NCBI RefSeq assembly: GCF_002088945.1
Contig: NZ_NCSU01000007.1
Coordinates: forward strand, 186,001-250,000
Direction: 5' to 3'
Source of the DNA: Henriciella pelagia
Lineage (GTDB): Bacteria; Pseudomonadota; Alphaproteobacteria; Caulobacterales; Hyphomonadaceae
Length of the DNA: 64,000 bases
The number at the start of each line of letters is the position of its first letter. Position 1 is the first letter of the stretch. Shown in pieces: positions 1 to 64,000 of this stretch. The notes beneath the pieces are model-generated. The model did not search any database. It had not been told where the DNA came from and was given only the letters and a program-made list of their open reading frames with translations. The position numbers and the translations under genes were made by a program.

Positions 1-11
1 TGGAACTGCTG

Positions 12-494
12 ATGGGTCGCTCATTACAGCTCAGCCTCGGCGCGCGCGGCGTGCCGGTGCCCGCCTACTCCATCAACCTCGCGCGGCATGACCAGCTTAT
101 CCAGCTTGAGCGTTCAGCACAGAAATGGACGCTGTTTCCGGAGAAGTTTTCCTTCTTCATCGAGACTGGCGATGGCCCGCGCTTCTATCGGCTGCGCCGC
201 AATGTGATCGGCATCGGCGCCGACTATACGCTGTACGATGACCAGAGCCGCAAGGTCGGGACGCTCGACCATCGCATCGTCAATCTGGGCGGATCATGGA
301 AGGTGAAGCTCGACAAGGCGCAGAGCTATGCGAAGCTTGAGCAGGTGGTTCAGATGTTCTGTGCCATGCTGCGCTATAACGGCTCGGCGCGCCGGCATGT
401 GAAACGCGAGCTCGAACAGCTCTGCCGCGGGCGGGCGGTGCGCCAGCTCGATAGCCATGAACGCGATCTCTATACCAATCCGCGCCATCGCTGA
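12..494 (+). CDS. Tubby/LURP-one-like hypothetical protein, possibly 5'-truncated by window edge
   Basis: The product is at least 160 aa. The middle (about residues 45-105) has the alternating beta-strand pattern of the tubby/LURP-one-related fold: a segment with FSFFIETGDG, then YTLYDDQ, then VGTLDHR, the last resembling the 'gkvvGtid' turn of that family. No signal peptide or catalytic motif is visible. The frame is open to the first base of the window and no clear ribosome binding site precedes the ATG at 12, so the true start may lie upstream. Function is unknown; the fold assignment is an inference from pattern only. It is followed by the promoter of the ArsR operon. Confidence 0.6.
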   Translation: MGRSLQLSLGARGVPVPAYSINLARHDQLIQLERSAQKWTLFPEKFSFFIETGDGPRFYRLRRNVIGIGADYTLYDDQSRKVGTLDHRIVNLGGSWKVKLDKAQSYAKLEQVVQMFCAMLRYNGSARRHVKRELEQLCRGRAVRQLDSHERDLYTNPRHR

Positions 495-503
495 GCCAGC
501 GGG

Positions 504-555
504 TTGACAGTTTCATAACCGATTGGCTATGCGTTATTCATAACCAATGGATTAT
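504..555 (+). promoter_or_regulatory. Promoter with tandem ArsR-type operator
   Basis: A TTGACA -35 box lies at 504-509. Overlapping the expected -10 zone is a near-perfect inverted repeat, CATAACC-GATT-GGCTATG (514-531). A second half-matched copy, CATAACC-AAT-GGATTAT (539-555), follows; the two CATAACC half sites are exactly 25 bp apart. The position just before an ArsR gene suggests autoregulation. A TATAAT hexamer at 553-558 is too close to the start codon at 561 to be the main -10 box. Confidence 0.6.
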
Positions 556-560
556 AATTT

Positions 561-884
561 TTGACCAGCGCTCAGAATGCTATCTTCAAGGCACTTTCGG
601 ACCCGACCCGACGCGCAATTTTCGAAGGCCTGTGCCGCGGCGGGAGCCAGAGCGTGGTTTCCGTCACCCAAGCGGCAGGAATCTCACAGCCCGCCGTTTC
701 CAAGCATCTAGGTATCCTCAAAAATGCCGGTCTGGTCAGCGACCAGCCCCAGGGGCGGCAGACCTTCTACAGTCCGAACGTCGGCGCGTTGTCGCAACTG
801 ACCGATTGGACCACAGAAATGACCGCATTCTGGAATGCCAGGTTTGATGCCCTGGACGATCTTCTCAAGAGGATGGATCAGTGA
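561..884 (+). CDS. ArsR-family winged-helix transcriptional regulator
   Basis: This 107-aa protein is a compact ArsR/SmtB-type repressor. The N-terminal ALSDPTRRAIFEGL segment and the helix-turn-helix near residues 36-55 (VTQAAGISQPAVSKHLGIL) are typical. There is no CxC metal-binding motif in the recognition helix, so metal sensing is unlikely; it belongs to the ArsR group that travels with SRPBCC genes. The start is a TTG: an in-frame stop at 555-557 excludes anything upstream, and a shorter protein would lose the first helix. There is no evident Shine-Dalgarno. It overlaps the next gene by four bases, and a tandem operator lies directly upstream. Confidence 0.9.
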   Translation: MTSAQNAIFKALSDPTRRAIFEGLCRGGSQSVVSVTQAAGISQPAVSKHLGILKNAGLVSDQPQGRQTFYSPNVGALSQLTDWTTEMTAFWNARFDALDDLLKRMDQ

Positions 885-1291
885 CCGAAAGCCAACCAGA
901 CATCAAGACCATCTGTTTTGAACGCAACCTGGCACACCCGCCTTCCAAAGTGTGGCGAGCTTTGACTGTGCCCGCGTTTCTCGAAGAATGGCTGATGAAA
1001 GCGAATTTTCGACTGCAGCATGGGCACCGGTTCAATTTTCAAGCTGACTGGGGACATGTTGATTGCGAGATCCTGGAGTTCGAGACCGAACGGCGATTAT
1101 CCTACACTTGGGGCGACGGTACGCTGGAGACCGTCGTTACCTGGACGCTCACACCTGCGAAGAACGGGACGCTTCTGACCATGGAGCAAAGCGGATTCAA
1201 GAAAGATCAGCCACGGTATTATGGCGGTGCGCTTCAGGGGTGGCCCCGCTTTTTCGATCAACTCGAGACCGCACTGGCCCGAGGGGACTGA
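881..1291 (+). CDS. SRPBCC / AHSA1-like domain protein
   Basis: This 136-aa single-domain protein matches the START/Bet v1-like AHSA1 family: FERNLAHPPSKVWRALT at the N-terminus, then FLEEWLM, FNFQADWGHVDCEILEF, LSYTWGDG and TVVTWTLTP strands, ending in a long amphipathic helix (GWPRFFDQLETALARG). These proteins form a hydrophobic cavity for small lipophilic ligands; the ligand here is not known. The GTG start overlaps the TGA of the ArsR gene, so translation is coupled. ArsR-SRPBCC pairs are common in Alphaproteobacteria, where the regulator is thought to control its partner. Confidence 0.88.
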   Translation: MTESQPDIKTICFERNLAHPPSKVWRALTVPAFLEEWLMKANFRLQHGHRFNFQADWGHVDCEILEFETERRLSYTWGDGTLETVVTWTLTPAKNGTLLTMEQSGFKKDQPRYYGGALQGWPRFFDQLETALARGD

Positions 1292-1331
1292 TTGGACGGA
1301 ATCACAACCGCCAGACTTAAAGGAGCATCAA

Positions 1332-1562
1332 ATGAGCTTCAGCCGCTTCACTCGAACCAGCCATCGCTGGATTGCCGCGATCTTCATGGTGTGCGTGGTC
1401 GCAAACATTGTTACCAATATCACCGGAATTGGCGGAGAGACAGTCGCTCTGGCGGTTGGCCTTACGACGCTTGCGCCCCTGGTCTTGCTGATGGTCAGCG
1501 GGAGCTATCTATTTGTGCTGCCGTACATCCGAAGCGCTGGTGACAGCGGTAAACTGGAGTGA
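1332..1562 (+). CDS. Small two-helix membrane protein
   Basis: This 76-aa protein has two hydrophobic stretches (about residues 12-33 and 37-63) separated by a short loop containing GIGGET, with a positively charged N-terminus (SRFTRTSHR). The start at 1332 is set by AGGAG at 1321-1325; a longer frame opening at 1221 overlaps the SRPBCC gene and has no such signal. It is third in the ArsR operon, a place often taken by DoxX-like or similar small membrane proteins in related operons. It is not DoxX by any motif I can see, and no function can be given. Confidence 0.75.
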   Translation: MSFSRFTRTSHRWIAAIFMVCVVANIVTNITGIGGETVALAVGLTTLAPLVLLMVSGSYLFVLPYIRSAGDSGKLE

Positions 1563-1571
1563 GGCCCCACG

Positions 1572-1985
1572 ATGCGCACCGAAAAGCCCAAACTGCTTGC
1601 AGGCGGTAATCCGCAGATCCCCAAGGGATATGGCGACGCGCCAATCGAGGCGTATCTGAGCGCTGTTCCCGGATGGAAGCAGCAGGTCTGCAAGGCGCTG
1701 GACAGGATCATCTGCGAGACGGTGCCGGGCGTCGAAAAGGCGGTGAAGTGGAACACCCCGCTCTACGGCATGGAGAAGGACGTCTACTTCACCGGATACC
1801 ATTGCATGAAGGCCTATGTGAAAGTGTCCTTCTTCAAGGGCGCGCTGCTCGATCCACCGCCGCCGGAAACCTCCAAGGTCGAGAATGTCCGCTACTTCCA
1901 CATCCGGGAGGACGATCCGATTGATGAGGCGCAGCTCGCCGACTGGATGAAACAGGCCTCGAAACTACCCGGCGAGAAGATGTGA
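1572..1985 (+). CDS. DUF1801-domain protein
   Basis: This 137-aa protein carries a DUF1801 (YdhG/YjbR-like) domain. Diagnostic pieces are the helix IEAYLSAVPGWKQQVCKALDRII, the VEKAVKWNTPLYGM turn and the MKAYVKVSFFKGALL strand pair. Members are small soluble proteins of unknown biochemistry and are often encoded beside ArsR/SRPBCC genes, as here. It starts nine bases after the membrane-protein gene and is followed four bases later by a second DUF1801 gene, so the five genes from 561 to 2565 very probably form one transcript. The two DUF1801 proteins share KWN-P-Y and FFKG motifs and so look like diverged paralogues. Confidence 0.85.
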   Translation: MRTEKPKLLAGGNPQIPKGYGDAPIEAYLSAVPGWKQQVCKALDRIICETVPGVEKAVKWNTPLYGMEKDVYFTGYHCMKAYVKVSFFKGALLDPPPPETSKVENVRYFHIREDDPIDEAQLADWMKQASKLPGEKM

Positions 1986-1989
1986 CCTG

Positions 1990-2565
1990 ATGAGTGCGGC
2001 GCTCGACAAGACGTTCCTGACGGCCGACCGGTGGCGCGATGAAGCGCTGGAAGTGCGGGCAATCCTGCTGGATTGCGGGCTCACCGAAGAGAAGAAGTGG
2101 AACAAGCCCTGCTATTCGATGGATGGCGAGAATATCTGCATCATCCAGCGGATGAAGCACTTCCTCGCGCTGATGTTCTTCAAAGGGCGGCTGGTAGATG
2201 ATCCAGACGGGCTATTGAAGGAGCAAGGCCCGAATTCACGCTCTGCCAAGCGGCTGGAGTTCAATTCGGTCGATGCCGTAAAGGCGGCGGCGGATACGAT
2301 AAGGGCGCTGGTCGCGAGTGCGATCGAGGTGGAGCGAAAAAAGTTGAAGGTCGAAGGCGGCGAACTTCCGGACTATCCGGGTGAACTTGTCGACGCGTTT
2401 GATGAGGATCCGGATTTCCGGAAGGCATTCGAAGACCTCACACCCGGTCGCCAGCGTGGCTACCTCCTGCATTTCAATCAGGGAAAGCAGGCTGCAACCC
2501 GTGCCAACCGAATTGGGAAATATCGCCAGCACATCTTCAACGGCAAGGGCATGCACGACCGCTAG
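1990..2565 (+). CDS. YdeI/OmpD-associated family protein (DUF1801 plus C-terminal YdeI domain)
   Basis: This 191-aa protein has an N-terminal DUF1801 domain (KKWNKPCYSMDGENIC and LALMFFKGRLV, residues 35-70). Its C-terminus is the YdeI-type tail, recognised by PELVDAFDEDP-like, AFEDLTPGRQRGYLLHF and ATRANRIGKYRQHI segments (residues 135-185). It is the last gene of the ArsR-led operon. Function is unknown, though YdeI homologues have been linked to stress responses. In-frame and collinear with its neighbour; no anomalies were seen. The start at 1990 is four bases after the previous stop. Confidence 0.88.
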   Translation: MSAALDKTFLTADRWRDEALEVRAILLDCGLTEEKKWNKPCYSMDGENICIIQRMKHFLALMFFKGRLVDDPDGLLKEQGPNSRSAKRLEFNSVDAVKAAADTIRALVASAIEVERKKLKVEGGELPDYPGELVDAFDEDPDFRKAFEDLTPGRQRGYLLHFNQGKQAATRANRIGKYRQHIFNGKGMHDR

Positions 2566-2614
2566 TGCTCAGCGACATGCGCAAAGGTTTGCGCAACCGG
2601 CAAGGTCAACGCCT

Positions 2615-3034
2615 TCAATAAGGCCAGCCCAGCCAGGTCAGCACCGCGCCGAGCAACACCACCACGGCTCCCATGATGCGCATTTGCGGCGGGGCCATCA
2701 GGAAAGGCCTTGCGATGGACAGCAGCGTCTTGGGCGCCGCCATGAGAAGCCAGCCTTCAAGCAACATGCCCGCGCCAATGACTGTGGCGATGCCGACCTC
2801 AAGTGTAGCAAACCCATGACAGGCGATCAGGACTGCAGCCCCTGTGGGCGCGAGGATCGCGCCGGTGACATAGCTCACAGCCGGCATGTCCGCGATACTG
2901 TCGATCATGGAAGACATTCTGCCCGGAGCGAGCATCAGCGCGAACCCGGCACCCAGCGCGTAAATCCCTGTGAGATAGATAACCAGGTTTGCGATGACCG
3001 ACCCTCCACGCCTGTCCTTTGGACAGGGTACCAT
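2615..3034 (-). CDS. Small four-helix membrane protein
   Basis: The 139-aa reading has four hydrophobic segments and no charged loops of note; the family is not recognised. The ATG at 3034 gives an odd polar N-terminus (MVPCPKDRRGGS) that contains a perfect palindrome in the DNA (CCTGTCC-TTT-GGACAGG, 3011-3027). A strong GGAGGG sits six bases before an in-frame ATC codon at about 2998-2996, after which the protein would begin directly with its first membrane helix. Either the ATG is right and the palindrome is coding, or initiation is non-canonical (see findings). Its 3' end faces the end of the YdeI gene. Confidence 0.6.
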   Translation of the reverse strand: MVPCPKDRRGGSVIANLVIYLTGIYALGAGFALMLAPGRMSSMIDSIADMPAVSYVTGAILAPTGAAVLIACHGFATLEVGIATVIGAGMLLEGWLLMAAPKTLLSIARPFLMAPPQMRIMGAVVVLLGAVLTWLGWPY

Positions 3035-3060
3035 GGCGAACAGGAAGGGTCGAGCTGGGA

Positions 3061-3813
3061 CTATTCAGCTTCGCCGAGATAACGGTCGGTGAAATCCATG
3101 AAGGCGTCCCAGCTCTTCTCGTCAGCGAGCTGCTGGTAGCGGTCGGAGCCGAAAACGGTCCAGGCGTGCGGCGCGCCGGAATAGACTTCCAGCTCATAAG
3201 TCGCGCCGGCTTCTTCCAGCATCGTGGCAAGCTCACCGGCCAGCGAGATCGGGATGCCGGCGTCCGCGCCGCCATGCATGATCAGTATGGGCGCGTTGAC
3301 AGCGTCGTAATTCTGGCCTTCCGGCGTGTCGAGACTGCCATGGAAGGTCGCGTATCCGACGACATCGTCACTGGAGGCCGCGCGGGCAAGCTCCAGCGTT
3401 GCGCCGCCGCCAAAGCAGTATCCCATGACGATTGCTTTCGTTTCGCCAGACGCGTCCTGTCCGGCCTTGAGGCCTGCGAGGATGCGCTCACGCATCATCT
3501 CGCGGGCGCCGTAAAGCGCGCGGACCTGGGCGGTCTTTCCCTCGGTCGTGTCCGGGCGGTTGCCCTTGCCGTAGAGATCAACCGCGAAGGCGTCATAGCC
3601 CGCATCGGCCAGCATTTCGGCGCGGGTGCGCTCATAATCGTCGAGACCGTCCCAGTCATGGATGACAATGACAAGGCCCCTGGACTCGCGGGTCGCTTCA
3701 GCGAGATAGCCCTCATAGGCCTCACCGTCGATTTCGTAGGTCACGGTCTCTCCGGCATGCGCCGAGAGCGCAGCAATGGAGGCGGCGGCAGCAGCAAAAA
3801 GCAGGCGTTTCAT
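3061..3813 (-). CDS. Secreted dienelactone hydrolase family protein
   Basis: This 250-aa alpha/beta hydrolase has a cleavable signal peptide (MKRLLFAAAAASIAALSAHA), so it acts in the periplasm or outside. The nucleophile elbow is GYCFGG, with cysteine in place of serine as in dienelactone hydrolases; the acid is in HGGADAGIP and the histidine in SGAPHAW. The oxyanion segment is VIVIHDWDGLDDY. Dienelactone hydrolases of beta-ketoadipate pathways are cytoplasmic, so an exported member probably has another ester substrate. It is transcribed towards, and almost abuts, the small membrane-protein gene at 2615-3034, and the two may be co-transcribed. Confidence 0.88.
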   Translation of the reverse strand: MKRLLFAAAAASIAALSAHAGETVTYEIDGEAYEGYLAEATRESRGLVIVIHDWDGLDDYERTRAEMLADAGYDAFAVDLYGKGNRPDTTEGKTAQVRALYGAREMMRERILAGLKAGQDASGETKAIVMGYCFGGGATLELARAASSDDVVGYATFHGSLDTPEGQNYDAVNAPILIMHGGADAGIPISLAGELATMLEEAGATYELEVYSGAPHAWTVFGSDRYQQLADEKSWDAFMDFTDRYLGEAE

Positions 3814-3995
3814 GGGGGCGTTCCTTTCGGGCTGGATGGGTCTTGTTGTCCAGAATGCAACCTAACGCATCTCTCGGCTGTTCCAAATCTGTCAGTTTTT
3901 GAGCGTATCAGCATCAACATGGCTGAATGCGTTGACGAGATGCAAAATTCCTCGAAGACTGCGCGCGTTGTCAGATATGGATGGGAGAAGACTCC

Positions 3996-4430
3996 ATGAT
4001 CAGATTACACCGGCTAGCCCTTCTGGCGTGCCTTTCCACCGCTGCTATGAGCGGCCCTGCCCTTGCCGATGACTGGGGCGACAAGGCGCTGCGAAGCGGG
4101 ATCGCCTGCGGCAATATTCTCGACGATCCGGACGCCAGCCCTCAGAGCGTCGAGGTCTGCCATCGCTGGATTGAGGCCATCCGCCAGGAAGTGCCGAGCG
4201 GCAAGCTTCCACCGCTTGAGGCAAACAAGGCGATCCTCGGCGGCGGCGAAGCGATGTTCGGCCTCGCGGCGCACCAGTATGATACCGACCCGGAACTGGC
4301 CTGCACGACCATGCAGGATGCGATGCGGCTCGCCAGCCCCTATCAGAAGGGGCTGAATGCGGCGCATGACCAGGTTTTCGGTGAACTGACCGGCGACCTG
4401 ACCGTGCTGATCGCGACCGAGTGCGGCTAA
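3996..4430 (+). CDS. Secreted hypothetical protein
   Basis: The 144-aa product starts with a signal peptide (MIRLHRLALLACLSTAAMSGPALA) followed by a mature domain of about 120 aa with cysteines at CGNIL, VCHRW, ACTTM and near the C-terminus (TECG), compatible with two disulfides. The ATG at 3996 is chosen over the one at 3981 because GGGAGAAG (3983-3990) sits at ideal distance. No family is recognised. The 180 bp upstream hold no convincing gene. The stop at 4430 is five bases from the end of the convergent pseudouridine synthase gene. Confidence 0.72.
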   Translation: MIRLHRLALLACLSTAAMSGPALADDWGDKALRSGIACGNILDDPDASPQSVEVCHRWIEAIRQEVPSGKLPPLEANKAILGGGEAMFGLAAHQYDTDPELACTTMQDAMRLASPYQKGLNAAHDQVFGELTGDLTVLIATECG

Positions 4431-4434
4431 GGCG

Positions 4435-4983
4435 TCAGGGCGTGATGTCGCGCCACTCACCGGGGGCCAGACCGTCCAGCGTCCATTTGCCGGTCCGATA
4501 GCGGATGAGGCGCAGGGTCGGATGCCCAATCGCGGCCGTCATCCGGCGAACCTGCCGGTTCTTGCCCTCCCGCAGCCCGATCTCGAGCCAGCAATCGGGC
4601 ACCGACTTGCGAAACCGGATGGGCGGGTCGCGGTCCCAGAGGGCCTCAGGCGGGTCCATGCGGCGGACCGAAGCCGGACGGGTGCGGCCATCCTTGAGGT
4701 CGAGGCCTTTCCGGAACGCCGCGAGCGCGGCCTCATCAGGTACGCCTTCGACCTGCGCCCAATAGGTCTTTTCCATCTTGTGTCTGGGATCGGCGATCTC
4801 GGCCTGCAGGCGGCCATCATCGGTCAGCAGGAGCAGCCCCTCACTGTCGCGGTCCAGCCGGCCCGCCGGGTAGACACCGGGGACATCAATGAAGGCAGAG
4901 AGAGTTGGTCGGGGAGAACCCTCCGTGCCCTTGTCGGTGAATTGGGAGAGGACGCCATAGGGCTTGTTGAACGCAATGAGCAT
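4435..4983 (-). CDS. rluE: 23S rRNA pseudouridine synthase, RluE type
   Basis: This 182-aa protein consists of the RsuA-family catalytic domain without an S4 RNA-binding domain, which fits RluE (modifies U2457 of 23S rRNA in E. coli) better than RluB, RluF or RsuA. It begins MLIAFNKPYGVLSQFT, has the catalytic aspartate in GRLDRDSEGLLLLT near residue 44, and ends with the family motif LREGKNRQVRRM and HPTLRLIRYR. Its length is slightly below the E. coli protein. It is cytoplasmic. It is convergent with the secreted protein at 3996-4430 and is probably monocistronic. The specific target nucleotide is inferred from domain content only. Confidence 0.85.
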   Translation of the reverse strand: MLIAFNKPYGVLSQFTDKGTEGSPRPTLSAFIDVPGVYPAGRLDRDSEGLLLLTDDGRLQAEIADPRHKMEKTYWAQVEGVPDEAALAAFRKGLDLKDGRTRPASVRRMDPPEALWDRDPPIRFRKSVPDCWLEIGLREGKNRQVRRMTAAIGHPTLRLIRYRTGKWTLDGLAPGEWRDITP

Positions 4984-5026
4984 GGCGCCTCCTAGGCCAG
5001 CTCGCCCGGCCCGATCAAGCGTCTAT

Positions 5027-5158
5027 TCAAGATCGAAGAGCGCGCACATCGGACTGGTCCGGGCATGGCGGAATGGCCCCCTCTTCCGCTATCGCGGCAA
5101 CAGGCGCAGCGGATGCAAGGCAGATAGATACCAGAGCGGCGCGAAGCCTTGTCATCAT
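5027..5158 (-). CDS. Very small secreted peptide (43 aa)
   Basis: This short gene fills most of the gap between the pseudouridine synthase and MAPEG genes. It has GAGGGG four bases before tandem ATG codons (5158 and 5155). The translation begins MMTRLRAALVSICLASAAPV, a textbook signal peptide with cleavage likely after VAAIA, leaving a mature peptide of only about 19 residues (EEGAIPPCPDQSDVRALRS) with one cysteine. Codon choice is like that of neighbouring genes. It could be a decayed remnant of a longer exported protein, but the start signals look intact. Confidence 0.5.
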   Translation of the reverse strand: MMTRLRAALVSICLASAAPVAAIAEEGAIPPCPDQSDVRALRS

Positions 5159-5282
5159 CGTTCCCCTCTCAATCAACCGGCCGGCTATGCGGTTTCGAGC
5201 AATACCTCAAATCTCTCGGCAATTGACCGGTCAGGCCGGATTGACTGAAAGTGTTGCCAGATCATCTATCGGGGAGGAAACG

Positions 5283-5675
5283 ATGACATCCATGGAGTCA
5301 GCTGCGCTCTATGCCGGCATTTTCGTGATTTTCTTTTTGCTGCTGAAAGGCCGGGTCGGACTGGTTCGCAGCGGTGAGAAAGTCATGTTCGGCGATGGCG
5401 GCAATGAAAGGCTGCAGCGCGCCCAGCGGGTACAGGGCAATGCCGTGGAAGATGTGCCAGTGACTGTGATTGGCCTGCTCGCGCTGGGCGCTCTTGTGGC
5501 ACCGGTCTGGCTGATCCACGCGCTGGGCAGCACGCTTGTCCTTGGGCGCGTGCTGCACGCGGTTGGCCTGTCCGGTTCAAGCGGAGGCAGTCCCGGTCGC
5601 ATGTGGGGCACCCTGCTGACGCTGATATCCATGCTGGGGACGGGTGTCGCCTGTATCTGGTTTGCGTTCGCCTAG
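5283..5675 (+). CDS. MAPEG family membrane protein
   Basis: This 130-aa integral membrane protein has four predicted helices and the MAPEG signature region: a first helix (LYAGIFVIFFLLLKGRVGLV), then RLQRAQRVQGNAVEDVPV, where the R-x-x-Q-N-x-x-E pattern is the glutathione-binding-type loop, then a helix ending VLGRVLHAVGLSG. Members include microsomal glutathione S-transferase-like proteins; bacterial ones are poorly characterised. The start is set by GGGGAGGAAACG immediately before the ATG at 5283; the upstream open frame is not coding. It is convergent with the ArsC-like gene four bases beyond its stop. Confidence 0.88.
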   Translation: MTSMESAALYAGIFVIFFLLLKGRVGLVRSGEKVMFGDGGNERLQRAQRVQGNAVEDVPVTVIGLLALGALVAPVWLIHALGSTLVLGRVLHAVGLSGSSGGSPGRMWGTLLTLISMLGTGVACIWFAFA

Positions 5676-5678
5676 CTG

Positions 5679-6023
5679 CTAGAAGACGGCCTGGACGTCC
5701 TTGGTCCAGCCGACATAGACATCTGCGCCGGTTTCAATGACCGGGCGTTTGATCAGGGTGGGATTTGCGATCAGGAGCGCTTCGGCCTTGCCCTGTTCAA
5801 TCGCCGCCTTGTCAGCCTCCGACAGGCCGCGCCAGGTGGTCGAGCGCTTGTTGACCAGCATGTCCGGGCCGACCTCTTTCAGCCAGAGCGGGACTTTCTC
5901 CTGCAGATCCGTGTCAGCCCGGATGTCGACGAGGACAACGTCATGCCCATCCGCGTCGAGGGCATTCAGCGCCTTCTTGCAGGTGTCGCAATTCTTCAGG
6001 CCATAGAGCGTCAGATTCGCCAT
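5679..6023 (-). CDS. ArsC/Spx-family (YffB-like) thioredoxin-fold protein
   Basis: This 114-aa protein starts with the thioredoxin-like strand MANLTLYGLKNCDTCKKA, carrying a CxxC pair at residues 12 and 15, and has TTWRGLS and the TLIKRPVI segment with the arginine and cis-proline of the ArsC fold. The sequence is closest in style to YffB/ArsC-like proteins of unknown substrate rather than true arsenate reductases, which normally use a single N-terminal cysteine with a longer C-terminal domain. There is no ars operon nearby. Cytoplasmic, probably glutathione-dependent; the substrate is not known. Confidence 0.87.
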   Translation of the reverse strand: MANLTLYGLKNCDTCKKALNALDADGHDVVLVDIRADTDLQEKVPLWLKEVGPDMLVNKRSTTWRGLSEADKAAIEQGKAEALLIANPTLIKRPVIETGADVYVGWTKDVQAVF

Positions 6024-6190
6024 CTCAGTCTTCCTCGCGTCTCGGGATTGTCATGTCAGCCTGTCATATTGGGCAGCAGGGCCAGCCTGGCAATCGCCTG
6101 CCTGCGGGAACCATGCGCAGCGCTTGCGGGTTAACCATGTCATGAACACCGCTCAGGTCCGGGCGGTGCGTACAATCAAAGGGATGACCC

Positions 6191-6403
6191 ATGGGCAGAT
6201 TTCTACAGGCGCTCATCGTGCTCTTCGCCGCAGTCTTTCTGGTACTGCTTCTCTTTTTCCGCATCACGGAAGGCTCATTCGCCGAAGCCGGTGCCCGCAT
6301 GGACCGACTGCTTGGCGCAGCTGCACATGAGACGGGTGAAGCCGCGAATGAATTCGCGCGCGAAACCGATGAGGCGATCCGCGACCTCAATGATGGTGAC
6401 TAG
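6191..6403 (+). CDS. Small single-pass membrane protein
   Basis: The 70-aa protein has one N-terminal transmembrane helix (LIVLFAAVFLVLLLFF) and a soluble tail of about 45 residues rich in glutamate and alanine, predicted as an amphipathic helix (HETGEAANEFARETDEAIRDL). The AAAGGGA at 6178-6184 lies seven bases before the ATG. No family is recognised. The gene is isolated: an ArsC-like gene diverges from it on the left and a hairpin repeat (6430-6447) separates it from the convergent DUF2164 gene on the right. It is called from start signals and topology only. Confidence 0.6.
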   Translation: MGRFLQALIVLFAAVFLVLLLFFRITEGSFAEAGARMDRLLGAAAHETGEAANEFARETDEAIRDLNDGD

Positions 6404-6429
6404 GTTCCAGGGCTGACTTCGTGGTTCGA

Positions 6430-6447
6430 CCCCGGCCTTCGCCGGGG
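6430..6447. repeat. GC-rich hairpin in class B-like repeat (terminator-like)
   Basis: CCCCGGC-CTTC-GCCGGGG forms a perfect hairpin with a stable CUUC loop between two convergent genes. The flanks GTGGTTCGAC (6421-6430) and CTTCGCTCACCATGA (6452-6466) match the arms of the class B repeat at 15620-15706, so this is a rearranged or interrupted copy of that repeat. No T-run follows. Confidence 0.6.
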
Positions 6448-6470
6448 CAAGCTTCGCTCACCATGAAGGC

Positions 6471-6710
6471 TTATTTCTCGTCGACATAGACCTCACCGCC
6501 GAGGTCATCGAGTTTGGTTTGCAGATGGGCCCGCACGTCCTCGACCGCCTGGTTGTAGACGGTGGGGCCCAGAGTTTTCAGCATGATGTCGAGGATTTCG
6601 CCGGCACGGAAGTCGCTGAGGCTTTCGTCGAATTCGGTGGAAAACAGCGTCTGCAGGTGAGCGATCAGGGCGCCGCGGCGCTCATCTGTCAGCTCGATCT
6701 TCTTCTTCAT
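6471..6710 (-). CDS. DUF2164 family protein
   Basis: This 79-aa soluble protein matches DUF2164 over its whole length: KKKIELTDERRGALIAHLQ, then FFsxEFDExLSDFRAGEILDI-like text (FSTEFDESLSDFRAGEILDI), then LGPTVYNQAVEDVRAHLQ and a C-terminal DLGGEVYVDE. The function of the family is unknown. Its ATG overlaps the stop of the upstream phosphodiester glycosidase gene by four bases (ATGA), so the two are translationally coupled; nothing in either sequence explains the link. Confidence 0.88.
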   Translation of the reverse strand: MKKKIELTDERRGALIAHLQTLFSTEFDESLSDFRAGEILDIMLKTLGPTVYNQAVEDVRAHLQTKLDDLGGEVYVDEK

Positions 6711-7465
6711 TCCACCACACCGACGATGGGGCCCATGTCGAGGCCCTGTTCGTCGCGGCCATAAGCCGGCGCGTAGATGCGGGACACCTGGCCATCGAGG
6801 AAGAGCGCATTCGGCGCGCGGAGCTTCTCGCTGAACAGTGTCGCGAAATCGTGGAAGGTGACGGGGACGTCCGAAATCACGAAAAACACCGTCTCGCCAT
6901 TGGCGGCAACGCCAACACCATTGCGGCGGCGGCGCGACGTGCCATCCGGGTTCAGCGAGGGATGGACCTCGCCGTCAATGACCACCATCGGGCCAGACTG
7001 GGTCGCAAAATCCGGGTCGAGGCCTTCGTCGAGATAGGTCTGGGATTCGGTGACGCCTGCGCGATTGCCATCGAGCCAGAACACGCCATTCGGCTTCATG
7101 TGGAAATTGCCCGGCCCGTCATTGGTGTTGACGGTGGCGACATCGCCATTGCCATCACGGTAGAAGCCGACCGGGCGGCGGTCATCATGATACATGCCGC
7201 CATTCATCGCGAAGATCAGCGTCTTGCCTTCGGTTCTGACGGAGTCTGCTACCGCACCGAATTGCAGGTATGGCCTGCCCTCGGAATCGGCGAGGAAGAG
7301 GCGGATGTCATCGCGCTCGGCATTGAAGGTGCAGACGGTATAAGGGCTCGACTTGTGGTCAAGCGAGCGGCAGTGATCACCGGCAGCCGGCTGGCCGAGG
7401 TCGCAACCAACCACAGTGAATGACGCCGCAGCCACGACGAAGATGCTTCGCAAACACCGTGTCAT
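6707..7465 (-). CDS. Phosphodiester glycosidase family lipoprotein (NAGPA/DUF2233)
   Basis: This 252-aa lipoprotein carries a signal peptide with lipobox VVGC (MTRCLRSIFVVAAASFTVVGC), so the mature protein is lipid-anchored. The rest is a NAGPA domain: TLIFAMNGGMYHDDRRPVGF, KPNGVFWLDG, QSGPMVVIDG, RRNGVGVAANGETVF and NALFLDGQVSRIYAP are the conserved blocks. The family cleaves phosphodiester-linked sugars; the natural substrate is unknown here, with cell-wall or polysaccharide turnover a reasonable guess. The ATG at 7465 follows AAGGCGGG and starts the signal peptide; the frame continues upstream to 7576 without one. It is coupled to the DUF2164 gene downstream. Confidence 0.85.
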   Translation of the reverse strand: MTRCLRSIFVVAAASFTVVGCDLGQPAAGDHCRSLDHKSSPYTVCTFNAERDDIRLFLADSEGRPYLQFGAVADSVRTEGKTLIFAMNGGMYHDDRRPVGFYRDGNGDVATVNTNDGPGNFHMKPNGVFWLDGNRAGVTESQTYLDEGLDPDFATQSGPMVVIDGEVHPSLNPDGTSRRRRNGVGVAANGETVFFVISDVPVTFHDFATLFSEKLRAPNALFLDGQVSRIYAPAYGRDEQGLDMGPIVGVVE

Positions 7466-7609
7466 CCCGCCTTGCAAGTTCAATAACCTTTCCACCGGAG
7501 CCTCGCCCCGACTTAACCATCGCCCAAGGCCACATAGGTGGAAGGGTTCGCTGGTTCGATCAACACTTGCATGCAAGCAGTGTTCCGTGGCGAGAATATG
7601 GTGTGCAGC

Positions 7610-9496
7610 TCAGGCTGAGGCGGCCGTCTCATAGGCTTCGCTGGCGGCGAGCCAGGCCTCCTCGGCCTTGTCCAGATCGGCCTGCGCCTTGTCGCGCGCC
7701 GTGCCGAGACGCACCGCTTCATCGGGATCGCGGTCATAGAGGGAGGGGTTGGCGAGTTTCGCATCGAGTTTCGCGATCGTGTCGCGATGCTTTTCCATTT
7801 CGCGTTCGGCGGCGGAAATCTGCTTTCTGATATCGACCGTCGCGCGGCGGATGTCAGACTCTGAGCGCTTTGGCGGTGGTGGCGGGGCCGACGGCTCATC
7901 GGGCACAATGGCGGGCGCACCGCCGCGCGTCTTGTCAGCGGCGAGTACAAGCGCGCGATAGTCCGACAGGTCGCCATCATAGGGCGCAGCGCGGCCATCA
8001 TTGACGAGCCAGAGCCGGTCAGCCGTGGCTTCAGCGAGATAGACATCGTGCGTGATGAGCAGGACCGCGCCTTCATAATCGTTCAGCGCATGGATCAGCG
8101 CTTCGCGGCTGTCGATATCAAGGTGGCTGGTCGGTTCGTCGAGGATCAGGATGTGCGGCTTTTTCAGGGCCGTCAGGCCGAGCAGGAGGCGGACTTTCTC
8201 ACCGCCGGACAGCTTCTCGACTTTCGTCTCCGCCTTGTCCCGGTTGAAACCGATATTGGCGACGATGGCGCGGATCTGTCCATCGCTCGCCTGTGGGCGC
8301 ATGCGGCGCACATGGTCGAGGGCATTCTCGCCCTCGTTCAGCTCATCGAGCTGGTCCTGGCTGAAATAACCGATCTCGACCTTTGGCGCGGCGACGCGAT
8401 TGCCAGCCAGCAGGTTGAGGCGGTTGGCGATGGATTTCACGAGGGTGGACTTGCCCTGCCCGTTCGCGCCGACAATCGCGATGCGGTCATCATTGTCGAC
8501 GCGCAGCTGGACGTTGCGAAGCACAGGCTGACCGGGCGCATAACCAAGATCTGCATTGTCGAGCACGAAAAGCGGGGAAGCCAGTTCGCCGGGGGCCGGA
8601 AACTCGAAGGGGTGCGTTCGCTCTTCAAGCGGAATGACGATGTCCTGCATCTTTTCAAGCATCTTGAGGCGGGACTGGGCCTGCGTCGCCTTCGAGGCCT
8701 TGGCGCGGAAACGGTCCACGAAGCTTTGCAGGTGCGCCTTCTGCTTGTCCTGCTTGGCCTTCTGGGCCTGTGCGAGGGCGAGCTGTTCGGCCTTCTTCTT
8801 CTGCCAGCTGTCATAATTGCCGGCATGCACGGTGAGTTTCTGGTGCTCGAGCGCCAGGATATGCGTGACGGCGCTGTTCAGCAGCTCCCGGTCGTGGCTG
8901 ACAAGAAGGACAGTGTGCGGGTAGGTCCTGAGATAGCTCTCAAGCCAGGCTGCGCCTTCAAGGTCGAGATAGTTGGTCGGCTCGTCGAGGAGGAGCAGGT
9001 CCGGCTCGGCGAAGAGCACGCCGGCAAGGGCTGCGCGCATGCGCCAGCCGCCGGAAAATTCGCGGCAGGCGCGCGAAAGGTCCGCCTGGGAGAAACCGAG
9101 ACCGGTAAGGATGGAAGCAGCGCGCGACTCGCCCGACCAGGCATCCGTCGTCATCAGGCGTTCGTGAATATCGGCAAGTTCGTCAGGGTCGGTGACGGTC
9201 TCGGCAGCATGCATCAGTTGCGCGCGTTCGGTGTCAGCCGCCAGCGTTTCCTCGATCAGGGTGCGGTCGCTGGCTTCGACCTCCTGCGCGACCCAGCCCA
9301 TCTTGGCGGCCTTGCCGATGCGGATCGCGCTATCGCTCTCTGTGAGGCTTTCGCGGATGAGCCGCAGCAGCGTCGACTTGCCGGTACCATTGCGCCCGAT
9401 CAGGCCGACCTTCCAGCCAGCAGGGATCCGCGCCGAGGCGCCGTCCATCAGCACCCGGCCCTGAATCCGGTAGGTCAGATTGTCGATCGTCAGCAT
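7610..9496 (-). CDS. ABC-F family ATPase
   Basis: This soluble 628-aa protein has two ABC ATPase domains and no membrane helices. Domain 1 has Walker A GRNGTGKST, signature FSGGWRMR and Walker B LLLLDEPTNYLDLEG; domain 2 has GANGQGKST, LSGGEKVR and ILDEPTSHLDID. A charged linker of ABC-F type lies between them (QKKKAEQLALAQAQKAKQDK), and the C-terminus (residues 525-628) is a coiled coil, as in Uup and some YheS proteins. ABC-F proteins act on ribosomes; which subgroup this is cannot be settled by eye. The start MLTIDNLTYRIQGR is typical of alphaproteobacterial members, though no clear ribosome binding site is present. Confidence 0.92.
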   Translation of the reverse strand: MLTIDNLTYRIQGRVLMDGASARIPAGWKVGLIGRNGTGKSTLLRLIRESLTESDSAIRIGKAAKMGWVAQEVEASDRTLIEETLAADTERAQLMHAAETVTDPDELADIHERLMTTDAWSGESRAASILTGLGFSQADLSRACREFSGGWRMRAALAGVLFAEPDLLLLDEPTNYLDLEGAAWLESYLRTYPHTVLLVSHDRELLNSAVTHILALEHQKLTVHAGNYDSWQKKKAEQLALAQAQKAKQDKQKAHLQSFVDRFRAKASKATQAQSRLKMLEKMQDIVIPLEERTHPFEFPAPGELASPLFVLDNADLGYAPGQPVLRNVQLRVDNDDRIAIVGANGQGKSTLVKSIANRLNLLAGNRVAAPKVEIGYFSQDQLDELNEGENALDHVRRMRPQASDGQIRAIVANIGFNRDKAETKVEKLSGGEKVRLLLGLTALKKPHILILDEPTSHLDIDSREALIHALNDYEGAVLLITHDVYLAEATADRLWLVNDGRAAPYDGDLSDYRALVLAADKTRGGAPAIVPDEPSAPPPPPKRSESDIRRATVDIRKQISAAEREMEKHRDTIAKLDAKLANPSLYDRDPDEAVRLGTARDKAQADLDKAEEAWLAASEAYETAASA

Positions 9497-9567
9497 GGCG
9501 GGGGTGCTACGGTTTTGTGGGGTTGGGGGCAAGTGGGCAAACGCAAAATCGGGGACGCGTCACGCTC

Positions 9568-9673
9568 GATGAGCGTTTCGCTCATCTGAGCGTCCATCCC
9601 CTGTCGCATCCATTCGCGCTTTCGTCACCGTATGGAAGCTGGACCCTCAGACCGCCTGGCGGCGGTCGAGGGT
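9568..9673. repeat. Two hairpins in the tesB / ABC-F intergenic region
   Basis: GATGAGCG-TTT-CGCTCATC (9568-9586) is a perfect palindrome. A second hairpin, ACCCTCAGACCGCC-TGGC-GGCGGTCGAGGGT (9643-9673), has one mismatch. Both lie between the tesB gene and the downstream ABC-F gene on the same strand. The GCTCATCTGAGCG stretch is similar to part of the class B repeat at 15671-15706, so this looks like another repeat remnant. No T-run is present. Confidence 0.55.
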
Positions 9674-9693
9674 GACGCAAAACTAAACGCGAC

Positions 9694-10575
9694 TCAGTCT
9701 TTCTTGCGCGGTTTCATCTTGCGCATCAGGCCTTCCTGCGCCGTCGATGCGACGAGCTTGCCGTCACGGGTGTAGATCGAGCCGCGATTGAAGCTGCGGC
9801 CACTGCCGGCCTTGGGGCTGTCCATGGAGTAGAGCAGCCACTCATCGGCGCGGATCGGCTCATGGAACCAGATCGCATGATCGAGGCTCGCCGTCATCAG
9901 CTCCGGGTTTATCCAGTGCAGGCCGTGCGGACGCAGGCTCGAGCCGAGCAGGTTCATGTCGCTCGCCCAGGCCACCAGGCAGTGATGCATGGCAGGTGCC
10001 GCATCGATCTTGCGCGTGAGGCGGAACCAGACCTCGTTCACATCCGATTTCGGCTTCGGATTGAACGGGTTCATCGCCCCGATTTCCTTCATGTCGAAAG
10101 GTTGGGGGCGTTCCCAGTGTTTGCGTTCCTGCTCGGGCAGCTTGTCCTTGAACATCTCACGGAATTCATCGCGCGATTTCAGCTCTTCCGGCTGCTTGAC
10201 GGTCGGCATGTCGTGCTGATGGTCCCAGCCATCCTCATGCACATGGAAAGACGCTGACATGTTCAGGATCTGCTGGCCGTGCTGGATCGCGACGACGCGG
10301 CGCGTGGTGAAACTGCCGCCATCGCGGGAACGGTCGACTTCATAGATGATCGGGATTTTCGGGTCGCCCGGCCGGATGAAATAGGCGTGCAGGGAGTGGC
10401 ACTGGCGATCATCCTTCACGGTGCGATACGCCGATGCCAGGGCCTGCGCGATGACCTGGCCACCGAAGACGCGGGGCCGTTCGGCTTCCCATTCCGGGGT
10501 AAATCCACGGAAGAGATCAACCTCCAGACGCTCGACTTCGAGAATCCCTAACAGTTCGGAAACGGCATCGGTCAT
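9694..10575 (-). CDS. tesB: Acyl-CoA thioesterase II
   Basis: This 293-aa protein is a double hot-dog TesB. The N-terminal domain shows RVFGGQVIAQALASA and SLHAYFIRPGD, the second shows ASDMNLLGSSLRPHG, TASLDHAIWFHEP and a C-terminal RGSIYTRDGKLVASTAQEGLMR. The catalytic Asp/Gln/Thr residues of TesB map to the LDHA and TAQEG regions. It hydrolyses medium- and long-chain acyl-CoA, releasing CoA. It is transcribed away from the adjacent fatty acyl-CoA synthetase, so synthesis and hydrolysis of acyl-CoA are encoded side by side. It has the usual family length. Confidence 0.94.
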   Translation of the reverse strand: MTDAVSELLGILEVERLEVDLFRGFTPEWEAERPRVFGGQVIAQALASAYRTVKDDRQCHSLHAYFIRPGDPKIPIIYEVDRSRDGGSFTTRRVVAIQHGQQILNMSASFHVHEDGWDHQHDMPTVKQPEELKSRDEFREMFKDKLPEQERKHWERPQPFDMKEIGAMNPFNPKPKSDVNEVWFRLTRKIDAAPAMHHCLVAWASDMNLLGSSLRPHGLHWINPELMTASLDHAIWFHEPIRADEWLLYSMDSPKAGSGRSFNRGSIYTRDGKLVASTAQEGLMRKMKPRKKD

Positions 10576-10707
10576 ATTTGAAGGTCTTCCCCATCAGAAT
10601 TCTAACCACGCGCGATTATCACTACCGGCTGAAACTTGAAACCTGCGCGCGGCATCCAGCAAACCTCAAAGGCTGATCGCTTCGCGCTCCAAGCGCAAGG
10701 CTGTGTC

Positions 10708-12498
10708 ATGAAAACGCTGCTGAAATCGATCAAACGAGAAGCCACTGCTGTGCGTATCCTGCTCGGTGTGAAACGCTGGCTGGACCCTGTGACGCCGGAC
10801 TCCGAGGAGCTGCTGGCCGACGATCTTGAGAATATTGTCGATGCGCATGGCGAAGCCGATGCGTTCCGGTTTGAAGGGCGCCGCATGACCTATGGCGCTT
10901 TCGATGCCTATGCCAACCGTGTCGCCCACTGGGCGCTGGCCTGCGGCCTGAAGCGCGGCGAGACGGTTGCGCTGTTCATGGACAATTGTCCGGAATATGT
11001 CGCGATCTGGTATGGCCTGTCCAAGGTCGGTGTCGTCCCGGCGCTGATCAACAACCAGCTGGCCGGCCAGTCGCTGGCCCACTGCATCAATATTGTGAAT
11101 GCCAGGCTGGTTATCACCGGTGCCAGTCAGAGCGAAGCCATGCGCTCAGCCGCCGACTTCCTGGAAACTTCGCCGGATGTCTGGTGCCTTGGCGGGACCT
11201 GCGGCCTGTCGCTGGACGAAGACCTGCCCAACTTTTCTTCCGAACGCCCGTCGCGCGAGCTTCGCGCCGGCATGACCAATGCCGACAACTGCCTCTACAT
11301 CTACACGTCCGGCACGACCGGCATGCCCAAGGCTGCGCGCATGTCGCATGCCAAGGTCCGCTCGACCATGCGTACCTTCATCGCGCCGTGCGGCATTTCG
11401 AAGAAGGACCGCGTCTATGTGGCCATGCCGCTCTATCATACGACGGCTGGCCTTTGCGGGATCGGCGTTGCCCTGATGACCGGCGCGAGCGTGGTGCTGC
11501 GCGAGAAATTCTCCGCCAGCGCCTTCTGGAAGGATTGCGCCGAGGAAAACGTCTCCGCCTTCGTCTATATCGGCGAGATCTGCCGCTACCTGCTCAATCA
11601 CCGCACCTCGATCCATGACCGCTCGCACAGGGTGCGTGTCGGTCTCGGCAATGGCCTGCGCACCGATGTCTGGGAGCCGTTCCTGGAGCGGTTTGGCGTG
11701 AAGAAGATGGTGGAGTTCTACGGCTCGACCGAAGGCAATGTGAAGTTCATGAACTATGACGGCACGGTCGGCGCATGCGGCCGCGTGCCGTGGATTGCGC
11801 GCAAGACCTACGCCCATGTCGCCTTCGTCAAGTACGATGTCGAGAAGGATGCACCAGAGCGCGACGAGAATGGCTTCTGCGTTCGCGCACCTGTTGGCGA
11901 AGTGGGCGAAGCGATCGGCCGGATTGGCGACAACACAATGACGCGGTTTGAAGGCTATCAGAGCGATGACGCCTCACAGAAGAAGATCCTGCGCAATGTC
12001 TTCGAGGAAGGTGATGCCTGGTATCGCACCGGCGACCTGATGCGCCAGGATGCGCTCGGCTACATGTATTTCGTGGACCGCGTCGGGGACACCTATCGCT
12101 GGAAGGGCGAGAATGTCTCGACCAATGAGGTTGCCGAGGCCCTGTCCGATATTCCGGGCATCCAGACGGCCAATGTCTACGGTGTCCCGATCCCCGGTGC
12201 CGAAGGCAAGGCCGGCATGGCGTCGGTCACGACGAATGGCTATCTCGACTATAAGGACCTGCTCGACCGCCTGTCGGCACGCCTGCCGAAATATGCGATC
12301 CCGGTCTTTATCCGCGAGCAGCAGGAAGCGGTGACCACAGGCACATTCAAATACCGCAAGGTGGAACTGGCCGAGGATGGCTATGACCCTGAGCGGGTGA
12401 AGGACCCGGTCTGGTATGTCGACCCTGAGACGGGGGCGTATCGCCGGCTCTCCCCGGAAGACTTCAAGAAGATCGGGTCGGGCGGCGGACGGTTCTAG
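10708..12498 (+). CDS. Long/very-long-chain acyl-CoA synthetase (FATP type)
   Basis: The protein of about 596 aa is an adenylate-forming enzyme. AMP-binding motif YIYTSGTTGMPKAARMSH is near residue 197; VEFYGSTEGN, YRTGDLMRQD and DRVGDTYRWKGENVSTNEV follow in the order seen in fatty acid transport protein/very-long-chain acyl-CoA synthetases, and the C-terminal lysine lies in GTFKYRKVELAEDG. It activates fatty acids with ATP and CoA, feeding the beta-oxidation enzymes 15-20 kb away. The ATG at 10708 is preferred (AAGG seven bases upstream); the frame is open to 10636. No LiuR-like box of the kind found at 26198 was seen upstream. Confidence 0.9.
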   Translation: MKTLLKSIKREATAVRILLGVKRWLDPVTPDSEELLADDLENIVDAHGEADAFRFEGRRMTYGAFDAYANRVAHWALACGLKRGETVALFMDNCPEYVAIWYGLSKVGVVPALINNQLAGQSLAHCINIVNARLVITGASQSEAMRSAADFLETSPDVWCLGGTCGLSLDEDLPNFSSERPSRELRAGMTNADNCLYIYTSGTTGMPKAARMSHAKVRSTMRTFIAPCGISKKDRVYVAMPLYHTTAGLCGIGVALMTGASVVLREKFSASAFWKDCAEENVSAFVYIGEICRYLLNHRTSIHDRSHRVRVGLGNGLRTDVWEPFLERFGVKKMVEFYGSTEGNVKFMNYDGTVGACGRVPWIARKTYAHVAFVKYDVEKDAPERDENGFCVRAPVGEVGEAIGRIGDNTMTRFEGYQSDDASQKKILRNVFEEGDAWYRTGDLMRQDALGYMYFVDRVGDTYRWKGENVSTNEVAEALSDIPGIQTANVYGVPIPGAEGKAGMASVTTNGYLDYKDLLDRLSARLPKYAIPVFIREQQEAVTTGTFKYRKVELAEDGYDPERVKDPVWYVDPETGAYRRLSPEDFKKIGSGGGRF

Positions 12499-12520
12499 CG
12501 GCTTGGCATGACCACCGACA

Positions 12521-12585
12521 ATGCCTGCGCGGGCAGGCATCCAGAGTGCAACCTTCGAACATGGACACCTGCCTTCGCAGGTGTC
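12521..12585. repeat. Pair of hairpin repeats between convergent genes
   Basis: ATGCCTGC-GCGG-GCAGGCAT (12521-12540) and GACACCTGC-CTTC-GCAGGTGTC (12564-12585, taken with flanking bases) are two perfect hairpins 24 bp apart. They share a CCTGC..GCAGG core and so look like two copies of a third repeat family (class C). They lie between the convergent acyl-CoA synthetase and helicase genes and may serve as a bidirectional transcription block, though T-runs are absent. Confidence 0.6.
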
Positions 12586-12598
12586 TGCGGATTAAAAG

Positions 12599-15529
12599 TT
12601 AGCGCCCCATCGCCTCGCGAATGAGGTCTGACTCGGCCTCGGCCACGATCGCCTCGATGACACTTTCGGAATTGACGCGTTCCTTGCCGACTTCAAGCAT
12701 GACGGGCACGGCGAAAGGGCTGATCCGGTCCAGTTTCTGATGGTCTATCTTGCCGCGAATACGCGTCAGCATGTCGGACAGGCGGCGGATGTCGAGGAGG
12801 CCCGTCGCAGCGTCCTGGCGCGCGGCCTGTAGCAGGATGTGATCCGGCTCATGGCTGCGCAGCACGTCATAGATGAGGTCGGTTGAAAACGTGATCTGGC
12901 GGCCGGTCTTTTCCTTGCCAGGCAGGCGGCGCGCAATGATGCCGGAGATCTGCGCGGCCTGCGCAAAAGTGCGCTTCATCAGCGGGCTCTCATCCAGCCA
13001 TTCCTCGAGATCGTCGCCCAGCATGTCCGGATGGAACAGCGCGTCCATGTCGATGCTGGACATGTCGTCCATTGCCCAGACGGCCATGGCGTATTCCGAC
13101 GCCACAAAGCCCAATGGCTTCGCCCCTGCCCGCTCGAGGCGTCGGGTGAGCAGCATGCCGAGCGTCTGGTGCGCAAGACGGCCTTCAAACGGGTAGGTAA
13201 CGAGGTAGTGCCGGTCCGCGCGCGGGAAAGTCTCGACGAGAAGATGGTCCGGCGGCGGGATTTCGGACTTTTCCTTCTGGATTTCGAACCATTCACGGAC
13301 CTGGTCGGGCAGGCCCTGCCACTGAGCAGGGTCGTGGATCATGTGGCGGACGCGGTCAGCAAGGAAGGTCGTCAGCGGGAACTTGCCGCCATTATAGGTC
13401 GGGATGGCGGGCTTGTCGGTCTGGGCGCGCGTGACCAGCACGTCGAGCTCGGAGATGCCTATGAAGCGCAGGATTTCGCCCGCGAACAAGAACGTGTCGC
13501 CGGGCGTCAGGGTCGAGATGAAGTATTCCTCGATCTCACCCAGCTTGCGACCGGGGCGGATGGCCCGCTGTTCTTGCGCTGCGCTCTTGCCTCCCCCGCC
13601 TGCGGGGGAGGTGGGCGGCGAAGCCGCTCGGAGGGGGGAGCCTCGGGACGCAGCGCCTGATTTTTTGCCACTGCCGTGGCCTTCTCCGCCTCCAATCGAT
13701 CCACTGGATCGATTGGTCTGCTGTGCAGACTGGCTTCGAAGCCCCCTCCGCCCTGCGGGCCCCTCCCCCACTTGTGGGGGAGGATTGGTCGCACTGCGTT
13801 TGCCAACGAAATTCGCCAGCCTGACATTCAGCAGCTGCGCTTCGACGATGGCGCCGACATTCATGCGATGCTGCTGCGCATCGCGGGCGGTGCGCACGCG
13901 CCAGACGCCGTCCTGCATCCGAACAATCCGCTTGAAGCGGTCATAGGTCTTGAGCGCATAGCCGCCGGTCGCGACGAGGTCGACGACACGCTCATAGGAT
14001 TCCCAGTCGAGGGCTTCATAGGGCGCGGCGCGGCGAATTTCGTCGAAGAGCGGTTCCAGCTCGAAGCCCACCCCGCAGGCCCGGCCCATAATGTGCTGCG
14101 CGAGGACATCGAGCGCGCCCTGCCGCATCGGTTCGCCGTCGATCTCTCCGGCTTCGACGGCGGCTTCGGCAGCGCGGCATTCGAGGACTTCGAACCGGTT
14201 GGTTGGCACCAGAAGCGCGCGGGAGGCTTCATCCATGCGGTGATTGGCGCGGCCGATGCGCTGGATGAGGCGGGCGGCGCCCTTGGGCGCGCCCATCTGG
14301 ATGACGAGATCAACCCCGCCCCAGTCAATGCCGAGGTCGAGTGTGGAGGTACAGACAACGCCTTTCAGCGTGCCTTTTGCCATGGCCGCTTCGACCTTGC
14401 GGCGCTGCTCAACGGCGAGCGAGCCATGGTGAAGCGCAATGGGCAGGGCGTCTTCATTGGCCCGCCAGAGCTCCTGAAACAGAAGCTCGGCCTGGCTGCG
14501 CGTATTGACGAAGACGAGCGCCATTTCGGCGGCTTTTATGGCTTCGTAGACTTCCGGGATGGCGAAGCGGCCAGAATGGCCGGACCAGGGGATGCGCTCA
14601 CGCGAGACAAGAATGTCGATATTCGCGCCGACGCCGCCTTCGGCGCGGATGATGTGGACGCCGCGCCCCCTCCGTCCCACAGCCTCTCGGCTGTGGGCCA
14701 CCTCCCCCACATGCGTGGGGGAGGCAAGGACTTCGTCGGTCGTTTGGGCTTTTGCCTCCACCCGCTTGCGGGGGGAGGTGCCCGAAGGGCGGAGGGGGGA
14801 AGCGGCAGTCGCTGTGCTTTGTGGCTCCCCCCTCCGAGCGGCTCCGCCGCCCACCTCCCCCAGGTCTGGGGGAGGCAAGGGACCTGGAGCTTTCCGCACA
14901 TCCAGCCAGTCTGCCAGCAGGCCCGGATCGCGCACGGTGGCCGAGAGGCCAATGAAGCGGCACGTGGGTGCCCATTCAGCGAGGGTGGCGAGGCCAAGCG
15001 AGAGCAGGTCACCGCGCTTGGAGGCCGCGATGGCGTGAACCTCGTCGATGATGACGCATCGGAGGTCCGAAAAGAATTCGTCTGCATGGTCGGACGCAAT
15101 GAACAGGGCGAGTTGTTCGGGCGTGGTGAGCAGGATATCCGGCGGATTGGTGCGCTGGCGCTGGCGCTTCGATTGCGGCGTGTCGCCCGTGCGGGTCTCG
15201 ATGCGGATGTCGAGGCCCATTTCGGCAACGGGGGTATTGAGGTTGCGCTCCACATCGGTGGCGAGGGCTTTCAGCGGAGAGATGTAGAGCGTGTGCAGGG
15301 CCGGGCGTCCGGAGTTCGACTTCGGCTTCCGCTCCAGTTCAATCAGGCTTGCCAGGAACCCCGCCAGCGTCTTGCCGCCGCCCGTGGGGGCGATGAGGAG
15401 GGCACTGTCACCCGCCAGCGCCGTCTCTGTCAGCGCGAGCTGGTGTGGACGCGGCGCCCACCCCCGCCCCTTGAACCAGTCCTCGAACCGGTCCGGTAGC
15501 TGGAATGGGAGGGCAGACGCGTCTGGCAT
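12599..15529 (-). CDS. Ligase-associated DEXH-box DNA helicase (Lhr-like) with two in-frame repeat insertions
   Basis: This 976-aa superfamily 2 helicase has Walker A APTGGGKT (about residue 48), DEVHAI (about 166), LSATV motif III, then a second RecA domain (LVFVNTRSQAELL, STLDLGIDWGGV, QRIGRANHR) and the C-terminal Lhr-type domains (LGEIEEYFISTLTPGDTFLF, PFEGRLAHQTLG). It acts in DNA repair with the MBL exonuclease and ATP-dependent ligase encoded at 17356 and 19985. Two stretches do not belong to the family: residues about 214-288 (linker between RecA domains) and about 580-647 (before LGEIEEYF). Both are Pro/Gly/Arg/Ser-rich and correspond exactly to palindromic repeat clusters in the DNA. 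Without them the protein would be near 835 aa. The frame remains open throughout, so it may still be functional. Confidence 0.93.
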   Translation of the reverse strand: MPDASALPFQLPDRFEDWFKGRGWAPRPHQLALTETALAGDSALLIAPTGGGKTLAGFLASLIELERKPKSNSGRPALHTLYISPLKALATDVERNLNTPVAEMGLDIRIETRTGDTPQSKRQRQRTNPPDILLTTPEQLALFIASDHADEFFSDLRCVIIDEVHAIAASKRGDLLSLGLATLAEWAPTCRFIGLSATVRDPGLLADWLDVRKAPGPLPPPDLGEVGGGAARRGEPQSTATAASPLRPSGTSPRKRVEAKAQTTDEVLASPTHVGEVAHSREAVGRRGRGVHIIRAEGGVGANIDILVSRERIPWSGHSGRFAIPEVYEAIKAAEMALVFVNTRSQAELLFQELWRANEDALPIALHHGSLAVEQRRKVEAAMAKGTLKGVVCTSTLDLGIDWGGVDLVIQMGAPKGAARLIQRIGRANHRMDEASRALLVPTNRFEVLECRAAEAAVEAGEIDGEPMRQGALDVLAQHIMGRACGVGFELEPLFDEIRRAAPYEALDWESYERVVDLVATGGYALKTYDRFKRIVRMQDGVWRVRTARDAQQHRMNVGAIVEAQLLNVRLANFVGKRSATNPPPQVGEGPAGRRGLRSQSAQQTNRSSGSIGGGEGHGSGKKSGAASRGSPLRAASPPTSPAGGGGKSAAQEQRAIRPGRKLGEIEEYFISTLTPGDTFLFAGEILRFIGISELDVLVTRAQTDKPAIPTYNGGKFPLTTFLADRVRHMIHDPAQWQGLPDQVREWFEIQKEKSEIPPPDHLLVETFPRADRHYLVTYPFEGRLAHQTLGMLLTRRLERAGAKPLGFVASEYAMAVWAMDDMSSIDMDALFHPDMLGDDLEEWLDESPLMKRTFAQAAQISGIIARRLPGKEKTGRQITFSTDLIYDVLRSHEPDHILLQAARQDAATGLLDIRRLSDMLTRIRGKIDHQKLDRISPFAVPVMLEVGKERVNSESVIEAIVAEAESDLIREAMGR
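13588..13642 (-). repeat. Class A palindromic element 1 (reverse), inside helicase gene
   Basis: On the + strand the order is GCCTCCCCC-GCCTGC-GGGGGAGGTG, then GGCGGCGAAGCC, then CGGAGGGGGGAG, which is the reverse of the class A consensus CCCCTCCG...CACCTCCCCC...GGGGGAGG. It has two nested hairpins. It is translated as part of helicase residues about 630-647 and lies about 98 bp from element 2, in opposite orientation. Confidence 0.85.
13741..13785 (+). repeat. Class A palindromic element 2 (forward), inside helicase gene
   Basis: GCCCCCTCCG-CCCTGCGGGC-CCCTCCCCC-ACTTGT-GGGGGAGG, in forward orientation. The 98 bp between elements 1 and 2 hold a separate perfect inverted repeat, CCAATCGATCC-ACT-GGATCGATTGG (about 13694-13718), not seen elsewhere in the window. 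Together they add about 67 codons to the helicase gene. Confidence 0.85.
14665..14728 (+). repeat. Class A palindromic element 3 (forward), inside helicase gene
   Basis: GCCCCCTCCG, then the hairpin TCCCACAGC-CTCTCG-GCTGTGGG, then CCACCTCCCCC-ACATGC-GTGGGGGAGGCAAGG. It is one of three class A copies in alternating orientation that make up the first in-frame insertion in the helicase gene. Confidence 0.88.
14753..14803 (-). repeat. Class A palindromic element 4 (reverse), inside helicase gene
   Basis: GCCTCCACCCGCTTGCGGGG then GGAGGTGCCCGAAGGGCGGA, then a G-run; this is the reverse orientation of class A. It follows element 3 after about 24 bp, the same spacing and order (forward, then reverse) as elements 6 and 7 at 31.7 kb. 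Confidence 0.87.
14823..14880 (+). repeat. Class A palindromic element 5 (forward), inside helicase gene
   Basis: GGCTCCCCCCTCCGAGCGGC, then TCCGCCGCCCACCTCCCCCA, GGTCTGGGGGAGGCAAGG. Forward orientation, about 20 bp beyond element 4, completing the forward-reverse-forward cluster. The helicase reading frame passes through all three copies without a stop. Confidence 0.88.
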
Positions 15530-15619
15530 GGCTCAAGAGATAGTGCATGTCCGCTGGCTTAGCGATGGTCCGCCCGACCCTTTCAGATGGGGAGGGGGAT
15601 CGCGGCGTCGCGTGTTCCG

Positions 15620-15706
15620 GCCTCGTGGTTCGACTTCGCTCACCATGAGGCCTTCGTTTAGCTTTCACGAAAGCGCTCATCCTGAGCGACGTCGAAGGAC
15701 GAGCGC
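15620..15706. repeat. Class B tandem hairpin repeat
   Basis: In the gap of about 240 bp upstream of the helicase gene are two adjacent imperfect hairpins. The first is GGCCTCGTGGTT ... CACCATGAGGCC (15620-15652). The second is AGCGCTCATCCT ... AGGACGAGCGCT (15672-15707). A degenerate CT/GGGG-rich palindrome (15733-15768) completes the gap. No gene is visible. The class resembles repeats scattered widely in Hyphomonadaceae and related genomes. Confidence 0.7.
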
Positions 15707-15770
15707 TTCAGGCATACTAACCGCGGCTTACGCCCCCTCACCTCTGGGGAGGGCCGGGGTGGGGCGCAGC

Positions 15771-17243
15771 CTAGTCGCGCTGGCGTTCCAGGTCAGAGGC
15801 AGCCGTCTGGGCGGCGAGCATGTCGGAGGTTGCCATGTCGATGCTGGAGAGCACGTCGCGGGTGAAGGCGACGATGTCAAAGCCTTCCTGACCGGCAACG
15901 TCGAAGCCGCGGCGCACGATCACGATATCGAGCGATGGCACGATGACCAGGTACTGGCCGCGATTGCCAATGCCCGCATAGGTGTCACTCGGAATGCCCG
16001 GAAAACGGTCCAGCAGCCAGAAACTCGCGCCATAGCCAAACGAGCCGGGGTCGGTGCGGTCCGGCTGGGCCGCGCCAGGTCTTCTGACAAAGTCCACAAA
16101 GCCCTGCGGGAGGATGCGCTCGCCAGCCCAGTAGCCGTCCTGGATGTAGAGCTGGCCGAGGCGGGCCATGTCGCGGGCGGTCATCCAGACCTGGGAGGAG
16201 GAGACGAAATCGCCGCCCCAGTCAGTTTCCAGCGTGGTGTTCAGCGCACCGATCTTGTGCAGCAGCGCCTCATAGGGAAAACGCCAGTAACGCTGGTCGT
16301 CCTTCATCGTCTCACGCAGGCCGCGCATGGCGGCAAGCGTGTCGTAATTGGAATATTTGAAACGCTCGCCCGGGGTGACTTCCAGCGGGTTGGTGAGTGC
16401 GGTGTCGACAACGCGGGCGCCGCCGAAATAGGTACGGTCGGTGCGGCTGCCGGTGACGCCGGAATCAAGACCACTCGCCATCTGAAGCGTATCGCGCAGA
16501 GTGATGTTGCGGCGCGGATCGCCACCAGCGGTCCAGTTCTCGACAAGGGCCGGATAGTCGAGATCCATCATGCCCTGCTCGAGGGCAGCGCCAATGATGG
16601 TCGCGGTGAGGGATTTAGCCACCGACCAGGTGCGCTGCGGCGTCTCGGCATCCATGCCGCGGCCATAACGCTCGGCCATGACCTGCCCGTCCTTGACGAT
16701 GACCACGGCGCTTGTGCGGTTGCCGCGGCCATAGGTATTGCCGTCGAAGGCGAAGTTTACCGGCGCTTCGAGACGGACATTGTAGAAGGTCGGATCGACC
16801 AGCTGCACATCTGAACCAATTGCGGTGGACACATCATTCGCCTGACGCGGCACCGGTCCGCCAAAGCGTGGCAGCCAGTCTTCGGCGCTCGGATCGGCCC
16901 CGATTGGCAGGAGCGAGCAGCCGAGACCATCACGCCAGACAGCGATGCGGGGCGGCTCACCGCGTTCATAGCGGACTGCGACAGTGCGGTTACGGTCATT
17001 GATGCTCGGCTCCGAGGTCGAGCGCATGGGCTTGCGGTAGTCGACATAGATGCCATCCAGCTCATTGAACTCGATCTCATTCAGGGACTTGCCCGCCGTG
17101 AAGGTAGCCGAGCAGGTGAACAGCGCCTTGTAGCCTGCGGCCAGCGCGTTCTGCATGATTTCGGTGTCGCCGCCTTCCTGGGCGCTTGCGAGGGTCGGGG
17201 TGAGCAGGGCTGCTGCCATGACAGGCGCAATCAGTCGTCTCAT
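15771..17243 (-). CDS. Secreted serine hydrolase, beta-lactamase class C / esterase fold
   Basis: This 490-aa protein begins with a signal peptide (MRRLIAPVMAAALLTPTLASA). Its C-terminal two thirds form a class C beta-lactamase-like domain: the SxxK motif is SVAK at Ser207-Lys210, followed by YSNYD as the YxN motif and GIGNRGQYL near the position of the third motif. The N-terminal 150 residues are a family-specific extension. Members are usually esterases or peptidases of unknown substrate rather than true beta-lactamases. The ATG at 17243 is chosen because it opens the signal peptide; the frame is open to 17393. It sits between the helicase and exonuclease genes without an evident functional link. 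Confidence 0.88.
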   Translation of the reverse strand: MRRLIAPVMAAALLTPTLASAQEGGDTEIMQNALAAGYKALFTCSATFTAGKSLNEIEFNELDGIYVDYRKPMRSTSEPSINDRNRTVAVRYERGEPPRIAVWRDGLGCSLLPIGADPSAEDWLPRFGGPVPRQANDVSTAIGSDVQLVDPTFYNVRLEAPVNFAFDGNTYGRGNRTSAVVIVKDGQVMAERYGRGMDAETPQRTWSVAKSLTATIIGAALEQGMMDLDYPALVENWTAGGDPRRNITLRDTLQMASGLDSGVTGSRTDRTYFGGARVVDTALTNPLEVTPGERFKYSNYDTLAAMRGLRETMKDDQRYWRFPYEALLHKIGALNTTLETDWGGDFVSSSQVWMTARDMARLGQLYIQDGYWAGERILPQGFVDFVRRPGAAQPDRTDPGSFGYGASFWLLDRFPGIPSDTYAGIGNRGQYLVIVPSLDIVIVRRGFDVAGQEGFDIVAFTRDVLSSIDMATSDMLAAQTAASDLERQRD

Positions 17244-17355
17244 GATCGAAAGGCTCCATAGTGATCGGGTATTTTTGACGCTCATCTGTTTCCCATGATG
17301 ACAAGGCAGAAACATGGCAGTCAAAACCGGTGCCCTTAAGCCTATATGAAGAGGC

Positions 17356-18387
17356 ATGATCAGACCCGACCTGCTGCTCTGCCCCACACCCAAGGGGCTC
17401 TACTGCCCGCCGGGCGATTTCTATATCGATCCGGTTCGCGGCGCAGTGGACAGGGCGGTCGTCACCCACGGCCATGCCGACCATGCGCGGGCAGGGCATG
17501 GATCGGTGCTCGCAACGCCCGAGACGCTGGCCATCATGGCGGCGCGCTATGGTGACGCGTTCGCAAAGCAGACGCAGGCCATCGAATATGGCGAAACCGT
17601 CGAGGTGAACGGCGTTACGGTCTGGATGTCGCCTGCAGGCCATGTCCTCGGTTCAGCGCAGGTCGTGGTGGAGTGGAAAGGCCTGCGCATGGTCTGCACC
17701 GGCGACTATAAGCGCCGCCGCGACCCGACCTGCCGCGGCTTCGAACCGGTTGAGGGAACACATGTCTTCATTTCTGAAGCGACCTTCGGCCTGCCGGTCT
17801 TCAAACATCCGGACGATGCCGGAGAGATTGCGAAACTGCTCGACAGCGTCCGCAACTTTCCCGAGCGCACCCATCTTGTCGGCGTCTATGCGCTCGGCAA
17901 GGCGCAGCGGGTCATCAAGCTGATCCGCGAGGCGGGCTATTCAGACACGCTCTACATTCACGGCGCGCTGGAGAAGTTGTGCAGTCTGTATGAAGACCAC
18001 GGCGTTTCACTGGGACCGCTGGAGACCGCAACGCTCGACACGAAAGAACGCGGCGCGCAGGAGCGGTTTCGCGGCAAGATCGTGCTCGGCCCGCCCTCCT
18101 CCTTTCACGACAAATGGGGGCGTCGCTTTCCCGACCCCTTGCCCTGCTTTGCAAGCGGCTGGATGGGCGTGCGGCAGAGGGCAAAACAGTCCGGCGTCGA
18201 ACTGCCGCTGATCATTTCAGACCATGCCGACTGGGACGAGCTGACGGACACTGTGCGCGAGGTCGACCCGGAGGAGCTCTGGATCACGCATGGGCGCGAG
18301 GACGCGCTGGTGCGCTGGGCGGAGCTGGAAGGGCGCAAGGCACGTCCACTGAGGCTTGTCGGATACGAAGACGAAAATCTGGATTAG
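17356..18387 (+). CDS. Ligase-associated DNA exonuclease (metallo-beta-lactamase fold)
   Basis: This 343-aa beta-CASP/metallo-beta-lactamase protein has the metal-binding THGHADHARAGHG motif (HxHxDH) near residues 38-50, the AGHVLGSAQ histidine, CTGDYKRRRDPT with the aspartate, and C-terminal SDHADWDEL and WITHGRE motifs. Proteins of this type are encoded with the Lhr-like helicase and an ATP-dependent ligase and are believed to process DNA ends. Here the helicase (12599-15529) is divergent on one side and the ligase (19985) lies downstream on the same strand, with three unrelated genes between. No signal peptide, as expected for a DNA repair protein. Confidence 0.92.
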   Translation: MIRPDLLLCPTPKGLYCPPGDFYIDPVRGAVDRAVVTHGHADHARAGHGSVLATPETLAIMAARYGDAFAKQTQAIEYGETVEVNGVTVWMSPAGHVLGSAQVVVEWKGLRMVCTGDYKRRRDPTCRGFEPVEGTHVFISEATFGLPVFKHPDDAGEIAKLLDSVRNFPERTHLVGVYALGKAQRVIKLIREAGYSDTLYIHGALEKLCSLYEDHGVSLGPLETATLDTKERGAQERFRGKIVLGPPSSFHDKWGRRFPDPLPCFASGWMGVRQRAKQSGVELPLIISDHADWDELTDTVREVDPEELWITHGREDALVRWAELEGRKARPLRLVGYEDENLD

Positions 18388-18468
18388 GGGTGGGGAAGCG
18401 CCAGAACAGCCATTAGGAAAATTCGCGTCCCAGGTGCATATTCTGCCTGCTGGAGGGTGGAGACCCGA

Positions 18469-18807
18469 ATGAGACTGATCATCCCTGGACTGATTGCCAT
18501 TGTCGGCCTTGCCGCCTGTCAGGGTGCCAGATGCGCCGAAACCACACCGACCCTGTTAACCGCACGCAAACCCGTCATCACGACGAACCAGGCCGAAGAA
18601 GTGGCCCTTAACGAAGTCTATGCCCGCCATCCGACACGGGCGCTGGTCGATATCGTGACCGCCACACGGCGCTCCGTGCGGCCAGGCGTCTTTGATGTTC
18701 ATGTCGAGATGACCGGTTCGCCTGAGGCGCGAGCGATCTATGATGTCGTGATTAGCGAAGGCGCGGACGGTGAGCTGGTGGTGAGTGGCTTCACCAAGGT
18801 TCAATAA
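18469..18807 (+). CDS. Small hypothetical lipoprotein
   Basis: The 112-aa product has a lipoprotein signal peptide with lipobox LAAC (MRLIIPGLIAIVGLAAC). The mature part is about 95 aa with one likely domain: an N-terminal helix (TNQAEEVALNEVYARHP) and a beta-rich half (VDIVTATRRSVRPGVFDVHV, IYDVVISEG). The ATG at 18469 is preceded by GGAGGGTGGAG; the GTG at 18457 would disrupt this. No family is recognised. It lies between the exonuclease and ligase genes on the same strand. Confidence 0.72.
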   Translation: MRLIIPGLIAIVGLAACQGARCAETTPTLLTARKPVITTNQAEEVALNEVYARHPTRALVDIVTATRRSVRPGVFDVHVEMTGSPEARAIYDVVISEGADGELVVSGFTKVQ

Positions 18808-18828
18808 TCCTCTGCTAGTCCGGTGAGA

Positions 18829-19527
18829 ATGAGACCGGCTGAGAATTATCGCGCCCTCAATCCAAACCTGCTGATTGCGACGATCAGCCGGTTGCTGTCA
18901 CGCGTCGAAGAGCGGTTTCCCGACCGCGGCATTAGCGGCGTCTGCCAGCAATTGTGCGAACTCGCACCGGATGTTGTCCAGACGGCGACGACACTCAGCA
19001 AGCCGAACCTGTTACTACGCGGGGCAGTGTTCCTGGTGATCGCGGTCGGGATTGCTCTGGTCGCGCGTCTGTTCTGGCTGCTTGAACTCGATGGCATTGA
19101 CACAGAAGCGTTTCGTTTCTTCGAAGGCCTCGAAGCTCTGATCAATGTCGTCATCTTGTCTGGTGCCGGCATCTGGTTCCTGCTTTCGCTGGAAACGCGC
19201 ATGAAGCGCAGCGCCGCACTGAAGCGGCTGCATGAGCTGCGCTCGATCGCGCATGTGATCGATACGCATCAGCTGACCAAGACCCCGGTCGCCATCCTGG
19301 AAGGCGGGGACCGGACAGTCTCCAGCCCGGAACGGTCGCTGACCCCCTTCGAGCTTCGCCGGTATCTCGACTATTGCAGTGAGATGCTGTCGCTGGCCGG
19401 CAAGCTCGCCGCGCTCTATCTTGCGCATTCGCGCGACAGCGTGGTGATCCAGGCCGTGAATGAGATTGAAGAGCTGACCAGCGACCTGTCGCGGAAGATC
19501 TGGCAAAAGATTTCAGTGATGGCCTAG
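18829..19527 (+). CDS. Hypothetical protein with two central transmembrane helices
   Basis: The protein of about 232 aa has two hydrophobic helices (near residues 67-90, LRGAVFLVIAVGIALVARLFWLL-type, and near 107-125, LINVVILSGAGIWFLLSLE) flanked by soluble helical regions. The C-terminal part (YLDYCSEMLSLAGKLAALYL, AVNEIEELTSDLSRKIWQKI) looks like a helical bundle. GTG at 18823 and ATG at 18829 are equally possible; the ATG is reported. The family is not recognised. Its end overlaps the convergent thioesterase gene by four bases. Confidence 0.7.
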   Translation: MRPAENYRALNPNLLIATISRLLSRVEERFPDRGISGVCQQLCELAPDVVQTATTLSKPNLLLRGAVFLVIAVGIALVARLFWLLELDGIDTEAFRFFEGLEALINVVILSGAGIWFLLSLETRMKRSAALKRLHELRSIAHVIDTHQLTKTPVAILEGGDRTVSSPERSLTPFELRRYLDYCSEMLSLAGKLAALYLAHSRDSVVIQAVNEIEELTSDLSRKIWQKISVMA

Positions 19528-19955
19528 TGCCGTTTCACGATCTTGAAGGTCGCGCTGGCACGGGCGATTGGTTCATTGTCGGCGAGGACCAGCGCGGCGG
19601 TGAAACAGAGCGAACCGCCGGTTTTCACGAAATGTGTATCGACTTCGAGCCATTGGCCGATCTGGCCGGAGCCGATGAAGTCAGTATTGAGACTGACCGT
19701 GACAAGGCCGCCGACATCGCTGCGGCCTTCGGCCTTCAGGACTTCGCCCGTGCTGAGGCCCATGGAATTGTCGGCGAGCGCCGCGATCAGGCCGCCATGC
19801 GCGAAGCCGCGCGAATTACAATGGGACTCGGCAATCCGCAGGCCGATAAGGAGCTTGCGGTCGGCGCGTCTGGAATAGAGCGGCTCCCACGGATCGGTGA
19901 AGCCGGACTGTTTGAAATGCGGCGCATAGCCGGCGGGCATGTCCATGGCTGTCAT
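19524..19955 (-). CDS. PaaI-family hot-dog thioesterase
   Basis: This 143-aa hot-dog protein has the PaaI-type motif RGFAHGGLIAALADNSMG, followed by GLVTVSLNTDFIGSG and a terminal FTAALVLADNEPIARASATF strand. Members hydrolyse small or aromatic acyl-CoA thioesters; the substrate is not defined. The ATG at 19955 follows GGAGAGGG eight bases upstream, so the GTG at 19964 is less likely. It is divergent from the DNA ligase gene, with only about 30 bp between the two start codons, so their promoters must overlap or lie inside the genes. Confidence 0.85.
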   Translation of the reverse strand: MTAMDMPAGYAPHFKQSGFTDPWEPLYSRRADRKLLIGLRIAESHCNSRGFAHGGLIAALADNSMGLSTGEVLKAEGRSDVGGLVTVSLNTDFIGSGQIGQWLEVDTHFVKTGGSLCFTAALVLADNEPIARASATFKIVKRH

Positions 19956-19984
19956 TGTTCGCACCCTCTCCTATCTATTGCTGA

Positions 19985-21613
19985 ATGCAGGCCTTTTCCG
20001 ACCTTCTCGAACGCTTGATCCTCACCCCGTCGCGCAATGGGAAGATTGCCCATCTCGTAAATTACTTCACTAGTGAAGTTAATCCTGCGAGAGGTTGGGC
20101 GCTCGCCGTGCTGACGGGCGAGCTCGATCTGCCGGGCGTCAAGGGGGGCACGATCCGCAAGCTGATTTCAGAGCGCACCGACCCTGAGCTGTTTCGCATG
20201 TCCTATGACTATGTCGGTGACCTTGCCGAGACGGTCAGCCTGATGTGGCCGGGCCAGCGCGGGGCGAACCGTGTGCCGCCCATCGATGATGTGGTTGAGG
20301 CGCTGCGCGGGGCGACGCGGGCGCAGGGTGAGCGGCTGGTCGCCGGCTATCTCGACATGCTGGACCCGCGCCAGCGCTGGGCGCTGCTCAAGATGGTGAC
20401 GGGCGGCCTCAGGATCGGAGTCTCGGCGCGCCTGACCAAGGTCGCGCTCGCGGAGATGGGCGGCGTCGACCCGGCAGAGATTGAGGAAATCTGGCACGGG
20501 CTGGAGCCGCCCTATGAGAGCCTGTTCGACTGGCTGGAGGGCAAGGCCGACAAGCCTTCGCCGGACATCGATGCGCCCTATCGGCCCGTCATGCTCGCCC
20601 ATCCGCTGGTCACAAAGGACAAGCGAGATGACCCCGACGCCATTGACCCGGCTCTGATCGACCCTGACATCTTCGCGGCCGAGTGGAAATATGACGGCAT
20701 CCGCGTTCAGGCCGTTTCGGCAAATGGTACGCGCCGTCTCTATACGCGCACGGGCGATGATATCTCGCACACCTTTCCGGACGTGCTGGCGGCGATGGAT
20801 TTCGAAGCCGCGATCGATGGTGAGCTTCTCGTGCGCGCGCCAGATGGCGGGGTTGCGCCGTTCAATGAGCTGCAGCAGCGCCTCAACCGCAAGACGGTGT
20901 CAAAGAAGCAGATGGAGGCCCGCCCGGCCATGATCCGCGCCTACGACCTGCTGGTCGAAGGCGATGAAGATCTGCGTTCAATGGATTTCCGGACGCGGCG
21001 GAGCCGTCTGGAAGCGTTTATCGGCCGGGTTGGCGGCGAGCGGTTCGACCTGTCGCCGCTGGTGCCTGTAACGACGCTGGAGGCGCTCGAGCATGCCCGC
21101 AACAATCCGCCGGCGCCGGAGATTGAAGGCCTGATGCTGAAACGCTGGGACAGTGTGTATGTCGCCGGGCGGCCGACCGGCCCCTGGTACAAGTGGAAAC
21201 GCGACCCGTTTCTGGTGGATGCGGTACTGATGTACGCCCAGCGCGGACATGGACGGCGCTCCAGCTTCTATTCCGACTTCACCTTCGGCGTCTGGCGAGA
21301 GGGCGAGAATGGCCGCGAGATCACGCCGGTCGGCAAGGCCTATTTCGGGTTCACCGATGAAGAGCTGAAACAGCTCGACAAGTTCGTGCGCGAGAACACG
21401 ATTGACCGGTTTGGCCCGGTCCGCTCCGTCACGGCGACCGAAGAGACGGGACTTGTCCTGGAGGTCGCCTTCGAAGGCCTGCAGCGCAGTCCCCGTCACA
21501 AATCCGGCATTGCCATGCGTTTCCCGCGCATCAACCGCATCCGCTGGGACAAGCCGTCAGCCGACGCGGACACGCTCGAGGCGCTGGAAAAGCTCTTGCC
21601 AGAAAAGGTGTGA
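19985..21613 (+). CDS. ATP-dependent DNA ligase (ligase-associated repair type)
   Basis: This 542-aa ligase has an N-terminal alpha-helical DNA-binding domain (residues 1-200), the nucleotidyltransferase domain with the adenylated lysine in EWKYDGIRVQ (Lys235), EAAIDGELLV, the motif GLMLKRWDSVY, motif V-like WYKWKRDPF, and an OB-fold C-terminus (PRINRIRWDKPSADADTLEAL). This is the type annotated as the cisplatin damage response ATP-dependent ligase, normally in one block with the Lhr-like helicase and MBL exonuclease. Chromosomal replication would use the NAD-dependent ligase instead. The gene starts with MQAFSDLLERLILTPSRNGK, a typical family N-terminus. Confidence 0.93.
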   Translation: MQAFSDLLERLILTPSRNGKIAHLVNYFTSEVNPARGWALAVLTGELDLPGVKGGTIRKLISERTDPELFRMSYDYVGDLAETVSLMWPGQRGANRVPPIDDVVEALRGATRAQGERLVAGYLDMLDPRQRWALLKMVTGGLRIGVSARLTKVALAEMGGVDPAEIEEIWHGLEPPYESLFDWLEGKADKPSPDIDAPYRPVMLAHPLVTKDKRDDPDAIDPALIDPDIFAAEWKYDGIRVQAVSANGTRRLYTRTGDDISHTFPDVLAAMDFEAAIDGELLVRAPDGGVAPFNELQQRLNRKTVSKKQMEARPAMIRAYDLLVEGDEDLRSMDFRTRRSRLEAFIGRVGGERFDLSPLVPVTTLEALEHARNNPPAPEIEGLMLKRWDSVYVAGRPTGPWYKWKRDPFLVDAVLMYAQRGHGRRSSFYSDFTFGVWREGENGREITPVGKAYFGFTDEELKQLDKFVRENTIDRFGPVRSVTATEETGLVLEVAFEGLQRSPRHKSGIAMRFPRINRIRWDKPSADADTLEALEKLLPEKV

Positions 21614-21649
21614 GTTTTCAGGCCGTGTCATTCAGGATAGAGCATCGGG

Positions 21650-22402
21650 ATGGACCGCCGGAACGCCCTCCTTCTTCTTCTCGTGGCCATCCTGCAATGG
21701 ACAGTGCCACTCCTGCCGCTGTTTGGGCTCGGTGAGACGGTGGGCGCGCGGGCAACGGATGAGGGCATCCCGCCGGAACTTCCGCTCGGCATTTTCTTCT
21801 CGATCTGGAGCGTGATCTTCCTAGCCTATCTGGTATTCGCGCTGCTCGCCGTGTTCAGGCCGAGCTATCTTGAGACGCGCCTTAGCCCGCCCCTGCTGAT
21901 TGCCGGGGTCGGCAATGTGGCATGGATGCTGAGCGCGCAACTGATTGGCAATGACTGGCTCAACTTCGCCCTGCTCATCCCCATTCTCGTCTATGCCTGG
22001 GAAAGCGCCTTCCGCCTGCACCGCATGGGCGGCTGGGACGGCACGGCCCGGCGCTTCAATGCCGCGCTGCTGACCGGCCTGCTGTCCGGCTGGATCGCGG
22101 TTGCGCTATCGATTTCAGTGCCGGGCCTGCTGCGCGAATTGCGAGGCCTTGGCGTGAGTGATCAGATCTGGGTATCACTGTGGGCTGCCCTGGTGCCGGC
22201 GGCCATCCTCGCTTGGGCCTTCATGCGCCATGTGAGCCGGGGCTGGTGGTTCCATGTGGCCTTGTCCTGGGGAGTGCTTGGCATCGTCCTCAATAACTGG
22301 CTGCGCACCGGCACGCATTTCCTCGCCATCGCCGCGGCGGTGACGGGTCTCTACATCCTGTGGCGGCGTGCCCGCGCCGAGCCGCGCCCGGCCTTCCAGT
22401 AG
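21650..22402 (+). CDS. Multi-pass membrane protein, possibly TspO/MBR-like
   Basis: This 250-aa protein has about seven hydrophobic helices and is rich in tryptophan and leucine. The stretch with FFSIWSVIFLAYLVFALLA, GNVAWMLSAQLIG and LLIPILVYAW is reminiscent of TspO-like tryptophan-rich sensory proteins (WxxIWxxxY and NxxW features), but the protein is longer than canonical TspO (about 160 aa). I treat the TspO link as tentative. Its start lies 36 bases after the ligase stop on the same strand, so read-through transcription is possible. Confidence 0.68.
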   Translation: MDRRNALLLLLVAILQWTVPLLPLFGLGETVGARATDEGIPPELPLGIFFSIWSVIFLAYLVFALLAVFRPSYLETRLSPPLLIAGVGNVAWMLSAQLIGNDWLNFALLIPILVYAWESAFRLHRMGGWDGTARRFNAALLTGLLSGWIAVALSISVPGLLRELRGLGVSDQIWVSLWAALVPAAILAWAFMRHVSRGWWFHVALSWGVLGIVLNNWLRTGTHFLAIAAAVTGLYILWRRARAEPRPAFQ

Positions 22403-22406
22403 GCGA

Positions 22407-25400
22407 TCAGCCCTGAACCGACGCTTCGACGGTGGCGTTGAGGCTGTTGACGAGTTCAGGCGTGATCACACCATCGGGCGACAGGCCGTTCTCGGACTTG
22501 TAGCTGGCAATCGCTGCGATCGTGCCAGACCCCATGATTCCATCTGCCGGACCCGGATCATAGCCGAGCGCTGCGAGGACGGTCTGTATTGCGGCGACCT
22601 GTTCGCTGGAACTGGCCTGCCAGGGCTGGCTGGTGAAGCGGCCATTGGCTTCCGGTTCCGAACGCGCCGGCGACCAGGCCGCAGCCCGGCGCTGGGCGTT
22701 CTGCGCGACTTCCAGCGAAAGTCCGTTGCGAAGCTCGTCGATTTTCTCCGGCGCACCTTCATCGCCCTGACGGGCGGCGACTTCATACCAGTAGAGCGCC
22801 TCTGACTTGCTGGGTGAAATGCCGAGGCCCGCTTCATAGAGAACAGCAAGATTGTACTGGCTGTCGGTCAGGCCGTAATCGGCAGCCTTGCGGAACCATT
22901 CAGCGGCCGCCGCATAGCTCTGCGAGCCGGCATCGCCTTCGGCATAGTAGACGGCGAGATCATGCATCGCCTTCACGTTTCCACCGTTTGCGGCGCGTTC
23001 GGTCCATTCGCGCGCCATGCCAAGGTCACGCGGGACGCCGAGGCCTTTCTCATGCAGCTTGGCGAGCCGGTACTGCGCCGCCGCCTGACCGCTTTCGGCA
23101 GCGCGGCGCACAAGCGTCGGACCACTCGTATAGTCACCGGCCTCAAGGCGCTGTTCGCCGAGAATGAGCTGTGCAGTCGGATTGCCATCGGCCGCAGCCG
23201 ATTCAAGCGTTGGTGTGAGGGGGATGTGCGGGAGGGACGCGAAATCGACAGCGGGGGGTTGTGCTGGCGCTGGCGCGGGCGGTGTCTCTGCGGGCGCTTC
23301 GGCTTCGGCGACCGGTTCGGGGTCGGTCTCGGCGGCGGCGCTTTCCTCCGGCGCATCAAACAGGACATCTTCGACGGCGGCTTCTTCGGCATCCGTCAGC
23401 GGCGCATCAGGATCATCAAGCGGCGGATCGACCGCTTCGGTGTCGCTCGCTTCGGCCATTTCTTCGCCTGCAGGCAGCGCAGCGACCGGCGCCGCAGACA
23501 TGCCGCCCGTGGAGACGACCGGTTTGCCCGGGTCGTTCTGCAGGCCACGCAGGGTGATCATCGTGCCGGCCGTCGCAGTCGCTAGCGCGACCACGGAGAC
23601 AGCCGCGATCAGGGGCACCTTGCCCGACTTCTTCTTCACGGGCGCACTTTTCGCCGTCATCGGACGCGCGGCCTTGCGGCTGTGGCCTTCATTGGCGGCC
23701 ATGGCGGCGCGGCGGGCGCGGGTCAGATAGTCAACCGGCTCGTCTTCTTCATCGAGGGCGACCGCAAATTCCGGATCATCACTGTCTTCGGCTGACGCGG
23801 CATCGACGTCGAGCTCGCCGAGACCGTCCTCTTCAGGCCCTTCAGCCGGACGCTGGGCATCCTCGAGGAAGATATCACTGTCGCGCGTTTCATCGCGGCC
23901 ATCATCCCAGTCAACCAGGGCAGAAAGCGGATCATCGTGTTCAGCCTCCGCGGTCTCTTCGGGATCTGCAGCAGCATCGAAAGGCGGCGCGTCATCGAAG
24001 ACGTCAAACTCGGCAGTGGGCGCGGTACCATCATCAATGTCTTCGAGGTCATCGAGGTCCGGCAGGCCGGCAAGGAATTCATCATCGGAGACAGGGTCGT
24101 CGTTGGCGCTGGAACCGGCCGTCTCATCCTGCGCGGCGACCGGCTCTTCGGCGAGACTTGTTTCCAGGCCGAGGTCGAAATCGTCAGTCTCGCTGTCATC
24201 TTCTGTCAGCCAGTCGCCGGGCTCTTCATTCTTCTTGAAGTCGGGCCCTGCGGTTGTCGGCTCTGACTGCCTGAAGTCGAAGGATGACGGCGCAGGTGTC
24301 TCGCTGTGCGGCGGGGCGGTGAAATCCTCCAGCGATTCCAGCCGCGTTGCGAGCGAGGCAATGGCCTTCTGGACCGGGGACAGCGCGGAAGCCTGCTGGG
24401 CCTGCATCCGCTCGATACGGTCCGACACGCCGGACAGGGCGTCGGACAGGCGCATATCCTGCTGCTTGCGGGCCGCATCGATGGTCTGGCGCATATCCTC
24501 GAAGGATTTTTCCTGACGGGCCTGCAGGCGCTTGGCCACGCTGGCGACCTGCTCACCGACCTGTTCGATCGCGGCGGCGCTGCGGTTCTCGCTGTCGACG
24601 ACGCGCTGGTCGAACTGGTCCGCCATGGTTTTCATCTGGCCGGTGATCCGTTCGATCACTTCATCATTGTGCTGGCTGAAATCTTCGAGGCGCTGGGAAA
24701 CCTCGCCCGACAGCGCTTCGACATCGCGGCGGACTGCATCGACGGCTTCTGAGGCGTCGCGGGCCTCGACATCGCGGATGCGCGCGTCGAAGGCCGAAGA
24801 GATGCGGCCCATCTGCTCGGTCATGTTTTCCAGGGCGCGATTTGAGCGTTCCTCGCCAGTGGTCACGCGCTTTTCCAGAGAGCCGATCGAGTCCTCGATC
24901 GATTTCAGCGCGTCCGGCGAGGCGCCGGCCGCAGCCGCCTGCTCGATCTCGCGGGCGAGTTCCTGGCGGGTCGATTCGATGGTGGCGCGCAGCTCATCGG
25001 CGAGCCCGTCAAAGCGGGCTTCGAATTGCTGGCGAAGCTCGGCGGCCTTTTCAGGAGAGGCCTGCTCGGCAATCAGCTCGATCCGCTTGTCGAGACTGTC
25101 AAAGGTCTGCTCCAGCGTCGACATGGCCGAGTTTGTCATGGATTCTGCGCGGTGCAGGCGCTCCTGCATACGGGTCATGACAGATTCGATTGAGGTCAGC
25201 GCGCCGGCGACATCGCCCTCAACCGCTTCGATACGGGTGTTGAACTGATCGATACGGGCGAGACGGGAGGACACGCCGGTTTCCAGTTCGGAAAAGCGGT
25301 CTGACAGGTGTTTCGCGGTGCCTTCGGCCCGCAGTTCAGCCTGTCCGACTTTCTGCTCAAGCTTGCGGGCCGCTTCGGACAGGTTAGCATCGATCTTTCC

Positions 25401-26018
25401 CTCGATGCCGGCGACGCGGTCGCTAAGGTCTTCCATGCCGGTCTCGACGCGGGCGCGCACAGCGGCCGTTTCGTCCTGGCGGCGGGTATTCTCATCGTAA
25501 ATGTGCGAGGCGAGCTTACCGACGGCCTGCTCGAGAGACTTCAGCGTTTCAAGGTTCTTCGCGCTGCTGTCATCGGCCTCCAGCGCCCTTACCTTTTCCT
25601 GCAGCGCATCATGCGTGGCGCGCAGGTCTTCCAGGGTCGCCTCGACGTTCTCGATGACATTGTCGGTTTTCGCATCCGTGCGATTGAGGCGCGTGACGAG
25701 ACCGACAAGCGACTGGTCGATGCCGGTCAGAGCCAGCGTGGAGCGGGCTTCAACGGCTTCGAGGCGGGCGATCAGGCGGTCAAACGAGCCACGGGATGGA
25801 GAGGGCTCTTCATCCTGATTGGCGTGCGTATCGACGGCGCGGGGATAGCGAGGCGTGCGGGTGTCACGCATGGACGGGGCATCTTCCTCGGTCACTTCGA
25901 GGAGCATGCGGTTGATGTACTCGCCGATGGTGAGGCCTTCTTCGCGCGCGGCGTCGCGGGCCGCGTCCCGTGCGCGCTGATCGATCCCCTTAACGCTCCA
26001 GGGCCCGTAATTGGTCAT
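22407..26018 (-). CDS. podJ: PodJ-like polar organelle development / localization factor
   Basis: This 1203-aa protein has the domain order of Caulobacter PodJ. The N-terminus (MTNYGPWSVKGIDQRARDAA, then EEGLTIGEYINRMLL) is the conserved PodJ start. Residues 60-600 are coiled coil with repeated heptad-like Glu/Arg/Leu patterns. A low-complexity acidic region (Asp/Glu/Pro) runs from about 600 to 790. One transmembrane helix lies near residue 800 (VPLIAAVSVVALATATAGTM), then Ala/Pro/Glu-rich sequence, Sel1-like repeats (about 940-1110) and a C-terminal peptidoglycan-binding domain (about 1145-1200). The coiled-coil part is cytoplasmic and the Sel1/peptidoglycan part periplasmic. In Caulobacter PodJ recruits polar factors needed for pili and holdfast; the same role is inferred here. 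It is divergent from the MerR regulator. Confidence 0.9.
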   Translation of the reverse strand: MTNYGPWSVKGIDQRARDAARDAAREEGLTIGEYINRMLLEVTEEDAPSMRDTRTPRYPRAVDTHANQDEEPSPSRGSFDRLIARLEAVEARSTLALTGIDQSLVGLVTRLNRTDAKTDNVIENVEATLEDLRATHDALQEKVRALEADDSSAKNLETLKSLEQAVGKLASHIYDENTRRQDETAAVRARVETGMEDLSDRVAGIEGKIDANLSEAARKLEQKVGQAELRAEGTAKHLSDRFSELETGVSSRLARIDQFNTRIEAVEGDVAGALTSIESVMTRMQERLHRAESMTNSAMSTLEQTFDSLDKRIELIAEQASPEKAAELRQQFEARFDGLADELRATIESTRQELAREIEQAAAAGASPDALKSIEDSIGSLEKRVTTGEERSNRALENMTEQMGRISSAFDARIRDVEARDASEAVDAVRRDVEALSGEVSQRLEDFSQHNDEVIERITGQMKTMADQFDQRVVDSENRSAAAIEQVGEQVASVAKRLQARQEKSFEDMRQTIDAARKQQDMRLSDALSGVSDRIERMQAQQASALSPVQKAIASLATRLESLEDFTAPPHSETPAPSSFDFRQSEPTTAGPDFKKNEEPGDWLTEDDSETDDFDLGLETSLAEEPVAAQDETAGSSANDDPVSDDEFLAGLPDLDDLEDIDDGTAPTAEFDVFDDAPPFDAAADPEETAEAEHDDPLSALVDWDDGRDETRDSDIFLEDAQRPAEGPEEDGLGELDVDAASAEDSDDPEFAVALDEEDEPVDYLTRARRAAMAANEGHSRKAARPMTAKSAPVKKKSGKVPLIAAVSVVALATATAGTMITLRGLQNDPGKPVVSTGGMSAAPVAALPAGEEMAEASDTEAVDPPLDDPDAPLTDAEEAAVEDVLFDAPEESAAAETDPEPVAEAEAPAETPPAPAPAQPPAVDFASLPHIPLTPTLESAAADGNPTAQLILGEQRLEAGDYTSGPTLVRRAAESGQAAAQYRLAKLHEKGLGVPRDLGMAREWTERAANGGNVKAMHDLAVYYAEGDAGSQSYAAAAEWFRKAADYGLTDSQYNLAVLYEAGLGISPSKSEALYWYEVAARQGDEGAPEKIDELRNGLSLEVAQNAQRRAAAWSPARSEPEANGRFTSQPWQASSSEQVAAIQTVLAALGYDPGPADGIMGSGTIAAIASYKSENGLSPDGVITPELVNSLNATVEASVQG

Positions 26019-26197
26019 ACGCCTACTCCATCAGCTTTCCGGCGGCTCAGCCTGGCCAGGCACCCCATGCCATCGGAATCCTTCCATGGATGAGGCGCGT
26101 CTTATTAAGGCTGGGTTAAAAAGGTAAACGCCCGGTGCGAATTTATTCAGGTTCTGAAAAGGAAAGGGCAATTTCGCGAACCTCGCCAATATGCCAG

Positions 26198-26213
26198 TTG
26201 ACGTTTGCGTAAA
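26198..26213. promoter_or_regulatory. LiuR-like operator upstream of the MerR gene
   Basis: TTGACGTTTGCGTAAA is a near-palindrome (reverse complement TTTACGCAAACGTCAA) located 20 bp before the MerR start codon. A 16-bp relative, TTGACGTGAACGTAAA, lies at 28660-28675 before the second acyl-CoA dehydrogenase. The form agrees with published LiuR (MerR-family) boxes of the TTGACGTT..ACGT.AA type. Autoregulation by the MerR protein is the simplest reading. Confidence 0.72.
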
Positions 26214-26232
26214 GGGAATACATATTTCCCGG

Positions 26233-26709
26233 ATGCCAGATACAGCCTCACTTTCCATTTCCGAGAGCCGCACTTACTCAATCTCGGAACTCGCCCGCGA
26301 ATTCGGCATCACGCCTCGCGCCCTCCGTTTCTATGAAGACAAGGACATGCTTCACCCTGCACGTGACGGCATGACCCGCGTCTATTCGCACCGTGATCGT
26401 GCCCGCGTGACGATCATTGTCCGGATGAAGCGCCTCGGCCTGCCACTTGCCGATATCCGCGAAATCCTCGACCTTTACGGCCTTGGCGACAATGAGCGCG
26501 CCCAGAAGCGCAAGACGCTCGAAAAGTTCCGCAACCAGGTTCGTGAATTCGAAAGCCAGCGCGAAGACATCGAAGTCGCACTTGTCGAGCTTCGCAAGGG
26601 TATTGAATGGCTGGAAGACGACCTCGCCAAGATCGGGCCTTCGGACGATCATGCTGACAGTGTCGCCGCCTATGATGCGGTGGCCCGCAAGCAGCTTGAC
26701 GACGCCTGA
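26233..26709 (+). CDS. MerR-family regulator of fatty/branched-chain acid degradation (LiuR-like)
   Basis: This 158-aa MerR protein has the winged helix-turn-helix YSISELAREFGITPRALRFYEDKDML near residues 14-40, then RVYSHRDRARVTIIVRMKRLG and a C-terminal dimerisation coiled coil (RKTLEKFRNQVREFESQRED). No cysteine metal site is present. MerR proteins next to acyl-CoA dehydrogenases are typical of LiuR, which controls leucine/isovalerate or fatty acid degradation. Here it precedes a complete beta-oxidation set and has a matching operator upstream of itself and at 28660. The effector (an acyl-CoA) is inferred. The frame upstream to 26191 lacks a ribosome binding site and spans the operator, so the start at 26233 is preferred. 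Confidence 0.88.
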   Translation: MPDTASLSISESRTYSISELAREFGITPRALRFYEDKDMLHPARDGMTRVYSHRDRARVTIIVRMKRLGLPLADIREILDLYGLGDNERAQKRKTLEKFRNQVREFESQREDIEVALVELRKGIEWLEDDLAKIGPSDDHADSVAAYDAVARKQLDDA

Positions 26710-26744
26710 GCCTGACTGACAGTTGCAAGAAAAAGAGGAAGGTT

Positions 26745-26774
26745 GCCGGATCGCCAAGGGTCCGGCGCCTTTTT
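26745..26774 (+). terminator. Candidate intrinsic terminator or attenuator between merR and first acyl-CoA dehydrogenase
   Basis: GCCGGA-TCGCCAAGGG-TCCGGC forms a six-base stem followed by GCCTTTTT. The stem is short and the loop is ten bases, so termination may be partial. The dehydrogenase start is 23 bp beyond the T-run, which leaves little room for a separate promoter; transcription may come through from the MerR promoter. Confidence 0.5.
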
Positions 26775-26796
26775 CACACTTTGAAGGGAAGATTCG

Positions 26797-28578
26797 ATGC
26801 CGCGCTATGATGCCCCTGTCCGCGACATGCAGTTCATTTTTCATGACGTGCTGTCGCTCCAGAACTATTCCAATCTCGAAGGTTTCTCCGATGCATCGCC
26901 CGACATCATCGACCAGATCCTTGAAGAGGGTGGCCGGTTCGCAAAGGAAGTGCTTTTCCCGCTGAACAAGGTCGGCGATGAGCAGGGCTGCAGGCGCGCC
27001 GACGACGCCTCGGTGAAGACACCTGACGGCTTTCCCGACGCCTACCGGCAGTTCGTCGAGAATGGCTGGCCCCTCCTGTCCAAGCGCGAGAGCCATGGCG
27101 GCCAGGGCCTGCCGCACCTGCTTGCGATTGCGATGAGCGAGATGGTGTCCTCGGCCAATATGGCATTCGGCATGTATCCGGGCCTGACGTCCGGTGCCTA
27201 TGAAGCGCTGATGGCCGGAGGGTCGGATGAGCAGAAAGCCATGTACGGACCGAAAATGGCATCCGGCGAGTGGGCCGGCACGATGAACCTGACCGAGCCC
27301 CAGTGCGGCACCGATCTTGGCCTCATCAAGACCAAGGCCGTCCCGCAGGCTGACGGGTCTTACAAGATTTCCGGCCAGAAGATCTGGATTTCCGGCGGTG
27401 AACAGGATCTCACCGAGAATATCATCCACCTTGTGCTCGCCCGTATCGAGGGCGCCCCGGAAGGGATCAAGGGTATCTCCCTCTTCGTGGTGCCGAAATA
27501 CATCCTCAAGGAAGACGGCACGCCCGGTGAGCGCAACAAGGTCAGCTGTGGCGGCCTGGAAGAGAAGATGGGCATTCACGGCAACGCCACCTGCGTGATG
27601 AATTATGACGAGGCGACAGGCTGGCTTGTCGGTGAAGAGCATAAGGGCATGCGCACCATGTTCGTGATGATGAACGAAGCGCGCCTTGGCGTTGGCCTTC
27701 AGGGCCTCAGCCAGGCCGAGGTCGCCTATCAGAACGCCGCCGATTTTGCCCGCGAGCGCCTGCAGAGCCGCGCGCTCTCTGGACCGAAGGCACCGGAAAA
27801 GCCGGCAGACCCGATCATCGTGCACCCGGATGTGCGCCGCATGCTGATGGACACCAAGGCCTTCATTGAAGGCGGACGGATGTTCACCTACTGGACGGCG
27901 CTGCATGGCGACCTGCTGCACAAATCGCCGGATGAAAAGGTCCGCGAAAAGGCGGGTGACTACATGGCGCTGATGACGCCGGTGGTGAAAGCTTTCCTCA
28001 CCGATCGCGGCCTCAAGGCCTGTAATGATGCGCTGCAACTGCATGGCGGCACGGGCTTTACGCGTGAGCAGGGCGTCGAGCAGTTCGTTCGCGATGTCCG
28101 CATCACGCTGATCTATGAAGGCACCAACGGCATCCAGGCGCTGGACCTTGTCGGCCGCAAGCTTGCCGCCAATGGAGGCCGCGCCATCTTCACCTTCTTC
28201 GCCGAGTTGGATGATTTTATCGGCGAACATGAAGGCATTGCCGACATGGCGCCCTTCGTCGAAGGCCTGAAGACGGCCAAGGCCGAGCTTCAGGACGGCA
28301 CGACATGGCTGATGCAGAACGGCATGAGCGACTTTAATAATGCCGGGGCCGCCTCGACCGACTATCTCCAGCTCTTCGGGCTGACCGCGCTGGCCTATAT
28401 GTGGGCGATGATGGCGAAGACGTCACTTGAGAAAAAGGGCTCTGACCCGTTCTATGACGACAAGCTGGTCACGGCGCGCTATTATATGAGCCGAGTTCTG
28501 CCGGAAACGTCCGCGCACCTTGCCAAGCTCAAGACCGGCGCAGAGCCGCTGATGGCGCTCGAGGCCGAGCGCTTCTAG
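26797..28578 (+). CDS. Acyl-CoA dehydrogenase with C-terminal extension (FadE-type)
   Basis: This 593-aa FAD-dependent dehydrogenase has the short N-terminal family segment (MPRYDAPVRDMQFIFHDVL), the acyl-CoA dehydrogenase N and middle domains (TMNLTEPQCGTDLGLIKTKA), the catalytic glutamate in LIYEGTNGIQALDLVGR near residue 445, and an additional C-terminal domain of about 130 aa ending in AEPLMALEAERF. This long form occurs in many Alphaproteobacteria and acts on fatty acyl-CoA. It performs the first step of beta-oxidation and is encoded just after the MerR regulator. GAAGGGAAGA precedes the ATG at 26797. Confidence 0.92.
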   Translation: MPRYDAPVRDMQFIFHDVLSLQNYSNLEGFSDASPDIIDQILEEGGRFAKEVLFPLNKVGDEQGCRRADDASVKTPDGFPDAYRQFVENGWPLLSKRESHGGQGLPHLLAIAMSEMVSSANMAFGMYPGLTSGAYEALMAGGSDEQKAMYGPKMASGEWAGTMNLTEPQCGTDLGLIKTKAVPQADGSYKISGQKIWISGGEQDLTENIIHLVLARIEGAPEGIKGISLFVVPKYILKEDGTPGERNKVSCGGLEEKMGIHGNATCVMNYDEATGWLVGEEHKGMRTMFVMMNEARLGVGLQGLSQAEVAYQNAADFARERLQSRALSGPKAPEKPADPIIVHPDVRRMLMDTKAFIEGGRMFTYWTALHGDLLHKSPDEKVREKAGDYMALMTPVVKAFLTDRGLKACNDALQLHGGTGFTREQGVEQFVRDVRITLIYEGTNGIQALDLVGRKLAANGGRAIFTFFAELDDFIGEHEGIADMAPFVEGLKTAKAELQDGTTWLMQNGMSDFNNAGAASTDYLQLFGLTALAYMWAMMAKTSLEKKGSDPFYDDKLVTARYYMSRVLPETSAHLAKLKTGAEPLMALEAERF

Positions 28579-28659
28579 GGCGTCACGCCGGACACAAGAT
28601 TGACGCAGTCGCCTGACGCTGCGTGAGGACTCGCGCCGCAGACGCGTGGGCCATATATG

Positions 28660-28675
28660 TTGACGTGAACGTAAA
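28660..28675. promoter_or_regulatory. LiuR-like operator upstream of second acyl-CoA dehydrogenase
   Basis: TTGACGTGAACGTAAA, a near-palindrome sharing 14 of 16 positions with the box at 26198-26213. It lies about 42 bp upstream of the dehydrogenase start codon, next to a GACGCAG/CTGCGT hairpin remnant at about 28601-28625. It is probably the MerR/LiuR binding site that controls the operon 28718-34471. Confidence 0.72.
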
Positions 28676-28717
28676 CGGCAGTTGCCGTCAGATCACGGAC
28701 AATTTGGGAGAAGGTCT

Positions 28718-29881
28718 ATGCAGGACGTGCTCAACGTCGCCCCCTCGAAATGGCGCCAGGATGAGGAAATCACCATTTTCTCGGACGCCGTCGGACAGTT
28801 CTTCGAGCGCGAATGTGCGCCGCATGTCGAGGAATGGCGCAAGCAGGGATACGTGCCTCGTGAAACCTGGAAGAAGGCTGGTGAAGCAGGCCTGCTGTGC
28901 GCCTCGATCTCTGATGAATATGGCGGCGCAGGCGGCGACTTCCGACATGAGGCCGTCATCATCGAACAGCAGCAGTGGAAGGGCATCGACGGCTTCGGCA
29001 TCACGCTGCACAACGCGATTATCGCGCCCTATATCGAGGCTTTCGGTTCGGAAGAGCAGAAGAAGAAATGGCTGCCGAAAATGGCGTCGGGCGATCTTGT
29101 GACCGCCATCGCCATGACTGAACCAGGCACCGGCTCGGACCTCCAGGCGGTGAAGACCACGGCCCGGAAGGATGGCAACCATTATGTGATCAACGGGTCG
29201 AAGACTTTCATTTCCAACGGCCAAACCGCAAATCTGATTGTCGTGGTTGCCAAGACGGATCCGACCAAGGGCGCGAAGGGCATTTCGCTGATCGTGGTTG
29301 AGACCGACGAGGTCGAGGGCTTCGAGCGCGGCCGCAATCTGGAGAAGATCGGCCAGAAAGCCGCCGACACGTCAGAACTCTTCTTCAATGATGTGCGCGT
29401 TCCGACATCCAACCTCCTCGGCGTGGAGGAAGGCCAGGGCTTCATCCAGCTCATGCAGAAACTGCCGCAGGAGCGTCATGTCATTGGCCTCCAGGGCGTC
29501 GGCATGATCGAACGCGCGATCCGGGAAACCACTGAATACGTCAAGCAGCGCAAGGCGTTTGGCGGCACGATCTGGGACTTCCAGAACACGCAGTTCAAAC
29601 TCGCCGAATGCAAGACGGAAGCGACGGTTGCCAAAGTCTTCGCTGACCACTGCACCGAACTGCTGCTGCAAGGCAAACTCGACGCGGCGACGGCCTCAAT
29701 GTCGAAATACTGGATCAGCGATCTGCAGTGCAAGATCATCGACGAGTGCCTGCAGCTGCACGGTGGCTACGGCTATATGGACGAATATCCGATCGGCCAG
29801 ATGTATGCCGACGCCCGCGTCCAGCGCATCTATGGCGGCGCGAACGAAGTGATGAAAATGCTGATCGCGAGGACGATGTAG
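28718..29881 (+). CDS. Acyl-CoA dehydrogenase, long-chain (LCAD-like) type
   Basis: This 387-aa enzyme has AMTEPGTGSDLQAVKTTA as the central domain signature and the C-terminal VQRIYGGANEVMKMLIAR. The usual catalytic glutamate of medium-chain enzymes (YEGT) is replaced by YGGA, which is the state in long-chain (LCAD) and isovaleryl-CoA dehydrogenases, where a glutamate in an earlier helix does the job; the LMQKLPQERHV segment is the likely place. The start at 28718 follows GGGAGAAGG. A LiuR-like box lies upstream. It heads the run of same-strand genes to 34471. Confidence 0.92.
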   Translation: MQDVLNVAPSKWRQDEEITIFSDAVGQFFERECAPHVEEWRKQGYVPRETWKKAGEAGLLCASISDEYGGAGGDFRHEAVIIEQQQWKGIDGFGITLHNAIIAPYIEAFGSEEQKKKWLPKMASGDLVTAIAMTEPGTGSDLQAVKTTARKDGNHYVINGSKTFISNGQTANLIVVVAKTDPTKGAKGISLIVVETDEVEGFERGRNLEKIGQKAADTSELFFNDVRVPTSNLLGVEEGQGFIQLMQKLPQERHVIGLQGVGMIERAIRETTEYVKQRKAFGGTIWDFQNTQFKLAECKTEATVAKVFADHCTELLLQGKLDAATASMSKYWISDLQCKIIDECLQLHGGYGYMDEYPIGQMYADARVQRIYGGANEVMKMLIARTM

Positions 29882-29886
29882 AAAGA

Positions 29887-30216
29887 ATGAGAGGTAATCT
29901 GATCTGGATCATGATCGCACTCGCGGCATTTGCTGTGAATATCTGGCTGGGCTTCGATCTGCGAGCTTCTCAGCCGGACGGCATCATGTGGATGGTGCAC
30001 TTCGGACTTGCAGCTGCCGCGATCATCTTCGCGATCTTGCTGATTGTCTTCGGTCGCGTTCAGGACAAGGCCAGAGCCAAGTTGACGGCATTGGGACTGA
30101 GCGAAAGCGATATCGATGCGTTGATGAAATCCGATGCCTCGGAAGAAGAAATGGTCGCGAAGATACAAGCCGCGAGCACCAGGTCGAGCCAGAGTACCAA
30201 GGAGCAAGACCCGTGA
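29887..30216 (+). CDS. Small membrane protein with cytoplasmic helical tail
   Basis: This 109-aa protein has two transmembrane helices (about residues 5-23 and 34-56) with a short loop between (DLRASQPDGIMW), then a soluble tail predicted to be helical (KARAKLTALGLSESDIDALM) and ending in a Ser/Gln/Lys-rich stretch. The start six bases after the dehydrogenase stop and the same orientation mark it as part of the beta-oxidation operon. It has no recognised family and no motif of known function. Confidence 0.68.
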   Translation: MRGNLIWIMIALAAFAVNIWLGFDLRASQPDGIMWMVHFGLAAAAIIFAILLIVFGRVQDKARAKLTALGLSESDIDALMKSDASEEEMVAKIQAASTRSSQSTKEQDP

Positions 30217-30250
30217 AAGCCAATCCAGCCTCATTGCCAGGCAGTCAATC

Positions 30251-30436
30251 ATGACGCGCTGGCTCGGCATTGCTTCCATTGTCCTCGGCATCATTGCCGT
30301 CGCACTGGGTGCGTATGTCGAATTCATCCTGCCCGAGACGCCGGGGGCGGACGGCTATGTCCCCGCCCTGCTCGGTCTCGGGTCCATCGTTATTGGCGCA
30401 ATCGTCCTGCGCCAGACACAGAACCACGATCCATGA
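30251..30436 (+). CDS. Very small two-helix membrane protein
   Basis: This 61-aa protein consists of two hydrophobic helices (WLGIASIVLGIIAVALGAYV and VPALLGLGSIVIGAIVLRQ) joined by a short loop (ETPGADGY). It lies between the other membrane gene and the thiolase gene on the same strand. No classical Shine-Dalgarno is clear, so confidence is moderate. The family is not recognised; it may be a membrane partner of the preceding protein. Confidence 0.55.
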   Translation: MTRWLGIASIVLGIIAVALGAYVEFILPETPGADGYVPALLGLGSIVIGAIVLRQTQNHDP

Positions 30437-30460
30437 ACTTTCCCGAAAGGAGCCCCTGAA

Positions 30461-31666
30461 ATGACTGAAGCTTACATTTATGACGCCGTGCGCACCCCGC
30501 GCGGCAAGGGCAAGAGCTCCGGCTCTCTGCACGAGATCACCGCCCTCTCGCTCGCGACGCAGGCCCTGCAGGCCATTCGCGACCGCAACGAGCTCGATAC
30601 GAGCAATGTTGACGACGTCGTGCTCGGCTGTGTGTCGCCCGTTGGCGAGCAGGGCGCAGACATTGCCCGTATCGCGGTGCTGAATGCCGACTATGCCGAA
30701 ACCACCGCAGGCGTGCAGATCGACCGCTTCTGCGCCTCCGGCCTCGAGGCCTGCAACATGGCCGCCGCAAAAGTCATGACCGGCGAGGCTGACATGGCCA
30801 TCGGCGGCGGTGTCGAGAGCATGTCCCGCGTGCCCATGGGCGCAGCTGGCGGTGCGTGGTCGGCTGACCCGCAAGTCGCCCTCAAGACCTATTTCGCCCC
30901 GCAGGGCATCGGCGCGGACACGATTGCCACCAAATGGGGCTTTTCGCGCGATGATGTCGACGCTTACGCTGTCGAATCCCAGAAGCGCGCCGCCAAGGCC
31001 TGGGAAGAAGGCCGCTTCAAGAATTCCATCGTGCCCGTGAAAGACCAGATGGGCGCAATCATCCTCGACCATGACGAACATATGCGTCCGGACGCGTCCA
31101 TGCAGTCGCTTGCCTCGCTGAACCCGTCCTTCGCAGGCATGGGCGGCATGGGCTTCGATGAAGTCATCAAGCAGCGCTATCCGGAGCTGGAAGCCATCGA
31201 TCACGTGCACCATGCCGGCAACTCGTCCGGCATCGTCGACGGCGCATCGGCTGTTCTCTTTGGCTCGAAGGAAATGGGCGAGAAGCTCGGCCTGAAGCCG
31301 CGCGCCCGCATCAAGTCCATGGCGTCCATCGGTTCCGAGCCCGGCATTATGCTGACCGGCCCCACGGCCGTGTCCCGCAAGGCGCTGATGAAAGCCGGCA
31401 TGGACGTCGACGATATCGACATCTACGAGCTGAACGAAGCGTTCGCTTCGGTGCCGATGCTGATGATGCACCTGCTGAACATCCCACATGAGAAAATGAA
31501 CGTGAATGGCGGCGCCATCGCCTTTGGTCACCCGCTGGGTGCGACCGGCGGCATGCTGCTCGGCACCATGGTGGACGAGCTTGAGCGCTCCGACAAGGAG
31601 ACCGCGCTTGTGACGCTGTGCGTCGGCGCCGGCATGGGCACCGCCACGATCATTGAGCGGGTCTAG
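30461..31666 (+). CDS. fadA: Acetyl-CoA acyltransferase (thiolase, FadA-like)
   Basis: This 401-aa thiolase has the nucleophilic cysteine at residue 91 ([10 protein letters not shown]), the active-site block [16 protein letters not shown] and the C-terminal CVGAGMGTA. The [10 protein letters not shown] segment and MMLTGPTA-type text are degradative-thiolase features, so it most likely does the last step of beta-oxidation, releasing acetyl-CoA. AAGGAG stands before the ATG at 30461. It is separated from its partner fadJ by the DUF559 gene and three class A palindromic elements, whereas fadA and fadJ are usually adjacent. Confidence 0.93.
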
Positions 31667-31677
31667 TTTGGCTATCA

Positions 31678-31731
31678 CCCCCCTCCGACCCGCTTTGCGG
31701 GCCACCTCCCCCAAGACTGGGGGAGGCAAGG
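31678..31731 (+). repeat. Class A palindromic element 6 (forward)
   Basis: CCCCCCTCCG, then the hairpin ACCCGC-TTT-GCGGGC, then CACCTCCCCC-AAGACT-GGGGGAGGCAAGG. It begins 12 bases after the thiolase stop. Forward orientation, followed after about 24 bp by element 7 in reverse, the same pair structure as elements 3 and 4 in the helicase gene. Confidence 0.88.
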
Positions 31732-31754
31732 CGTTGCGTCTGAAGCTGCCTTCT

Positions 31755-31804
31755 TGCCTCCACCGCTCAGCGGGGGAGGTGGCGGCGAAGCCGGCGGAGG
31801 GGGC
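31755..31804 (-). repeat. Class A palindromic element 7 (reverse), providing a ribosome binding site
   Basis: TTGCCTCCACCGCTCAGCGG, then GGGAGGTGGCGGCGAAGCCG and GCGGAGGGGGC. Its terminal GGAGGGGG lies five bases before the TTG start codon of the DUF559 gene at 31808, so the repeat supplies the Shine-Dalgarno of that gene. Confidence 0.87.
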
Positions 31805-31807
31805 ACC

Positions 31808-32170
31808 TTGAAAGCCAACCCGGTCATTAGAAGACGCGCTCAAGCACTGAGAAGTGAACTCACAGATGCAGAACGAATTCTCTGGTCGAAACTCAAAGGC
31901 AGGCAGGTCAATGGCTGGCAATTCAGGAACCAGCATCCAGTCGGGCCCTACATTGCCGACTTCGCATGCGTCAAAGCTCGCCTCATCATCGAAGTGGACG
32001 GAGCTTCACACACCGAGGACGCACAGCTTGCTCACGATGAACGCCGTTCGGCTTTCCTCAGAAAGCAAGGCTGGCACGTCCACCGCGTCTGGAACATCGA
32101 CATCTACAACAACCTCAACGCCGTCCTCGACGGCATTCACGCACTCTTGCCCCCCTCAACCCAACGCTGA
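31808..32170 (+). CDS. DUF559 endonuclease-like protein bounded by palindromic elements
   Basis: This 120-aa protein matches DUF559, a Vsr-like PD-(D/E)xK nuclease fold: LRSELTDAERILWSKLKGRQ at the N-terminus, then WQFRNQHPVGPYIADFACV, LIIEVDGASH (the IADF and IEVDG acidic pair) and RRSAFLRKQGWHVHRVWNID. TTG at 31808 is the start by homology and because the repeat-derived GGAGGGGG precedes it; the frame is open into the repeat to 31754. The C-terminal residues after ALL (PPSTQR) and the stop are encoded by the next repeat. It interrupts a beta-oxidation operon, between thiolase and fadJ. Catalytic activity is inferred. Confidence 0.85.
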   Translation: MKANPVIRRRAQALRSELTDAERILWSKLKGRQVNGWQFRNQHPVGPYIADFACVKARLIIEVDGASHTEDAQLAHDERRSAFLRKQGWHVHRVWNIDIYNNLNAVLDGIHALLPPSTQR

Positions 32171-32212
32171 CGCGCTGGCCCACCTCCCCCGCTTTGCGGC
32201 AGGGGCAAAAGG
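32148..32212 (+). repeat. Class A palindromic element 8 (forward, degenerate), encoding the DUF559 C-terminus
   Basis: GCCCCCCTCAACCCAACGCT, then GACGCGCTGGCCCACCTCCC, CCGCTTTGCGGCAGGGGCAA. It is forward, with more mismatches than other copies. The DUF559 stop codon (TGA, 32168-32170) lies inside it. Together with element 7 it places the DUF559 gene between inverted copies whose C/G-run ends face the gene. Confidence 0.78.
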
Positions 32213-32239
32213 GGAAGCATATTTAGGGAGACCACTCAA

Positions 32240-34471
32240 ATGAACCTCGAAACATTCAAATTCGACATTGATGGCGACGGCATTGCGCACGCCCAGTTCG
32301 ACGTGCCGGGACGCAGCATGAATACGCTGACCGCCAAGGCGGTCGCCGACATCATCGCGATCTCCAAGGAGGTCGCCGAGAACGACAAGATCAAGGGTCT
32401 CGTCATCTCGTCTGGCAAGCCATCCGGCTTCTGCGCAGGCGCAGACCTGGGCGAGATGGGCGACCGTGCCGGCGCGGCAGACACCAGCAACCTCAGCGAG
32501 GACGAAAAGCTGAAAGCCCGCTTCAATCAGGGCTTCTCGCTCAACAAGACACTTCGCGAGCTGGAAACCTGCGGCAAGCCGGTCGCCTGCGCGCTCAATG
32601 GTCTCGCCCTGGGCGGCGGCCTCGAAGTGGCGCTGGCCTGTCATTACCGCGTCGCGGCCAATGACAATCCAAAGCAGCAATTCGGCCTGCCGGAAGCCAA
32701 GATCGGCCTTCTGCCGGGCGCAGGTGGCACGCAGCGTCTGCCGCGCCTTGTCGGCGTCCAGGCAGCCCTGCCGCTCATCCTTCAGGGCACGAGCTTCTCT
32801 GCCGAGGAAGGCAAGAGCATGGGCGTGATCAACGAACTCGCGCCCGGCGCAGAGGTCGTCGAGAAAGCCAAGGCCTGGGTGAAAGCCAATCCGACGGCGA
32901 AAGCCCCGTGGGACGAGAAGGGCTTCAAGGTCCCAGGCGGCGTGGTTCACAAGAGCCCGGGCGCCGGCCAGGTCGCGACCATGTCGAACATGATGCTGGC
33001 GGCCAAGACCTATGGCAATTATCCGGCCCAGAAGAACATCCTCTCCTGCATCTATGAAGGCATCCAGGTGCCGATTGATGCGGGTCTTCGCATTGAGACG
33101 CGCTACTTCATCAACACCCAGTCGCGCCCGGAAGCGAAAGCGATGATCCGCTCACTCTTCCTGTCGACGCAGGCCCTTTCGAAGGGCGGCAACCGTCCGG
33201 AAGGCTACCCGAAGACCGAGTTCAAGAAGATCGCCGTCATCGGCGCCGGCCTGATGGGTGCCGGCATCGCCTATGTCCAGGCCAAGGCTGGCATTCCGAC
33301 CGTGCTCGTCGACATCTCCAAGGAGAATGCCGAGAAGGGCAAGGATTATTCCCGCCGCCTCGTCGAGAAGGACATCTCGCGCGGCAAGTCGACAAAGGAA
33401 AAGGGCGACAAGCTGCTCGACCTGATCACGACGACCGACAATTATGATGACTTCAAGGGCGCGGACCTCGTTATCGAGGCCGTGTTCGAGAACCCGGAGC
33501 TGAAGGCCAAGATCACCGAGCAGGCCGAGGCCGTGCTGGGCGAGGATGCAGTCTTCGGGTCCAACACCTCGACCCTGCCAATCACCGGTCTTGCCAAGGC
33601 GTCGAAGCGCCCTGAGAACTTCATCGGCATCCACTTCTTCTCCCCAGTGGAGCGGATGGGTCTCGTCGAGATCATCTCTGGCGAAGAAACCTCCGAGGAG
33701 ACGCTGGCCAAGGCGATCGATTACGTCCTCGCGATCCGCAAGACGCCAATCGCCGTGAATGACAGCCGCGGTTTCTATACGTCCCGCTGCTTCGGCACCT
33801 ATACGCAGGAAGGCATGCAGATGCTGGCCGAAGGCATCAAGCCGGCCATCATCGAGAATGTCGGACGCCAGTCCGGCATGCCGATGGGACCGCTGGAAGT
33901 CTCCGACTCGGTCGGTCTCGACACCGCCCTCAAGGTTGGCCGTCAGATGGCCCAGGCCGCGGGCATGGACTATAATGGCAATGAGCTGGGCCAGATGATG
34001 GCCTGGCTGGTCGAGGATCAGGGCCGCGTTGGCCGCAAGGCCGGCAAGGGCTTCTACGACTATAATGAGAAGGGCAAGCCTGCACGGCTCTGGCCCGACC
34101 TCAACAACCGTATCGACGTGAAGGTCGATGAGTGCCCGCCGGAGCTGAAGCAGCACCTGAAGAACCGCTTCCTTGTCCGTCAGGCCATCGAAGTCGCCCG
34201 CTGTTTCGAGGAGGGCGTCATCACCGATGCACGCGACGCCGATATCGGCTCGATCCTCGCCTGGGGCTTTGCGCCTTATACGGGCGGCTGCTGCTCCTAT
34301 GTCGACCTGATCTGGGGCATCGGCCCGTTCGTGGAAGAAGCTGAAAAGCTCGCCGCAAAATATGGTGAGCGCTTCGCCCCACCTGCCCTGCTCAAGGACA
34401 TGGCCGCCAAGGGCGAAGGTTTCTATGACCGCTTCCCGCCAGGCGGTGTGAAAGCCAAGGTCGCGGCATAA
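32240..34471 (+). CDS. fadJ: Bifunctional enoyl-CoA hydratase / 3-hydroxyacyl-CoA dehydrogenase
   Basis: This 743-aa protein has an N-terminal crotonase domain ([35 protein letters not shown] near residue 120, [17 protein letters not shown]) and, from about residue 328, the 3-hydroxyacyl-CoA dehydrogenase domains: NAD-binding [39 protein letters not shown] and the C-terminal domain with [13 protein letters not shown]. It catalyses steps two and three of beta-oxidation, passing product to the thiolase at 30461. GGGAG stands before the ATG. The gene is followed by a strong terminator, closing the operon. Confidence 0.94.
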
Positions 34472-34494
34472 GACAACATCGTCGCGTCAATCAG

Positions 34495-34522
34495 AAAACC
34501 GGGGCCCGCGCCCCGGTTTTTT
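34495..34522 (+). terminator. Rho-independent terminator after fadJ
   Basis: AAAACCGGGGC-CCGC-GCCCCGGTTTT with further Ts (to 34522): an 11-base stem, four-base loop and T-run, 24 bases after the fadJ stop. It ends the beta-oxidation operon. Confidence 0.93.
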
Positions 34523-34689
34523 ATTGCGCATTTGAAATCTTTTTGCATCTTATGCACTTGTTGAACGTGTAATGGACATTCCGGACGCAACGGGTTGGGC
34601 CTGGATGTAGCGGCTCACCCCGAGTGGGCTATCGCGTCTCTTATCGTCTGGCATCGACATCACGATGGCAAGGAACCGAAGGAGTTCAG

Positions 34690-35358
34690 ATGTCGCGCCC
34701 TGGTGGCACCCGGAATGCCGATTATGACGAAAAGCGCGAAGCACTTGTCAACGCCCTGGCCGACTATGTGAACCAGACCGACGTCGTCCTGCCATCCCTG
34801 CGCCAGCTCTCTATTGCCGTTGGCTCATCTCAACCGAGGATCAACCACTATTTTGGCAATCGCACAGGGGTCATCATCGCCATTATCAACCGGCTCGGAG
34901 AACTTGGCGAACCAATTCGCGACCAATTGCGCGAGCCGCGCGGTTCCCTGCTTGAGGCTGCTGAAAAATATGCGCAGATCGCCGAAAGCCTGAGCCGCAA
35001 TCCGCGCTATGTGAACGCCCACATCTTTGCCATTCGCGAGGGACTGACAAACCCTGAAGTCGCCAAGGCCTACAATGCCGTCCTTGTCGCACCCGCAATC
35101 GAAGCCATTGCCGAGAGTTTCGTGAACTCTCCAGGTGGACCGGACAGCATGGAAACGGCCCGCATCGCCGCTGATATGATCATGTCGGCCGTCATGATGA
35201 CATCGCTTCGGCAGGCCTTCCAGTCATCGCCGGAGGCGGCGGGCGAACTCCACCGCGAGCACGCCATAATGGTCAGCTGGATGACAAGGGGACTCGTCCA
35301 GGACCCAAATGCCAAAAACATGCAGGTACGGCTTGAAGAGGAAGCGGAGCTCTCCTGA
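34690..35358 (+). CDS. TetR-family regulator (first of a paralogous pair)
   Basis: This 222-aa protein has a TetR-like N-terminal DNA-binding region (REALVNALADYVNQTD, LPSLRQLSIAVGSSQPRINH, YFGNRTGVI) that is unusual in lacking the common AGVSxGTLYxHF wording, and a helical C-terminal ligand domain. Its closest relative in the window is the protein at 35959-36630, with which it shares NHYFG-R-GV, the FAIREG segment and PGG motifs over the whole length. GAAGGAG precedes the ATG at 34690. It lies 170 bp after the terminator of the beta-oxidation operon and probably senses an acyl-type ligand; this is inference from position. Confidence 0.85.
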   Translation: MSRPGGTRNADYDEKREALVNALADYVNQTDVVLPSLRQLSIAVGSSQPRINHYFGNRTGVIIAIINRLGELGEPIRDQLREPRGSLLEAAEKYAQIAESLSRNPRYVNAHIFAIREGLTNPEVAKAYNAVLVAPAIEAIAESFVNSPGGPDSMETARIAADMIMSAVMMTSLRQAFQSSPEAAGELHREHAIMVSWMTRGLVQDPNAKNMQVRLEEEAELS

Positions 35359-35453
35359 AGCACGCCCACGCCAGTTGAAGCGGCCTAGGTAATCCTCCGT
35401 ATCCCCCTCCCGGCGCCGATGGCTTAGGTCTGGAGCTGAACCGGGAGGAAATC

Positions 35454-35822
35454 ATGAGCTTCAAGAAAATCGTCCTTCGACTTGCCCGCAATCCCGGCAT
35501 TCCAAATGGCGATGCAGAGCGCGGCTATGTCATCACAGCGCCGATCACGCCGGACGGCCAGATTGATCTCGACGCCTGGCGCACCCATCGCAAGGACGCG
35601 ATTGTGATCCGGTTTGACCCGGACCCTGCCGAGCATGCCGATGGCTGGCTCACCCATCGCGGCAGCCACTGGTACATCCACTATGACGAAGACCATGAAG
35701 GGCCGGACGAGCCGGCCTACCGCTTGGGCGATCATCGGTTTGAACGCGGTGAATACATAACGATCCGGCACCGGGAAGCCGAACCCCTGACCTACCAGAT
35801 CACGGACATCGCCGACGCCTGA
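35454..35822 (+). CDS. Hypothetical protein rich in His, Asp and Arg
   Basis: This 122-aa soluble protein has no signal peptide and no recognised family. It is beta-rich with segments such as ERGYVITAPITPDGQIDLDA, DAIVIRFDPDPAEHADGWLT and GEYITIRHREAEPLTYQITD. GGGAGGAAATC before the ATG at 35454 gives good start support. The composition (many His/Asp/Glu) is unusual, but codon use is like that of neighbours. It sits between the two TetR paralogues. Confidence 0.72.
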   Translation: MSFKKIVLRLARNPGIPNGDAERGYVITAPITPDGQIDLDAWRTHRKDAIVIRFDPDPAEHADGWLTHRGSHWYIHYDEDHEGPDEPAYRLGDHRFERGEYITIRHREAEPLTYQITDIADA

Positions 35823-35958
35823 AGTCCACGTGCCGAGATTGCTGGGTACTGTAATAACTGCGACATATTCGTCGGCAGGTACATAGCCATTAAAGTATTG
35901 AAAAATTCTCCTTATAAGAGTGTTATGCGTTTATGAATCGCGCTTAGGGGGAAATTTG

Positions 35959-36630
35959 ATGGCCCGCCCATCTGGGGTGAGAAACCCCGACTTTGACATT
36001 AAAAGGAATGCCCTGCTCGACAAGCTGACAGCCTATGTCCTGTCCGACGATGTCCAGTTGCCGTCCATGAGGCAACTTGCAATCGCGGCCGAAACCTCGC
36101 AGCCCACGCTCAACCACTATTTTGGCGACCGGCCAGGCGTGATGGTTGCGATCATTCATCGCCTGCGACTGATGTCCCGCCCCATTCGTCGGCAATTGCG
36201 CATTGCAGAACGCAACATCGAGGAGTCCATCGCCGGCTTTGTCAAGATTGCGATCGAGCTCGCCTCCAATGACACCTATCGGCGCTCCCATGCCTTTGCC
36301 ATACGAGAAGGCATGGTCGATGAAGAGGTGCTGTCAACCTATATGGAAGAACTGGTGGAACCGGCAATCGATGCCATTGCGGAACGGATTGTGAAAACAC
36401 CGGGCGGGTCCCGAAACTTCGCGACCGCGCGGGTGGCTGCCCGATTGCTGTATGACGGCGCAAACAGCGTGGTGCTGCGTTGCGCCATGAGCGACATCAC
36501 ACCGGACACCGCTGAATTCGAACGCCAGGTGACACTGATGCACAACTGGTTCCTGCACGGCTTCCTGCGCTTTCCGGACGGCCCGGACGTAAGGCCAAGC
36601 CCAGCCGACCAGCAGCCACAGAGCCGCTAG
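35959..36630 (+). CDS. TetR-family regulator (second of a paralogous pair)
   Basis: This 223-aa paralogue of the protein at 34690-35358 has PSMRQLAIAAETSQPTLNHY followed by FGDRPGVMVAIIHRL as DNA-binding region and the same FAIREG-type C-terminal segment. Both start with an Arg/Gly-rich RPxGxRNxD(F/Y)D(I/E)KR motif. GGGGGAAA precedes the ATG. An AT-rich upstream region (about 35870-35930) probably holds its promoter. A bidirectional hairpin follows the stop. Tandem duplication with the hypothetical gene left between is the simplest history. Confidence 0.85.
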   Translation: MARPSGVRNPDFDIKRNALLDKLTAYVLSDDVQLPSMRQLAIAAETSQPTLNHYFGDRPGVMVAIIHRLRLMSRPIRRQLRIAERNIEESIAGFVKIAIELASNDTYRRSHAFAIREGMVDEEVLSTYMEELVEPAIDAIAERIVKTPGGSRNFATARVAARLLYDGANSVVLRCAMSDITPDTAEFERQVTLMHNWFLHGFLRFPDGPDVRPSPADQQPQSR

Positions 36631-36649
36631 ACGCCCGCCTGCGCAAAGC

Positions 36650-36690
36650 AAAACGGCCAGGCTCGGATGAGCCTGGCCGCCTCCGTTTTT
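36650..36690. terminator. Bidirectional terminator between TetR and S9 peptidase genes
   Basis: CGGCCAGGCTC-GGAT-GAGCCTGGCCG is a perfect 11-base hairpin. On the + strand CCTCCG and a run of Ts follow (to 36691); on the - strand the stem is followed by TTTTGCTTT. It lies between convergent genes. The identical 30-base sequence recurs at 38752-38781. Confidence 0.88.
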
Positions 36691-36704
36691 TGTCGAGGCG
36701 AAGA

Positions 36705-38678
36705 CTACTTTCCGAGAAGTTGTTCCTCAAGAAAGTCGATCACTGCCACCGCAGTCTTCATGCGACCTTCGCCCGTCGACATCCAGTGGTCTTCGTCTTT
36801 GAGCTCGACCATCTCGACCGTCTTGCCTTCGCGCTGGAGCGCGCGGAACATCGCTTCGCTCTGCTCAATAGGCACGACATCATCATCGTCGCCATGAATA
36901 AGCAGCACCGGCGCTTGAACCCGGGCGGCAAAGTTTACTGGCGAGATGTCTCGAAGCTTCTCGCGGTCCTCGCGGCGGTCGCCGATCACGTTGTTCCAGT
37001 AGGCAACGACCGGGCTTTCGAAACCAGTCTCACGGCCTTCCCAGAACAGCATGGCCGGCAAGTCGCTCACGCCGGCTCCAGCAATGACACACCTGTACAT
37101 TTCTGGCGTGAAAGTCGCACCGGCTAGTGCTGCGTATCCGCCATAGCTCCATCCAAAGATACAAACTCTGTCGGGGTCGGCATAACCTTGGTCGATCAGG
37201 TATTTTGCAGCATCAGTGACATCATCCTGCATTTCCTTGCCCCAACGTCCGCGACCGGCGTCGCGGAACTCGCGTCCGAAGCCGTCTGACCCACGAAACT
37301 GGGGCTGGATCACCAGCATACCGCGCGAAGCGGGCAATTGCGCCATCCAGTCGAAACCAAGCTCGTCATGAGCTTCGGGCCCACCGTGCGGCAGAACAAC
37401 CAGTGGTAGATTCTTGCCATTCCCCGGCTCAACGCCCGCAGGCCAGGTCAGCAGTGCCGGAATTACCATGCCATCACGCGCGGTATACTCGATAATCTCG
37501 ACATAGCCGATATGGCTAGCGTCAATGCCCGGCCGGCTGGAGCCAATGGCTGAAAGTGCGCCCTGAGTGCGGTCGAACAGGTAATAATCGCCCACCGCAG
37601 AGCCACCCGAAACGTTGAAGATAATCTTCTCGAAATCGTCACTGCTACTCACGATTCGCACCGCGGAGTCCGGGAATGCAGCTTGGGCTGCGAGAACAGT
37701 GTTCTGCAGGTCCTGATCGACGAATTCATAGAGCGGCGTGATACCCTCATAGGCGAGTCCGACGATATTTTCGTCCTGGTCACGAATGGTGCCCGCAATC
37801 TGCTCGGCGCCATAGGGATTTGAAAAGCCGGACTCCACGATCTGGCCATCAAAGGTCAGGCCTTTGATATCCGGAATGGAAAATGCGTCGCGCCCTTCAT
37901 CGTGCCAGACCAACAGCATGGAGCGGTCATGATTAAAACCGATGACCTGTATGAGCGGATAGTGAAGGTCCCACTCATCCTCCTTGACGTTGTCCTCGCG
38001 CCAGACAAGTACGCTTTCGTCGCCGCTGCGTCGGCGGACTTCGTAATAGTCGCGGGCATCGTCGCGCTCGATCTCAAAATCTATCCGGCCATTTTCATCA
38101 AGCAGGACACGCTTGTCCGAGAGATTATATTCTCGCTTGCCCGCGCCGGTATCAAGATTGACGCGGAACATCGCCCGGCTGCCGCTTTTCTGCGTCGCCG
38201 GCATGAGCACTTCACCATCATCAAATGTGTACGAAATCGTCGTTCCGGAACTTGCCTTCGGCGCCAGGTCTCGGCCGCGCGAGAGAAGCTGCGCGGTCTT
38301 GCCATTCTCGATATTGATCGCAATGGCGCCGGCAAAGCGGAAGTCGCCAATGCGCCGGTCATAGCTCATATCCGTTCCCAGGATGATGGCATGCTTGTTG
38401 CCGGCCCAGTCGACGCCGCGTGCTTCGAAATTCTTCACCTCTACTGCCCGAACAATACCGCCGCCGATCCTCACGACCGTTACCAGATCCTTGTTCTGCT
38501 CACGCTTGATGAAAGCGAGGTGACGCCCATCGGGCGAAATCGTCATATTTCGAACGGTTGCGAGGTCGCCATAAGCCTCGACCGGCGGCGGTTCCGACTG
38601 ACCATGTGCCACCACAGACACGGACATACTGACGGCAATCGCTGCGGCGCAGCAGCCGATAGCTTTAAGGAAATTCAT
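36705..38678 (-). CDS. S9-family (prolyl oligopeptidase/DPP-like) peptidase, secreted
   Basis: This 657-aa protein has an N-terminal signal peptide (MNFLKAIGCCAAAIAVSMSV...AHG), a propeller-like domain and a C-terminal catalytic domain. The nucleophile elbow is GWSYGGYAA, the acid is in IHGDDDDVVP and the histidine in DEDHWMS, in the S9 order. GAGGGTCAG precedes the ATG at 38678. It probably degrades proline-containing peptides in the periplasm. It is flanked on both ends by the same terminator sequence, so it is transcribed alone. Confidence 0.92.
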   Translation of the reverse strand: MNFLKAIGCCAAAIAVSMSVSVVAHGQSEPPPVEAYGDLATVRNMTISPDGRHLAFIKREQNKDLVTVVRIGGGIVRAVEVKNFEARGVDWAGNKHAIILGTDMSYDRRIGDFRFAGAIAINIENGKTAQLLSRGRDLAPKASSGTTISYTFDDGEVLMPATQKSGSRAMFRVNLDTGAGKREYNLSDKRVLLDENGRIDFEIERDDARDYYEVRRRSGDESVLVWREDNVKEDEWDLHYPLIQVIGFNHDRSMLLVWHDEGRDAFSIPDIKGLTFDGQIVESGFSNPYGAEQIAGTIRDQDENIVGLAYEGITPLYEFVDQDLQNTVLAAQAAFPDSAVRIVSSSDDFEKIIFNVSGGSAVGDYYLFDRTQGALSAIGSSRPGIDASHIGYVEIIEYTARDGMVIPALLTWPAGVEPGNGKNLPLVVLPHGGPEAHDELGFDWMAQLPASRGMLVIQPQFRGSDGFGREFRDAGRGRWGKEMQDDVTDAAKYLIDQGYADPDRVCIFGWSYGGYAALAGATFTPEMYRCVIAGAGVSDLPAMLFWEGRETGFESPVVAYWNNVIGDRREDREKLRDISPVNFAARVQAPVLLIHGDDDDVVPIEQSEAMFRALQREGKTVEMVELKDEDHWMSTGEGRMKTAVAVIDFLEEQLLGK

Positions 38679-38751
38679 CTGACCCTCATATTCCTGACTT
38701 TCCGAATTGTGCAAAACTTCTGCGGGAAATGAAAGAGGGATGATACAAAGG

Positions 38752-38781
38752 AAAACGGCCAGGCTCGGATGAGCCTGGCCG
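38752..38781 (-). terminator. Terminator downstream of the OmpA lipoprotein gene
   Basis: The same hairpin as at 36650-36679 (CGGCCAGGCTC-GGAT-GAGCCTGGCCG), 30 bases identical. In - strand direction it is followed by TTTTCCTTT and lies 30 bases past the stop of the OmpA-family gene, so it terminates that transcript just before the S9 peptidase promoter. Confidence 0.8.
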
Positions 38782-38811
38782 TCTTGTATTGGTTGTCGGC
38801 AGAGGCCGGAC

Positions 38812-39450
38812 CTAGCTGGTGGTGACCGGCGTCAGCAGGATTTCGACGCGGCGGTTCGTAGCACGACCAGCAGCCGTGTCATTGCTCGCAATCGGCTGGG
38901 TCTCACCCATGCCATAGGCCCGGATGCGGACCGGCTGAACGCCGCGATTCACAAGATAGTTCGAGACCGAATTCGCGCGGCGCTCGGACAGCTGCATGTT
39001 GTAGTCGTCGGGACCGTCGGACGAGGCATGGCCGACAACATCGACAGAAGTCGACGGATAGTCGACGAGCGTCGCGGCAACATCATTCAGCGGGCCATAG
39101 AATTCAGGCTTCAGCGTTGCGCTGTCGACCGAGAAGGTCACGCTCGATGGCATGGTCAGCGCGATCTGGTCACCCTGGCGTTCAACCTGGATGTCGGTGC
39201 CTGCCGTGCGGGCGCGCAGTTCGCGCTCCTGACGGTCCATATAGGTACCGACGGCTGCGCCTGCGAGCGCGCCAACGGCTGCGCCGATCGCGGCGTTGCG
39301 CGTATCATTGCCACCGGCCAGCGTGCCGAGCGCGGCCCCTGCGAGCGCGCCGCCGCCTGCGCCATACGCCTGGCGCTGGGAAAGGCCAGTGCCTTCACAT
39401 GCCGTCAGCATCATTGCGCCAGCTGCGACGCCAATCATCATCTTGTTCAT
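38812..39450 (-). CDS. OmpA-family outer-membrane lipoprotein with glycine zipper
   Basis: This 212-aa lipoprotein has lipobox LTAC (MNKMMIGVAAGAMMLTAC), then a glycine-zipper segment (AYGAGGGALAGAALGTLAGG, IGAAVGALAGAAVGTYM) and a C-terminal OmpA domain from about residue 95 with VDVVGHASSDGPDDYNMQLS and RANSVSNYLVNRGV, ending TNRRVEILLTPV. The OmpA domain binds peptidoglycan, so the protein tethers outer membrane to wall. It is the YiaD type. The T-poor leader and a terminator after the gene make it monocistronic. Confidence 0.93.
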   Translation of the reverse strand: MNKMMIGVAAGAMMLTACEGTGLSQRQAYGAGGGALAGAALGTLAGGNDTRNAAIGAAVGALAGAAVGTYMDRQERELRARTAGTDIQVERQGDQIALTMPSSVTFSVDSATLKPEFYGPLNDVAATLVDYPSTSVDVVGHASSDGPDDYNMQLSERRANSVSNYLVNRGVQPVRIRAYGMGETQPIASNDTAAGRATNRRVEILLTPVTTS

Positions 39451-39567
39451 GGTGGGAAATCTCCTGTTGGATGCACCCCCGGACCTTGGGGACAGTCAAC
39501 TGAACGTTATCTGAACAGCTTTGTTCCCTCTTTTTCAGGGAGGGTAAGACTGGATATAACTCATAGC

Positions 39568-40239
39568 ATGTGTGGACGATTTTTCCGATACGGCGTGACA
39601 TGGTCCGATTACCGGGCGTGGCTGAACCTTGTCCCCCCCGAGGACACCGAGCCGCCCGAGCCGACCTATAATGCGGCGCCCGGCTCATACCAGCCGATTA
39701 TCAGGCTTGCGCGGGACGGGACGGCCGAACTTGCCCCGGCCATGTGGGGGCTTGTGCCCAGCTGGTGGAAGAAGCCGCTAAAGGAAAAGACATTCACCAC
39801 TTTCAACGCCAAGAGCGAGACCGTGGCCGAAAAACCCGTGTTTCGCGGCGCGTTCCGCCATCATCGCTGCCTCGTGCCGGTGAGCGGCTATTATGAATGG
39901 ACGGGCCGGGCGGGTGCGAAGACGCCCTTCGCTGTGGGCCTTCGAAACCGCCGCCATTTCTGCCTCGCCGGGCTTTACGATGTCGCCCACATCGACGGAT
40001 CTGAGCTGCACAGCTTCACCATCCTCACCACCACGCCGAATGATGCGACGGCCAGCCTGCACCATCGCATGCCGGTCATCCTGCACCAGTCCGATTTCGG
40101 GCGCTGGCTGGACACCAGCAATCGCGATGTGGAGTCGCTGTTCGAGCCCTTCCCCTCAGAAGACGTACATGTCTGGCCCGTCGATCCGGCGGTCGGGAAT
40201 GTGCGCAACAATTACCCTGCACTTGCCGAGGAAACCTGA
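39568..40239 (+). CDS. SOS response-associated peptidase (SRAP, YedK/HMCES-like)
   Basis: This 223-aa protein has the catalytic cysteine directly after the initiator (MCGRF), YNAAPGSYQPI, MWGLVPSWWK, RCLVPVSGYYEW and HHRMPVIL, all SRAP motifs. SRAP proteins form a covalent link to abasic sites in single-stranded DNA and shield them. The usual NARxET block reads FNAKSET here: Arg is replaced by Lys, a conservative change in a DNA-contacting place. It is divergent from the OmpA gene; no LexA box was identified by eye. Confidence 0.93.
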   Translation: MCGRFFRYGVTWSDYRAWLNLVPPEDTEPPEPTYNAAPGSYQPIIRLARDGTAELAPAMWGLVPSWWKKPLKEKTFTTFNAKSETVAEKPVFRGAFRHHRCLVPVSGYYEWTGRAGAKTPFAVGLRNRRHFCLAGLYDVAHIDGSELHSFTILTTTPNDATASLHHRMPVILHQSDFGRWLDTSNRDVESLFEPFPSEDVHVWPVDPAVGNVRNNYPALAEET

Positions 40240-40284
40240 AGAAGACTTGCGCGTTATAGCGGCAATGTGAACCGGGAAGGGCTC

Positions 40285-40344
40285 ATGAAGACGATCTTCT
40301 TTATATTTGTCGGCCTGCTGGCGCTGACGGCGTGCGCCGTCTGA
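40285..40344 (+). CDS. Minimal lipoprotein (19 aa)
   Basis: The translation MKTIFFIFVGLLALTACAV is a complete lipoprotein signal peptide with lipobox LTAC and only three residues after cleavage (CAV). GGGAAGG lies four bases before the ATG at 40285. It is of the size of entericidin-like or lysis-type mini-lipoproteins but has no tail. It lies between the SRAP gene and the convergent hydrolase gene, ending one base before the hydrolase stop. It is too short for homology. Confidence 0.4.
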   Translation: MKTIFFIFVGLLALTACAV

Positions 40345-41394
40345 TCAATCGTCCTCGATCTCGAACTTGCCATAAGCGGCCGCGACCATGCTTGCGATCT
40401 CCTCGCAGGCCCGTCTGGCCGCGTCCACGACGCCGGTGAACGCGGTGAAGCCGTGAGCGAGGCTGTCATAGCATTTATAGGTGACATCCACGTCTGAGCG
40501 CCGGAGCAGCTCGGCATAGGCGGCGCCATCATCGACCAGCGGGTCAAAGCCGGCCGTGACGATAATCGTTGGCGGCAGGTCTTCGAGGCGGGTCTCCTGA
40601 GCGGGCGAAACCCGCACGTCCGAGCGGTCCTGACCTTCTGGCAGGTACTGGTCGAGGAACCAGCGCATCGTGTCGGCGTCGAGGGGATAGGTCTCGCCAA
40701 AGACGGTATAGGACGGAAACTCGTTTTCTATTTCCGTTACCGGATAGATGAGGAGCTGGAGCAGCGGAAGCGGCTTGCGCTCGCGCATCATTTCCTGGGT
40801 CACGATGGCCGCGAAATGGCCGCCCATACTGTCCCCGCCAATCGTGGCCACACCGGCCGGAGCGCCAAGCTTTGCTGCATTGCGCAGGGCCCACTCATAG
40901 GCATCGATACAATCCTGGAGGCCTGCCGGGAATTTGTGTTCCGGCGCGAGGCGGTAGTCGACAGAGACGATGGGGCAGCGGGCACGCTTCGCAATCATGG
41001 TGCAGAAGACGTGGCAAGTATCGAGATCACCGATCACCCCGCCGCCAAAATGCATGTAAACCATGACCGGGGCTTTCGGATCCTGGTTCGCCGGCCGGTA
41101 GATTCGGACCGGGATCTTGTGCCGGCTGGATGATGCTATCTCGTCATTCTCCCAGCTGACACCACTCACCGGACGGTCGCCGAACATGGCGAGACCGGCG
41201 GCGGACGCGGCGCGTGCATCGGCGGCTGGCAGGCTGGACATGGGCGGTTGCGATTTTGCCCCGTGCGCGAGGAACTGGAACTGTGGGTCGAGCTTCCGGC
41301 CATTGATCTCGACCGGCTTGCCACCCGCCAGTTTGACGAGGAGGCTGTCGGGCAGCTTCAGCAGGAGTTTCGCAATCTTGACTTGCAGGCTCAT
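40345..41394 (-). CDS. Alpha/beta hydrolase, hormone-sensitive lipase (HSL) family
   Basis: This 349-aa esterase has the oxyanion motif MHFGGGVIGD (HSL-type HGGG, here HFGGG), nucleophile elbow GDSMGG, acid DPLVDDG and histidine in AHGFTAFTG. HSL-family enzymes hydrolyse carboxyl esters of short to medium acyl groups. The ATG at 41394 follows GGGAGCCGGCCAG. It is the second gene of an operon with the TetR gene at 41408-42034, 13 bases apart, so the regulator probably controls it in response to a lipid-like ligand. Confidence 0.9.
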   Translation of the reverse strand: MSLQVKIAKLLLKLPDSLLVKLAGGKPVEINGRKLDPQFQFLAHGAKSQPPMSSLPAADARAASAAGLAMFGDRPVSGVSWENDEIASSSRHKIPVRIYRPANQDPKAPVMVYMHFGGGVIGDLDTCHVFCTMIAKRARCPIVSVDYRLAPEHKFPAGLQDCIDAYEWALRNAAKLGAPAGVATIGGDSMGGHFAAIVTQEMMRERKPLPLLQLLIYPVTEIENEFPSYTVFGETYPLDADTMRWFLDQYLPEGQDRSDVRVSPAQETRLEDLPPTIIVTAGFDPLVDDGAAYAELLRRSDVDVTYKCYDSLAHGFTAFTGVVDAARRACEEIASMVAAAYGKFEIEDD

Positions 41395-41407
41395 CTGGCC
41401 GGCTCCC

Positions 41408-42034
41408 TTAATCTGTTTTCCGTGCGAGCGCACCGCCGCCTTCAAGCAGCAGCCGGGTCGCAAATTCCGTTGCACCTTCGACGTCGATCGGGCGCCGCTG
41501 CAGCATATGATCGCCAAGCTCCCGTGCAATCCCTATCGCCGCGGCAGTGAAATATTCGGAGTCCGACAGCGCGATCCTGGCCTGCTTGGCGATGGCCTCA
41601 AGGTCATTGCGGATTTCGTCGAAGATGGCATGCATTTCGGGCGTATCGACGCGCACACCGATCAACGCAGCGTGTGGTGCCCCATTGCGAATGTCTTCCT
41701 GGTTCTCTTCCTTCAGCCATTTGAAATATTCGCCATAGGCGACGCGAATATAGTCCTGGAGCGTCAGGGCCTGTTCGCGAACCTTGGCGAGTTTGGGGCG
41801 AAAGCGACGCGCGCTCTCATCGGCAATGGCCTGGAAGATTTCTTCCTTGGACTTGAAGTAATTGTAGAAGGTGCCGGCAGCGAGGTCAGTTTCGCGGATA
41901 ATGTCACGGACCGTCGTCGCCTCAACGCCGAGGCGCGCAAACACGCGCCGTCCTGCCTTCAGGATGGCATCGCGGTTGGCGGCCTTGGTGCGTTCTCGTT
42001 TTCCTACGTTCAAGGGCGGCTTTGTTATGGACAT
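41408..42034 (-). CDS. TetR-family regulator of the HSL hydrolase
   Basis: This 208-aa TetR protein has a classical N-terminal DNA-binding domain (NRDAILKAGRRVFARLG, VRDIIRETDLAAGTFYNYFK, SKEEIFQAI) and a helical ligand domain. AGGAAG precedes the ATG at 42034. It lies upstream of, and on the same strand as, the HSL hydrolase gene with 13 bases between, so the two are one transcript and the regulator likely represses it. It is not closely related to the TetR pair at 34.7-36.6 kb. Confidence 0.9.
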   Translation of the reverse strand: MSITKPPLNVGKRERTKAANRDAILKAGRRVFARLGVEATTVRDIIRETDLAAGTFYNYFKSKEEIFQAIADESARRFRPKLAKVREQALTLQDYIRVAYGEYFKWLKEENQEDIRNGAPHAALIGVRVDTPEMHAIFDEIRNDLEAIAKQARIALSDSEYFTAAAIGIARELGDHMLQRRPIDVEGATEFATRLLLEGGGALARKTD

Positions 42035-42065
42035 CCTGATGACTTCCTGACTGGATTCCCAGCAA

Positions 42066-42761
42066 TCAAATTGGTGACGCCGCGTCAACTTCAATTGCTT
42101 CGTGACGATCAATTTCAAGACGCCTGCGCACGGTCTGATAGACGCCCCACAGCGCCCGCAGCGCGATCAGGCCCAGAATGCCGATCATCGGCTGACCAAG
42201 CGCGATCATCACGCCGAAGCCCACAAAAATGCCGATGTGAAGCACGACGACGCGGCCATAGGGCTTTGCCATTTCCTGCGTGGGGTCGGTCTCGCGAAAC
42301 TCGCCGCGCCCGATGAAGTCGCGAACAAAGAGGACAAGCTGAAGGGCAATGATCGCGCCGAGAAATACGTACATGTGCGGTCCGCTCGCCAGGGCAAAGC
42401 CCACGACACCCAACGGCGAAGGAAAGCCCATGTCTCCGCCACCGCTCATCGCTGAGAAGGCCACAAGAAAGACGCCGTGCACGAAGCAGAACATGCCATA
42501 GTGGAAGGTGAAGAAAGGCCCGAGAAACACCATGACCGGCAGGCCGACAATGCCCATGCGGACACTCGATGTGATCATGCGCAGCAAGGTCATGGCCCCG
42601 ATGACAACATTCTCCAGCCAGTAGAGGAAAACGAGCGATGTCGCGTCCCATCCAAATGCGAAGATCGCATAAACCGGAAACAGGTCCACGAGCAGGATCG
42701 CCCATGCCACAGGGTCGCGATAGGTGCGCGACAGGTTTTCAGGGGACAGCCAGCTTAGCAT
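42066..42761 (-). CDS. DUF6498-type membrane protein
   Basis: This 231-aa protein has about six transmembrane segments. The WLENVVIGAMTLLRM and FFTFHYGMFCFVHGVFL segments are characteristic of the DUF6498 membrane family, whose function is unknown. Histidines in HYG and VHG in one helix may bind a cofactor or metal (inference). It ends 32 bases before the start of the TetR gene and is on the same strand, so co-transcription with the TetR-hydrolase operon is possible. The start at 42761 is weakly supported (GGGGTTGCCGGC). Confidence 0.78.
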   Translation of the reverse strand: MLSWLSPENLSRTYRDPVAWAILLVDLFPVYAIFAFGWDATSLVFLYWLENVVIGAMTLLRMITSSVRMGIVGLPVMVFLGPFFTFHYGMFCFVHGVFLVAFSAMSGGGDMGFPSPLGVVGFALASGPHMYVFLGAIIALQLVLFVRDFIGRGEFRETDPTQEMAKPYGRVVVLHIGIFVGFGVMIALGQPMIGILGLIALRALWGVYQTVRRRLEIDRHEAIEVDAASPI

Positions 42762-42832
42762 GCCGGCAACCCCATTTGCCGCTTTGGTTCAGTGTTCATG
42801 AAGCGTCCCCGCCTTTCACGCTTGATGGCCGA

Positions 42833-43501
42833 CTAGCTCGCCCCTCCATAGGGCGGGAAGGATAGCGGGTCGCGCGCTGTCAGTCCGAATGAGCGCTTCG
42901 ACGTGTTGTAATTGCCCGTCAGCACTTCGAAATGCAGGTGTATGCCGGTGGCATTTCCAGACTGCCCGATGATGCCGAGCGGCTGTCCGAAGCCAATGGA
43001 CTTGCCCGCGTAAACACCGCTCGCAAACGAGGCCATGTGGGCGTAGCGGGTGAACACGCCCTGTCCGTGATCGATAACAACATAGTTTCCGAAGCCCGTG
43101 CTGAAATCGGCTTCGCGGATGATGCCTGGCGCTGCGGAATAGATGGTGGAGCCAGGGCTGGCCTTGACGTCGAGCCCCTTGTGGACGCGCCCGGAGCGTT
43201 GGCCGAAGCCGGACGTCATGCAGGCATTGTTCATCGGCACTGGCGTCATGACAACCTTGCCATCGACGATGATGACGGGATTGAAGTTCAGGATGCGATT
43301 GTTCGGGTCAGCTTCGAACGCATTGGTGATAACACTGTTCGGGCAGAGATAAAGATTGGCGTCCGGCTGGAACGGGCCCTGCTCGGCATTCACCGACGCT
43401 GTCGTCGTGATGGCGGGCGGGAGCGGCGCGCGTTGTGGCGAGGTTGCGCAGCCTGCAGCCCAGAGCACGATCAACAAAACGGCAAGGGCGACATTTCGCA
43501 T
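42833..43501 (-). CDS. M23-family metallopeptidase lipoprotein
   Basis: This 222-aa protein is a lipoprotein (lipobox AAGC in MRNVALAVLLIVLWAAGC) with an M23/LytM peptidoglycan endopeptidase domain: zinc ligands in HKGLD, GNYVVIDHGQGVFTRYAHM and HLHFEV; the first ligand motif HxxxD and the HxH at HLH are intact, so the enzyme should be active. It would cleave peptidoglycan cross-links from the outer side of the inner membrane or the outer membrane. It is monocistronic by position, 28 bases after the FMO gene on the same strand. Confidence 0.9.
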   Translation of the reverse strand: MRNVALAVLLIVLWAAGCATSPQRAPLPPAITTTASVNAEQGPFQPDANLYLCPNSVITNAFEADPNNRILNFNPVIIVDGKVVMTPVPMNNACMTSGFGQRSGRVHKGLDVKASPGSTIYSAAPGIIREADFSTGFGNYVVIDHGQGVFTRYAHMASFASGVYAGKSIGFGQPLGIIGQSGNATGIHLHFEVLTGNYNTSKRSFGLTARDPLSFPPYGGAS

Positions 43502-43529
43502 GGTGAAAGAATCCGCTGGCTGCGGGGCC

Positions 43530-44882
43530 TCATGCCATGGCTCTGGCCCGCTTCTGCCCCCGCGCTATCTCTTTCATAAGGTCCTTTACATAAGCGTTAA
43601 AGTCCACCTGCATCGTGTGGCGTGGCGCATCGTAGAAATGACCGGTGTGGAACGCTTCGTCTGCCTTTGTGATCTCATCCATTTCGCTGGCGGGGGGCAG
43701 TTCATATTCACCCGCAATGAGGGCAGCGCAGAGCTTGGACTGCTGCTCGGCGAAATTGACGAGTGTGGGCAGCGGCTGGGCGAGCGCCAGGAAGAACAGG
43801 TTCTCATAGCCCGGCTTCACCATCCGCTTGAACAGCGGAAATTTGTTCTCGACTGGCTGTAATTGCGGGTCGTCAAAGAAGGGGAAGCTGACATTGTAAC
43901 CGGTGGCCCAGATAATCGCGTCGAGTTTTTCGCGCGTGCCGTCGGTGAAGACCACGCCATCCCCGTCGAGCTTTTCGATGGCGCCTTTTGGCGTGATGTC
44001 GCCGCAGCCGACCCGGGTCAGGAATTCACCGGACACTGACGGGTGGCCGTCAAGCGGCTCATGATCGGGCTTTGGAAGGCCATAATCCTCCATATTGCCG
44101 ATATTCTTCTTGATCATCTTCCGGGCAAGCTTGCGACCGAGGCCGGTCGGCATCCAGGTTGGCAGCGACGCCTTGTCGGCCGGCACGCCATTCATGTATT
44201 TCGGCAGCACCCAGACGCCGCGGCGCATGGAGATGAACAGCTTTTCGGCGAGCGGGCGCTGCGACAGTTCGGACGAGATATCCATTGCCGAATTGCCGGC
44301 GCCGACAATCATCACCCGCTTGCCGCGGAAATCGTACGGCTCGAACGGGTCGCGGTAGTGGTGGGAGTGGACCTGGTAGCCATTGAACTCGCCTGGATAG
44401 ACAGGCGTGCGAGCATCCCAGTGATGGCCATTGGCGACGAACAGCCACTGATAGGTGCGGGTCTCGCCAGTCGAGAGCGTCACCTCCCAGTCGCCATCAT
44501 CGCGGCGCTTTGCGCGCGTCACTTCCGTGTTGAAGGTGATCGTGTCGCGAAGCCCGAAATGATCCACATAGTCGTGAAAATACTGCAGCAACTGTGCATG
44601 ATGGGGGAAGTCCGGCCAGTCTTCCGGCACCGGATAATCCTCAAAGGCGAGCCGCCATTTCGACGTGTCGATATGCAGGCTCTGATAACAGGATGAGAGC
44701 CCGTTCGGGTTCTTGTAATACCAGTTGCCACCGATATTGTCGGATTTCTCGAAACAGTCATAGGCGATGCCGTAATCCCTGAGGCGCTTGGCCATGGTAA
44801 AGCCCGAGCACCCTGCTCCGATGATACACGCCTTATCTTTTGATGCTGCATTCGTTGCGATGAAAACCTCCCGCCGCGTCAT
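43530..44882 (-). CDS. Flavin-containing monooxygenase
   Basis: This 450-aa flavoprotein has the FAD motif IIGAGCSGFTMAKRL, the NADPH motif MIVGAGNSAMD, the FMO fingerprint FNGYQVHSHHYRD (FxGxxxHxxxYR-like) and ATGYN in the C-terminal half. FMOs oxygenate nucleophilic N or S atoms, or ketones as Baeyer-Villiger enzymes; the substrate is unknown. The ATG at 44882 gives MTRREVFIATNAASKDKAC; a strong GGGAGG lies inside this segment, five bases before an ATC codon (see findings), so the true N-terminus may be about seven residues shorter. It is divergent from the two thioesterase genes. Confidence 0.9.
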   Translation of the reverse strand: MTRREVFIATNAASKDKACIIGAGCSGFTMAKRLRDYGIAYDCFEKSDNIGGNWYYKNPNGLSSCYQSLHIDTSKWRLAFEDYPVPEDWPDFPHHAQLLQYFHDYVDHFGLRDTITFNTEVTRAKRRDDGDWEVTLSTGETRTYQWLFVANGHHWDARTPVYPGEFNGYQVHSHHYRDPFEPYDFRGKRVMIVGAGNSAMDISSELSQRPLAEKLFISMRRGVWVLPKYMNGVPADKASLPTWMPTGLGRKLARKMIKKNIGNMEDYGLPKPDHEPLDGHPSVSGEFLTRVGCGDITPKGAIEKLDGDGVVFTDGTREKLDAIIWATGYNVSFPFFDDPQLQPVENKFPLFKRMVKPGYENLFFLALAQPLPTLVNFAEQQSKLCAALIAGEYELPPASEMDEITKADEAFHTGHFYDAPRHTMQVDFNAYVKDLMKEIARGQKRARAMA

Positions 44883-44961
44883 TGGTTGCGCTGGCTGACA
44901 AGGATGGTATCGACGCTTCGCTATTCGTCAATTTCACATAACGTAAGCAGGAATCCGCCAT

Positions 44962-45477
44962 ATGAGCACCGGGGAAAGCCAGAACGAAATGCTGCTCGAA
45001 GTGATGCAGGCGCACGCCTCGCGTATCATGGAATCGGTCCCGTGGGCGCAGGCACTGGGCCTCAGGCTCACGCGGCTGGAGAAGGGCCGCGCGTTTGCGA
45101 AAGTGGCATGGCGCGAAGACTTTGTCGGTGACCCGGACACTGGAGTCATTCATGGCGGGGTGCTGACAGCACTGCTCGACAATCTGTGCGGCGTCTGCAT
45201 CAACACCGCACTGACGAGGCCAAAGTCGATGGCGACGCTCGACCTGCGCATCGACTATATGCGTCCGGCAGAGAAAGGGCGCGACATCCTCGCTGAGGCC
45301 GAGTGCTATCACATTACCCGCAATGTCGCCTTCACGCACGCCTGGGCCTATCATGAGAGCAGGGACAAGGTGATTGCGACGGCCGCCGGCACCTTTGCGC
45401 TGAATGACATCTCACGCTGGGCGAGCGGCAACGCCGCCATGGAAATGGCCAGCAAGCTGCTGGGAGGCCAGTCATGA
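44962..45477 (+). CDS. PaaI-family thioesterase, first of a pair
   Basis: This 171-aa hot-dog protein has the GVIHGGVLTALLDNLCGV motif, a variant of the PaaI HGG...D motif, and TLDLRIDYMRPAEKGRDI. It hydrolyses acyl-CoA, probably of aromatic or branched type. It overlaps the next gene by four bases (ATGA), so the two are translationally coupled and may form a hetero-oligomer; hot-dog proteins work as dimers or tetramers. Its promoter lies in the divergent region shared with the FMO gene. Confidence 0.88.
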   Translation: MSTGESQNEMLLEVMQAHASRIMESVPWAQALGLRLTRLEKGRAFAKVAWREDFVGDPDTGVIHGGVLTALLDNLCGVCINTALTRPKSMATLDLRIDYMRPAEKGRDILAEAECYHITRNVAFTHAWAYHESRDKVIATAAGTFALNDISRWASGNAAMEMASKLLGGQS

Positions 45478-45893
45478 AGACGCGCCTGTCCGAGGTGCAG
45501 ACCTTTCTCGACCGCACGCCTTTTGCGCGATTTCTCGGCATGCGCTGCGAGATGAAAGACGGTGAACTGATCGCCACTCTGCCCTTCCAGGACAAGTTCC
45601 TGGGCAATGTTGCCATCAACGCCCTGCATGGCGGCTGCACCGGCGCTTTCCTCGAACTGACCGCCATCGCCGGCGTGTTCCTGGAATCAGAGATGAAGCA
45701 GCCGCCGAAGCCAATTAATATCACGGTAGACTATCTGCGCTCGGCCAAAGGCGAAGACCTTTATGCCCGCGCCATTGTCCACAAGCTTGGCCAGCGCATG
45801 GCGAGCGTGCGCGCCGAAGCCTGGCAGGGCGACGACCCGACCAAGACCGTCACCGCCCTGCAGGCGCACTTTCTGGTCTCGGATGCCGGCTGA
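45474..45893 (+). CDS. PaaI-family thioesterase, second of a pair
   Basis: This 139-aa hot-dog protein has INALHGGCTGAFLELTAIAG with the HGG motif but Glu in the place of the usual Asp/Asn, and INITVDYLRSAKGEDLYARA. It is a diverged partner of the preceding protein: same fold and order, low sequence similarity. The start overlaps the first gene's stop. The pair is convergent with the GNAT-nitrilase gene, ten bases away. Confidence 0.88.
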   Translation: MKTRLSEVQTFLDRTPFARFLGMRCEMKDGELIATLPFQDKFLGNVAINALHGGCTGAFLELTAIAGVFLESEMKQPPKPINITVDYLRSAKGEDLYARAIVHKLGQRMASVRAEAWQGDDPTKTVTALQAHFLVSDAG

Positions 45894-45902
45894 GACCGCC
45901 CG

Positions 45903-47456
45903 TCAGCGGCTGTCATTCCACTTGACCCGGTAGAGATCGAACCGCCGGTCACGAAGGTTTCGGACCGTGCCTTCGGAACGGGCCACGGCGAGGTCGGTGA
46001 GGTCAAGGTCCGCCATTACCACCGCCTCGACATTCTCGGCAATCTCGGCCGCGATCCCTTCGCGCGCGAAGGGATAGTCGCACGGCGTCAGGATGGCCGA
46101 CTGGGCATAGTTGATGTCCATGTTCTCGACATTGGGCAGGTTTCCGGTACAGCCGGACGTCACGACATAGAGCTGGTTCTCGATGCAGCGGGCATGGCAG
46201 CAATAGCGCACCCGCAGATAGCCCTGCCGGCTATCGGTGCAGAACGGTGTGAACAGGATGCGCGCGCCCTCATCGGTCAGGCGGCGGGCAAGTTCCGGGA
46301 ACTCTGCATCATAGCAGATGAGCACGCCGATCGGCCCGCAATCTGTCGGAATCACATCGACACTGTCACCGCCCTTGATGTTCCACCAGTGGCGTTCGTC
46401 CGGTGTCGGATGAATTTTCTCCTGCGCATGCACAGACCCGTCGCGAAGGAAGACATAGGCGACATTCTGGATATCGCCGTCATCGGTCCGGGTCGGGTGA
46501 GAACCGCCAATAATGTTGATGTTGTAGGAAATGGCGAGCTCGCGCATTTCCTTGATGAAGCGTGGTGTAAACCGCGTCAGAGCTTCGATGGCCTCTGCAG
46601 GCGAAAGCTTGCGCTCCTCGAAGGCCAGCAATTGCAGGGTAAAGAGTTCCGGGAACACCACGAAATCGGCGCGGCGATCCGAACAGACATCGACGAAATA
46701 TTCGACATTGGAGATAAACTCCTCGAAGCTTTTCACGGCCCGCATCTGGACCTGCACCGTCGCCACGCGAACCGCTTCCTTGACGTGCTGGACGATGCGC
46801 TGCTTCTGCGGAAGCTCCTCGGCATATGGGTTGCGCCAGACCATGTGCGTGGCGTTCCCGCCGGAATCGGCGTCATCCGGCAAATAGTTGCGCAGCACAC
46901 CAATCGGCTCGAACCCTGCGCGAATATGGAAGCGGATGACCGGGTCGGTTGCCTTCTGTTCCTTGACGGCCCGTACATAATCTTCCGGGTCGGGCCAGGT
47001 TTTCTGCTTGCGCCGCCAGCCCGGCATACGGCCGCCGAACACGATGCCCTTCAGTTCCCATTCCTCGCAGAGCTGCTTGCGTGCATCATAGAGCCGCTGG
47101 CCGATCCTCTGGCGGCGAATGTCCGGGTCGACCGAGACGTCCATGCCATACAGCCAGTCACCTTCAGGGTCATGGCGGGCGGCATAGCCATTGCCGGTGA
47201 TCTCGATCCAGTCATGTGGGCTCATCGCCAGTTCTTCCTTGACGATGAAGCTCGCCGAATAGCCGACGATTTCGCCTTCATATTCGACGACGAACTGGCC
47301 TTCGGGGAAGGAGGAGATCTGGCCGCGCAACATACCCGGCGTGTAGCCATCGGCCGGGTTCTTGTAGACCTTGATGACAAGCGCGGCAATTTTCGGCACA
47401 TCCTCGAGCGTTGCGTTGCGCACGACGATGGACGCCTTTTTTCTCTGGCTTGTCAT
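45903..47456 (-). CDS. Fused GNAT acetyltransferase / carbon-nitrogen hydrolase
   Basis: This 517-aa protein has an N-terminal GNAT domain (residues about 10-200: VSVDPDIRRQRIGQRLYDAR is the acetyl-CoA pyrophosphate loop, R-x-x-R-x-G-x-R) and a C-terminal nitrilase-superfamily domain (residues about 220-510) with the catalytic triad glutamate in VVFPELFTLQ, lysine in QEKIHPT and cysteine in LICYDAEFPEL. Such fusions are found in many bacteria; the joint reaction is not established. AAGAGGG precedes the ATG at 47456. It is 76 bases downstream of recQ on the same strand. Confidence 0.92.
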   Translation of the reverse strand: MTSQRKKASIVVRNATLEDVPKIAALVIKVYKNPADGYTPGMLRGQISSFPEGQFVVEYEGEIVGYSASFIVKEELAMSPHDWIEITGNGYAARHDPEGDWLYGMDVSVDPDIRRQRIGQRLYDARKQLCEEWELKGIVFGGRMPGWRRKQKTWPDPEDYVRAVKEQKATDPVIRFHIRAGFEPIGVLRNYLPDDADSGGNATHMVWRNPYAEELPQKQRIVQHVKEAVRVATVQVQMRAVKSFEEFISNVEYFVDVCSDRRADFVVFPELFTLQLLAFEERKLSPAEAIEALTRFTPRFIKEMRELAISYNINIIGGSHPTRTDDGDIQNVAYVFLRDGSVHAQEKIHPTPDERHWWNIKGGDSVDVIPTDCGPIGVLICYDAEFPELARRLTDEGARILFTPFCTDSRQGYLRVRYCCHARCIENQLYVVTSGCTGNLPNVENMDINYAQSAILTPCDYPFAREGIAAEIAENVEAVVMADLDLTDLAVARSEGTVRNLRDRRFDLYRVKWNDSR

Positions 47457-47531
47457 CAGACCCTCTTGTTACGAAATATGGCTAGACCCCTTCAATGAAA
47501 GGGCAACGGAGCCGGAAGACAAGTGTTCCAA

Positions 47532-49373
47532 TCAGGCTGCGTCTGAAACAAGTTTCGATATTTCAGCGGCGTAGCGGCTCGCTTTCTTCTCGCCCACGCC
47601 GGAAACCGCGCGCAGGCTGTCCTCGCCGGAGGGTCGCTCCTGTGCGATGGCGGCGAGTGTCTTGTCATGGAAGATGACATAGGGCGGCACGCCCTTGGAC
47701 TTGGCCGTCTCCAGCCGCCAGGTGCGTAGCGCATCGAACAGGGCGCGGTCGCGCTCCGAAAGGTCCATCGACACAGCCGATGCCGACCCGCGCCTGGCGC
47801 GCTTCGACTTGCGCTGGTTCGGGTCCTCGCGCAGCCAGACTTCGCGCTCGCCGCGGAACAGCGCCTTCGCCTCCTCGGCGTCCGGCACGATGATGACGGG
47901 GCGCATTACCTCGCCGCTTTCGGCCAGCAGGCCGGAGAAGAGCAGCTCATCAAACACGGCGTTCCAGCCCTGCTTCGAAAGATCAGTGCCAATGCCATAG
48001 GTAGAGAGTTGCGAAAGGTCTTCGTCGAACCCGTCCCTGGCCTGGCCGGTCAGGTGAATGATCAGGCGCCCGCGCCCAATGCGCTGCCCGCAGCGGATCA
48101 CGGCAGACACAGCCATTTGCGCGAATTTCGTTGCGTCATAGCCGGTGCCGGGTTCGCGCTGGCAATTGTCGCAGACGCCGCACGGCTCAACCTTGGCCTC
48201 GCCGAAATAGCGCCGCACCGCACCGCGGCGGCAGTCATTGCCATTGAAGAAGGCGAAGAGCTGGCGCGTCTTGTTGAGCTGGACGCGGCGCACCTCCTCT
48301 GAAGCGTCGCTCTCCATCGTCCAGCTGATCGAACGGCGAAGGTCTGCCGGACCGTAGAGCGCATAGCCCTCGGCCGGTTTGCCATCACGCCCAGCCCGGC
48401 CGACTTCCTGCCAGTAGGCTTCCAGCGTCTTTGGCGGGTCGGCATGGATCACGAAGCGCACATCCGGCTTGTCGACGCCCATGCCGAACGCCACCGTGGC
48501 GCACATGGTGAGGCCGTCCTCGAGCAGGAATCGACGCTGGCGCTCGGCGCGCAGCTCAGAGTCGAGCCCGGCATGATAGGCAAGCGCCGGCACGCCTGCC
48601 TTTTCCAGCGCTTCGGCCAGCTTCTCGGTCCCGTCGCGGGTGGCAGCATAGACGATGCCGCTTTCGCCCTTGTGCGCTTTGACCAGCGAAACCACGCGGT
48701 CTGACTTGCCACCTGTCTTTGGCTCGGCCCCAAGGGTGAGGTTTGGCCGGTCGAAACTCGCGACATGAGTCTCGGGCGCGGTAAGATCGAGCTGGGTGAG
48801 GATGTCGTCGCGCGTGCGCTCATCGGCGGTGGCCGTGACAGCGATGCGCGGCACACCGGGAAAGAGCTGTTTCAGGCGGCCAAGCGCGCGATAATCGGGC
48901 CGGAAGTCATGCCCCCACTGGCTGACGCAGTGCGCTTCGTCGATAGCAATCAGCGAGACATTGAGCCCGGACACGCGCTGGCCCATGCCATTGGCGAGCG
49001 CTTCGGGCGAGACATAGAGCATGTCCATCTCGCCGCGTGCCGCCGCTTCCAGCGCGGCGGACTTTTCCTCATAGGACATGGAGGAGTCGAGCCGCTCGGC
49101 CCGCACACCAAGCGCCTTCAGCGCATCGACCTGGTCCGCCATCAGCGCGATCAGCGGGGAGACGACGAGGCCGACACCCGGCCGCAGGATGGAGGGAATC
49201 TGGTAGCAAAGCGATTTGCCGCCGCCTGTCGGCAGCACGGCCAGGACATCCTTGCCGGCCATGACATCGCCGATCACCGCGTCTTGCAGACCGCGAAACG
49301 CGTCATAGCCATAGACCCGTTTGAGAAGGTCCAGCGGCGTTTCATCGGCAGGCAGTTTGCGGGCAGCGCTCAT
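47532..49373 (-). CDS. recQ: ATP-dependent DNA helicase RecQ
   Basis: This 613-aa helicase has Walker A LPTGGGKSLCYQ (about residue 46), the RecQ motif AIDEAHCVSQWGHDFRPDY, HQ/DKPDVRFVIH and QEVGRAGRDG motifs, the RecQ zinc-binding region (CRRGAVRRYFGEAKVEPCGVCDNC, quoted here only by its cysteines: C..., CGVC, C) and a C-terminal HRDC domain (about 525-605, ALFDALRTWRLETAKSKGVP). It unwinds DNA 3'-5' in recombination and fork repair. Length is typical. It is followed by the GNAT-nitrilase gene on the same strand without evident functional link. Confidence 0.94.
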   Translation of the reverse strand: MSAARKLPADETPLDLLKRVYGYDAFRGLQDAVIGDVMAGKDVLAVLPTGGGKSLCYQIPSILRPGVGLVVSPLIALMADQVDALKALGVRAERLDSSMSYEEKSAALEAAARGEMDMLYVSPEALANGMGQRVSGLNVSLIAIDEAHCVSQWGHDFRPDYRALGRLKQLFPGVPRIAVTATADERTRDDILTQLDLTAPETHVASFDRPNLTLGAEPKTGGKSDRVVSLVKAHKGESGIVYAATRDGTEKLAEALEKAGVPALAYHAGLDSELRAERQRRFLLEDGLTMCATVAFGMGVDKPDVRFVIHADPPKTLEAYWQEVGRAGRDGKPAEGYALYGPADLRRSISWTMESDASEEVRRVQLNKTRQLFAFFNGNDCRRGAVRRYFGEAKVEPCGVCDNCQREPGTGYDATKFAQMAVSAVIRCGQRIGRGRLIIHLTGQARDGFDEDLSQLSTYGIGTDLSKQGWNAVFDELLFSGLLAESGEVMRPVIIVPDAEEAKALFRGEREVWLREDPNQRKSKRARRGSASAVSMDLSERDRALFDALRTWRLETAKSKGVPPYVIFHDKTLAAIAQERPSGEDSLRAVSGVGEKKASRYAAEISKLVSDAA

Positions 49374-49429
49374 CTCCCAGACCCTGCCGGGAGTCGGGAC
49401 CTGCCCGCAATGGCGGACTGCGTTTTCCC

Positions 49430-51148
49430 TCAGAGGCGCGAGCCGGTGAGCTCCACATCCGCCTTCGACCAGGCATGGTGGAACATTTCCCGCATTTCGG
49501 CGGCTTCCTCGGTCTTGCCCTGGGCGTCGAGCGCGCTCATCAGGCCGTGCATCGACCAGCCATTGTGCGGATAGTCGACAAGGTCGCGCCGGTAGACCGC
49601 TTCGGCCTCATCATACCGCTCCGCCGCGAGCAGCGCTTCGCCGAGTGACTGGCGTGTCGGATAATACCAGAAGGGCGGCTCCATATAGGGCAGCGTGTCC
49701 TGGCTGGCGACGGCATCCTTGAAGTGAGCGACGGCGGTGTTCGGAATGCCGCGCGCCATCGCGATTTCGCCCTGCAGGAGGTCATCGGCAATGCCGAGCA
49801 GCGTGCTGGCCGGGTAGTCATTCGTGTCGAGGAAGCTGACCTGCACGCTGTCCTTCATGGCGGCGAGCCTTGCCTGTTCACCGGCGGCCTCATCTGCTTT
49901 CCCGGTTCGGGCGAGCGCCACGCCGCGGGCATAGTGATGAATGGCATTCGAGAAATCGAGCTCTGCAGGCGGGGCATCCATGGCGAGAATATCATCCCAC
50001 TTGCCGAACTGCACATGCGCGAGCACCGGGATCGTCTTGAAGAATTCGACCGTCGGGAACTGTTCGATCTGCTCAAGGCGCACATTGTCGGCAACTTTCC
50101 GGGCCGCTTCGAGTGCAACTTCGCTCTGCCCGCCCATGCTCGCTGCCGCCCACAGGAAGTGGATATTGTGCGGATAGTAGAGCGCCGGATAAAAGCCCTG
50201 CGCATTGCACTGGGCGATATAGTCCTCGTCCACATTCGCGGCCTGCACATTGGCTTCTGCGGCGTCGTCATAGCGCCCGACACGCCAGAAGATGTGGGCC
50301 GGCATGTGCACGAGATGGCCTGAGCCCGGCACGAGCGTGTAGAGCCGGTCAGCCTCATCCTCTGCCCGGCCGGGGTCTGCCGACGCTTCCACCGCATGGA
50401 TGTAGAGGTGCAGCGCCAACGGATGGTTCGGCGAGCGGGCAATCGTGGTCTCCAGCGCCTTGATGACCTCCACCGTTTCCGGCTTCGGTTCGCCATCGGC
50501 GGACCAGTAATCCCACGGCATGGTGTTCATCCACGCCTCGGCATAGATAGCCGCCGCGTCATCGTCTTGCGGATAGGCTTCGACATAGTCTCCCATGGCC
50601 TCGGCCCAGGCGATGTCGAGCGGTTCGCGCGGGGTGGACGGGTCGCCATTATAGCGAGTCGACAGCGCATCGATCAGCGCCTGCTCCTGCGTGGTGGCAT
50701 TGGCCTTCAGGGCGATGGCCCTGTCGATTGCGGCGCGGGCCGCGACACGGTCAGCATCGGCCATGACCGCCTTGCCCTTGCTGGTCACATTGATGTTCGG
50801 CCCGGTCGCCAGCGCCTCGCCCCAGAAGCACATGGCGCAGTCCGGGTCGAGTGTCTGGGCTGCCCGGAAAGACCGGATCGCCTCGGCATGGTTGAAGCCG
50901 AAAGCCAGCACCATGCCCTGGTCGAAATACTTGTTGGCGTCCTCGCTGCTGGTCGAGATGGTGCGGTGATAATCGCCCATGCCCTCGAACAGCGGCGCAC
51001 CGGCCTTTTCGGCAAGGCTGGCCGTCTCGTATTCGCCTTCAGCTGCCGGAGGCTCCGGCGCGATGGCCGGGGCAAGGTCTTCGGTTGAAGAGGTTGCGCA
51101 CGCGCTCAGCAGGAGCGCCGCCATGGCGCTCGACGTCAAAAGTCTCAT
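49430..51148 (-). CDS. TPR-repeat lipoprotein
   Basis: This 572-aa lipoprotein has lipobox LSAC (MRLLTSSAMAALLLSAC) and a mature protein made of tetratricopeptide-like helical repeats: DANKYFDQGMVLAFGFNHAE, AIRSFRAAQTLDPDCAMCFW, then further TPR units to the C-terminus (ERYDEAEAVYRRDLVDYPHN, GWSMHGLMSALDAQGKTEEA). CAMCFWGEALA and HMPAHIFWRVGRYDDA are family motifs of a widespread uncharacterised group. The TPRs suggest a protein-binding role at the membrane. GGTGGGAGAAACC precedes the ATG at 51148. Confidence 0.86.
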   Translation of the reverse strand: MRLLTSSAMAALLLSACATSSTEDLAPAIAPEPPAAEGEYETASLAEKAGAPLFEGMGDYHRTISTSSEDANKYFDQGMVLAFGFNHAEAIRSFRAAQTLDPDCAMCFWGEALATGPNINVTSKGKAVMADADRVAARAAIDRAIALKANATTQEQALIDALSTRYNGDPSTPREPLDIAWAEAMGDYVEAYPQDDDAAAIYAEAWMNTMPWDYWSADGEPKPETVEVIKALETTIARSPNHPLALHLYIHAVEASADPGRAEDEADRLYTLVPGSGHLVHMPAHIFWRVGRYDDAAEANVQAANVDEDYIAQCNAQGFYPALYYPHNIHFLWAAASMGGQSEVALEAARKVADNVRLEQIEQFPTVEFFKTIPVLAHVQFGKWDDILAMDAPPAELDFSNAIHHYARGVALARTGKADEAAGEQARLAAMKDSVQVSFLDTNDYPASTLLGIADDLLQGEIAMARGIPNTAVAHFKDAVASQDTLPYMEPPFWYYPTRQSLGEALLAAERYDEAEAVYRRDLVDYPHNGWSMHGLMSALDAQGKTEEAAEMREMFHHAWSKADVELTGSRL

Positions 51149-51232
51149 TGGTTTCTCCCACCCGGCGCCCCCACAGCGCTCAAACGACCCAGGCAGGGTG
51201 TTTACCACGAAAATGCCCGCAGACTAAGCTCG

Positions 51233-52138
51233 TCAGGCCAATTCCATGGATCTTTGCAGCGCCTCGACCATGAATGTATGGCGCCGCGCGACCGCCATCG
51301 GGTCTTTTGAATAGCCACCGCCCAGAACACCGACGACAGGAATGGACCGGGCGCGGCAAGCCTCCACCACCATGCGGTCGCGCGCCTTCAGGCCGTCATC
51401 GCTGAGGGTGAGGAGGCCGAGCCGGTCATCGGCATGCGGGTCCACGCCGGCATTGTAAAAGATCAGGTCAGGGGTCGTGCGCTCGAACATCTCGTCCAGC
51501 ATGGCGCGGAGCGCCCCGAGATAGGGCATGTCGCCCGCGCCCTTGCTGAGACCGACATCGAGGTCAGATGGTGGCTTCTCGCGCGGCCAGTTATCGTCGC
51601 AGTGCAGGGAGGTGGTGAAGACGCGCGACTCGCCGGCGAAGATGCGCGCCGTGCCGTCGCCATGATGGACATCGCAATCGACGACAGCCACCTGGCGCAC
51701 CAGCCCCTCATTCAGTGCCACTCTTGCGGCCACAGCAACATCATTGAACACGCAGAAGCCGGCCCCGCCCTCATAGTCGGCATGATGGCTGCCACCCGCG
51801 AGATTGACGGCCGCGCCGTATTCCAGCGCCAGCCTTGTCGCGAGGCAAGTTCCGCCGACCGAGGCCCGCGTGCGCGCCGCGATGGCAGGCGTCATCTCGA
51901 AGCCGACGCGGCGGGCCGTCTTCGCATCCAGCGAGGAGGTCAGGACGCCGGTCACATAGGCCGGGTCATGGGCAAGGTGGAGCCAGCGTTCAGACGCATG
52001 GGCCGGGACAACAAACGTCTCGCCCTGCTCACGCAGCAGATCGGCCACGAGCGAATATTTGCGCATGGGGAAACGATGGCCATCCGGCACGCTGGCGGCG
52101 TCATAATCGGCATGGTGGACAAGGGGCAGGGACATCAT
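51233..52138 (-). CDS. Histone deacetylase-family protein
   Basis: This 301-aa arginase-fold deacetylase has the HDAC motifs GGSHHADYEGGAGFCVFND, VDCDVHHGDGTARIF and YNAGVDPHADDRLG, with the zinc-binding Asp-His-Asp positions kept. Bacterial members deacetylate acetylated polyamines, acetoin-type molecules or proteins; the substrate here is not known. Two adjacent ATG codons (52138, 52135) are possible. It is divergent from the MATE exporter, with about 60 bp between the starts. The organisation does not resemble an acu operon. Confidence 0.9.
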   Translation of the reverse strand: MMSLPLVHHADYDAASVPDGHRFPMRKYSLVADLLREQGETFVVPAHASERWLHLAHDPAYVTGVLTSSLDAKTARRVGFEMTPAIAARTRASVGGTCLATRLALEYGAAVNLAGGSHHADYEGGAGFCVFNDVAVAARVALNEGLVRQVAVVDCDVHHGDGTARIFAGESRVFTTSLHCDDNWPREKPPSDLDVGLSKGAGDMPYLGALRAMLDEMFERTTPDLIFYNAGVDPHADDRLGLLTLSDDGLKARDRMVVEACRARSIPVVGVLGGGYSKDPMAVARRHTFMVEALQRSMELA

Positions 52139-52197
52139 CCTGCAAGTGCGCCTGCGGGCCCGATTGTCAAGCCAAGCTACGCCGCCTAGAGCGAAGC

Positions 52198-53514
52198 ATG
52201 GCTGGCGCAATGCTCTCCCGTTCGAAGGTGCTGAACCTCGCTGTTCCCGTCATGCTGGCGCAGGCGGCGACGGCGACAACTGGCGTTGTCGATACGATCG
52301 TGATGGGCGTGCACGGCGACAAGGTGGACCTTGGCGCGGTGGCCGTGGCGAGCGTCGTGATGAGCTTTCTCTATTGGGCGTTCGGCTTCCTGCGCATGTC
52401 GACGACGGGGCTCACGGCGCAGGCCGCAGGGGCCGATGACAGGGTTGAAGTGCAATCCACCCTGCAGCGCGCCCTGCTGTTGGGCGGGGCGCTCGGCCTC
52501 GCCATTCTGGTGCTGTCGCCCCTGCTCAAGCTGATCGTCTTCCAGCCCTTCTCGGCGACTGAAGACGTCAAGTCGCTGGCGCGCGCCTATTTCGATGCGC
52601 GTATCTGGGGCGCGCCAGCAGTCTTGATGGGGTATGGCATCACAGGCTGGCTGCTCGGCACGGGGCGAACAGGCCAGCTGCTTGCCTTCCAGATCGTGAT
52701 GAACGGCGTGAATGCAGGCCTCGATATCTGGTTCGTGGCCGGCCTCGACTGGGGCCCGGCGGGCATCGGTGCCGGCACCGCGATTGCCGAATGGGTGTCG
52801 CTTGGCTTCGGCCTCATCCTGGTGCGCGGCGGTCTCACGCGCTCGAAAGACCTGTTCGACCGCGCGCGGCTTTCGGCGCTGATCAATGCCAATCGCGATA
52901 TCCTGATCCGTACGCTCGCGCTGCTGTTCAGCTTCGCGTGGTTCGTGAATTCCGGCGCGAGCCTCGGCACGGCAGAGCTCGCGGGCAATGAAGTGCTGCT
53001 GCAATTTGTCAGCGTCTCGGCCTTCGTGCTGGATGGCTTTGCCTTCGTCGCGGAGAAAGAGATTGGCGAGGCCTATGGCGCGCGAAACCGGGCGCGCCTC
53101 ATCCGCGCCATGCGGGTCACGACCGAGTTGGCTTTCGCCTTCGGAGCGGCGATCTCGCTCACCTATTTCCTGACAGGCGGCCTCATCATCGAGAGCTTCG
53201 TGTCTGATCCTGAAGCGCGCGCGGTCGCGCTCGCCTTCCTGCCCTGGTGCGCGGTGATCCCGTTGCTTGGCCTGCCCGCCTGGCAGCTCGATGGCTTCTT
53301 CCTCGGCGCAACCCAAGGCAAGGCGCTGCGCAATGCGGGGGTGGCGTCCTGCCTGCTCTATGTCGCGACCGATCTCGCGCTCAGGCCCGCCTTCGGCAAT
53401 GTTGGCGTCTGGTCGGCCTTCCTGACGATGTATGCCTGGCGCGCAGCGGCGCTTGGGCTGTACCTGCCGTCTCTTATTGGAAAGACGTCCACCGAACAGC
53501 ATTCCCAGACCTAG
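52198..53514 (+). CDS. MATE-family multidrug/Na+ exporter
   Basis: This 438-aa protein has twelve hydrophobic helices and MATE-family features: the N-terminal half starts with VLNLAVPVMLAQAATATTGV and VDTIVMG, and the second half has ANRDILIRTLALLFSFAWFV with GASLGTAELAGNEVLLQF. The latter is the DinF-type sub-family. It exports cationic compounds by Na+ or H+ antiport. The frame continues far upstream (51835) but overlaps the HDAC gene on the other strand; the ATG at 52198 is the first that begins the conserved N-terminus. Confidence 0.91.
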   Translation: MAGAMLSRSKVLNLAVPVMLAQAATATTGVVDTIVMGVHGDKVDLGAVAVASVVMSFLYWAFGFLRMSTTGLTAQAAGADDRVEVQSTLQRALLLGGALGLAILVLSPLLKLIVFQPFSATEDVKSLARAYFDARIWGAPAVLMGYGITGWLLGTGRTGQLLAFQIVMNGVNAGLDIWFVAGLDWGPAGIGAGTAIAEWVSLGFGLILVRGGLTRSKDLFDRARLSALINANRDILIRTLALLFSFAWFVNSGASLGTAELAGNEVLLQFVSVSAFVLDGFAFVAEKEIGEAYGARNRARLIRAMRVTTELAFAFGAAISLTYFLTGGLIIESFVSDPEARAVALAFLPWCAVIPLLGLPAWQLDGFFLGATQGKALRNAGVASCLLYVATDLALRPAFGNVGVWSAFLTMYAWRAAALGLYLPSLIGKTSTEQHSQT

Positions 53515-53584
53515 TTTCAGGTTCACCACGGCTTGTCCGTAGTGCCCATCACTGCAGACATCCGCGCATCAGTTGTCAGGAGAT

Positions 53585-53611
53585 GGATCCCACGGACACG
53601 CCGTGGGATCC
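53585..53611. terminator. Perfect inverted repeat between convergent genes
   Basis: GGATCCCACGG-ACACG-CCGTGGGATCC: an 11-base stem with a five-base loop, between the MATE gene (stop 53514) and pyrD (stop 53630). It lacks a T-run, so it is terminator-like only; it may be a bidirectional 3' stabilising hairpin. Confidence 0.55.
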
Positions 53612-53629
53612 GTACAATGCATATTGCGA

Positions 53630-54745
53630 TCAGCTGAGATCAGCGCCGACAGCATCCGCGACAGAGCTGAAGCCATCCGCTTTCAGCATTTTTGCGAGAT
53701 CGGCATTAATGTCAGCAACCAGCCCCGGCCCGTGATAGACCAGCGCAGAATAAAGCTGCACGGCATGGGCGCCCGCGCGGATCTTGGCATAGGCATCTGC
53801 GCCGCTCGCAATACCGCCAGCACCGATAAGGTCGAACTCGCCGAACAAGTCGGACGCGAACTGCTTCAGAACTTCTGTTGATTTCTCGAAAAGCGGCGCG
53901 CCCGATAGCCCGCCCGTCTCGCCCTTGTACTCGCTTTTCAGCGTCTCCGGGCGCTCGAGCGTCGTATTGGAAATGATGAGGCCGGCGAGCCATTTGCCGG
54001 GCCCGCGCACCACGTCGATAATGTCGCGAATGGCCGTCTCATCGAGATCTGGCGCAACTTTCAGGAAGACAGGCTTGGGCGTCATCGCCTCTGCGATACG
54101 GCCTTCCTCGCCCATTTCCTGCTTCCAGGAGAGGTGCGCCACATCCCGCATCTTTCCGCAGCGTTCCAGAAGCTCCTGAAGGGCGCCCTTGTCCTGCAGG
54201 CCGCGAAGCCCCGGCGTATTGGGCGAGGAGATGTTGATCGTGATGTAGTGGGCGTAAGGGTAGACCGCTTCGATCCCGGCTTCATAGTCGCCGATCCGGT
54301 CTTCGCTGTCCTTGTTGGCCCCAACATTTGCGCCCACCGGGGCAAGGCGCTTGTCGGCCTGACGGATGCGGGCGGTGAAGGCGCGCAGGCCCTCATTGTT
54401 GAAGCCCATCCGGTTGATGACGGCCATGTCTTCAGTCAGACGGAAGAGGCGCGGCTTGGGATTTCCGGTCTGCGGGCGCGGTGTGACCGTGCCGCATTCG
54501 ACAAAGCCGAAACCGAAACGGAGCATCTGACCGAACACTTCGGCATTCTTGTCGAAGCCGGCGGCAAGGCCGACCGGGTTGAACAGCTTCAGGCCTGCCT
54601 TGGGCAGGGTGACCGGCGTGTTCCACTGCAGGGCGCTGACATTGGGAAGGCCAATCCCGGCTTTCAGGGCCCTTATGGTGGCCAGGTGCGCCGCTTCCGG
54701 CGGCAGCATGCGGACAATCCTCGTCCCAAGATCAGCAAGTGACAT
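53630..54745 (-). CDS. pyrD: Dihydroorotate dehydrogenase (quinone), class 2
   Basis: This 371-aa enzyme is a class 2 DHODH: it has the N-terminal membrane-associating helix region (MSLADLGTRIVRMLPPEAAH) that class 1 lacks, PVGLAAGFDKNAEV, GFVECGTVTPRPQ, the NISSPNTPGLR active-site segment and LIGAGGIASGADAYAKIRAG for FMN binding. It oxidises dihydroorotate to orotate with ubiquinone, the fourth step of pyrimidine synthesis. Its start overlaps the stop of the upstream DUF952 gene (TGATG), so the two are coupled. Confidence 0.95.
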   Translation of the reverse strand: MSLADLGTRIVRMLPPEAAHLATIRALKAGIGLPNVSALQWNTPVTLPKAGLKLFNPVGLAAGFDKNAEVFGQMLRFGFGFVECGTVTPRPQTGNPKPRLFRLTEDMAVINRMGFNNEGLRAFTARIRQADKRLAPVGANVGANKDSEDRIGDYEAGIEAVYPYAHYITINISSPNTPGLRGLQDKGALQELLERCGKMRDVAHLSWKQEMGEEGRIAEAMTPKPVFLKVAPDLDETAIRDIIDVVRGPGKWLAGLIISNTTLERPETLKSEYKGETGGLSGAPLFEKSTEVLKQFASDLFGEFDLIGAGGIASGADAYAKIRAGAHAVQLYSALVYHGPGLVADINADLAKMLKADGFSSVADAVGADLS

Positions 54746-55095
54746 CAGCGCAGCTCCTCGGGAAGGACCGGATTGCCCACCACATCATTTGCGAGCGCCC
54801 AGTGACGGTTCGCTGCCGAGAGACGGAGCGTTCCGTAGAGGTGCGGAAAGAGCTGGCCGCCGCGCGATTCCTCCCAGCGCACATCGCCGCTGAACCGCTC
54901 CAGCACAAATTCGTAAAGGTGGACGCCCTGCTGGCCCGCATAGTGCAGCGCCAGTGTCTCGGCGACCTGGTCCTTTGATGACAGGTGCACATAGCCGTCT
55001 CGTGCATCGAGATCGGTATCGGTGTGGCCGAGCTCTTTCGCGCGCGCATGATCGCCAGCGCCGAGGATCTTGTAGACATAGGTCTCGATAAGCAT
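54745..55095 (-). CDS. DUF952 family protein
   Basis: This 116-aa protein has the DUF952 pattern: TYVYKILGAGDH, then DARDGYVHLSSKDQVAETL, LYEFVLERFSGDVRWEESRG and FPHLYGTLRLSA. It is glutathione-S-transferase-related in some annotations, but no function is known. It is upstream of pyrD and overlaps its start codon; this gene order is common in Alphaproteobacteria. The ATG at 55095 begins the conserved region; the frame is open to 55131. Confidence 0.86.
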   Translation of the reverse strand: MLIETYVYKILGAGDHARAKELGHTDTDLDARDGYVHLSSKDQVAETLALHYAGQQGVHLYEFVLERFSGDVRWEESRGGQLFPHLYGTLRLSAANRHWALANDVVGNPVLPEELR

Positions 55096-55196
55096 GCGCT
55101 GGCTTGAAACAGGCTTTTGCCGAGTCGGCAAGATGTCAGGCTTGCTAGGTATTTATTCCCATGATAGGAAGAAGCAGGACAGACGGAGACATTCCG

Positions 55197-55814
55197 ATGC
55201 GACATGCCCAGGTCTGGCGCGGCATTGACCTGCTGGCCGAGAAGAATGGCCTCAGCGCGTCGGGCCTTGCCAAGCAGGCCGGTCTCGACCCGACAAGTTT
55301 CAACCCGTCCAAGCGTGAGAGCAAGGATGGCCGCCCGCGTTGGCCGTCAACCGAAAGCATCGCTCGCGCCCTCGAAGCTGTCGGGGCGGGCATGGATGAT
55401 TTCGCCGCCCTCGTGGAAGGCTATCGCGGTGCCACCGCCCCACTGATCGGCTTTGCGCAGGCGGGGGCGGATGGCTTTTTCGACGATAGCGGCTTTCCGG
55501 TGGGTGGCGGCTGGGACGAAGTGCGGTTTCCCGGTCTTGGCGACGAACCGGTCTATGCCCTCGAGATTTCCGGCGACAGCATGGAGCCCGCCTACCGCGA
55601 AGGTGACCGGATCATTGTTGCGCCCGGCGCGCAGGTTCGCAAGGGTGACCGGGTGGTCGTCAAGACGGTGGATGGCGAGGTAATGGCGAAGGTACTTGGC
55701 CGGCAGACAGAGAAGCAGGTGGAGCTGATTTCACTCAATCGCGACCACCCGACACGTCAGTTCAAACCGGGCGACATCCTCTGGATTGCGCGCATTCTCT
55801 GGGTCAGTCAGTAG
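55197..55814 (+). CDS. XRE/S24 LexA-like regulator
   Basis: This 205-aa protein has an N-terminal helix-turn-helix (LAEKNGLSASGLAKQAGLDP, then SFNPSKRESKDGRPRWPSTE) and a C-terminal S24 (LexA-type) peptidase domain with nucleophile Ser128 (ISGDSMEP) and Lys165 (VMAKVLG), 37 residues apart as in LexA. An Ala-Gly at residues 89-90 (FAQAGADG) is a possible self-cleavage site. It could be a RecA-responsive repressor or a LexA paralogue of unknown regulon. GGAGA precedes the ATG at 55197 by seven bases; the ATG at 55161 is not supported. Confidence 0.87.
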   Translation: MRHAQVWRGIDLLAEKNGLSASGLAKQAGLDPTSFNPSKRESKDGRPRWPSTESIARALEAVGAGMDDFAALVEGYRGATAPLIGFAQAGADGFFDDSGFPVGGGWDEVRFPGLGDEPVYALEISGDSMEPAYREGDRIIVAPGAQVRKGDRVVVKTVDGEVMAKVLGRQTEKQVELISLNRDHPTRQFKPGDILWIARILWVSQ

Positions 55815-55887
55815 TCAATAGCCTTCGCAGGCGCAGCACATTATCCGCTTGCCCTTGGGGTAGTCGGTGTGCAAACCGTGAGATCAG

Positions 55888-56802
55888 ATGGACTGGGACA
55901 AATTGAAATCCTTTCACGCTGCCGCTGAAGCGGGCAGCCTCACCGCCGCCGGTGAACGGCTGGGTATTTCCCAGTCTGCTGTCTCGCGACAGATTTCGGC
56001 TCTGGAAGAACAGCTCGGCGTTTCGCTGTTCCAGCGCCATGCGCGCGGGCTTGTGCTGACCGATGCCGGCCACACGCTGCACCGCTCGACCATGGACATG
56101 TCGTCAGCCGCACAAATGGCGAATGCCGCCCTGCGCGACCAGCAGGATGTTGCCCAGGGCGACCTCGTCGTAACGGCGCCCATCGCCTTCGGGTCAACCT
56201 GGCTGGTGCCGCGCCTTGGAAATTTCATCAATGCCAATCCGAACATGCGCGTCGATCTGCGACTTGATGACGGGGAGACCTATGACCTCCTCAAGCTGGA
56301 AGCGGAATGCGCGATCCGTCTGTGGGCGGCTGAAAAATCAGACCTGATCCAGCGCAAACTCGGCACGGTCGCGACCAATCTCTACGCCACGCCGGACTAT
56401 CTGAAACGCCACGGCACCCCGCGCACGCCGCAGGATCTCGATAATCATCGCATCATCGGCTATGGCACGGAGAAATCGATGCTGGATGCGATGAGCTGGG
56501 CCCAGAGGGTCGGCCGCGACGACACGCTGCCGCGCAAGGCCAGCCTGTCGGTGAACAATGTTCCGGCCATGCTGCGCGCGGTTGAGGCTGGTCTCGGCAT
56601 TGCAGACCTGCCGGACTATATGGCGAGCACGTCGCCCCGTCTGGTCAGGGTGCTGCCAGACCATACCGGACCGACTTTCGACCTCTATTTCATCTATCCA
56701 AGTGACCTCAAGCGCTCCAAGCGGATTGCCGCCTTTCGCGACTTCCTCACCACCGAGGTCGAGGCGATCAAGCGAGAAAGCATCCAACTTCGCGCTAGCT
56801 GA
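55888..56802 (+). CDS. LysR-family transcriptional regulator
   Basis: This 304-aa LysR protein begins MDWDKLKSFHAAAEAGSLTAA and has the helix-turn-helix GERLGISQSAVSRQISALEEQLGVSLFQR in the first 55 residues, then an effector-binding domain. The effector is not known. It is not divergent from an obvious target gene: the S24 gene precedes it on the same strand and the candidate sRNA follows. It probably acts elsewhere. Confidence 0.92.
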   Translation: MDWDKLKSFHAAAEAGSLTAAGERLGISQSAVSRQISALEEQLGVSLFQRHARGLVLTDAGHTLHRSTMDMSSAAQMANAALRDQQDVAQGDLVVTAPIAFGSTWLVPRLGNFINANPNMRVDLRLDDGETYDLLKLEAECAIRLWAAEKSDLIQRKLGTVATNLYATPDYLKRHGTPRTPQDLDNHRIIGYGTEKSMLDAMSWAQRVGRDDTLPRKASLSVNNVPAMLRAVEAGLGIADLPDYMASTSPRLVRVLPDHTGPTFDLYFIYPSDLKRSKRIAAFRDFLTTEVEAIKRESIQLRAS

Positions 56803-56881
56803 CCACCCCACCATGCATAAACGCATGGCTTGATTTCTGATTCGCAACTTGGCTTTCACCGCCTGCATGCCTACTTGTCGG

Positions 56882-56996
56882 GGTGAGCCGTGGTCCCGGC
56901 CTTTTAACCAATCCCTCCGATTGGTCGTTTCCTCCCTTAAAGTAGGGACCCACTTTTTAGAGCCCGGCGCGATCCTTCGCTGCCGGGCTTTTTTTT
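56882..56996 (+). ncRNA. Candidate small regulatory RNA with CCUCC-loop hairpins
   Basis: In the lysR-dps gap an alphaproteobacterial-type promoter (CTTGGC at 56847-56852, 17 bp, CTACTT at 56870-56875) predicts a start near 56882. The transcript would hold hairpin ACCAATC-CCTCC-GATTGGT (56907-56925) with CCUCC in the loop, then TTTCCTCCC and hairpin TCCCT-TAAAGT-AGGGA (56933-56948), then a terminator at 56961-56996. Exposed CCUCC loops are anti-Shine-Dalgarno sequences, as in alpha-r14/'cuckoo'-type sRNAs of Rhizobiales. It could instead be a 3' UTR of lysR; expression is not shown by the sequence. Confidence 0.5.
56961..56996 (+). terminator. Rho-independent terminator
   Basis: AGCCCGGC-13-base loop-GCCGGGCT followed by eight Ts. 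It faces the + strand only (no T-run on the other strand). It lies 160 bp after the lysR stop, so it serves either a long lysR 3' UTR or the candidate sRNA. Confidence 0.9.
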
Positions 56997-57015
56997 GTTA
57001 CATTTATGCAATTTT

Positions 57016-57477
57016 TCAGAGGCTGGCCCGGAGCATCCAGGCCGTCTTGTCAGCAATGGTTGCGCGCTGGGTGAGCATGTCGGCCGTCACATCGTCAAAT
57101 TCTGCGACCGCTGCGACGCCTTCGCGGGCCGCCCGGGCCACCGCTTCATGGCCTTTGGACAGGTTGGTGACCATGGCTTCGGCATCTGGCACGCCATTGT
57201 CGGCGCGAATGGTCGCGTAGGAATACATTTCTTCTGTCGAAGCCGGCGCATAATAGTCGAGCGCGCGGATGCGTTCGGCCAGTTCGTCCAGCGCCGCCCA
57301 GAGTTCAGTGTACTGCTCCATGAACATGGCATGCAGGGACTGGAAGCGTGGGCCGGTGACATTCCAGTGATAGCTGTGCGTCTTGGAATAGAGCGCATAG
57401 GTCTCGCCCAGCACCTTGCGGATGGCTTCGACGGATTTTTTTCTCTGATCGTCAGTCAGACCAATATCGATCGGCAT
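57016..57477 (-). CDS. dps: Dps-family DNA-protecting / iron-storage protein
   Basis: This 153-aa ferritin-like protein has the Dps ferroxidase ligands in LGETYALYSKTHSYHWNVTG and the WAALDELAERIRALD helix. The N-terminus is short, without a lysine-rich tail for DNA binding. The ATG at 57477 follows GGAGATCCAGAA. It oxidises Fe(II) with H2O2 and stores iron as a 12-mer, protecting against oxidative stress. It is convergent with the sRNA candidate and 92 bases from the aminotransferase gene on the same strand. Confidence 0.93.
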   Translation of the reverse strand: MPIDIGLTDDQRKKSVEAIRKVLGETYALYSKTHSYHWNVTGPRFQSLHAMFMEQYTELWAALDELAERIRALDYYAPASTEEMYSYATIRADNGVPDAEAMVTNLSKGHEAVARAAREGVAAVAEFDDVTADMLTQRATIADKTAWMLRASL

Positions 57478-57568
57478 TTCTGGATCTCCTGAATGATTGA
57501 TGCCGTCCATATGGGCATCAACGAACCGAGAACCAATCAATTGGGCTGGGCTGAAATATAGAAATATT

Positions 57569-58870
<1,302 letters not shown>

Positions 58871-58986
58871 TCAGGCACGAAGCAGATGCAGCAAATTTCA
58901 CGCATCGGTTTCAACGAATTTTGGTCAGTTGGCCATAGGATCCATCAATCGTCGGACCTGTCCGGGGGACAAGTCGGAGGAAGGAA

Positions 58987-59295
58987 ATGATTAGCACGGT
59001 ATCCAAGTCGCCATTTGACAAGATTTACAGCGACATCATGACAGAGGTATCGCGCCGGTACGAGGCGACGGTGCACTGGCTGATGCAGCGCAACGATGCC
59101 GAACAGCTGATCATTGCCTGCGTGTTCATCCTGCTGCTGTTGTGGCTGATGATCCGCAGGTCCATGCGTAACAAGGATGGCAGCACGAGCCGCAATTTCG
59201 GCGGATCAGTCGTCCTGATCATGATTTTCGCCTTCGGTCTTGGCTGGATGCTGGACAGTGGCGGCGGATCGCTGGCCTTCATGTTCCGCGGCTGA
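58987..59295 (+). CDS. Small membrane protein
   Basis: This 102-aa protein has two hydrophobic helices (ADEQLIIACVFILLLLWLMI-like, about residues 37-57, and SVVLIMIFAFGLGWMLDSGG) and an N-terminal soluble helix (KIYSDIMTEVSRRYEATVHW). GGAGGAAGGAA precedes the ATG at 58987. No family is recognised. It is 46 bases upstream of uvrC on the same strand but is probably a separate function. Confidence 0.72.
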   Translation: MISTVSKSPFDKIYSDIMTEVSRRYEATVHWLMQRNDAEQLIIACVFILLLLWLMIRRSMRNKDGSTSRNFGGSVVLIMIFAFGLGWMLDSGGGSLAFMFRG

Positions 59296-59341
59296 CACAG
59301 GCGGCCTAGGCGGCAGGGCTGCCAGCCCCTAGATTGGCGCC

Positions 59342-61231
59342 ATGTCTGACTCGCCCACATCGCAGGCGCCCAAGCGCGGCGTCGATGTCATCAAGGACAA
59401 TCTGAAGCGCCTGCCCGCCAAGCCGGGCGTCTACCGCATGTTTGGCGCGAAGGATGAGGTGCTCTATGTCGGCAAGGCACGAAACCTGAAGGCGCGCGTC
59501 TCAAATTATGCGCGGCTCGGCGGCCACACACAGCGTATCGCTGCCATGATTGCGCTGACCTCGCGCATGGAATTCGTGGTGACGGAAAGCGAGACTGAAG
59601 CGCTGCTGCTGGAAGCGAGTCTCATCAAGTCGCTCCGGCCGAGATTCAACATCCTGCTGCGTGACGACAAATCATTTCCATATATCCTGATCCGCCGTGA
59701 TCATGACTATCCGCAGATCCTGAAATATCGCGGCTCCAAGCAGGATCGCGGTGACTATTTCGGGCCGTTTGCGAGCGCCAATGCCGTCACGCGCACCCTC
59801 GACACGCTGCAGAAGGCCTTCCTGCTACGCACCTGCGAGGACAGCGTGTTCTCGGTCCGCAACCGGCCCTGCATGCTGCACCAGATCAAGCGTTGCTCTG
59901 CGCCCTGTGTCGGCCTGATCAGCGAGAGCGGCTATACCAGGCTCGCTAACCAGGCGGCCGACTTCCTGCGCGGCAAGGGCGTCGACCTGCAGGCAGAGCT
60001 CGCAAGCGAGATGGAAGCGGCATCCGAGGAGATGGATTTCGAGCGCGCCGCAACCCTGCGTGACCGTATTCGCGCCCTGGCCGTCGTGCGGGCCCAGCAG
60101 GACATCAACCCGGACGGCATAGAGGAAGCCGATATCTTCGCCATTGCCATGGAAGGTGGCCAGTCGGCGGTGCAGGTCTTCTTCATCCGCGCTGGCCAGA
60201 ACTGGGGCGCCACCATCCACTTCCCGCGCCATGAGAAGGACGAGACGCAGGAGGAAATCCTCTCTGCCTTCCTCGTCCAGTTCTATGACAAGCGCCCGGC
60301 CCCGCGCCTCATCCTGACCAATGAGGCGCCGGACCAGCGAGACCTGATCGGCGAAGCGCTGGAGCTGAAGGCGGGCAGGAAGGTCGAGATCCGTACCCCG
60401 CAACGCGGCGAGAAGCGCGAACTTGTGGCCCAGGCGACACGCAACGCAGCCGAGGCGCTATCGCGCAAGCTGGCCGAAACGGCGAGCCAGCAGCGCCTGC
60501 TGAAGGATCTCGCCAAGGCGTTCGACCTGCCTGAACCGCCAAAGCGCGTCGAAATCTACGATAATAGCCACATACAGGGGTCGAATGCCGTTGGCGGCAT
60601 GGTCGTGGCCGGCCCGGAAGGCTTCATCAAGGGCCAGTATCGCAAGTTCAATATCAAGGACACCAAGCTCGAACCGGGCGATGATTACGGCATGATGCGG
60701 GAGGTCATGACACGGCGCTTCAAACGGCTCCTCAAGGAGGCGGAAGAGCAGAAGCTGCCGATCCGCGAGCTTGAAACCTATCCGGACCTTGTGCTCATCG
60801 ATGGCGGGCTCGGCCAGCTCAGCGCCGTCACCGAGGCGATCGGCGAGCTTGGGCTGACGCCGGATGACATTACGCTCGTCTCCATCGCCAAGGGACCGGA
60901 CCGCAATGCCGGCCGGGAGAAGTTTTTCCGGCCGGGCAAGACACCCTTCCAGCTGCCGCCGGACACGCCGGTGCTCTACTACCTGCAGCGCCTGCGCGAC
61001 GAGGCGCATCGCTGGGCCATTGGCGCGCACCGCTCCAAACGGTCGGCTGACATCAAGTCGTCACCTCTGGATGAGATAGAAGGCATTGGCCCATCGCGGA
61101 AAAAAGCCTTATTGCACAGGTTTGGATCTGCCAAAGGCGTTTCACGGGCCAAGCTGGTCGACCTGGAAAATGTGGATGGCATCAACCGCGCTCTCGCTGA
61201 ACGGATCTATGGCCATTTTAATGGAGGCTAG
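59342..61231 (+). CDS. uvrC: UvrABC system protein C
   Basis: This 629-aa excinuclease subunit has the GIY-YIG nuclease ([20 protein letters not shown], residues about 20-100), the UVR motif ([20 protein letters not shown], near 225), the C-terminal RNase H-like nuclease region ([32 protein letters not shown]) and a terminal helix-hairpin-helix ([20 protein letters not shown]). It makes the dual incision in nucleotide excision repair with UvrA and UvrB. Length is typical. The pgsA gene follows immediately, an arrangement common in this lineage. Confidence 0.95.
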
Positions 61232-61237
61232 TGACCA

Positions 61238-61855
61238 TTGGGGCTGAAATGGTTGCCGAATACCGTCACCATCCTGCGGTGCGTCCTGGCCATCTGGGTC
61301 GGCTTTCTCATCCTGGAATTCGGTCGCCAGCTTGATGCAGGCCGCGCCACCGGCAGCTGGGTTTTCCTTCCGTTTGCGGCCTTTGTGTTCGTGGCCGCAA
61401 CCGACTGGCTGGACGGCGCGCTGGCCCGCGGGCTCGATGCGGTCAGCCCACTCGGTGCCCGGCTCGACCCGATTGCGGACAAGCTCCTGACCGGCGCCTG
61501 CCTGCTGACGCTCGCACATCTCGATAGCTGGACGTGGACGGTGTCCATTCCGGCGCTCACCATTGTCGGGCGCGATCTTCTCATGACAGCCATCCGCGAA
61601 TCCATGGGCAATCCGAGGGGGTTGAAAGTGACGCGCGCGGCAAAATGGAAGACGGCTGTGGCACTGGTCGCGATTGGCGCATGCCTTCTCGGCATGGCAA
61701 TCAGCGCGCTTGCGCTTGATACCGAGCGGTTCTCGGCAGCCTGGATCGGAACGCGCGCCGTCCTGATGGCAGGCCTGGTCGGCATCTGGGTCGCCGCTAT
61801 CATGTCCGTGATGACCGCCGCTGACTATGTCTCAGCGCTGCGCCAGCAGGACTGA
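61238..61855 (+). CDS. pgsA: CDP-diacylglycerol-glycerol-3-phosphate 3-phosphatidyltransferase
   Basis: This 205-aa integral membrane enzyme has the CDP-alcohol phosphatidyltransferase motif DGALARGLDAVSPLGARLDP (D-G-x2-A-R-x8-G-x3-D, with the last Asp in PIADK) and six hydrophobic helices. It makes phosphatidylglycerol phosphate, the first committed step of phosphatidylglycerol and cardiolipin synthesis. It starts with TTG at 61238; GGAGG lies 10 bases upstream. The uvrC-pgsA pair is separated by six bases only. Confidence 0.92.
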   Translation: MGLKWLPNTVTILRCVLAIWVGFLILEFGRQLDAGRATGSWVFLPFAAFVFVAATDWLDGALARGLDAVSPLGARLDPIADKLLTGACLLTLAHLDSWTWTVSIPALTIVGRDLLMTAIRESMGNPRGLKVTRAAKWKTAVALVAIGACLLGMAISALALDTERFSAAWIGTRAVLMAGLVGIWVAAIMSVMTAADYVSALRQQD

Positions 61856-61859
61856 AAGC

Positions 61860-62318
61860 CTACCAGTAGCCATCCGAGACGCCGCCGCCATAGACCTCGG
61901 CAAGACGGCGCTTCGTGCCGGGCGTCGCGTCTTCGGGCGGCGAGACCGGGTCGATCCACAGCCGCTGCGAGATTTCGCCGCGACTTGTCGGCTCCCGCGC
62001 TTGCCATGCCTCCGCGTCCAGCCGGTAGAGCACGACATGGTCATTCGGGAAGACGCGGTGATTGGAGTAAATGCCAATGAGGCGAGGCGCTCCGACAATC
62101 TCGGCACCTGCTTCTTCAATCAGCTCACGCCTGAGCGAGACTTCGGCGATTTCACCTTTCTCTACGCCGCCCCCGGGCAGGAACAGGCCGGATGTGTAGG
62201 TGTGACGGACCAGCAGGACACGGCCTTGGCTATCTTCCAGCATCGCCCTCACGCCAAGCGTCATCGGGCGGCTCATGCGGAACCAGGACTGAAACATTCT
62301 CGTGCGGAGTTTTGGCAT
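61860..62318 (-). CDS. Nudix hydrolase
   Basis: This 152-aa protein has the Nudix box GGVEKGEIAEVSLRRELIEE-AG (GX5EX7REUXEEXGU) with all metal-binding glutamates. It hydrolyses a nucleoside diphosphate linked to another moiety; the substrate is unknown. The start is uncertain: ATG at 62318 is given, GTG at 62357 and ATG at 62297 are possible; none has a strong ribosome binding site. It is convergent with pgsA, five bases apart. Confidence 0.85.
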   Translation of the reverse strand: MPKLRTRMFQSWFRMSRPMTLGVRAMLEDSQGRVLLVRHTYTSGLFLPGGGVEKGEIAEVSLRRELIEEAGAEIVGAPRLIGIYSNHRVFPNDHVVLYRLDAEAWQAREPTSRGEISQRLWIDPVSPPEDATPGTKRRLAEVYGGGVSDGYW

Positions 62319-62408
62319 CAATATGGTTTCCGGTGAATTGCACCCTCGCCAAACCACTCAACACAGTCTATCAAGCCGGGCAACATTGGGTATTCAGGGT
62401 AGTTAAAC

Positions 62409-62489
62409 ATGTTCGCACTCATCGCCATCGGCGTCACGGTCGCAGTTTTCGGGCTTTTGAATCTGATCGATTATCGCCGTCTCGACTAA
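62409..62489 (+). CDS. Very small single-helix peptide (26 aa) upstream of the antiporter
   Basis: MFALIAIGVTVAVFGLLNLI followed by DYRRLD: one hydrophobic helix and a charged tail, with a weak AGGGTA upstream. AAGAGG at its 3' end would serve the next gene, 15 bases later. It may be a leader peptide coupled to translation of the antiporter or a small membrane subunit. Called with caution because of its length. Confidence 0.4.
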   Translation: MFALIAIGVTVAVFGLLNLIDYRRLD

Positions 62490-62504
62490 GAGGTCCATGT
62501 AGAC

Positions 62505-63494
62505 TTGCCAGATCTGGCGCTCCTTGCAGCCCTTGTTGGCGGACTCGTCATTCTTGCCCTCGCGGGCGACTTTCTGGTCAATGGCGCCATGGACGCTGCG
62601 CGGCGTCTTGGCATTTCTCCTCTTATCGCAGGCATACTGATCGTCGGGTTCGGCACGTCCGCGCCGGAAATGGTTGTGTCGCTGGATGCCGCCTATAGCG
62701 GCAATCCCGGCCTCGCCATCGGCAATATCGTCGGCTCCAACATCGCCAATATCTGGTTCGTCCTGGCCGCGCCAGCCCTGCTCATACCGCTGACGGCGCG
62801 CCAGTTCGGCCTGCGCCGATCCTTCTGGTTCATGCTGGCCGTGACCGCCGTGTGGATCGCGTGGACCATGCACCACCCGCTGACGCCGCTCTTCGGCCTT
62901 GTCCTGCTGGCCCTCCTCGTCCTCTACACCTTCCTGATGTTGTGGTGGACCTCGTCAGCCTTGCGCAAGGGCGTCGATGTCGGGCTGGAAGACGGCGATG
63001 AACTCAAGACGTTCACCATGGCTGCAAGCCTGATCGTCGGCATTGTCGGCCTGCCGCTCGGCGCGCATCTCATCGTCGAGGGCGGCACCGGCATCGCGCG
63101 AACCTATAATGTCCCCGAGGAAGTCATTGGCCTCACCCTACTCGCCATCGGCACCTCCCTGCCAGAGCTGGGCGCCGGTCTTGCCGCCGCATTCCGCAGG
63201 CGCGCAGATGTGATCATCGGCAATGTCATCGGATCGAACATCTTCAACCTCGCCGGCGCGGGCGCGATCATCGCCCTGTTCGGGCCCACCGATCTCGCGC
63301 CGACCTTCCCGCAATTTGATCACTGGTTCATGGCAGCGGCAGCGATCACGCTCGGTCTCTTCGTCATTCCCCGCAACAAGATCACGCGCCTTGCCGCGCT
63401 TGCCATGGGACTTACCTATGGCATCTATCTCTACGGGCTGGTGAACGGCTGGAACATCGCAGGCGGAGTGGAAAGCCTCCTTGGCGGAAACTGA
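62505..63494 (+). CDS. Calcium/sodium antiporter (CaCA, YrbG-like)
   Basis: This 329-aa protein has ten hydrophobic helices and the two inverted alpha repeats of the family: VGFGTSAPEMVVSLDAAYSG with AIGNIVGSNIANIW, and AIGTSLPELGAGLAAAFRRR with VIIGNVIGSNIFN. The acidic loop between halves (DVGLEDGDELK) is also typical. It exchanges Ca2+ for Na+ or H+. It begins with TTG at 62505 (AAGAGG 11 bases upstream). Its end overlaps the start of the SDR gene by 14 bases in another frame. Confidence 0.9.
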   Translation: MPDLALLAALVGGLVILALAGDFLVNGAMDAARRLGISPLIAGILIVGFGTSAPEMVVSLDAAYSGNPGLAIGNIVGSNIANIWFVLAAPALLIPLTARQFGLRRSFWFMLAVTAVWIAWTMHHPLTPLFGLVLLALLVLYTFLMLWWTSSALRKGVDVGLEDGDELKTFTMAASLIVGIVGLPLGAHLIVEGGTGIARTYNVPEEVIGLTLLAIGTSLPELGAGLAAAFRRRADVIIGNVIGSNIFNLAGAGAIIALFGPTDLAPTFPQFDHWFMAAAAITLGLFVIPRNKITRLAALAMGLTYGIYLYGLVNGWNIAGGVESLLGGN

Positions 63495-64000
63495 ACTCAA
63501 ACACCGGCGCGCCCTCATCACAGGCGCGGGAAAGCGGATCGGACAGGCGCTTGCAGAAGCGCTTGGCCAAGATGGCTGGGCGGTTGCGGTCCACTATCGT
63601 TCGTCCGCTGATGGTGCGAAGGAAACTGTACGCGCGATAGAAGCCGCTGGCGGCAAAGGCGTCATCGTGCAGGGCGACCTCGCTGAGGAAAAAGACTTGA
63701 GGCAGCTTGTACCGCTCGCTGCGGAAAAACTTGGCGGACCGCTCACACTCCTGGTCAACTCAGCCTCGACCTTTGAACAGGATACAGCGCGCAATCATGA
63801 TCGCGAGGGCTGGGATCTTCATTTCGACGCCAATCTTCGCGCCCCCGTGGCGCTTGCGCAGGCGTTTGCGAACGCCCTGCCGGAAAAGCAACGCGGCCTC
63901 ATCGTCAACCTGATCGACCAGCGCGTCTGGAAGCTCAACCCGCAATTCTTCACCTACACGCTTTCGAAATCGGCGCTGTGGACGGCCACGCAGACGCTGG
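63481..64000 (+). CDS. Short-chain dehydrogenase, pteridine-reductase-like, cut off by window end
   Basis: At least 173 residues are seen. The NADP-binding motif is ALITGAGKRIGQALAEALG with an arginine after AGK (TGxGxRxG), LVNSASTFEQD follows, then the Y-x3-K site FTYTLSKSALW. The TGAGKRIG and LNPQFFTYTLSKSALW patterns are those of FolM/PTR1-type pteridine or dihydromonapterin reductases. It begins with TTG at 63481, overlapping the antiporter stop by 14 bases; GGAGTGGAAAG precedes it. The C-terminus lies beyond the window. Confidence 0.82.
   Translation, partial: MAETELKHRRALITGAGKRIGQALAEALGQDGWAVAVHYRSSADGAKETVRAIEAAGGKGVIVQGDLAEEKDLRQLVPLAAEKLGGPLTLLVNSASTFEQDTARNHDREGWDLHFDANLRAPVALAQAFANALPEKQRGLIVNLIDQRVWKLNPQFFTYTLSKSALWTATQTL

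What the first reader, a model, noticed from the sequence alone, without database searches (positions are those of the whole stretch)
31678..32212. DUF559 nuclease-like gene between inverted palindromic elements inside a beta-oxidation operon
The gene lies between thiolase and fadJ, which are normally adjacent. It is preceded by a forward/reverse class A pair and followed by a forward copy, so inverted copies bound it with their C/G-run ends facing the gene, much as REP sequences bound RAYT transposases. DUF559 is a Vsr/PD-(D/E)xK-like fold, so a nuclease that mobilises the palindromes in cis and trans is a plausible and, as far as I know, undescribed system.
Basis: partly seen in the sequence, partly recalled or inferred. 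Interest (0 to 1): 0.85.

Follow-up and report, generated by a model that had tools for sequence, protein, structure and literature searches.

The report
DUF559 nuclease genes bracketed by palindromes
Genes for a small, little-studied bacterial nuclease often sit, in several kinds of bacteria, between short palindromic DNA repeats that are also scattered through the same genomes, which suggests an undescribed partnership between a nuclease and the repeats it may help to spread.

Summary
The gene (window 31808-32170, Pfam DUF559) and its palindromes are real. The upstream pair (31678-31803) is a strong REPIN-like doublet; the downstream copy is degenerate. The association is general: 52 of 73 testable DUF559 loci (80 retrieved, several phyla) have inverted repeats within 300 bp on both sides, against 4 of 703 control ORFs in the same loci and 0 of 29 toxin loci. 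Across 200 related genomes palindrome number follows DUF559 presence, also in a within-genus permutation. One relative holds the same unit (doublet, DUF559, doublet) at two unrelated loci, 98.8% identical inside, with edges at the palindrome tails. Doublets also occur alone, at sites empty in relatives, and in frame inside a helicase gene of this window.

Against the strong form: here the gene looks old and shared by three species; orientation is not fixed; a further 19 loci gave only 9 positives; 17 of 72 DUF559-free genomes hold at least 10 palindromes. No cleavage was tested, so mobilisation by the nuclease is inferred.

It works like REP/RAYT but is not one: no HUH match, no GTAG tail. GIY-YIG nuclease genes show a like arrangement with another palindrome class. 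My searches found no paper describing either.

The parts
30461..31666 (+). thiolase gene upstream
   Evidence: Thiolase_N, Thiolase_C
31678..31803 (.). upstream palindrome doublet (REPIN-like: tail-hairpin-spacer-hairpin-tail)
   Evidence: sequence; single-strand DNA fold z -5.4; other own-genome copies 72-91% identical over the parts matched
31678..31726 (+). class A palindrome, forward copy
   Evidence: fold z -3.7
31757..31803 (-). class A palindrome, reverse copy, C/G-run tail towards the gene
   Evidence: fold z -3.1
31808..32170 (+). DUF559 nuclease gene, likely TTG start at 31808 (start chosen by eye)
   Evidence: PF04480 E 3.9e-33; R15, E22, Q42, D51, E62, D64, H68 among the invariant columns of 44 sequences; PDB relative 3hrl_A E 2e-20
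32150..32205 (+). downstream class A palindrome, degenerate, overlaps the stop codon
   Evidence: core CCACCTCCCCC at 32180; no significant fold; the copy after the orthologous gene in L028 looks better preserved (by eye)
32240..34471 (+). fadJ-type 3-hydroxyacyl-CoA dehydrogenase gene downstream
14667..14877 (.). class A palindromes in frame in an Lhr-type helicase ORF (site 1)
   Evidence: helicase by Pfam; no such insert in L345, the only same-genus relative resolved at this site
13591..13785 (.). class A palindromes in frame in the same helicase ORF (site 2)
   Evidence: no such insert in 14 of 14 same-genus relatives resolved at this site

Best explanation
DUF559 and the palindromes form one co-propagating system that works like REP/RAYT but uses an unrelated nuclease. 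The basic unit is a doublet, about 105-130 bp in those I measured: a C-run tail (CCCCTCACCC or CCCCCTCCG type), one or two GC hairpins, a spacer, then the mirror image. Doublets spread as non-autonomous units. The DUF559 gene travels or persists between two doublets. Proposed mechanism (inferred): the PD-(D/E)xK-like protein recognises the hairpin plus tail, probably as extruded or single-stranded DNA, and cuts at the tail edge. That either releases and inserts doublets, or copies the gene into resident doublets by break repair. Shown: bracketing, co-occurrence, solo doublets with defined ends, filled and empty orthologous sites, one duplicated composite unit, conserved candidate catalytic residues. 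Inferred: recognition, cleavage, and which of the two copying routes is used. In the window the element looks like an old, decaying member at a site shared by three species.
For: Flank inverted repeats: 52 of 73 testable DUF559 loci against 4 of 703 control ORFs; in the order 23 of 30 against 0 of 29 for ParE. C-rich hairpins on both sides: 76 of 129 loci against 1 of 370 control windows at fixed offsets (hairpin rule set after seeing the data; 3 pairs of the 129 share identical stretches, one being the same locus twice). Copy number: 128 DUF559+ relatives median 17 hairpins, 72 DUF559- median 3, within-genus permutation p <= 5e-5. A 672-bp alignment between two loci of G147, 98.8% identical, ending at the tails. 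The 119-bp doublet full length and alone at 4 places in G147 and 2 in G194. In-frame palindrome inserts in a helicase gene that relatives hold without them. E. coli: 37 sampled chromosomes with ycjD (a DUF559 gene) have median 22 places matching the query, 22 without have median 9. A DUF559 protein of Caulobacter causes an SOS response in vivo in a methylation mutant (PMC12907096, passages).
Against: A further set of 20 loci, partly picked from palindrome-poor genomes, gave only 9 of 19 usable loci at score 34 or more. 17 of 72 DUF559-free relatives hold at least 10 hairpins, and 19 of 128 DUF559+ genomes hold fewer than 3 of the searched class; one of the four genera tested alone was not significant (p 0.16, n 7). 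G194 holds full-length doublets but no detected DUF559. At this locus the gene looks vertically inherited. No clear target-site duplication was found. In the G147 pair all 7 internal differences lie in the doublets or at one junction and none in about 509 bp of core, which may point to copying of the gene into resident doublets rather than doublet transposition. The Caulobacter paper reads DUF559 as a mismatch-repair nuclease. The E. coli comparison is confounded by phylogroup. Loci are not phylogenetically independent.
Confidence: 0.6

Rival explanations
1. Homing-like model: the palindromes are the target, not the cargo. DUF559 cuts dispersed doublets and break repair copies its gene into them, leaving a doublet on each side. 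Doublets spread by other means.
For: Composite doublet-DUF559-doublet with the doublets as direct repeats; core identical while doublets differ in the G147 pair; doublets persist in genomes without DUF559; at the L146 site G194 holds a solo doublet where G147 holds the composite.
Against: Doublet number follows DUF559 presence, also within genera, which a pure target model does not predict; the doublet at the L146 site in G194 has a different spacer, so it is not an allele of the doublets in G147.
Confidence: 0.25
2. DUF559 is a Vsr-like repair nuclease kept for the host; palindromes merely collect around it because it sits between genes.
For: Caulobacter VsrA, a DUF559 protein, is tied to cytosine methylation and damage (PMC12907096 passages); residence at the thiolase-fadJ site in three species.
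Against: 703 control ORFs in the same loci and 29 ParE loci are almost never so bracketed. The left and right repeats match each other better than repeats from other loci (score 50 or more in 38 of 73 against 13 of 431 cross-locus pairs). Vsr model TIGR00632 scores 19.8 bits, cut-off 97.85.
Confidence: 0.1
3. The palindromes are moved by a RAYT or another transposase elsewhere in the genome and DUF559 is a passenger inside a palindrome-rich element.
For: REP doublets of another class are held to be moved by RAYTs (PMC3733652 passages; PMC8266576 seen in a search listing only); several palindrome classes can share a site.
Against: Tails are C-runs, not GTAG (sequence). GIY-YIG genes are bracketed by a different class and by this one in 0 of 28 loci, so the pairing looks specific. 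RAYT genes were not searched for in these genomes.
Confidence: 0.05

Closest known systems
REP/RAYT systems (REPtrons) and REPINs
   Same: Small nuclease gene between inverted palindromes; dispersed non-autonomous copies, often as inverted doublets; mostly between genes, some inside genes (known side from PMC3733652 passages and recall).
   Different: Enzyme is PD-(D/E)xK-like DUF559, not an HUH tyrosine transposase; tail is a C-run, not GTAG; doublets here are themselves repeated on both sides of the gene in several cases.
CGTC-class REPs / Rickettsia palindromic elements
   Same: Dispersed palindromes organised as dimers; insertions inside genes (PMC3733652 passages).
   Different: Different sequence class; PMC3733652 states that CGTC repeats apparently lack a dedicated transposase. 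Here some GIY-YIG genes sit between CGTC-type palindromes.
Vsr and Caulobacter VsrA
   Same: Same broad fold by the paper's account; VsrA carries DUF559 (PMC12907096 passages).
   Different: Studied as mismatch repair tied to a methyltransferase; 'palindrom' has 0 occurrences in that paper's main text.
Homing endonuclease genes
   Same: Small nuclease gene that may copy itself into its own target (recalled).
   Different: Target would be a dispersed palindrome rather than a conserved gene; cleavage not shown.

Membership tests
DUF559 (PF04480) | Match over Pfam cut-off | tested here: met
   114 bits, cut-off 20.6
DUF559 (PF04480) | Conserved candidate active-site residues of a PD-(D/E)xK nuclease | tested here: met
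   E22, Q42, D51, E62, D64, H68 invariant in 44 sequences; their catalytic role is recalled, not tested; no structure model was obtained
REP/RAYT (REPtron) | HUH Y1 tyrosine transposase next to the palindromes | tested here: not met
   Pfam matches of the protein are DUF559 and REase_MTES_1575 only
REP/RAYT (REPtron) | GTAG tail on the palindrome | tested here: not met
   Tails are CCCCTCACCC / CCCCCTCCG type (by eye)
REP/RAYT (REPtron) | Nuclease gene bounded by inverted palindromes | tested here: met
   52 of 73 loci; 76 of 129 loci by the hairpin rule; 9 of 19 in a further set
REP/RAYT (REPtron) | Dispersed non-autonomous copies, often doublets | tested here: met
REP/RAYT (REPtron) | Enzyme shown to bind and cut the palindrome | not testable with these tools
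   bench work
Vsr mismatch endonuclease | Match to the Vsr model over its cut-off | tested here: not met
   TIGR00632 19.8 bits, cut-off 97.85
Vsr mismatch endonuclease | Linked cytosine methyltransferase | not tested
   the two neighbours of the window gene are thiolase and fadJ-type; nothing wider was surveyed
Insertion sequence | Terminal inverted repeats with a target-site duplication | tested here: inconclusive
   Defined ends found; no clear duplication; a possible diverged 4-bp one at the L190 site (read by eye)
Homing endonuclease gene | Gene interrupts its own target and is absent from the intact target allele | tested here: inconclusive
   L146 site: composite in G147, solo doublet of other spacer in G194, another doublet in G143, CGTC-type doublet in G158, no insert in G178, G174, G186

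The most novel reading that the evidence does not exclude
Bacteria hold several unrelated nuclease families, each paired with its own superfamily of dispersed palindromes. RAYT with GTAG repeats is the known pair; DUF559 with C-run palindromes and GIY-YIG with CGTC-type palindromes are two more. The nucleases drive the spread of much of the REP-like DNA that so far has no known mover.
Probability: 0.45. Interest if true: 0.93.

Novelty: new variant of a known kind. Interest (0 to 1): 0.85.

Why it matters
REP-like palindromes are common repeats of bacterial genomes, and for some classes no mover is known; PMC3733652 (passages) says so for the CGTC class. A nuclease gene that is bracketed by one such class in several phyla gives a concrete candidate. 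E. coli K-12 carries a member, ycjD, and E. coli genomes carry copies of its palindrome class, so the idea can be tested in a standard laboratory strain. It would also give a role to DUF559, which Pfam lists as of unknown function.

Tried and rejected
Passive clustering in intergenic DNA: rejected as the main cause by ParE loci (0 of 29) and control ORFs (4 of 703). E. coli ycjD as a clean empty/filled pair: not usable, because the two ycjD-lacking strains that I opened carry an efflux operon there. The tkt-ypfG site in E. coli: two of seven strains compared hold this palindrome class where five hold a GTAG-type REP (named by eye), so it is a replacement and not an empty site. Own-genome copies as signs of recent movement: the other copies are only 72-91% identical over the parts matched. 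Defence-system reading: only weak PADLOC matches, best 20.7 bits for the window protein, and NCBIfam anti-phage models far below cut-off. Structure prediction: never obtained.

Limits of the counts: one search tests 73 of 80 retrieved loci (7 lacked flank). By title, loci of Omnitrophota, Spirochaetes, Bacteroidetes and two Deltaproteobacteria were below 34. One search gives 30 of 32 DUF559, 28 of 30 GIY-YIG and 29 of 30 ParE loci, skipping short flanks or match spans. The order-level DUF559 and GIY-YIG loci are best-scoring ones, one per genome. One search printed 20 loci; one (L250) was set up wrongly because its contig ends, leaving 19. Among the 129 loci, three pairs share an identical 150-base stretch, one of them the same locus from two collections. 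The 17 palindrome-rich DUF559-free genomes may include missed or divergent DUF559 genes. One search resolved site 2 in the own genome and 14 same-genus relatives, site 1 only in own, L345 and L360. On re-checking I lowered the claim for G067: its DUF559 lies before a fadJ-type gene, but the contig ends before the other neighbour; its label in the tree assumed more.

Full report
What is in the window. The gene at 31808-32170 matches DUF559 with 114 bits and lies between thiolase and a fadJ-type gene. Upstream is an inverted pair of palindromes at 31678-31803 that folds far better than shuffles as single-stranded DNA (z -5.4); the downstream copy at about 32150-32205 is decayed (z 0.07). The genome (3.44 Mb) has three DUF559 matches. 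By eye all three lie between palindromes: two with the class of the window, the third with a related C-rich class.

The association is general. A single scan of species-level genomes gave 80 DUF559 loci from many groups. Taking 300 bp on each side and aligning the left flank with the reverse complement of the right, 52 of 73 testable loci score 34 or more, against 4 of 703 control ORFs in the same loci; at 50 or more it is 38 of 73 against 1 of 703. Left flanks paired with right flanks of other loci score 50 or more in 13 of 431 and 34 or more in 73 of 431, so part of the signal is shared class and part is local. By record title the positive loci include Pseudomonadota, Desulfuromonadales, Melainabacteria-type, Bipolaricaulota, Zixibacteria and Marinimicrobia; loci titled Omnitrophota, Spirochaetes and Bacteroidetes were below 34. 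Many are MAGs, so single labels may be wrong. A Deinococcus plasmid copy (L167) shows palindromes on both sides by eye. In the order of the window 23 of 30 loci score 34 or more, against 0 of 29 for ParE toxin genes. A further set, partly chosen from palindrome-poor genomes, gave 9 of 19. A stricter hairpin test, whose rule I set after seeing flanks, finds C-rich 8-bp stems on both sides at 76 of 129 loci and 1 of 370 control windows.

Genomes. Among 200 relatives, the own genome included, 128 have DUF559. The broad hairpin pattern gives 6023 forward hits and 113 for the reversed control. DUF559+ genomes have a median of 17, DUF559- genomes 3; at least 10 copies in 85 of 128 against 17 of 72; within-genus permutation p <= 5e-5. 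Tested alone, three of the four genera shown there reach p < 0.05 and one (n 7) does not. For the strict class in the own genus: 13 genomes with both, 3 with DUF559 only, 1 with hairpin only, 12 with neither (Fisher 1.2e-4). The exceptions count against a simple dependence: 17 DUF559-free genomes are rich, 19 DUF559+ genomes are poor. Some of the poor ones (genus g14) carry variant palindromes that the pattern misses; of five g14 loci printed, three score 34 or more on the flank test.

Mobility. In G147 two stretches of 672 bp at unrelated loci are 98.8% identical, with no like identity outside. The edges fall at CCCCTCATCC and GGGTGAGGGG. The unit is doublet, DUF559, doublet, the doublets being direct repeats. 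The 119-bp doublet also occurs full length and alone at 4 places in G147 and 2 in G194, which has no detected DUF559. Orthologous sites in that genus are filled in some species and lack the doublet in others (for example the L190 site: G147 and G194 filled, G158 not); at one site the doublet lies in opposite orientation in two species; at another a doublet of another class begins at the same base. The two units of G147 differ at 7 internal positions, all in the doublets or at one junction, none in about 509 bp of core. That pattern would also fit copying of the gene into resident doublets, which is why I keep a homing-like rival. I saw no clear target-site duplication.

History of the window copy. 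DUF559s at the thiolase-fadJ site of G000, G022 and G013 form one clade (98/90; the bootstrap had not settled). In G067, another genus, a DUF559 outside that clade lies before a fadJ-type gene (Enoyl-CoA hydratase domain), but the contig ends before the other neighbour. So the gene looks old here, and the region may have been hit more than once. The L001 gene of the own genome lies between a MoxR-type ATPase and a DUF58 gene, as does the DUF559 of G012 and, by eye, that of G025; these three fall in one group (100/98) that also holds two genes at other places. In G013 the palindrome tails point away from the gene, in the window towards it (by eye), so the flanks seem to turn over while the gene stays. 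Overall 26 of 37 resolved pairs have tails facing the gene.

A gene caught with inserts. Class A palindromes sit in frame at two places inside a 976-aa ORF of this window that Pfam reads as an Lhr-type DEAD helicase. At site 2 the 14 same-genus orthologs resolved have no such insert; at site 1 only one same-genus relative could be resolved and it has none; G041, from another family, has a palindromic insert of its own at site 1.

E. coli. K-12 ycjD is annotated as a DUF559 gene between sapF and fabI. In a megablast search of its region, 3330 of 5426 genomes cover at least 80% of the 1351-base query. The palindrome downstream of ycjD finds a median of 18 places per genome that has any, 5375 of 5426 genomes. 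In an even-step sample of 60 records, 37 with ycjD have a median of 22 matching places and 22 without have 9, p 2e-8 (one row, a 231-kb record, dropped). This is confounded by phylogroup.

A second nuclease. Small GIY-YIG genes of the same genomes also lie between inverted repeats (16 of 28 score 34 or more), but of another class: the C-run hairpin is at 19 of 30 DUF559 and 0 of 28 GIY-YIG loci; the CGTC-type motif on both sides at 0 of 30 and 7 of 28. I looked because I recalled such flanks. PMC3733652 (passages) says CGTC repeats apparently lack a dedicated transposase.

What is known. Nine searches (DUF559 with palindromic, DUF559 alone, COG2852 with repeat, REPIN/RAYT with endonuclease, Vsr with REP, GIY-YIG with REP, and three broader ones) showed me no paper on a link between DUF559 or GIY-YIG and dispersed palindromes. 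I judged by the titles and abstract starts listed, and opened passages of only three papers (PMC12907096, PMC3733652, PMC12306157); subscription papers and bioRxiv are outside the library. PMC12907096 (passages) shows that a Caulobacter DUF559 protein, VsrA, is responsible for SOS induction when ScmA methylation is absent and proposes mismatch repair; the authors say its nucleolytic activity is still to be clarified.

Verdict. The bracketing is well supported; that DUF559 moves or copies the palindromes is my best inference at 0.6. The system works like REP/RAYT and fails its membership tests on enzyme and tail.

Noticed in passing
L252-L281 (relatives), e.g. L258, L264, L274, L277: Small GIY-YIG nuclease genes lie between CGTC-type or related palindromes: 16 of 28 score 34 or more on the flank test, 0 of 28 with C-run hairpins. 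A possible mover for the CGTC REPs said to lack one.
   Followed up: partly
window 12599-15529 (-): An Lhr-type helicase ORF carries two in-frame class A palindrome insertions; G041 (L360) has a palindromic insert of its own at the first site.
   Followed up: yes
L003 1195-1327 and 1939-2072: A stretch that reads by eye as the end of an SDR-like gene is duplicated (83.6%) on both sides of the third DUF559 gene of the own genome.
   Followed up: no
L250, L241, L239, L090; window 30461-34471: DUF559 genes recur beside beta-oxidation genes: before a fadJ-type gene in G067, before thiolase in G174 (and by eye G178), and between a 3-hydroxyacyl-CoA dehydrogenase and a thiolase in Variovorax. Not tested against chance.
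   Followed up: partly
L023 and L030 (G026, G011), thiolase-fadJ gap: Two relatives hold a different palindrome pair, without DUF559, in the same gap; 19 of 30 hold what looks by eye like a small glycine-rich ORF.
   Followed up: no
L201, L371-L376 (E. coli tkt-ypfG gap): Two of seven E. coli strains compared carry the ycjD-class palindrome where the other five carry what looks like a GTAG-type REP at the same place.
   Followed up: partly
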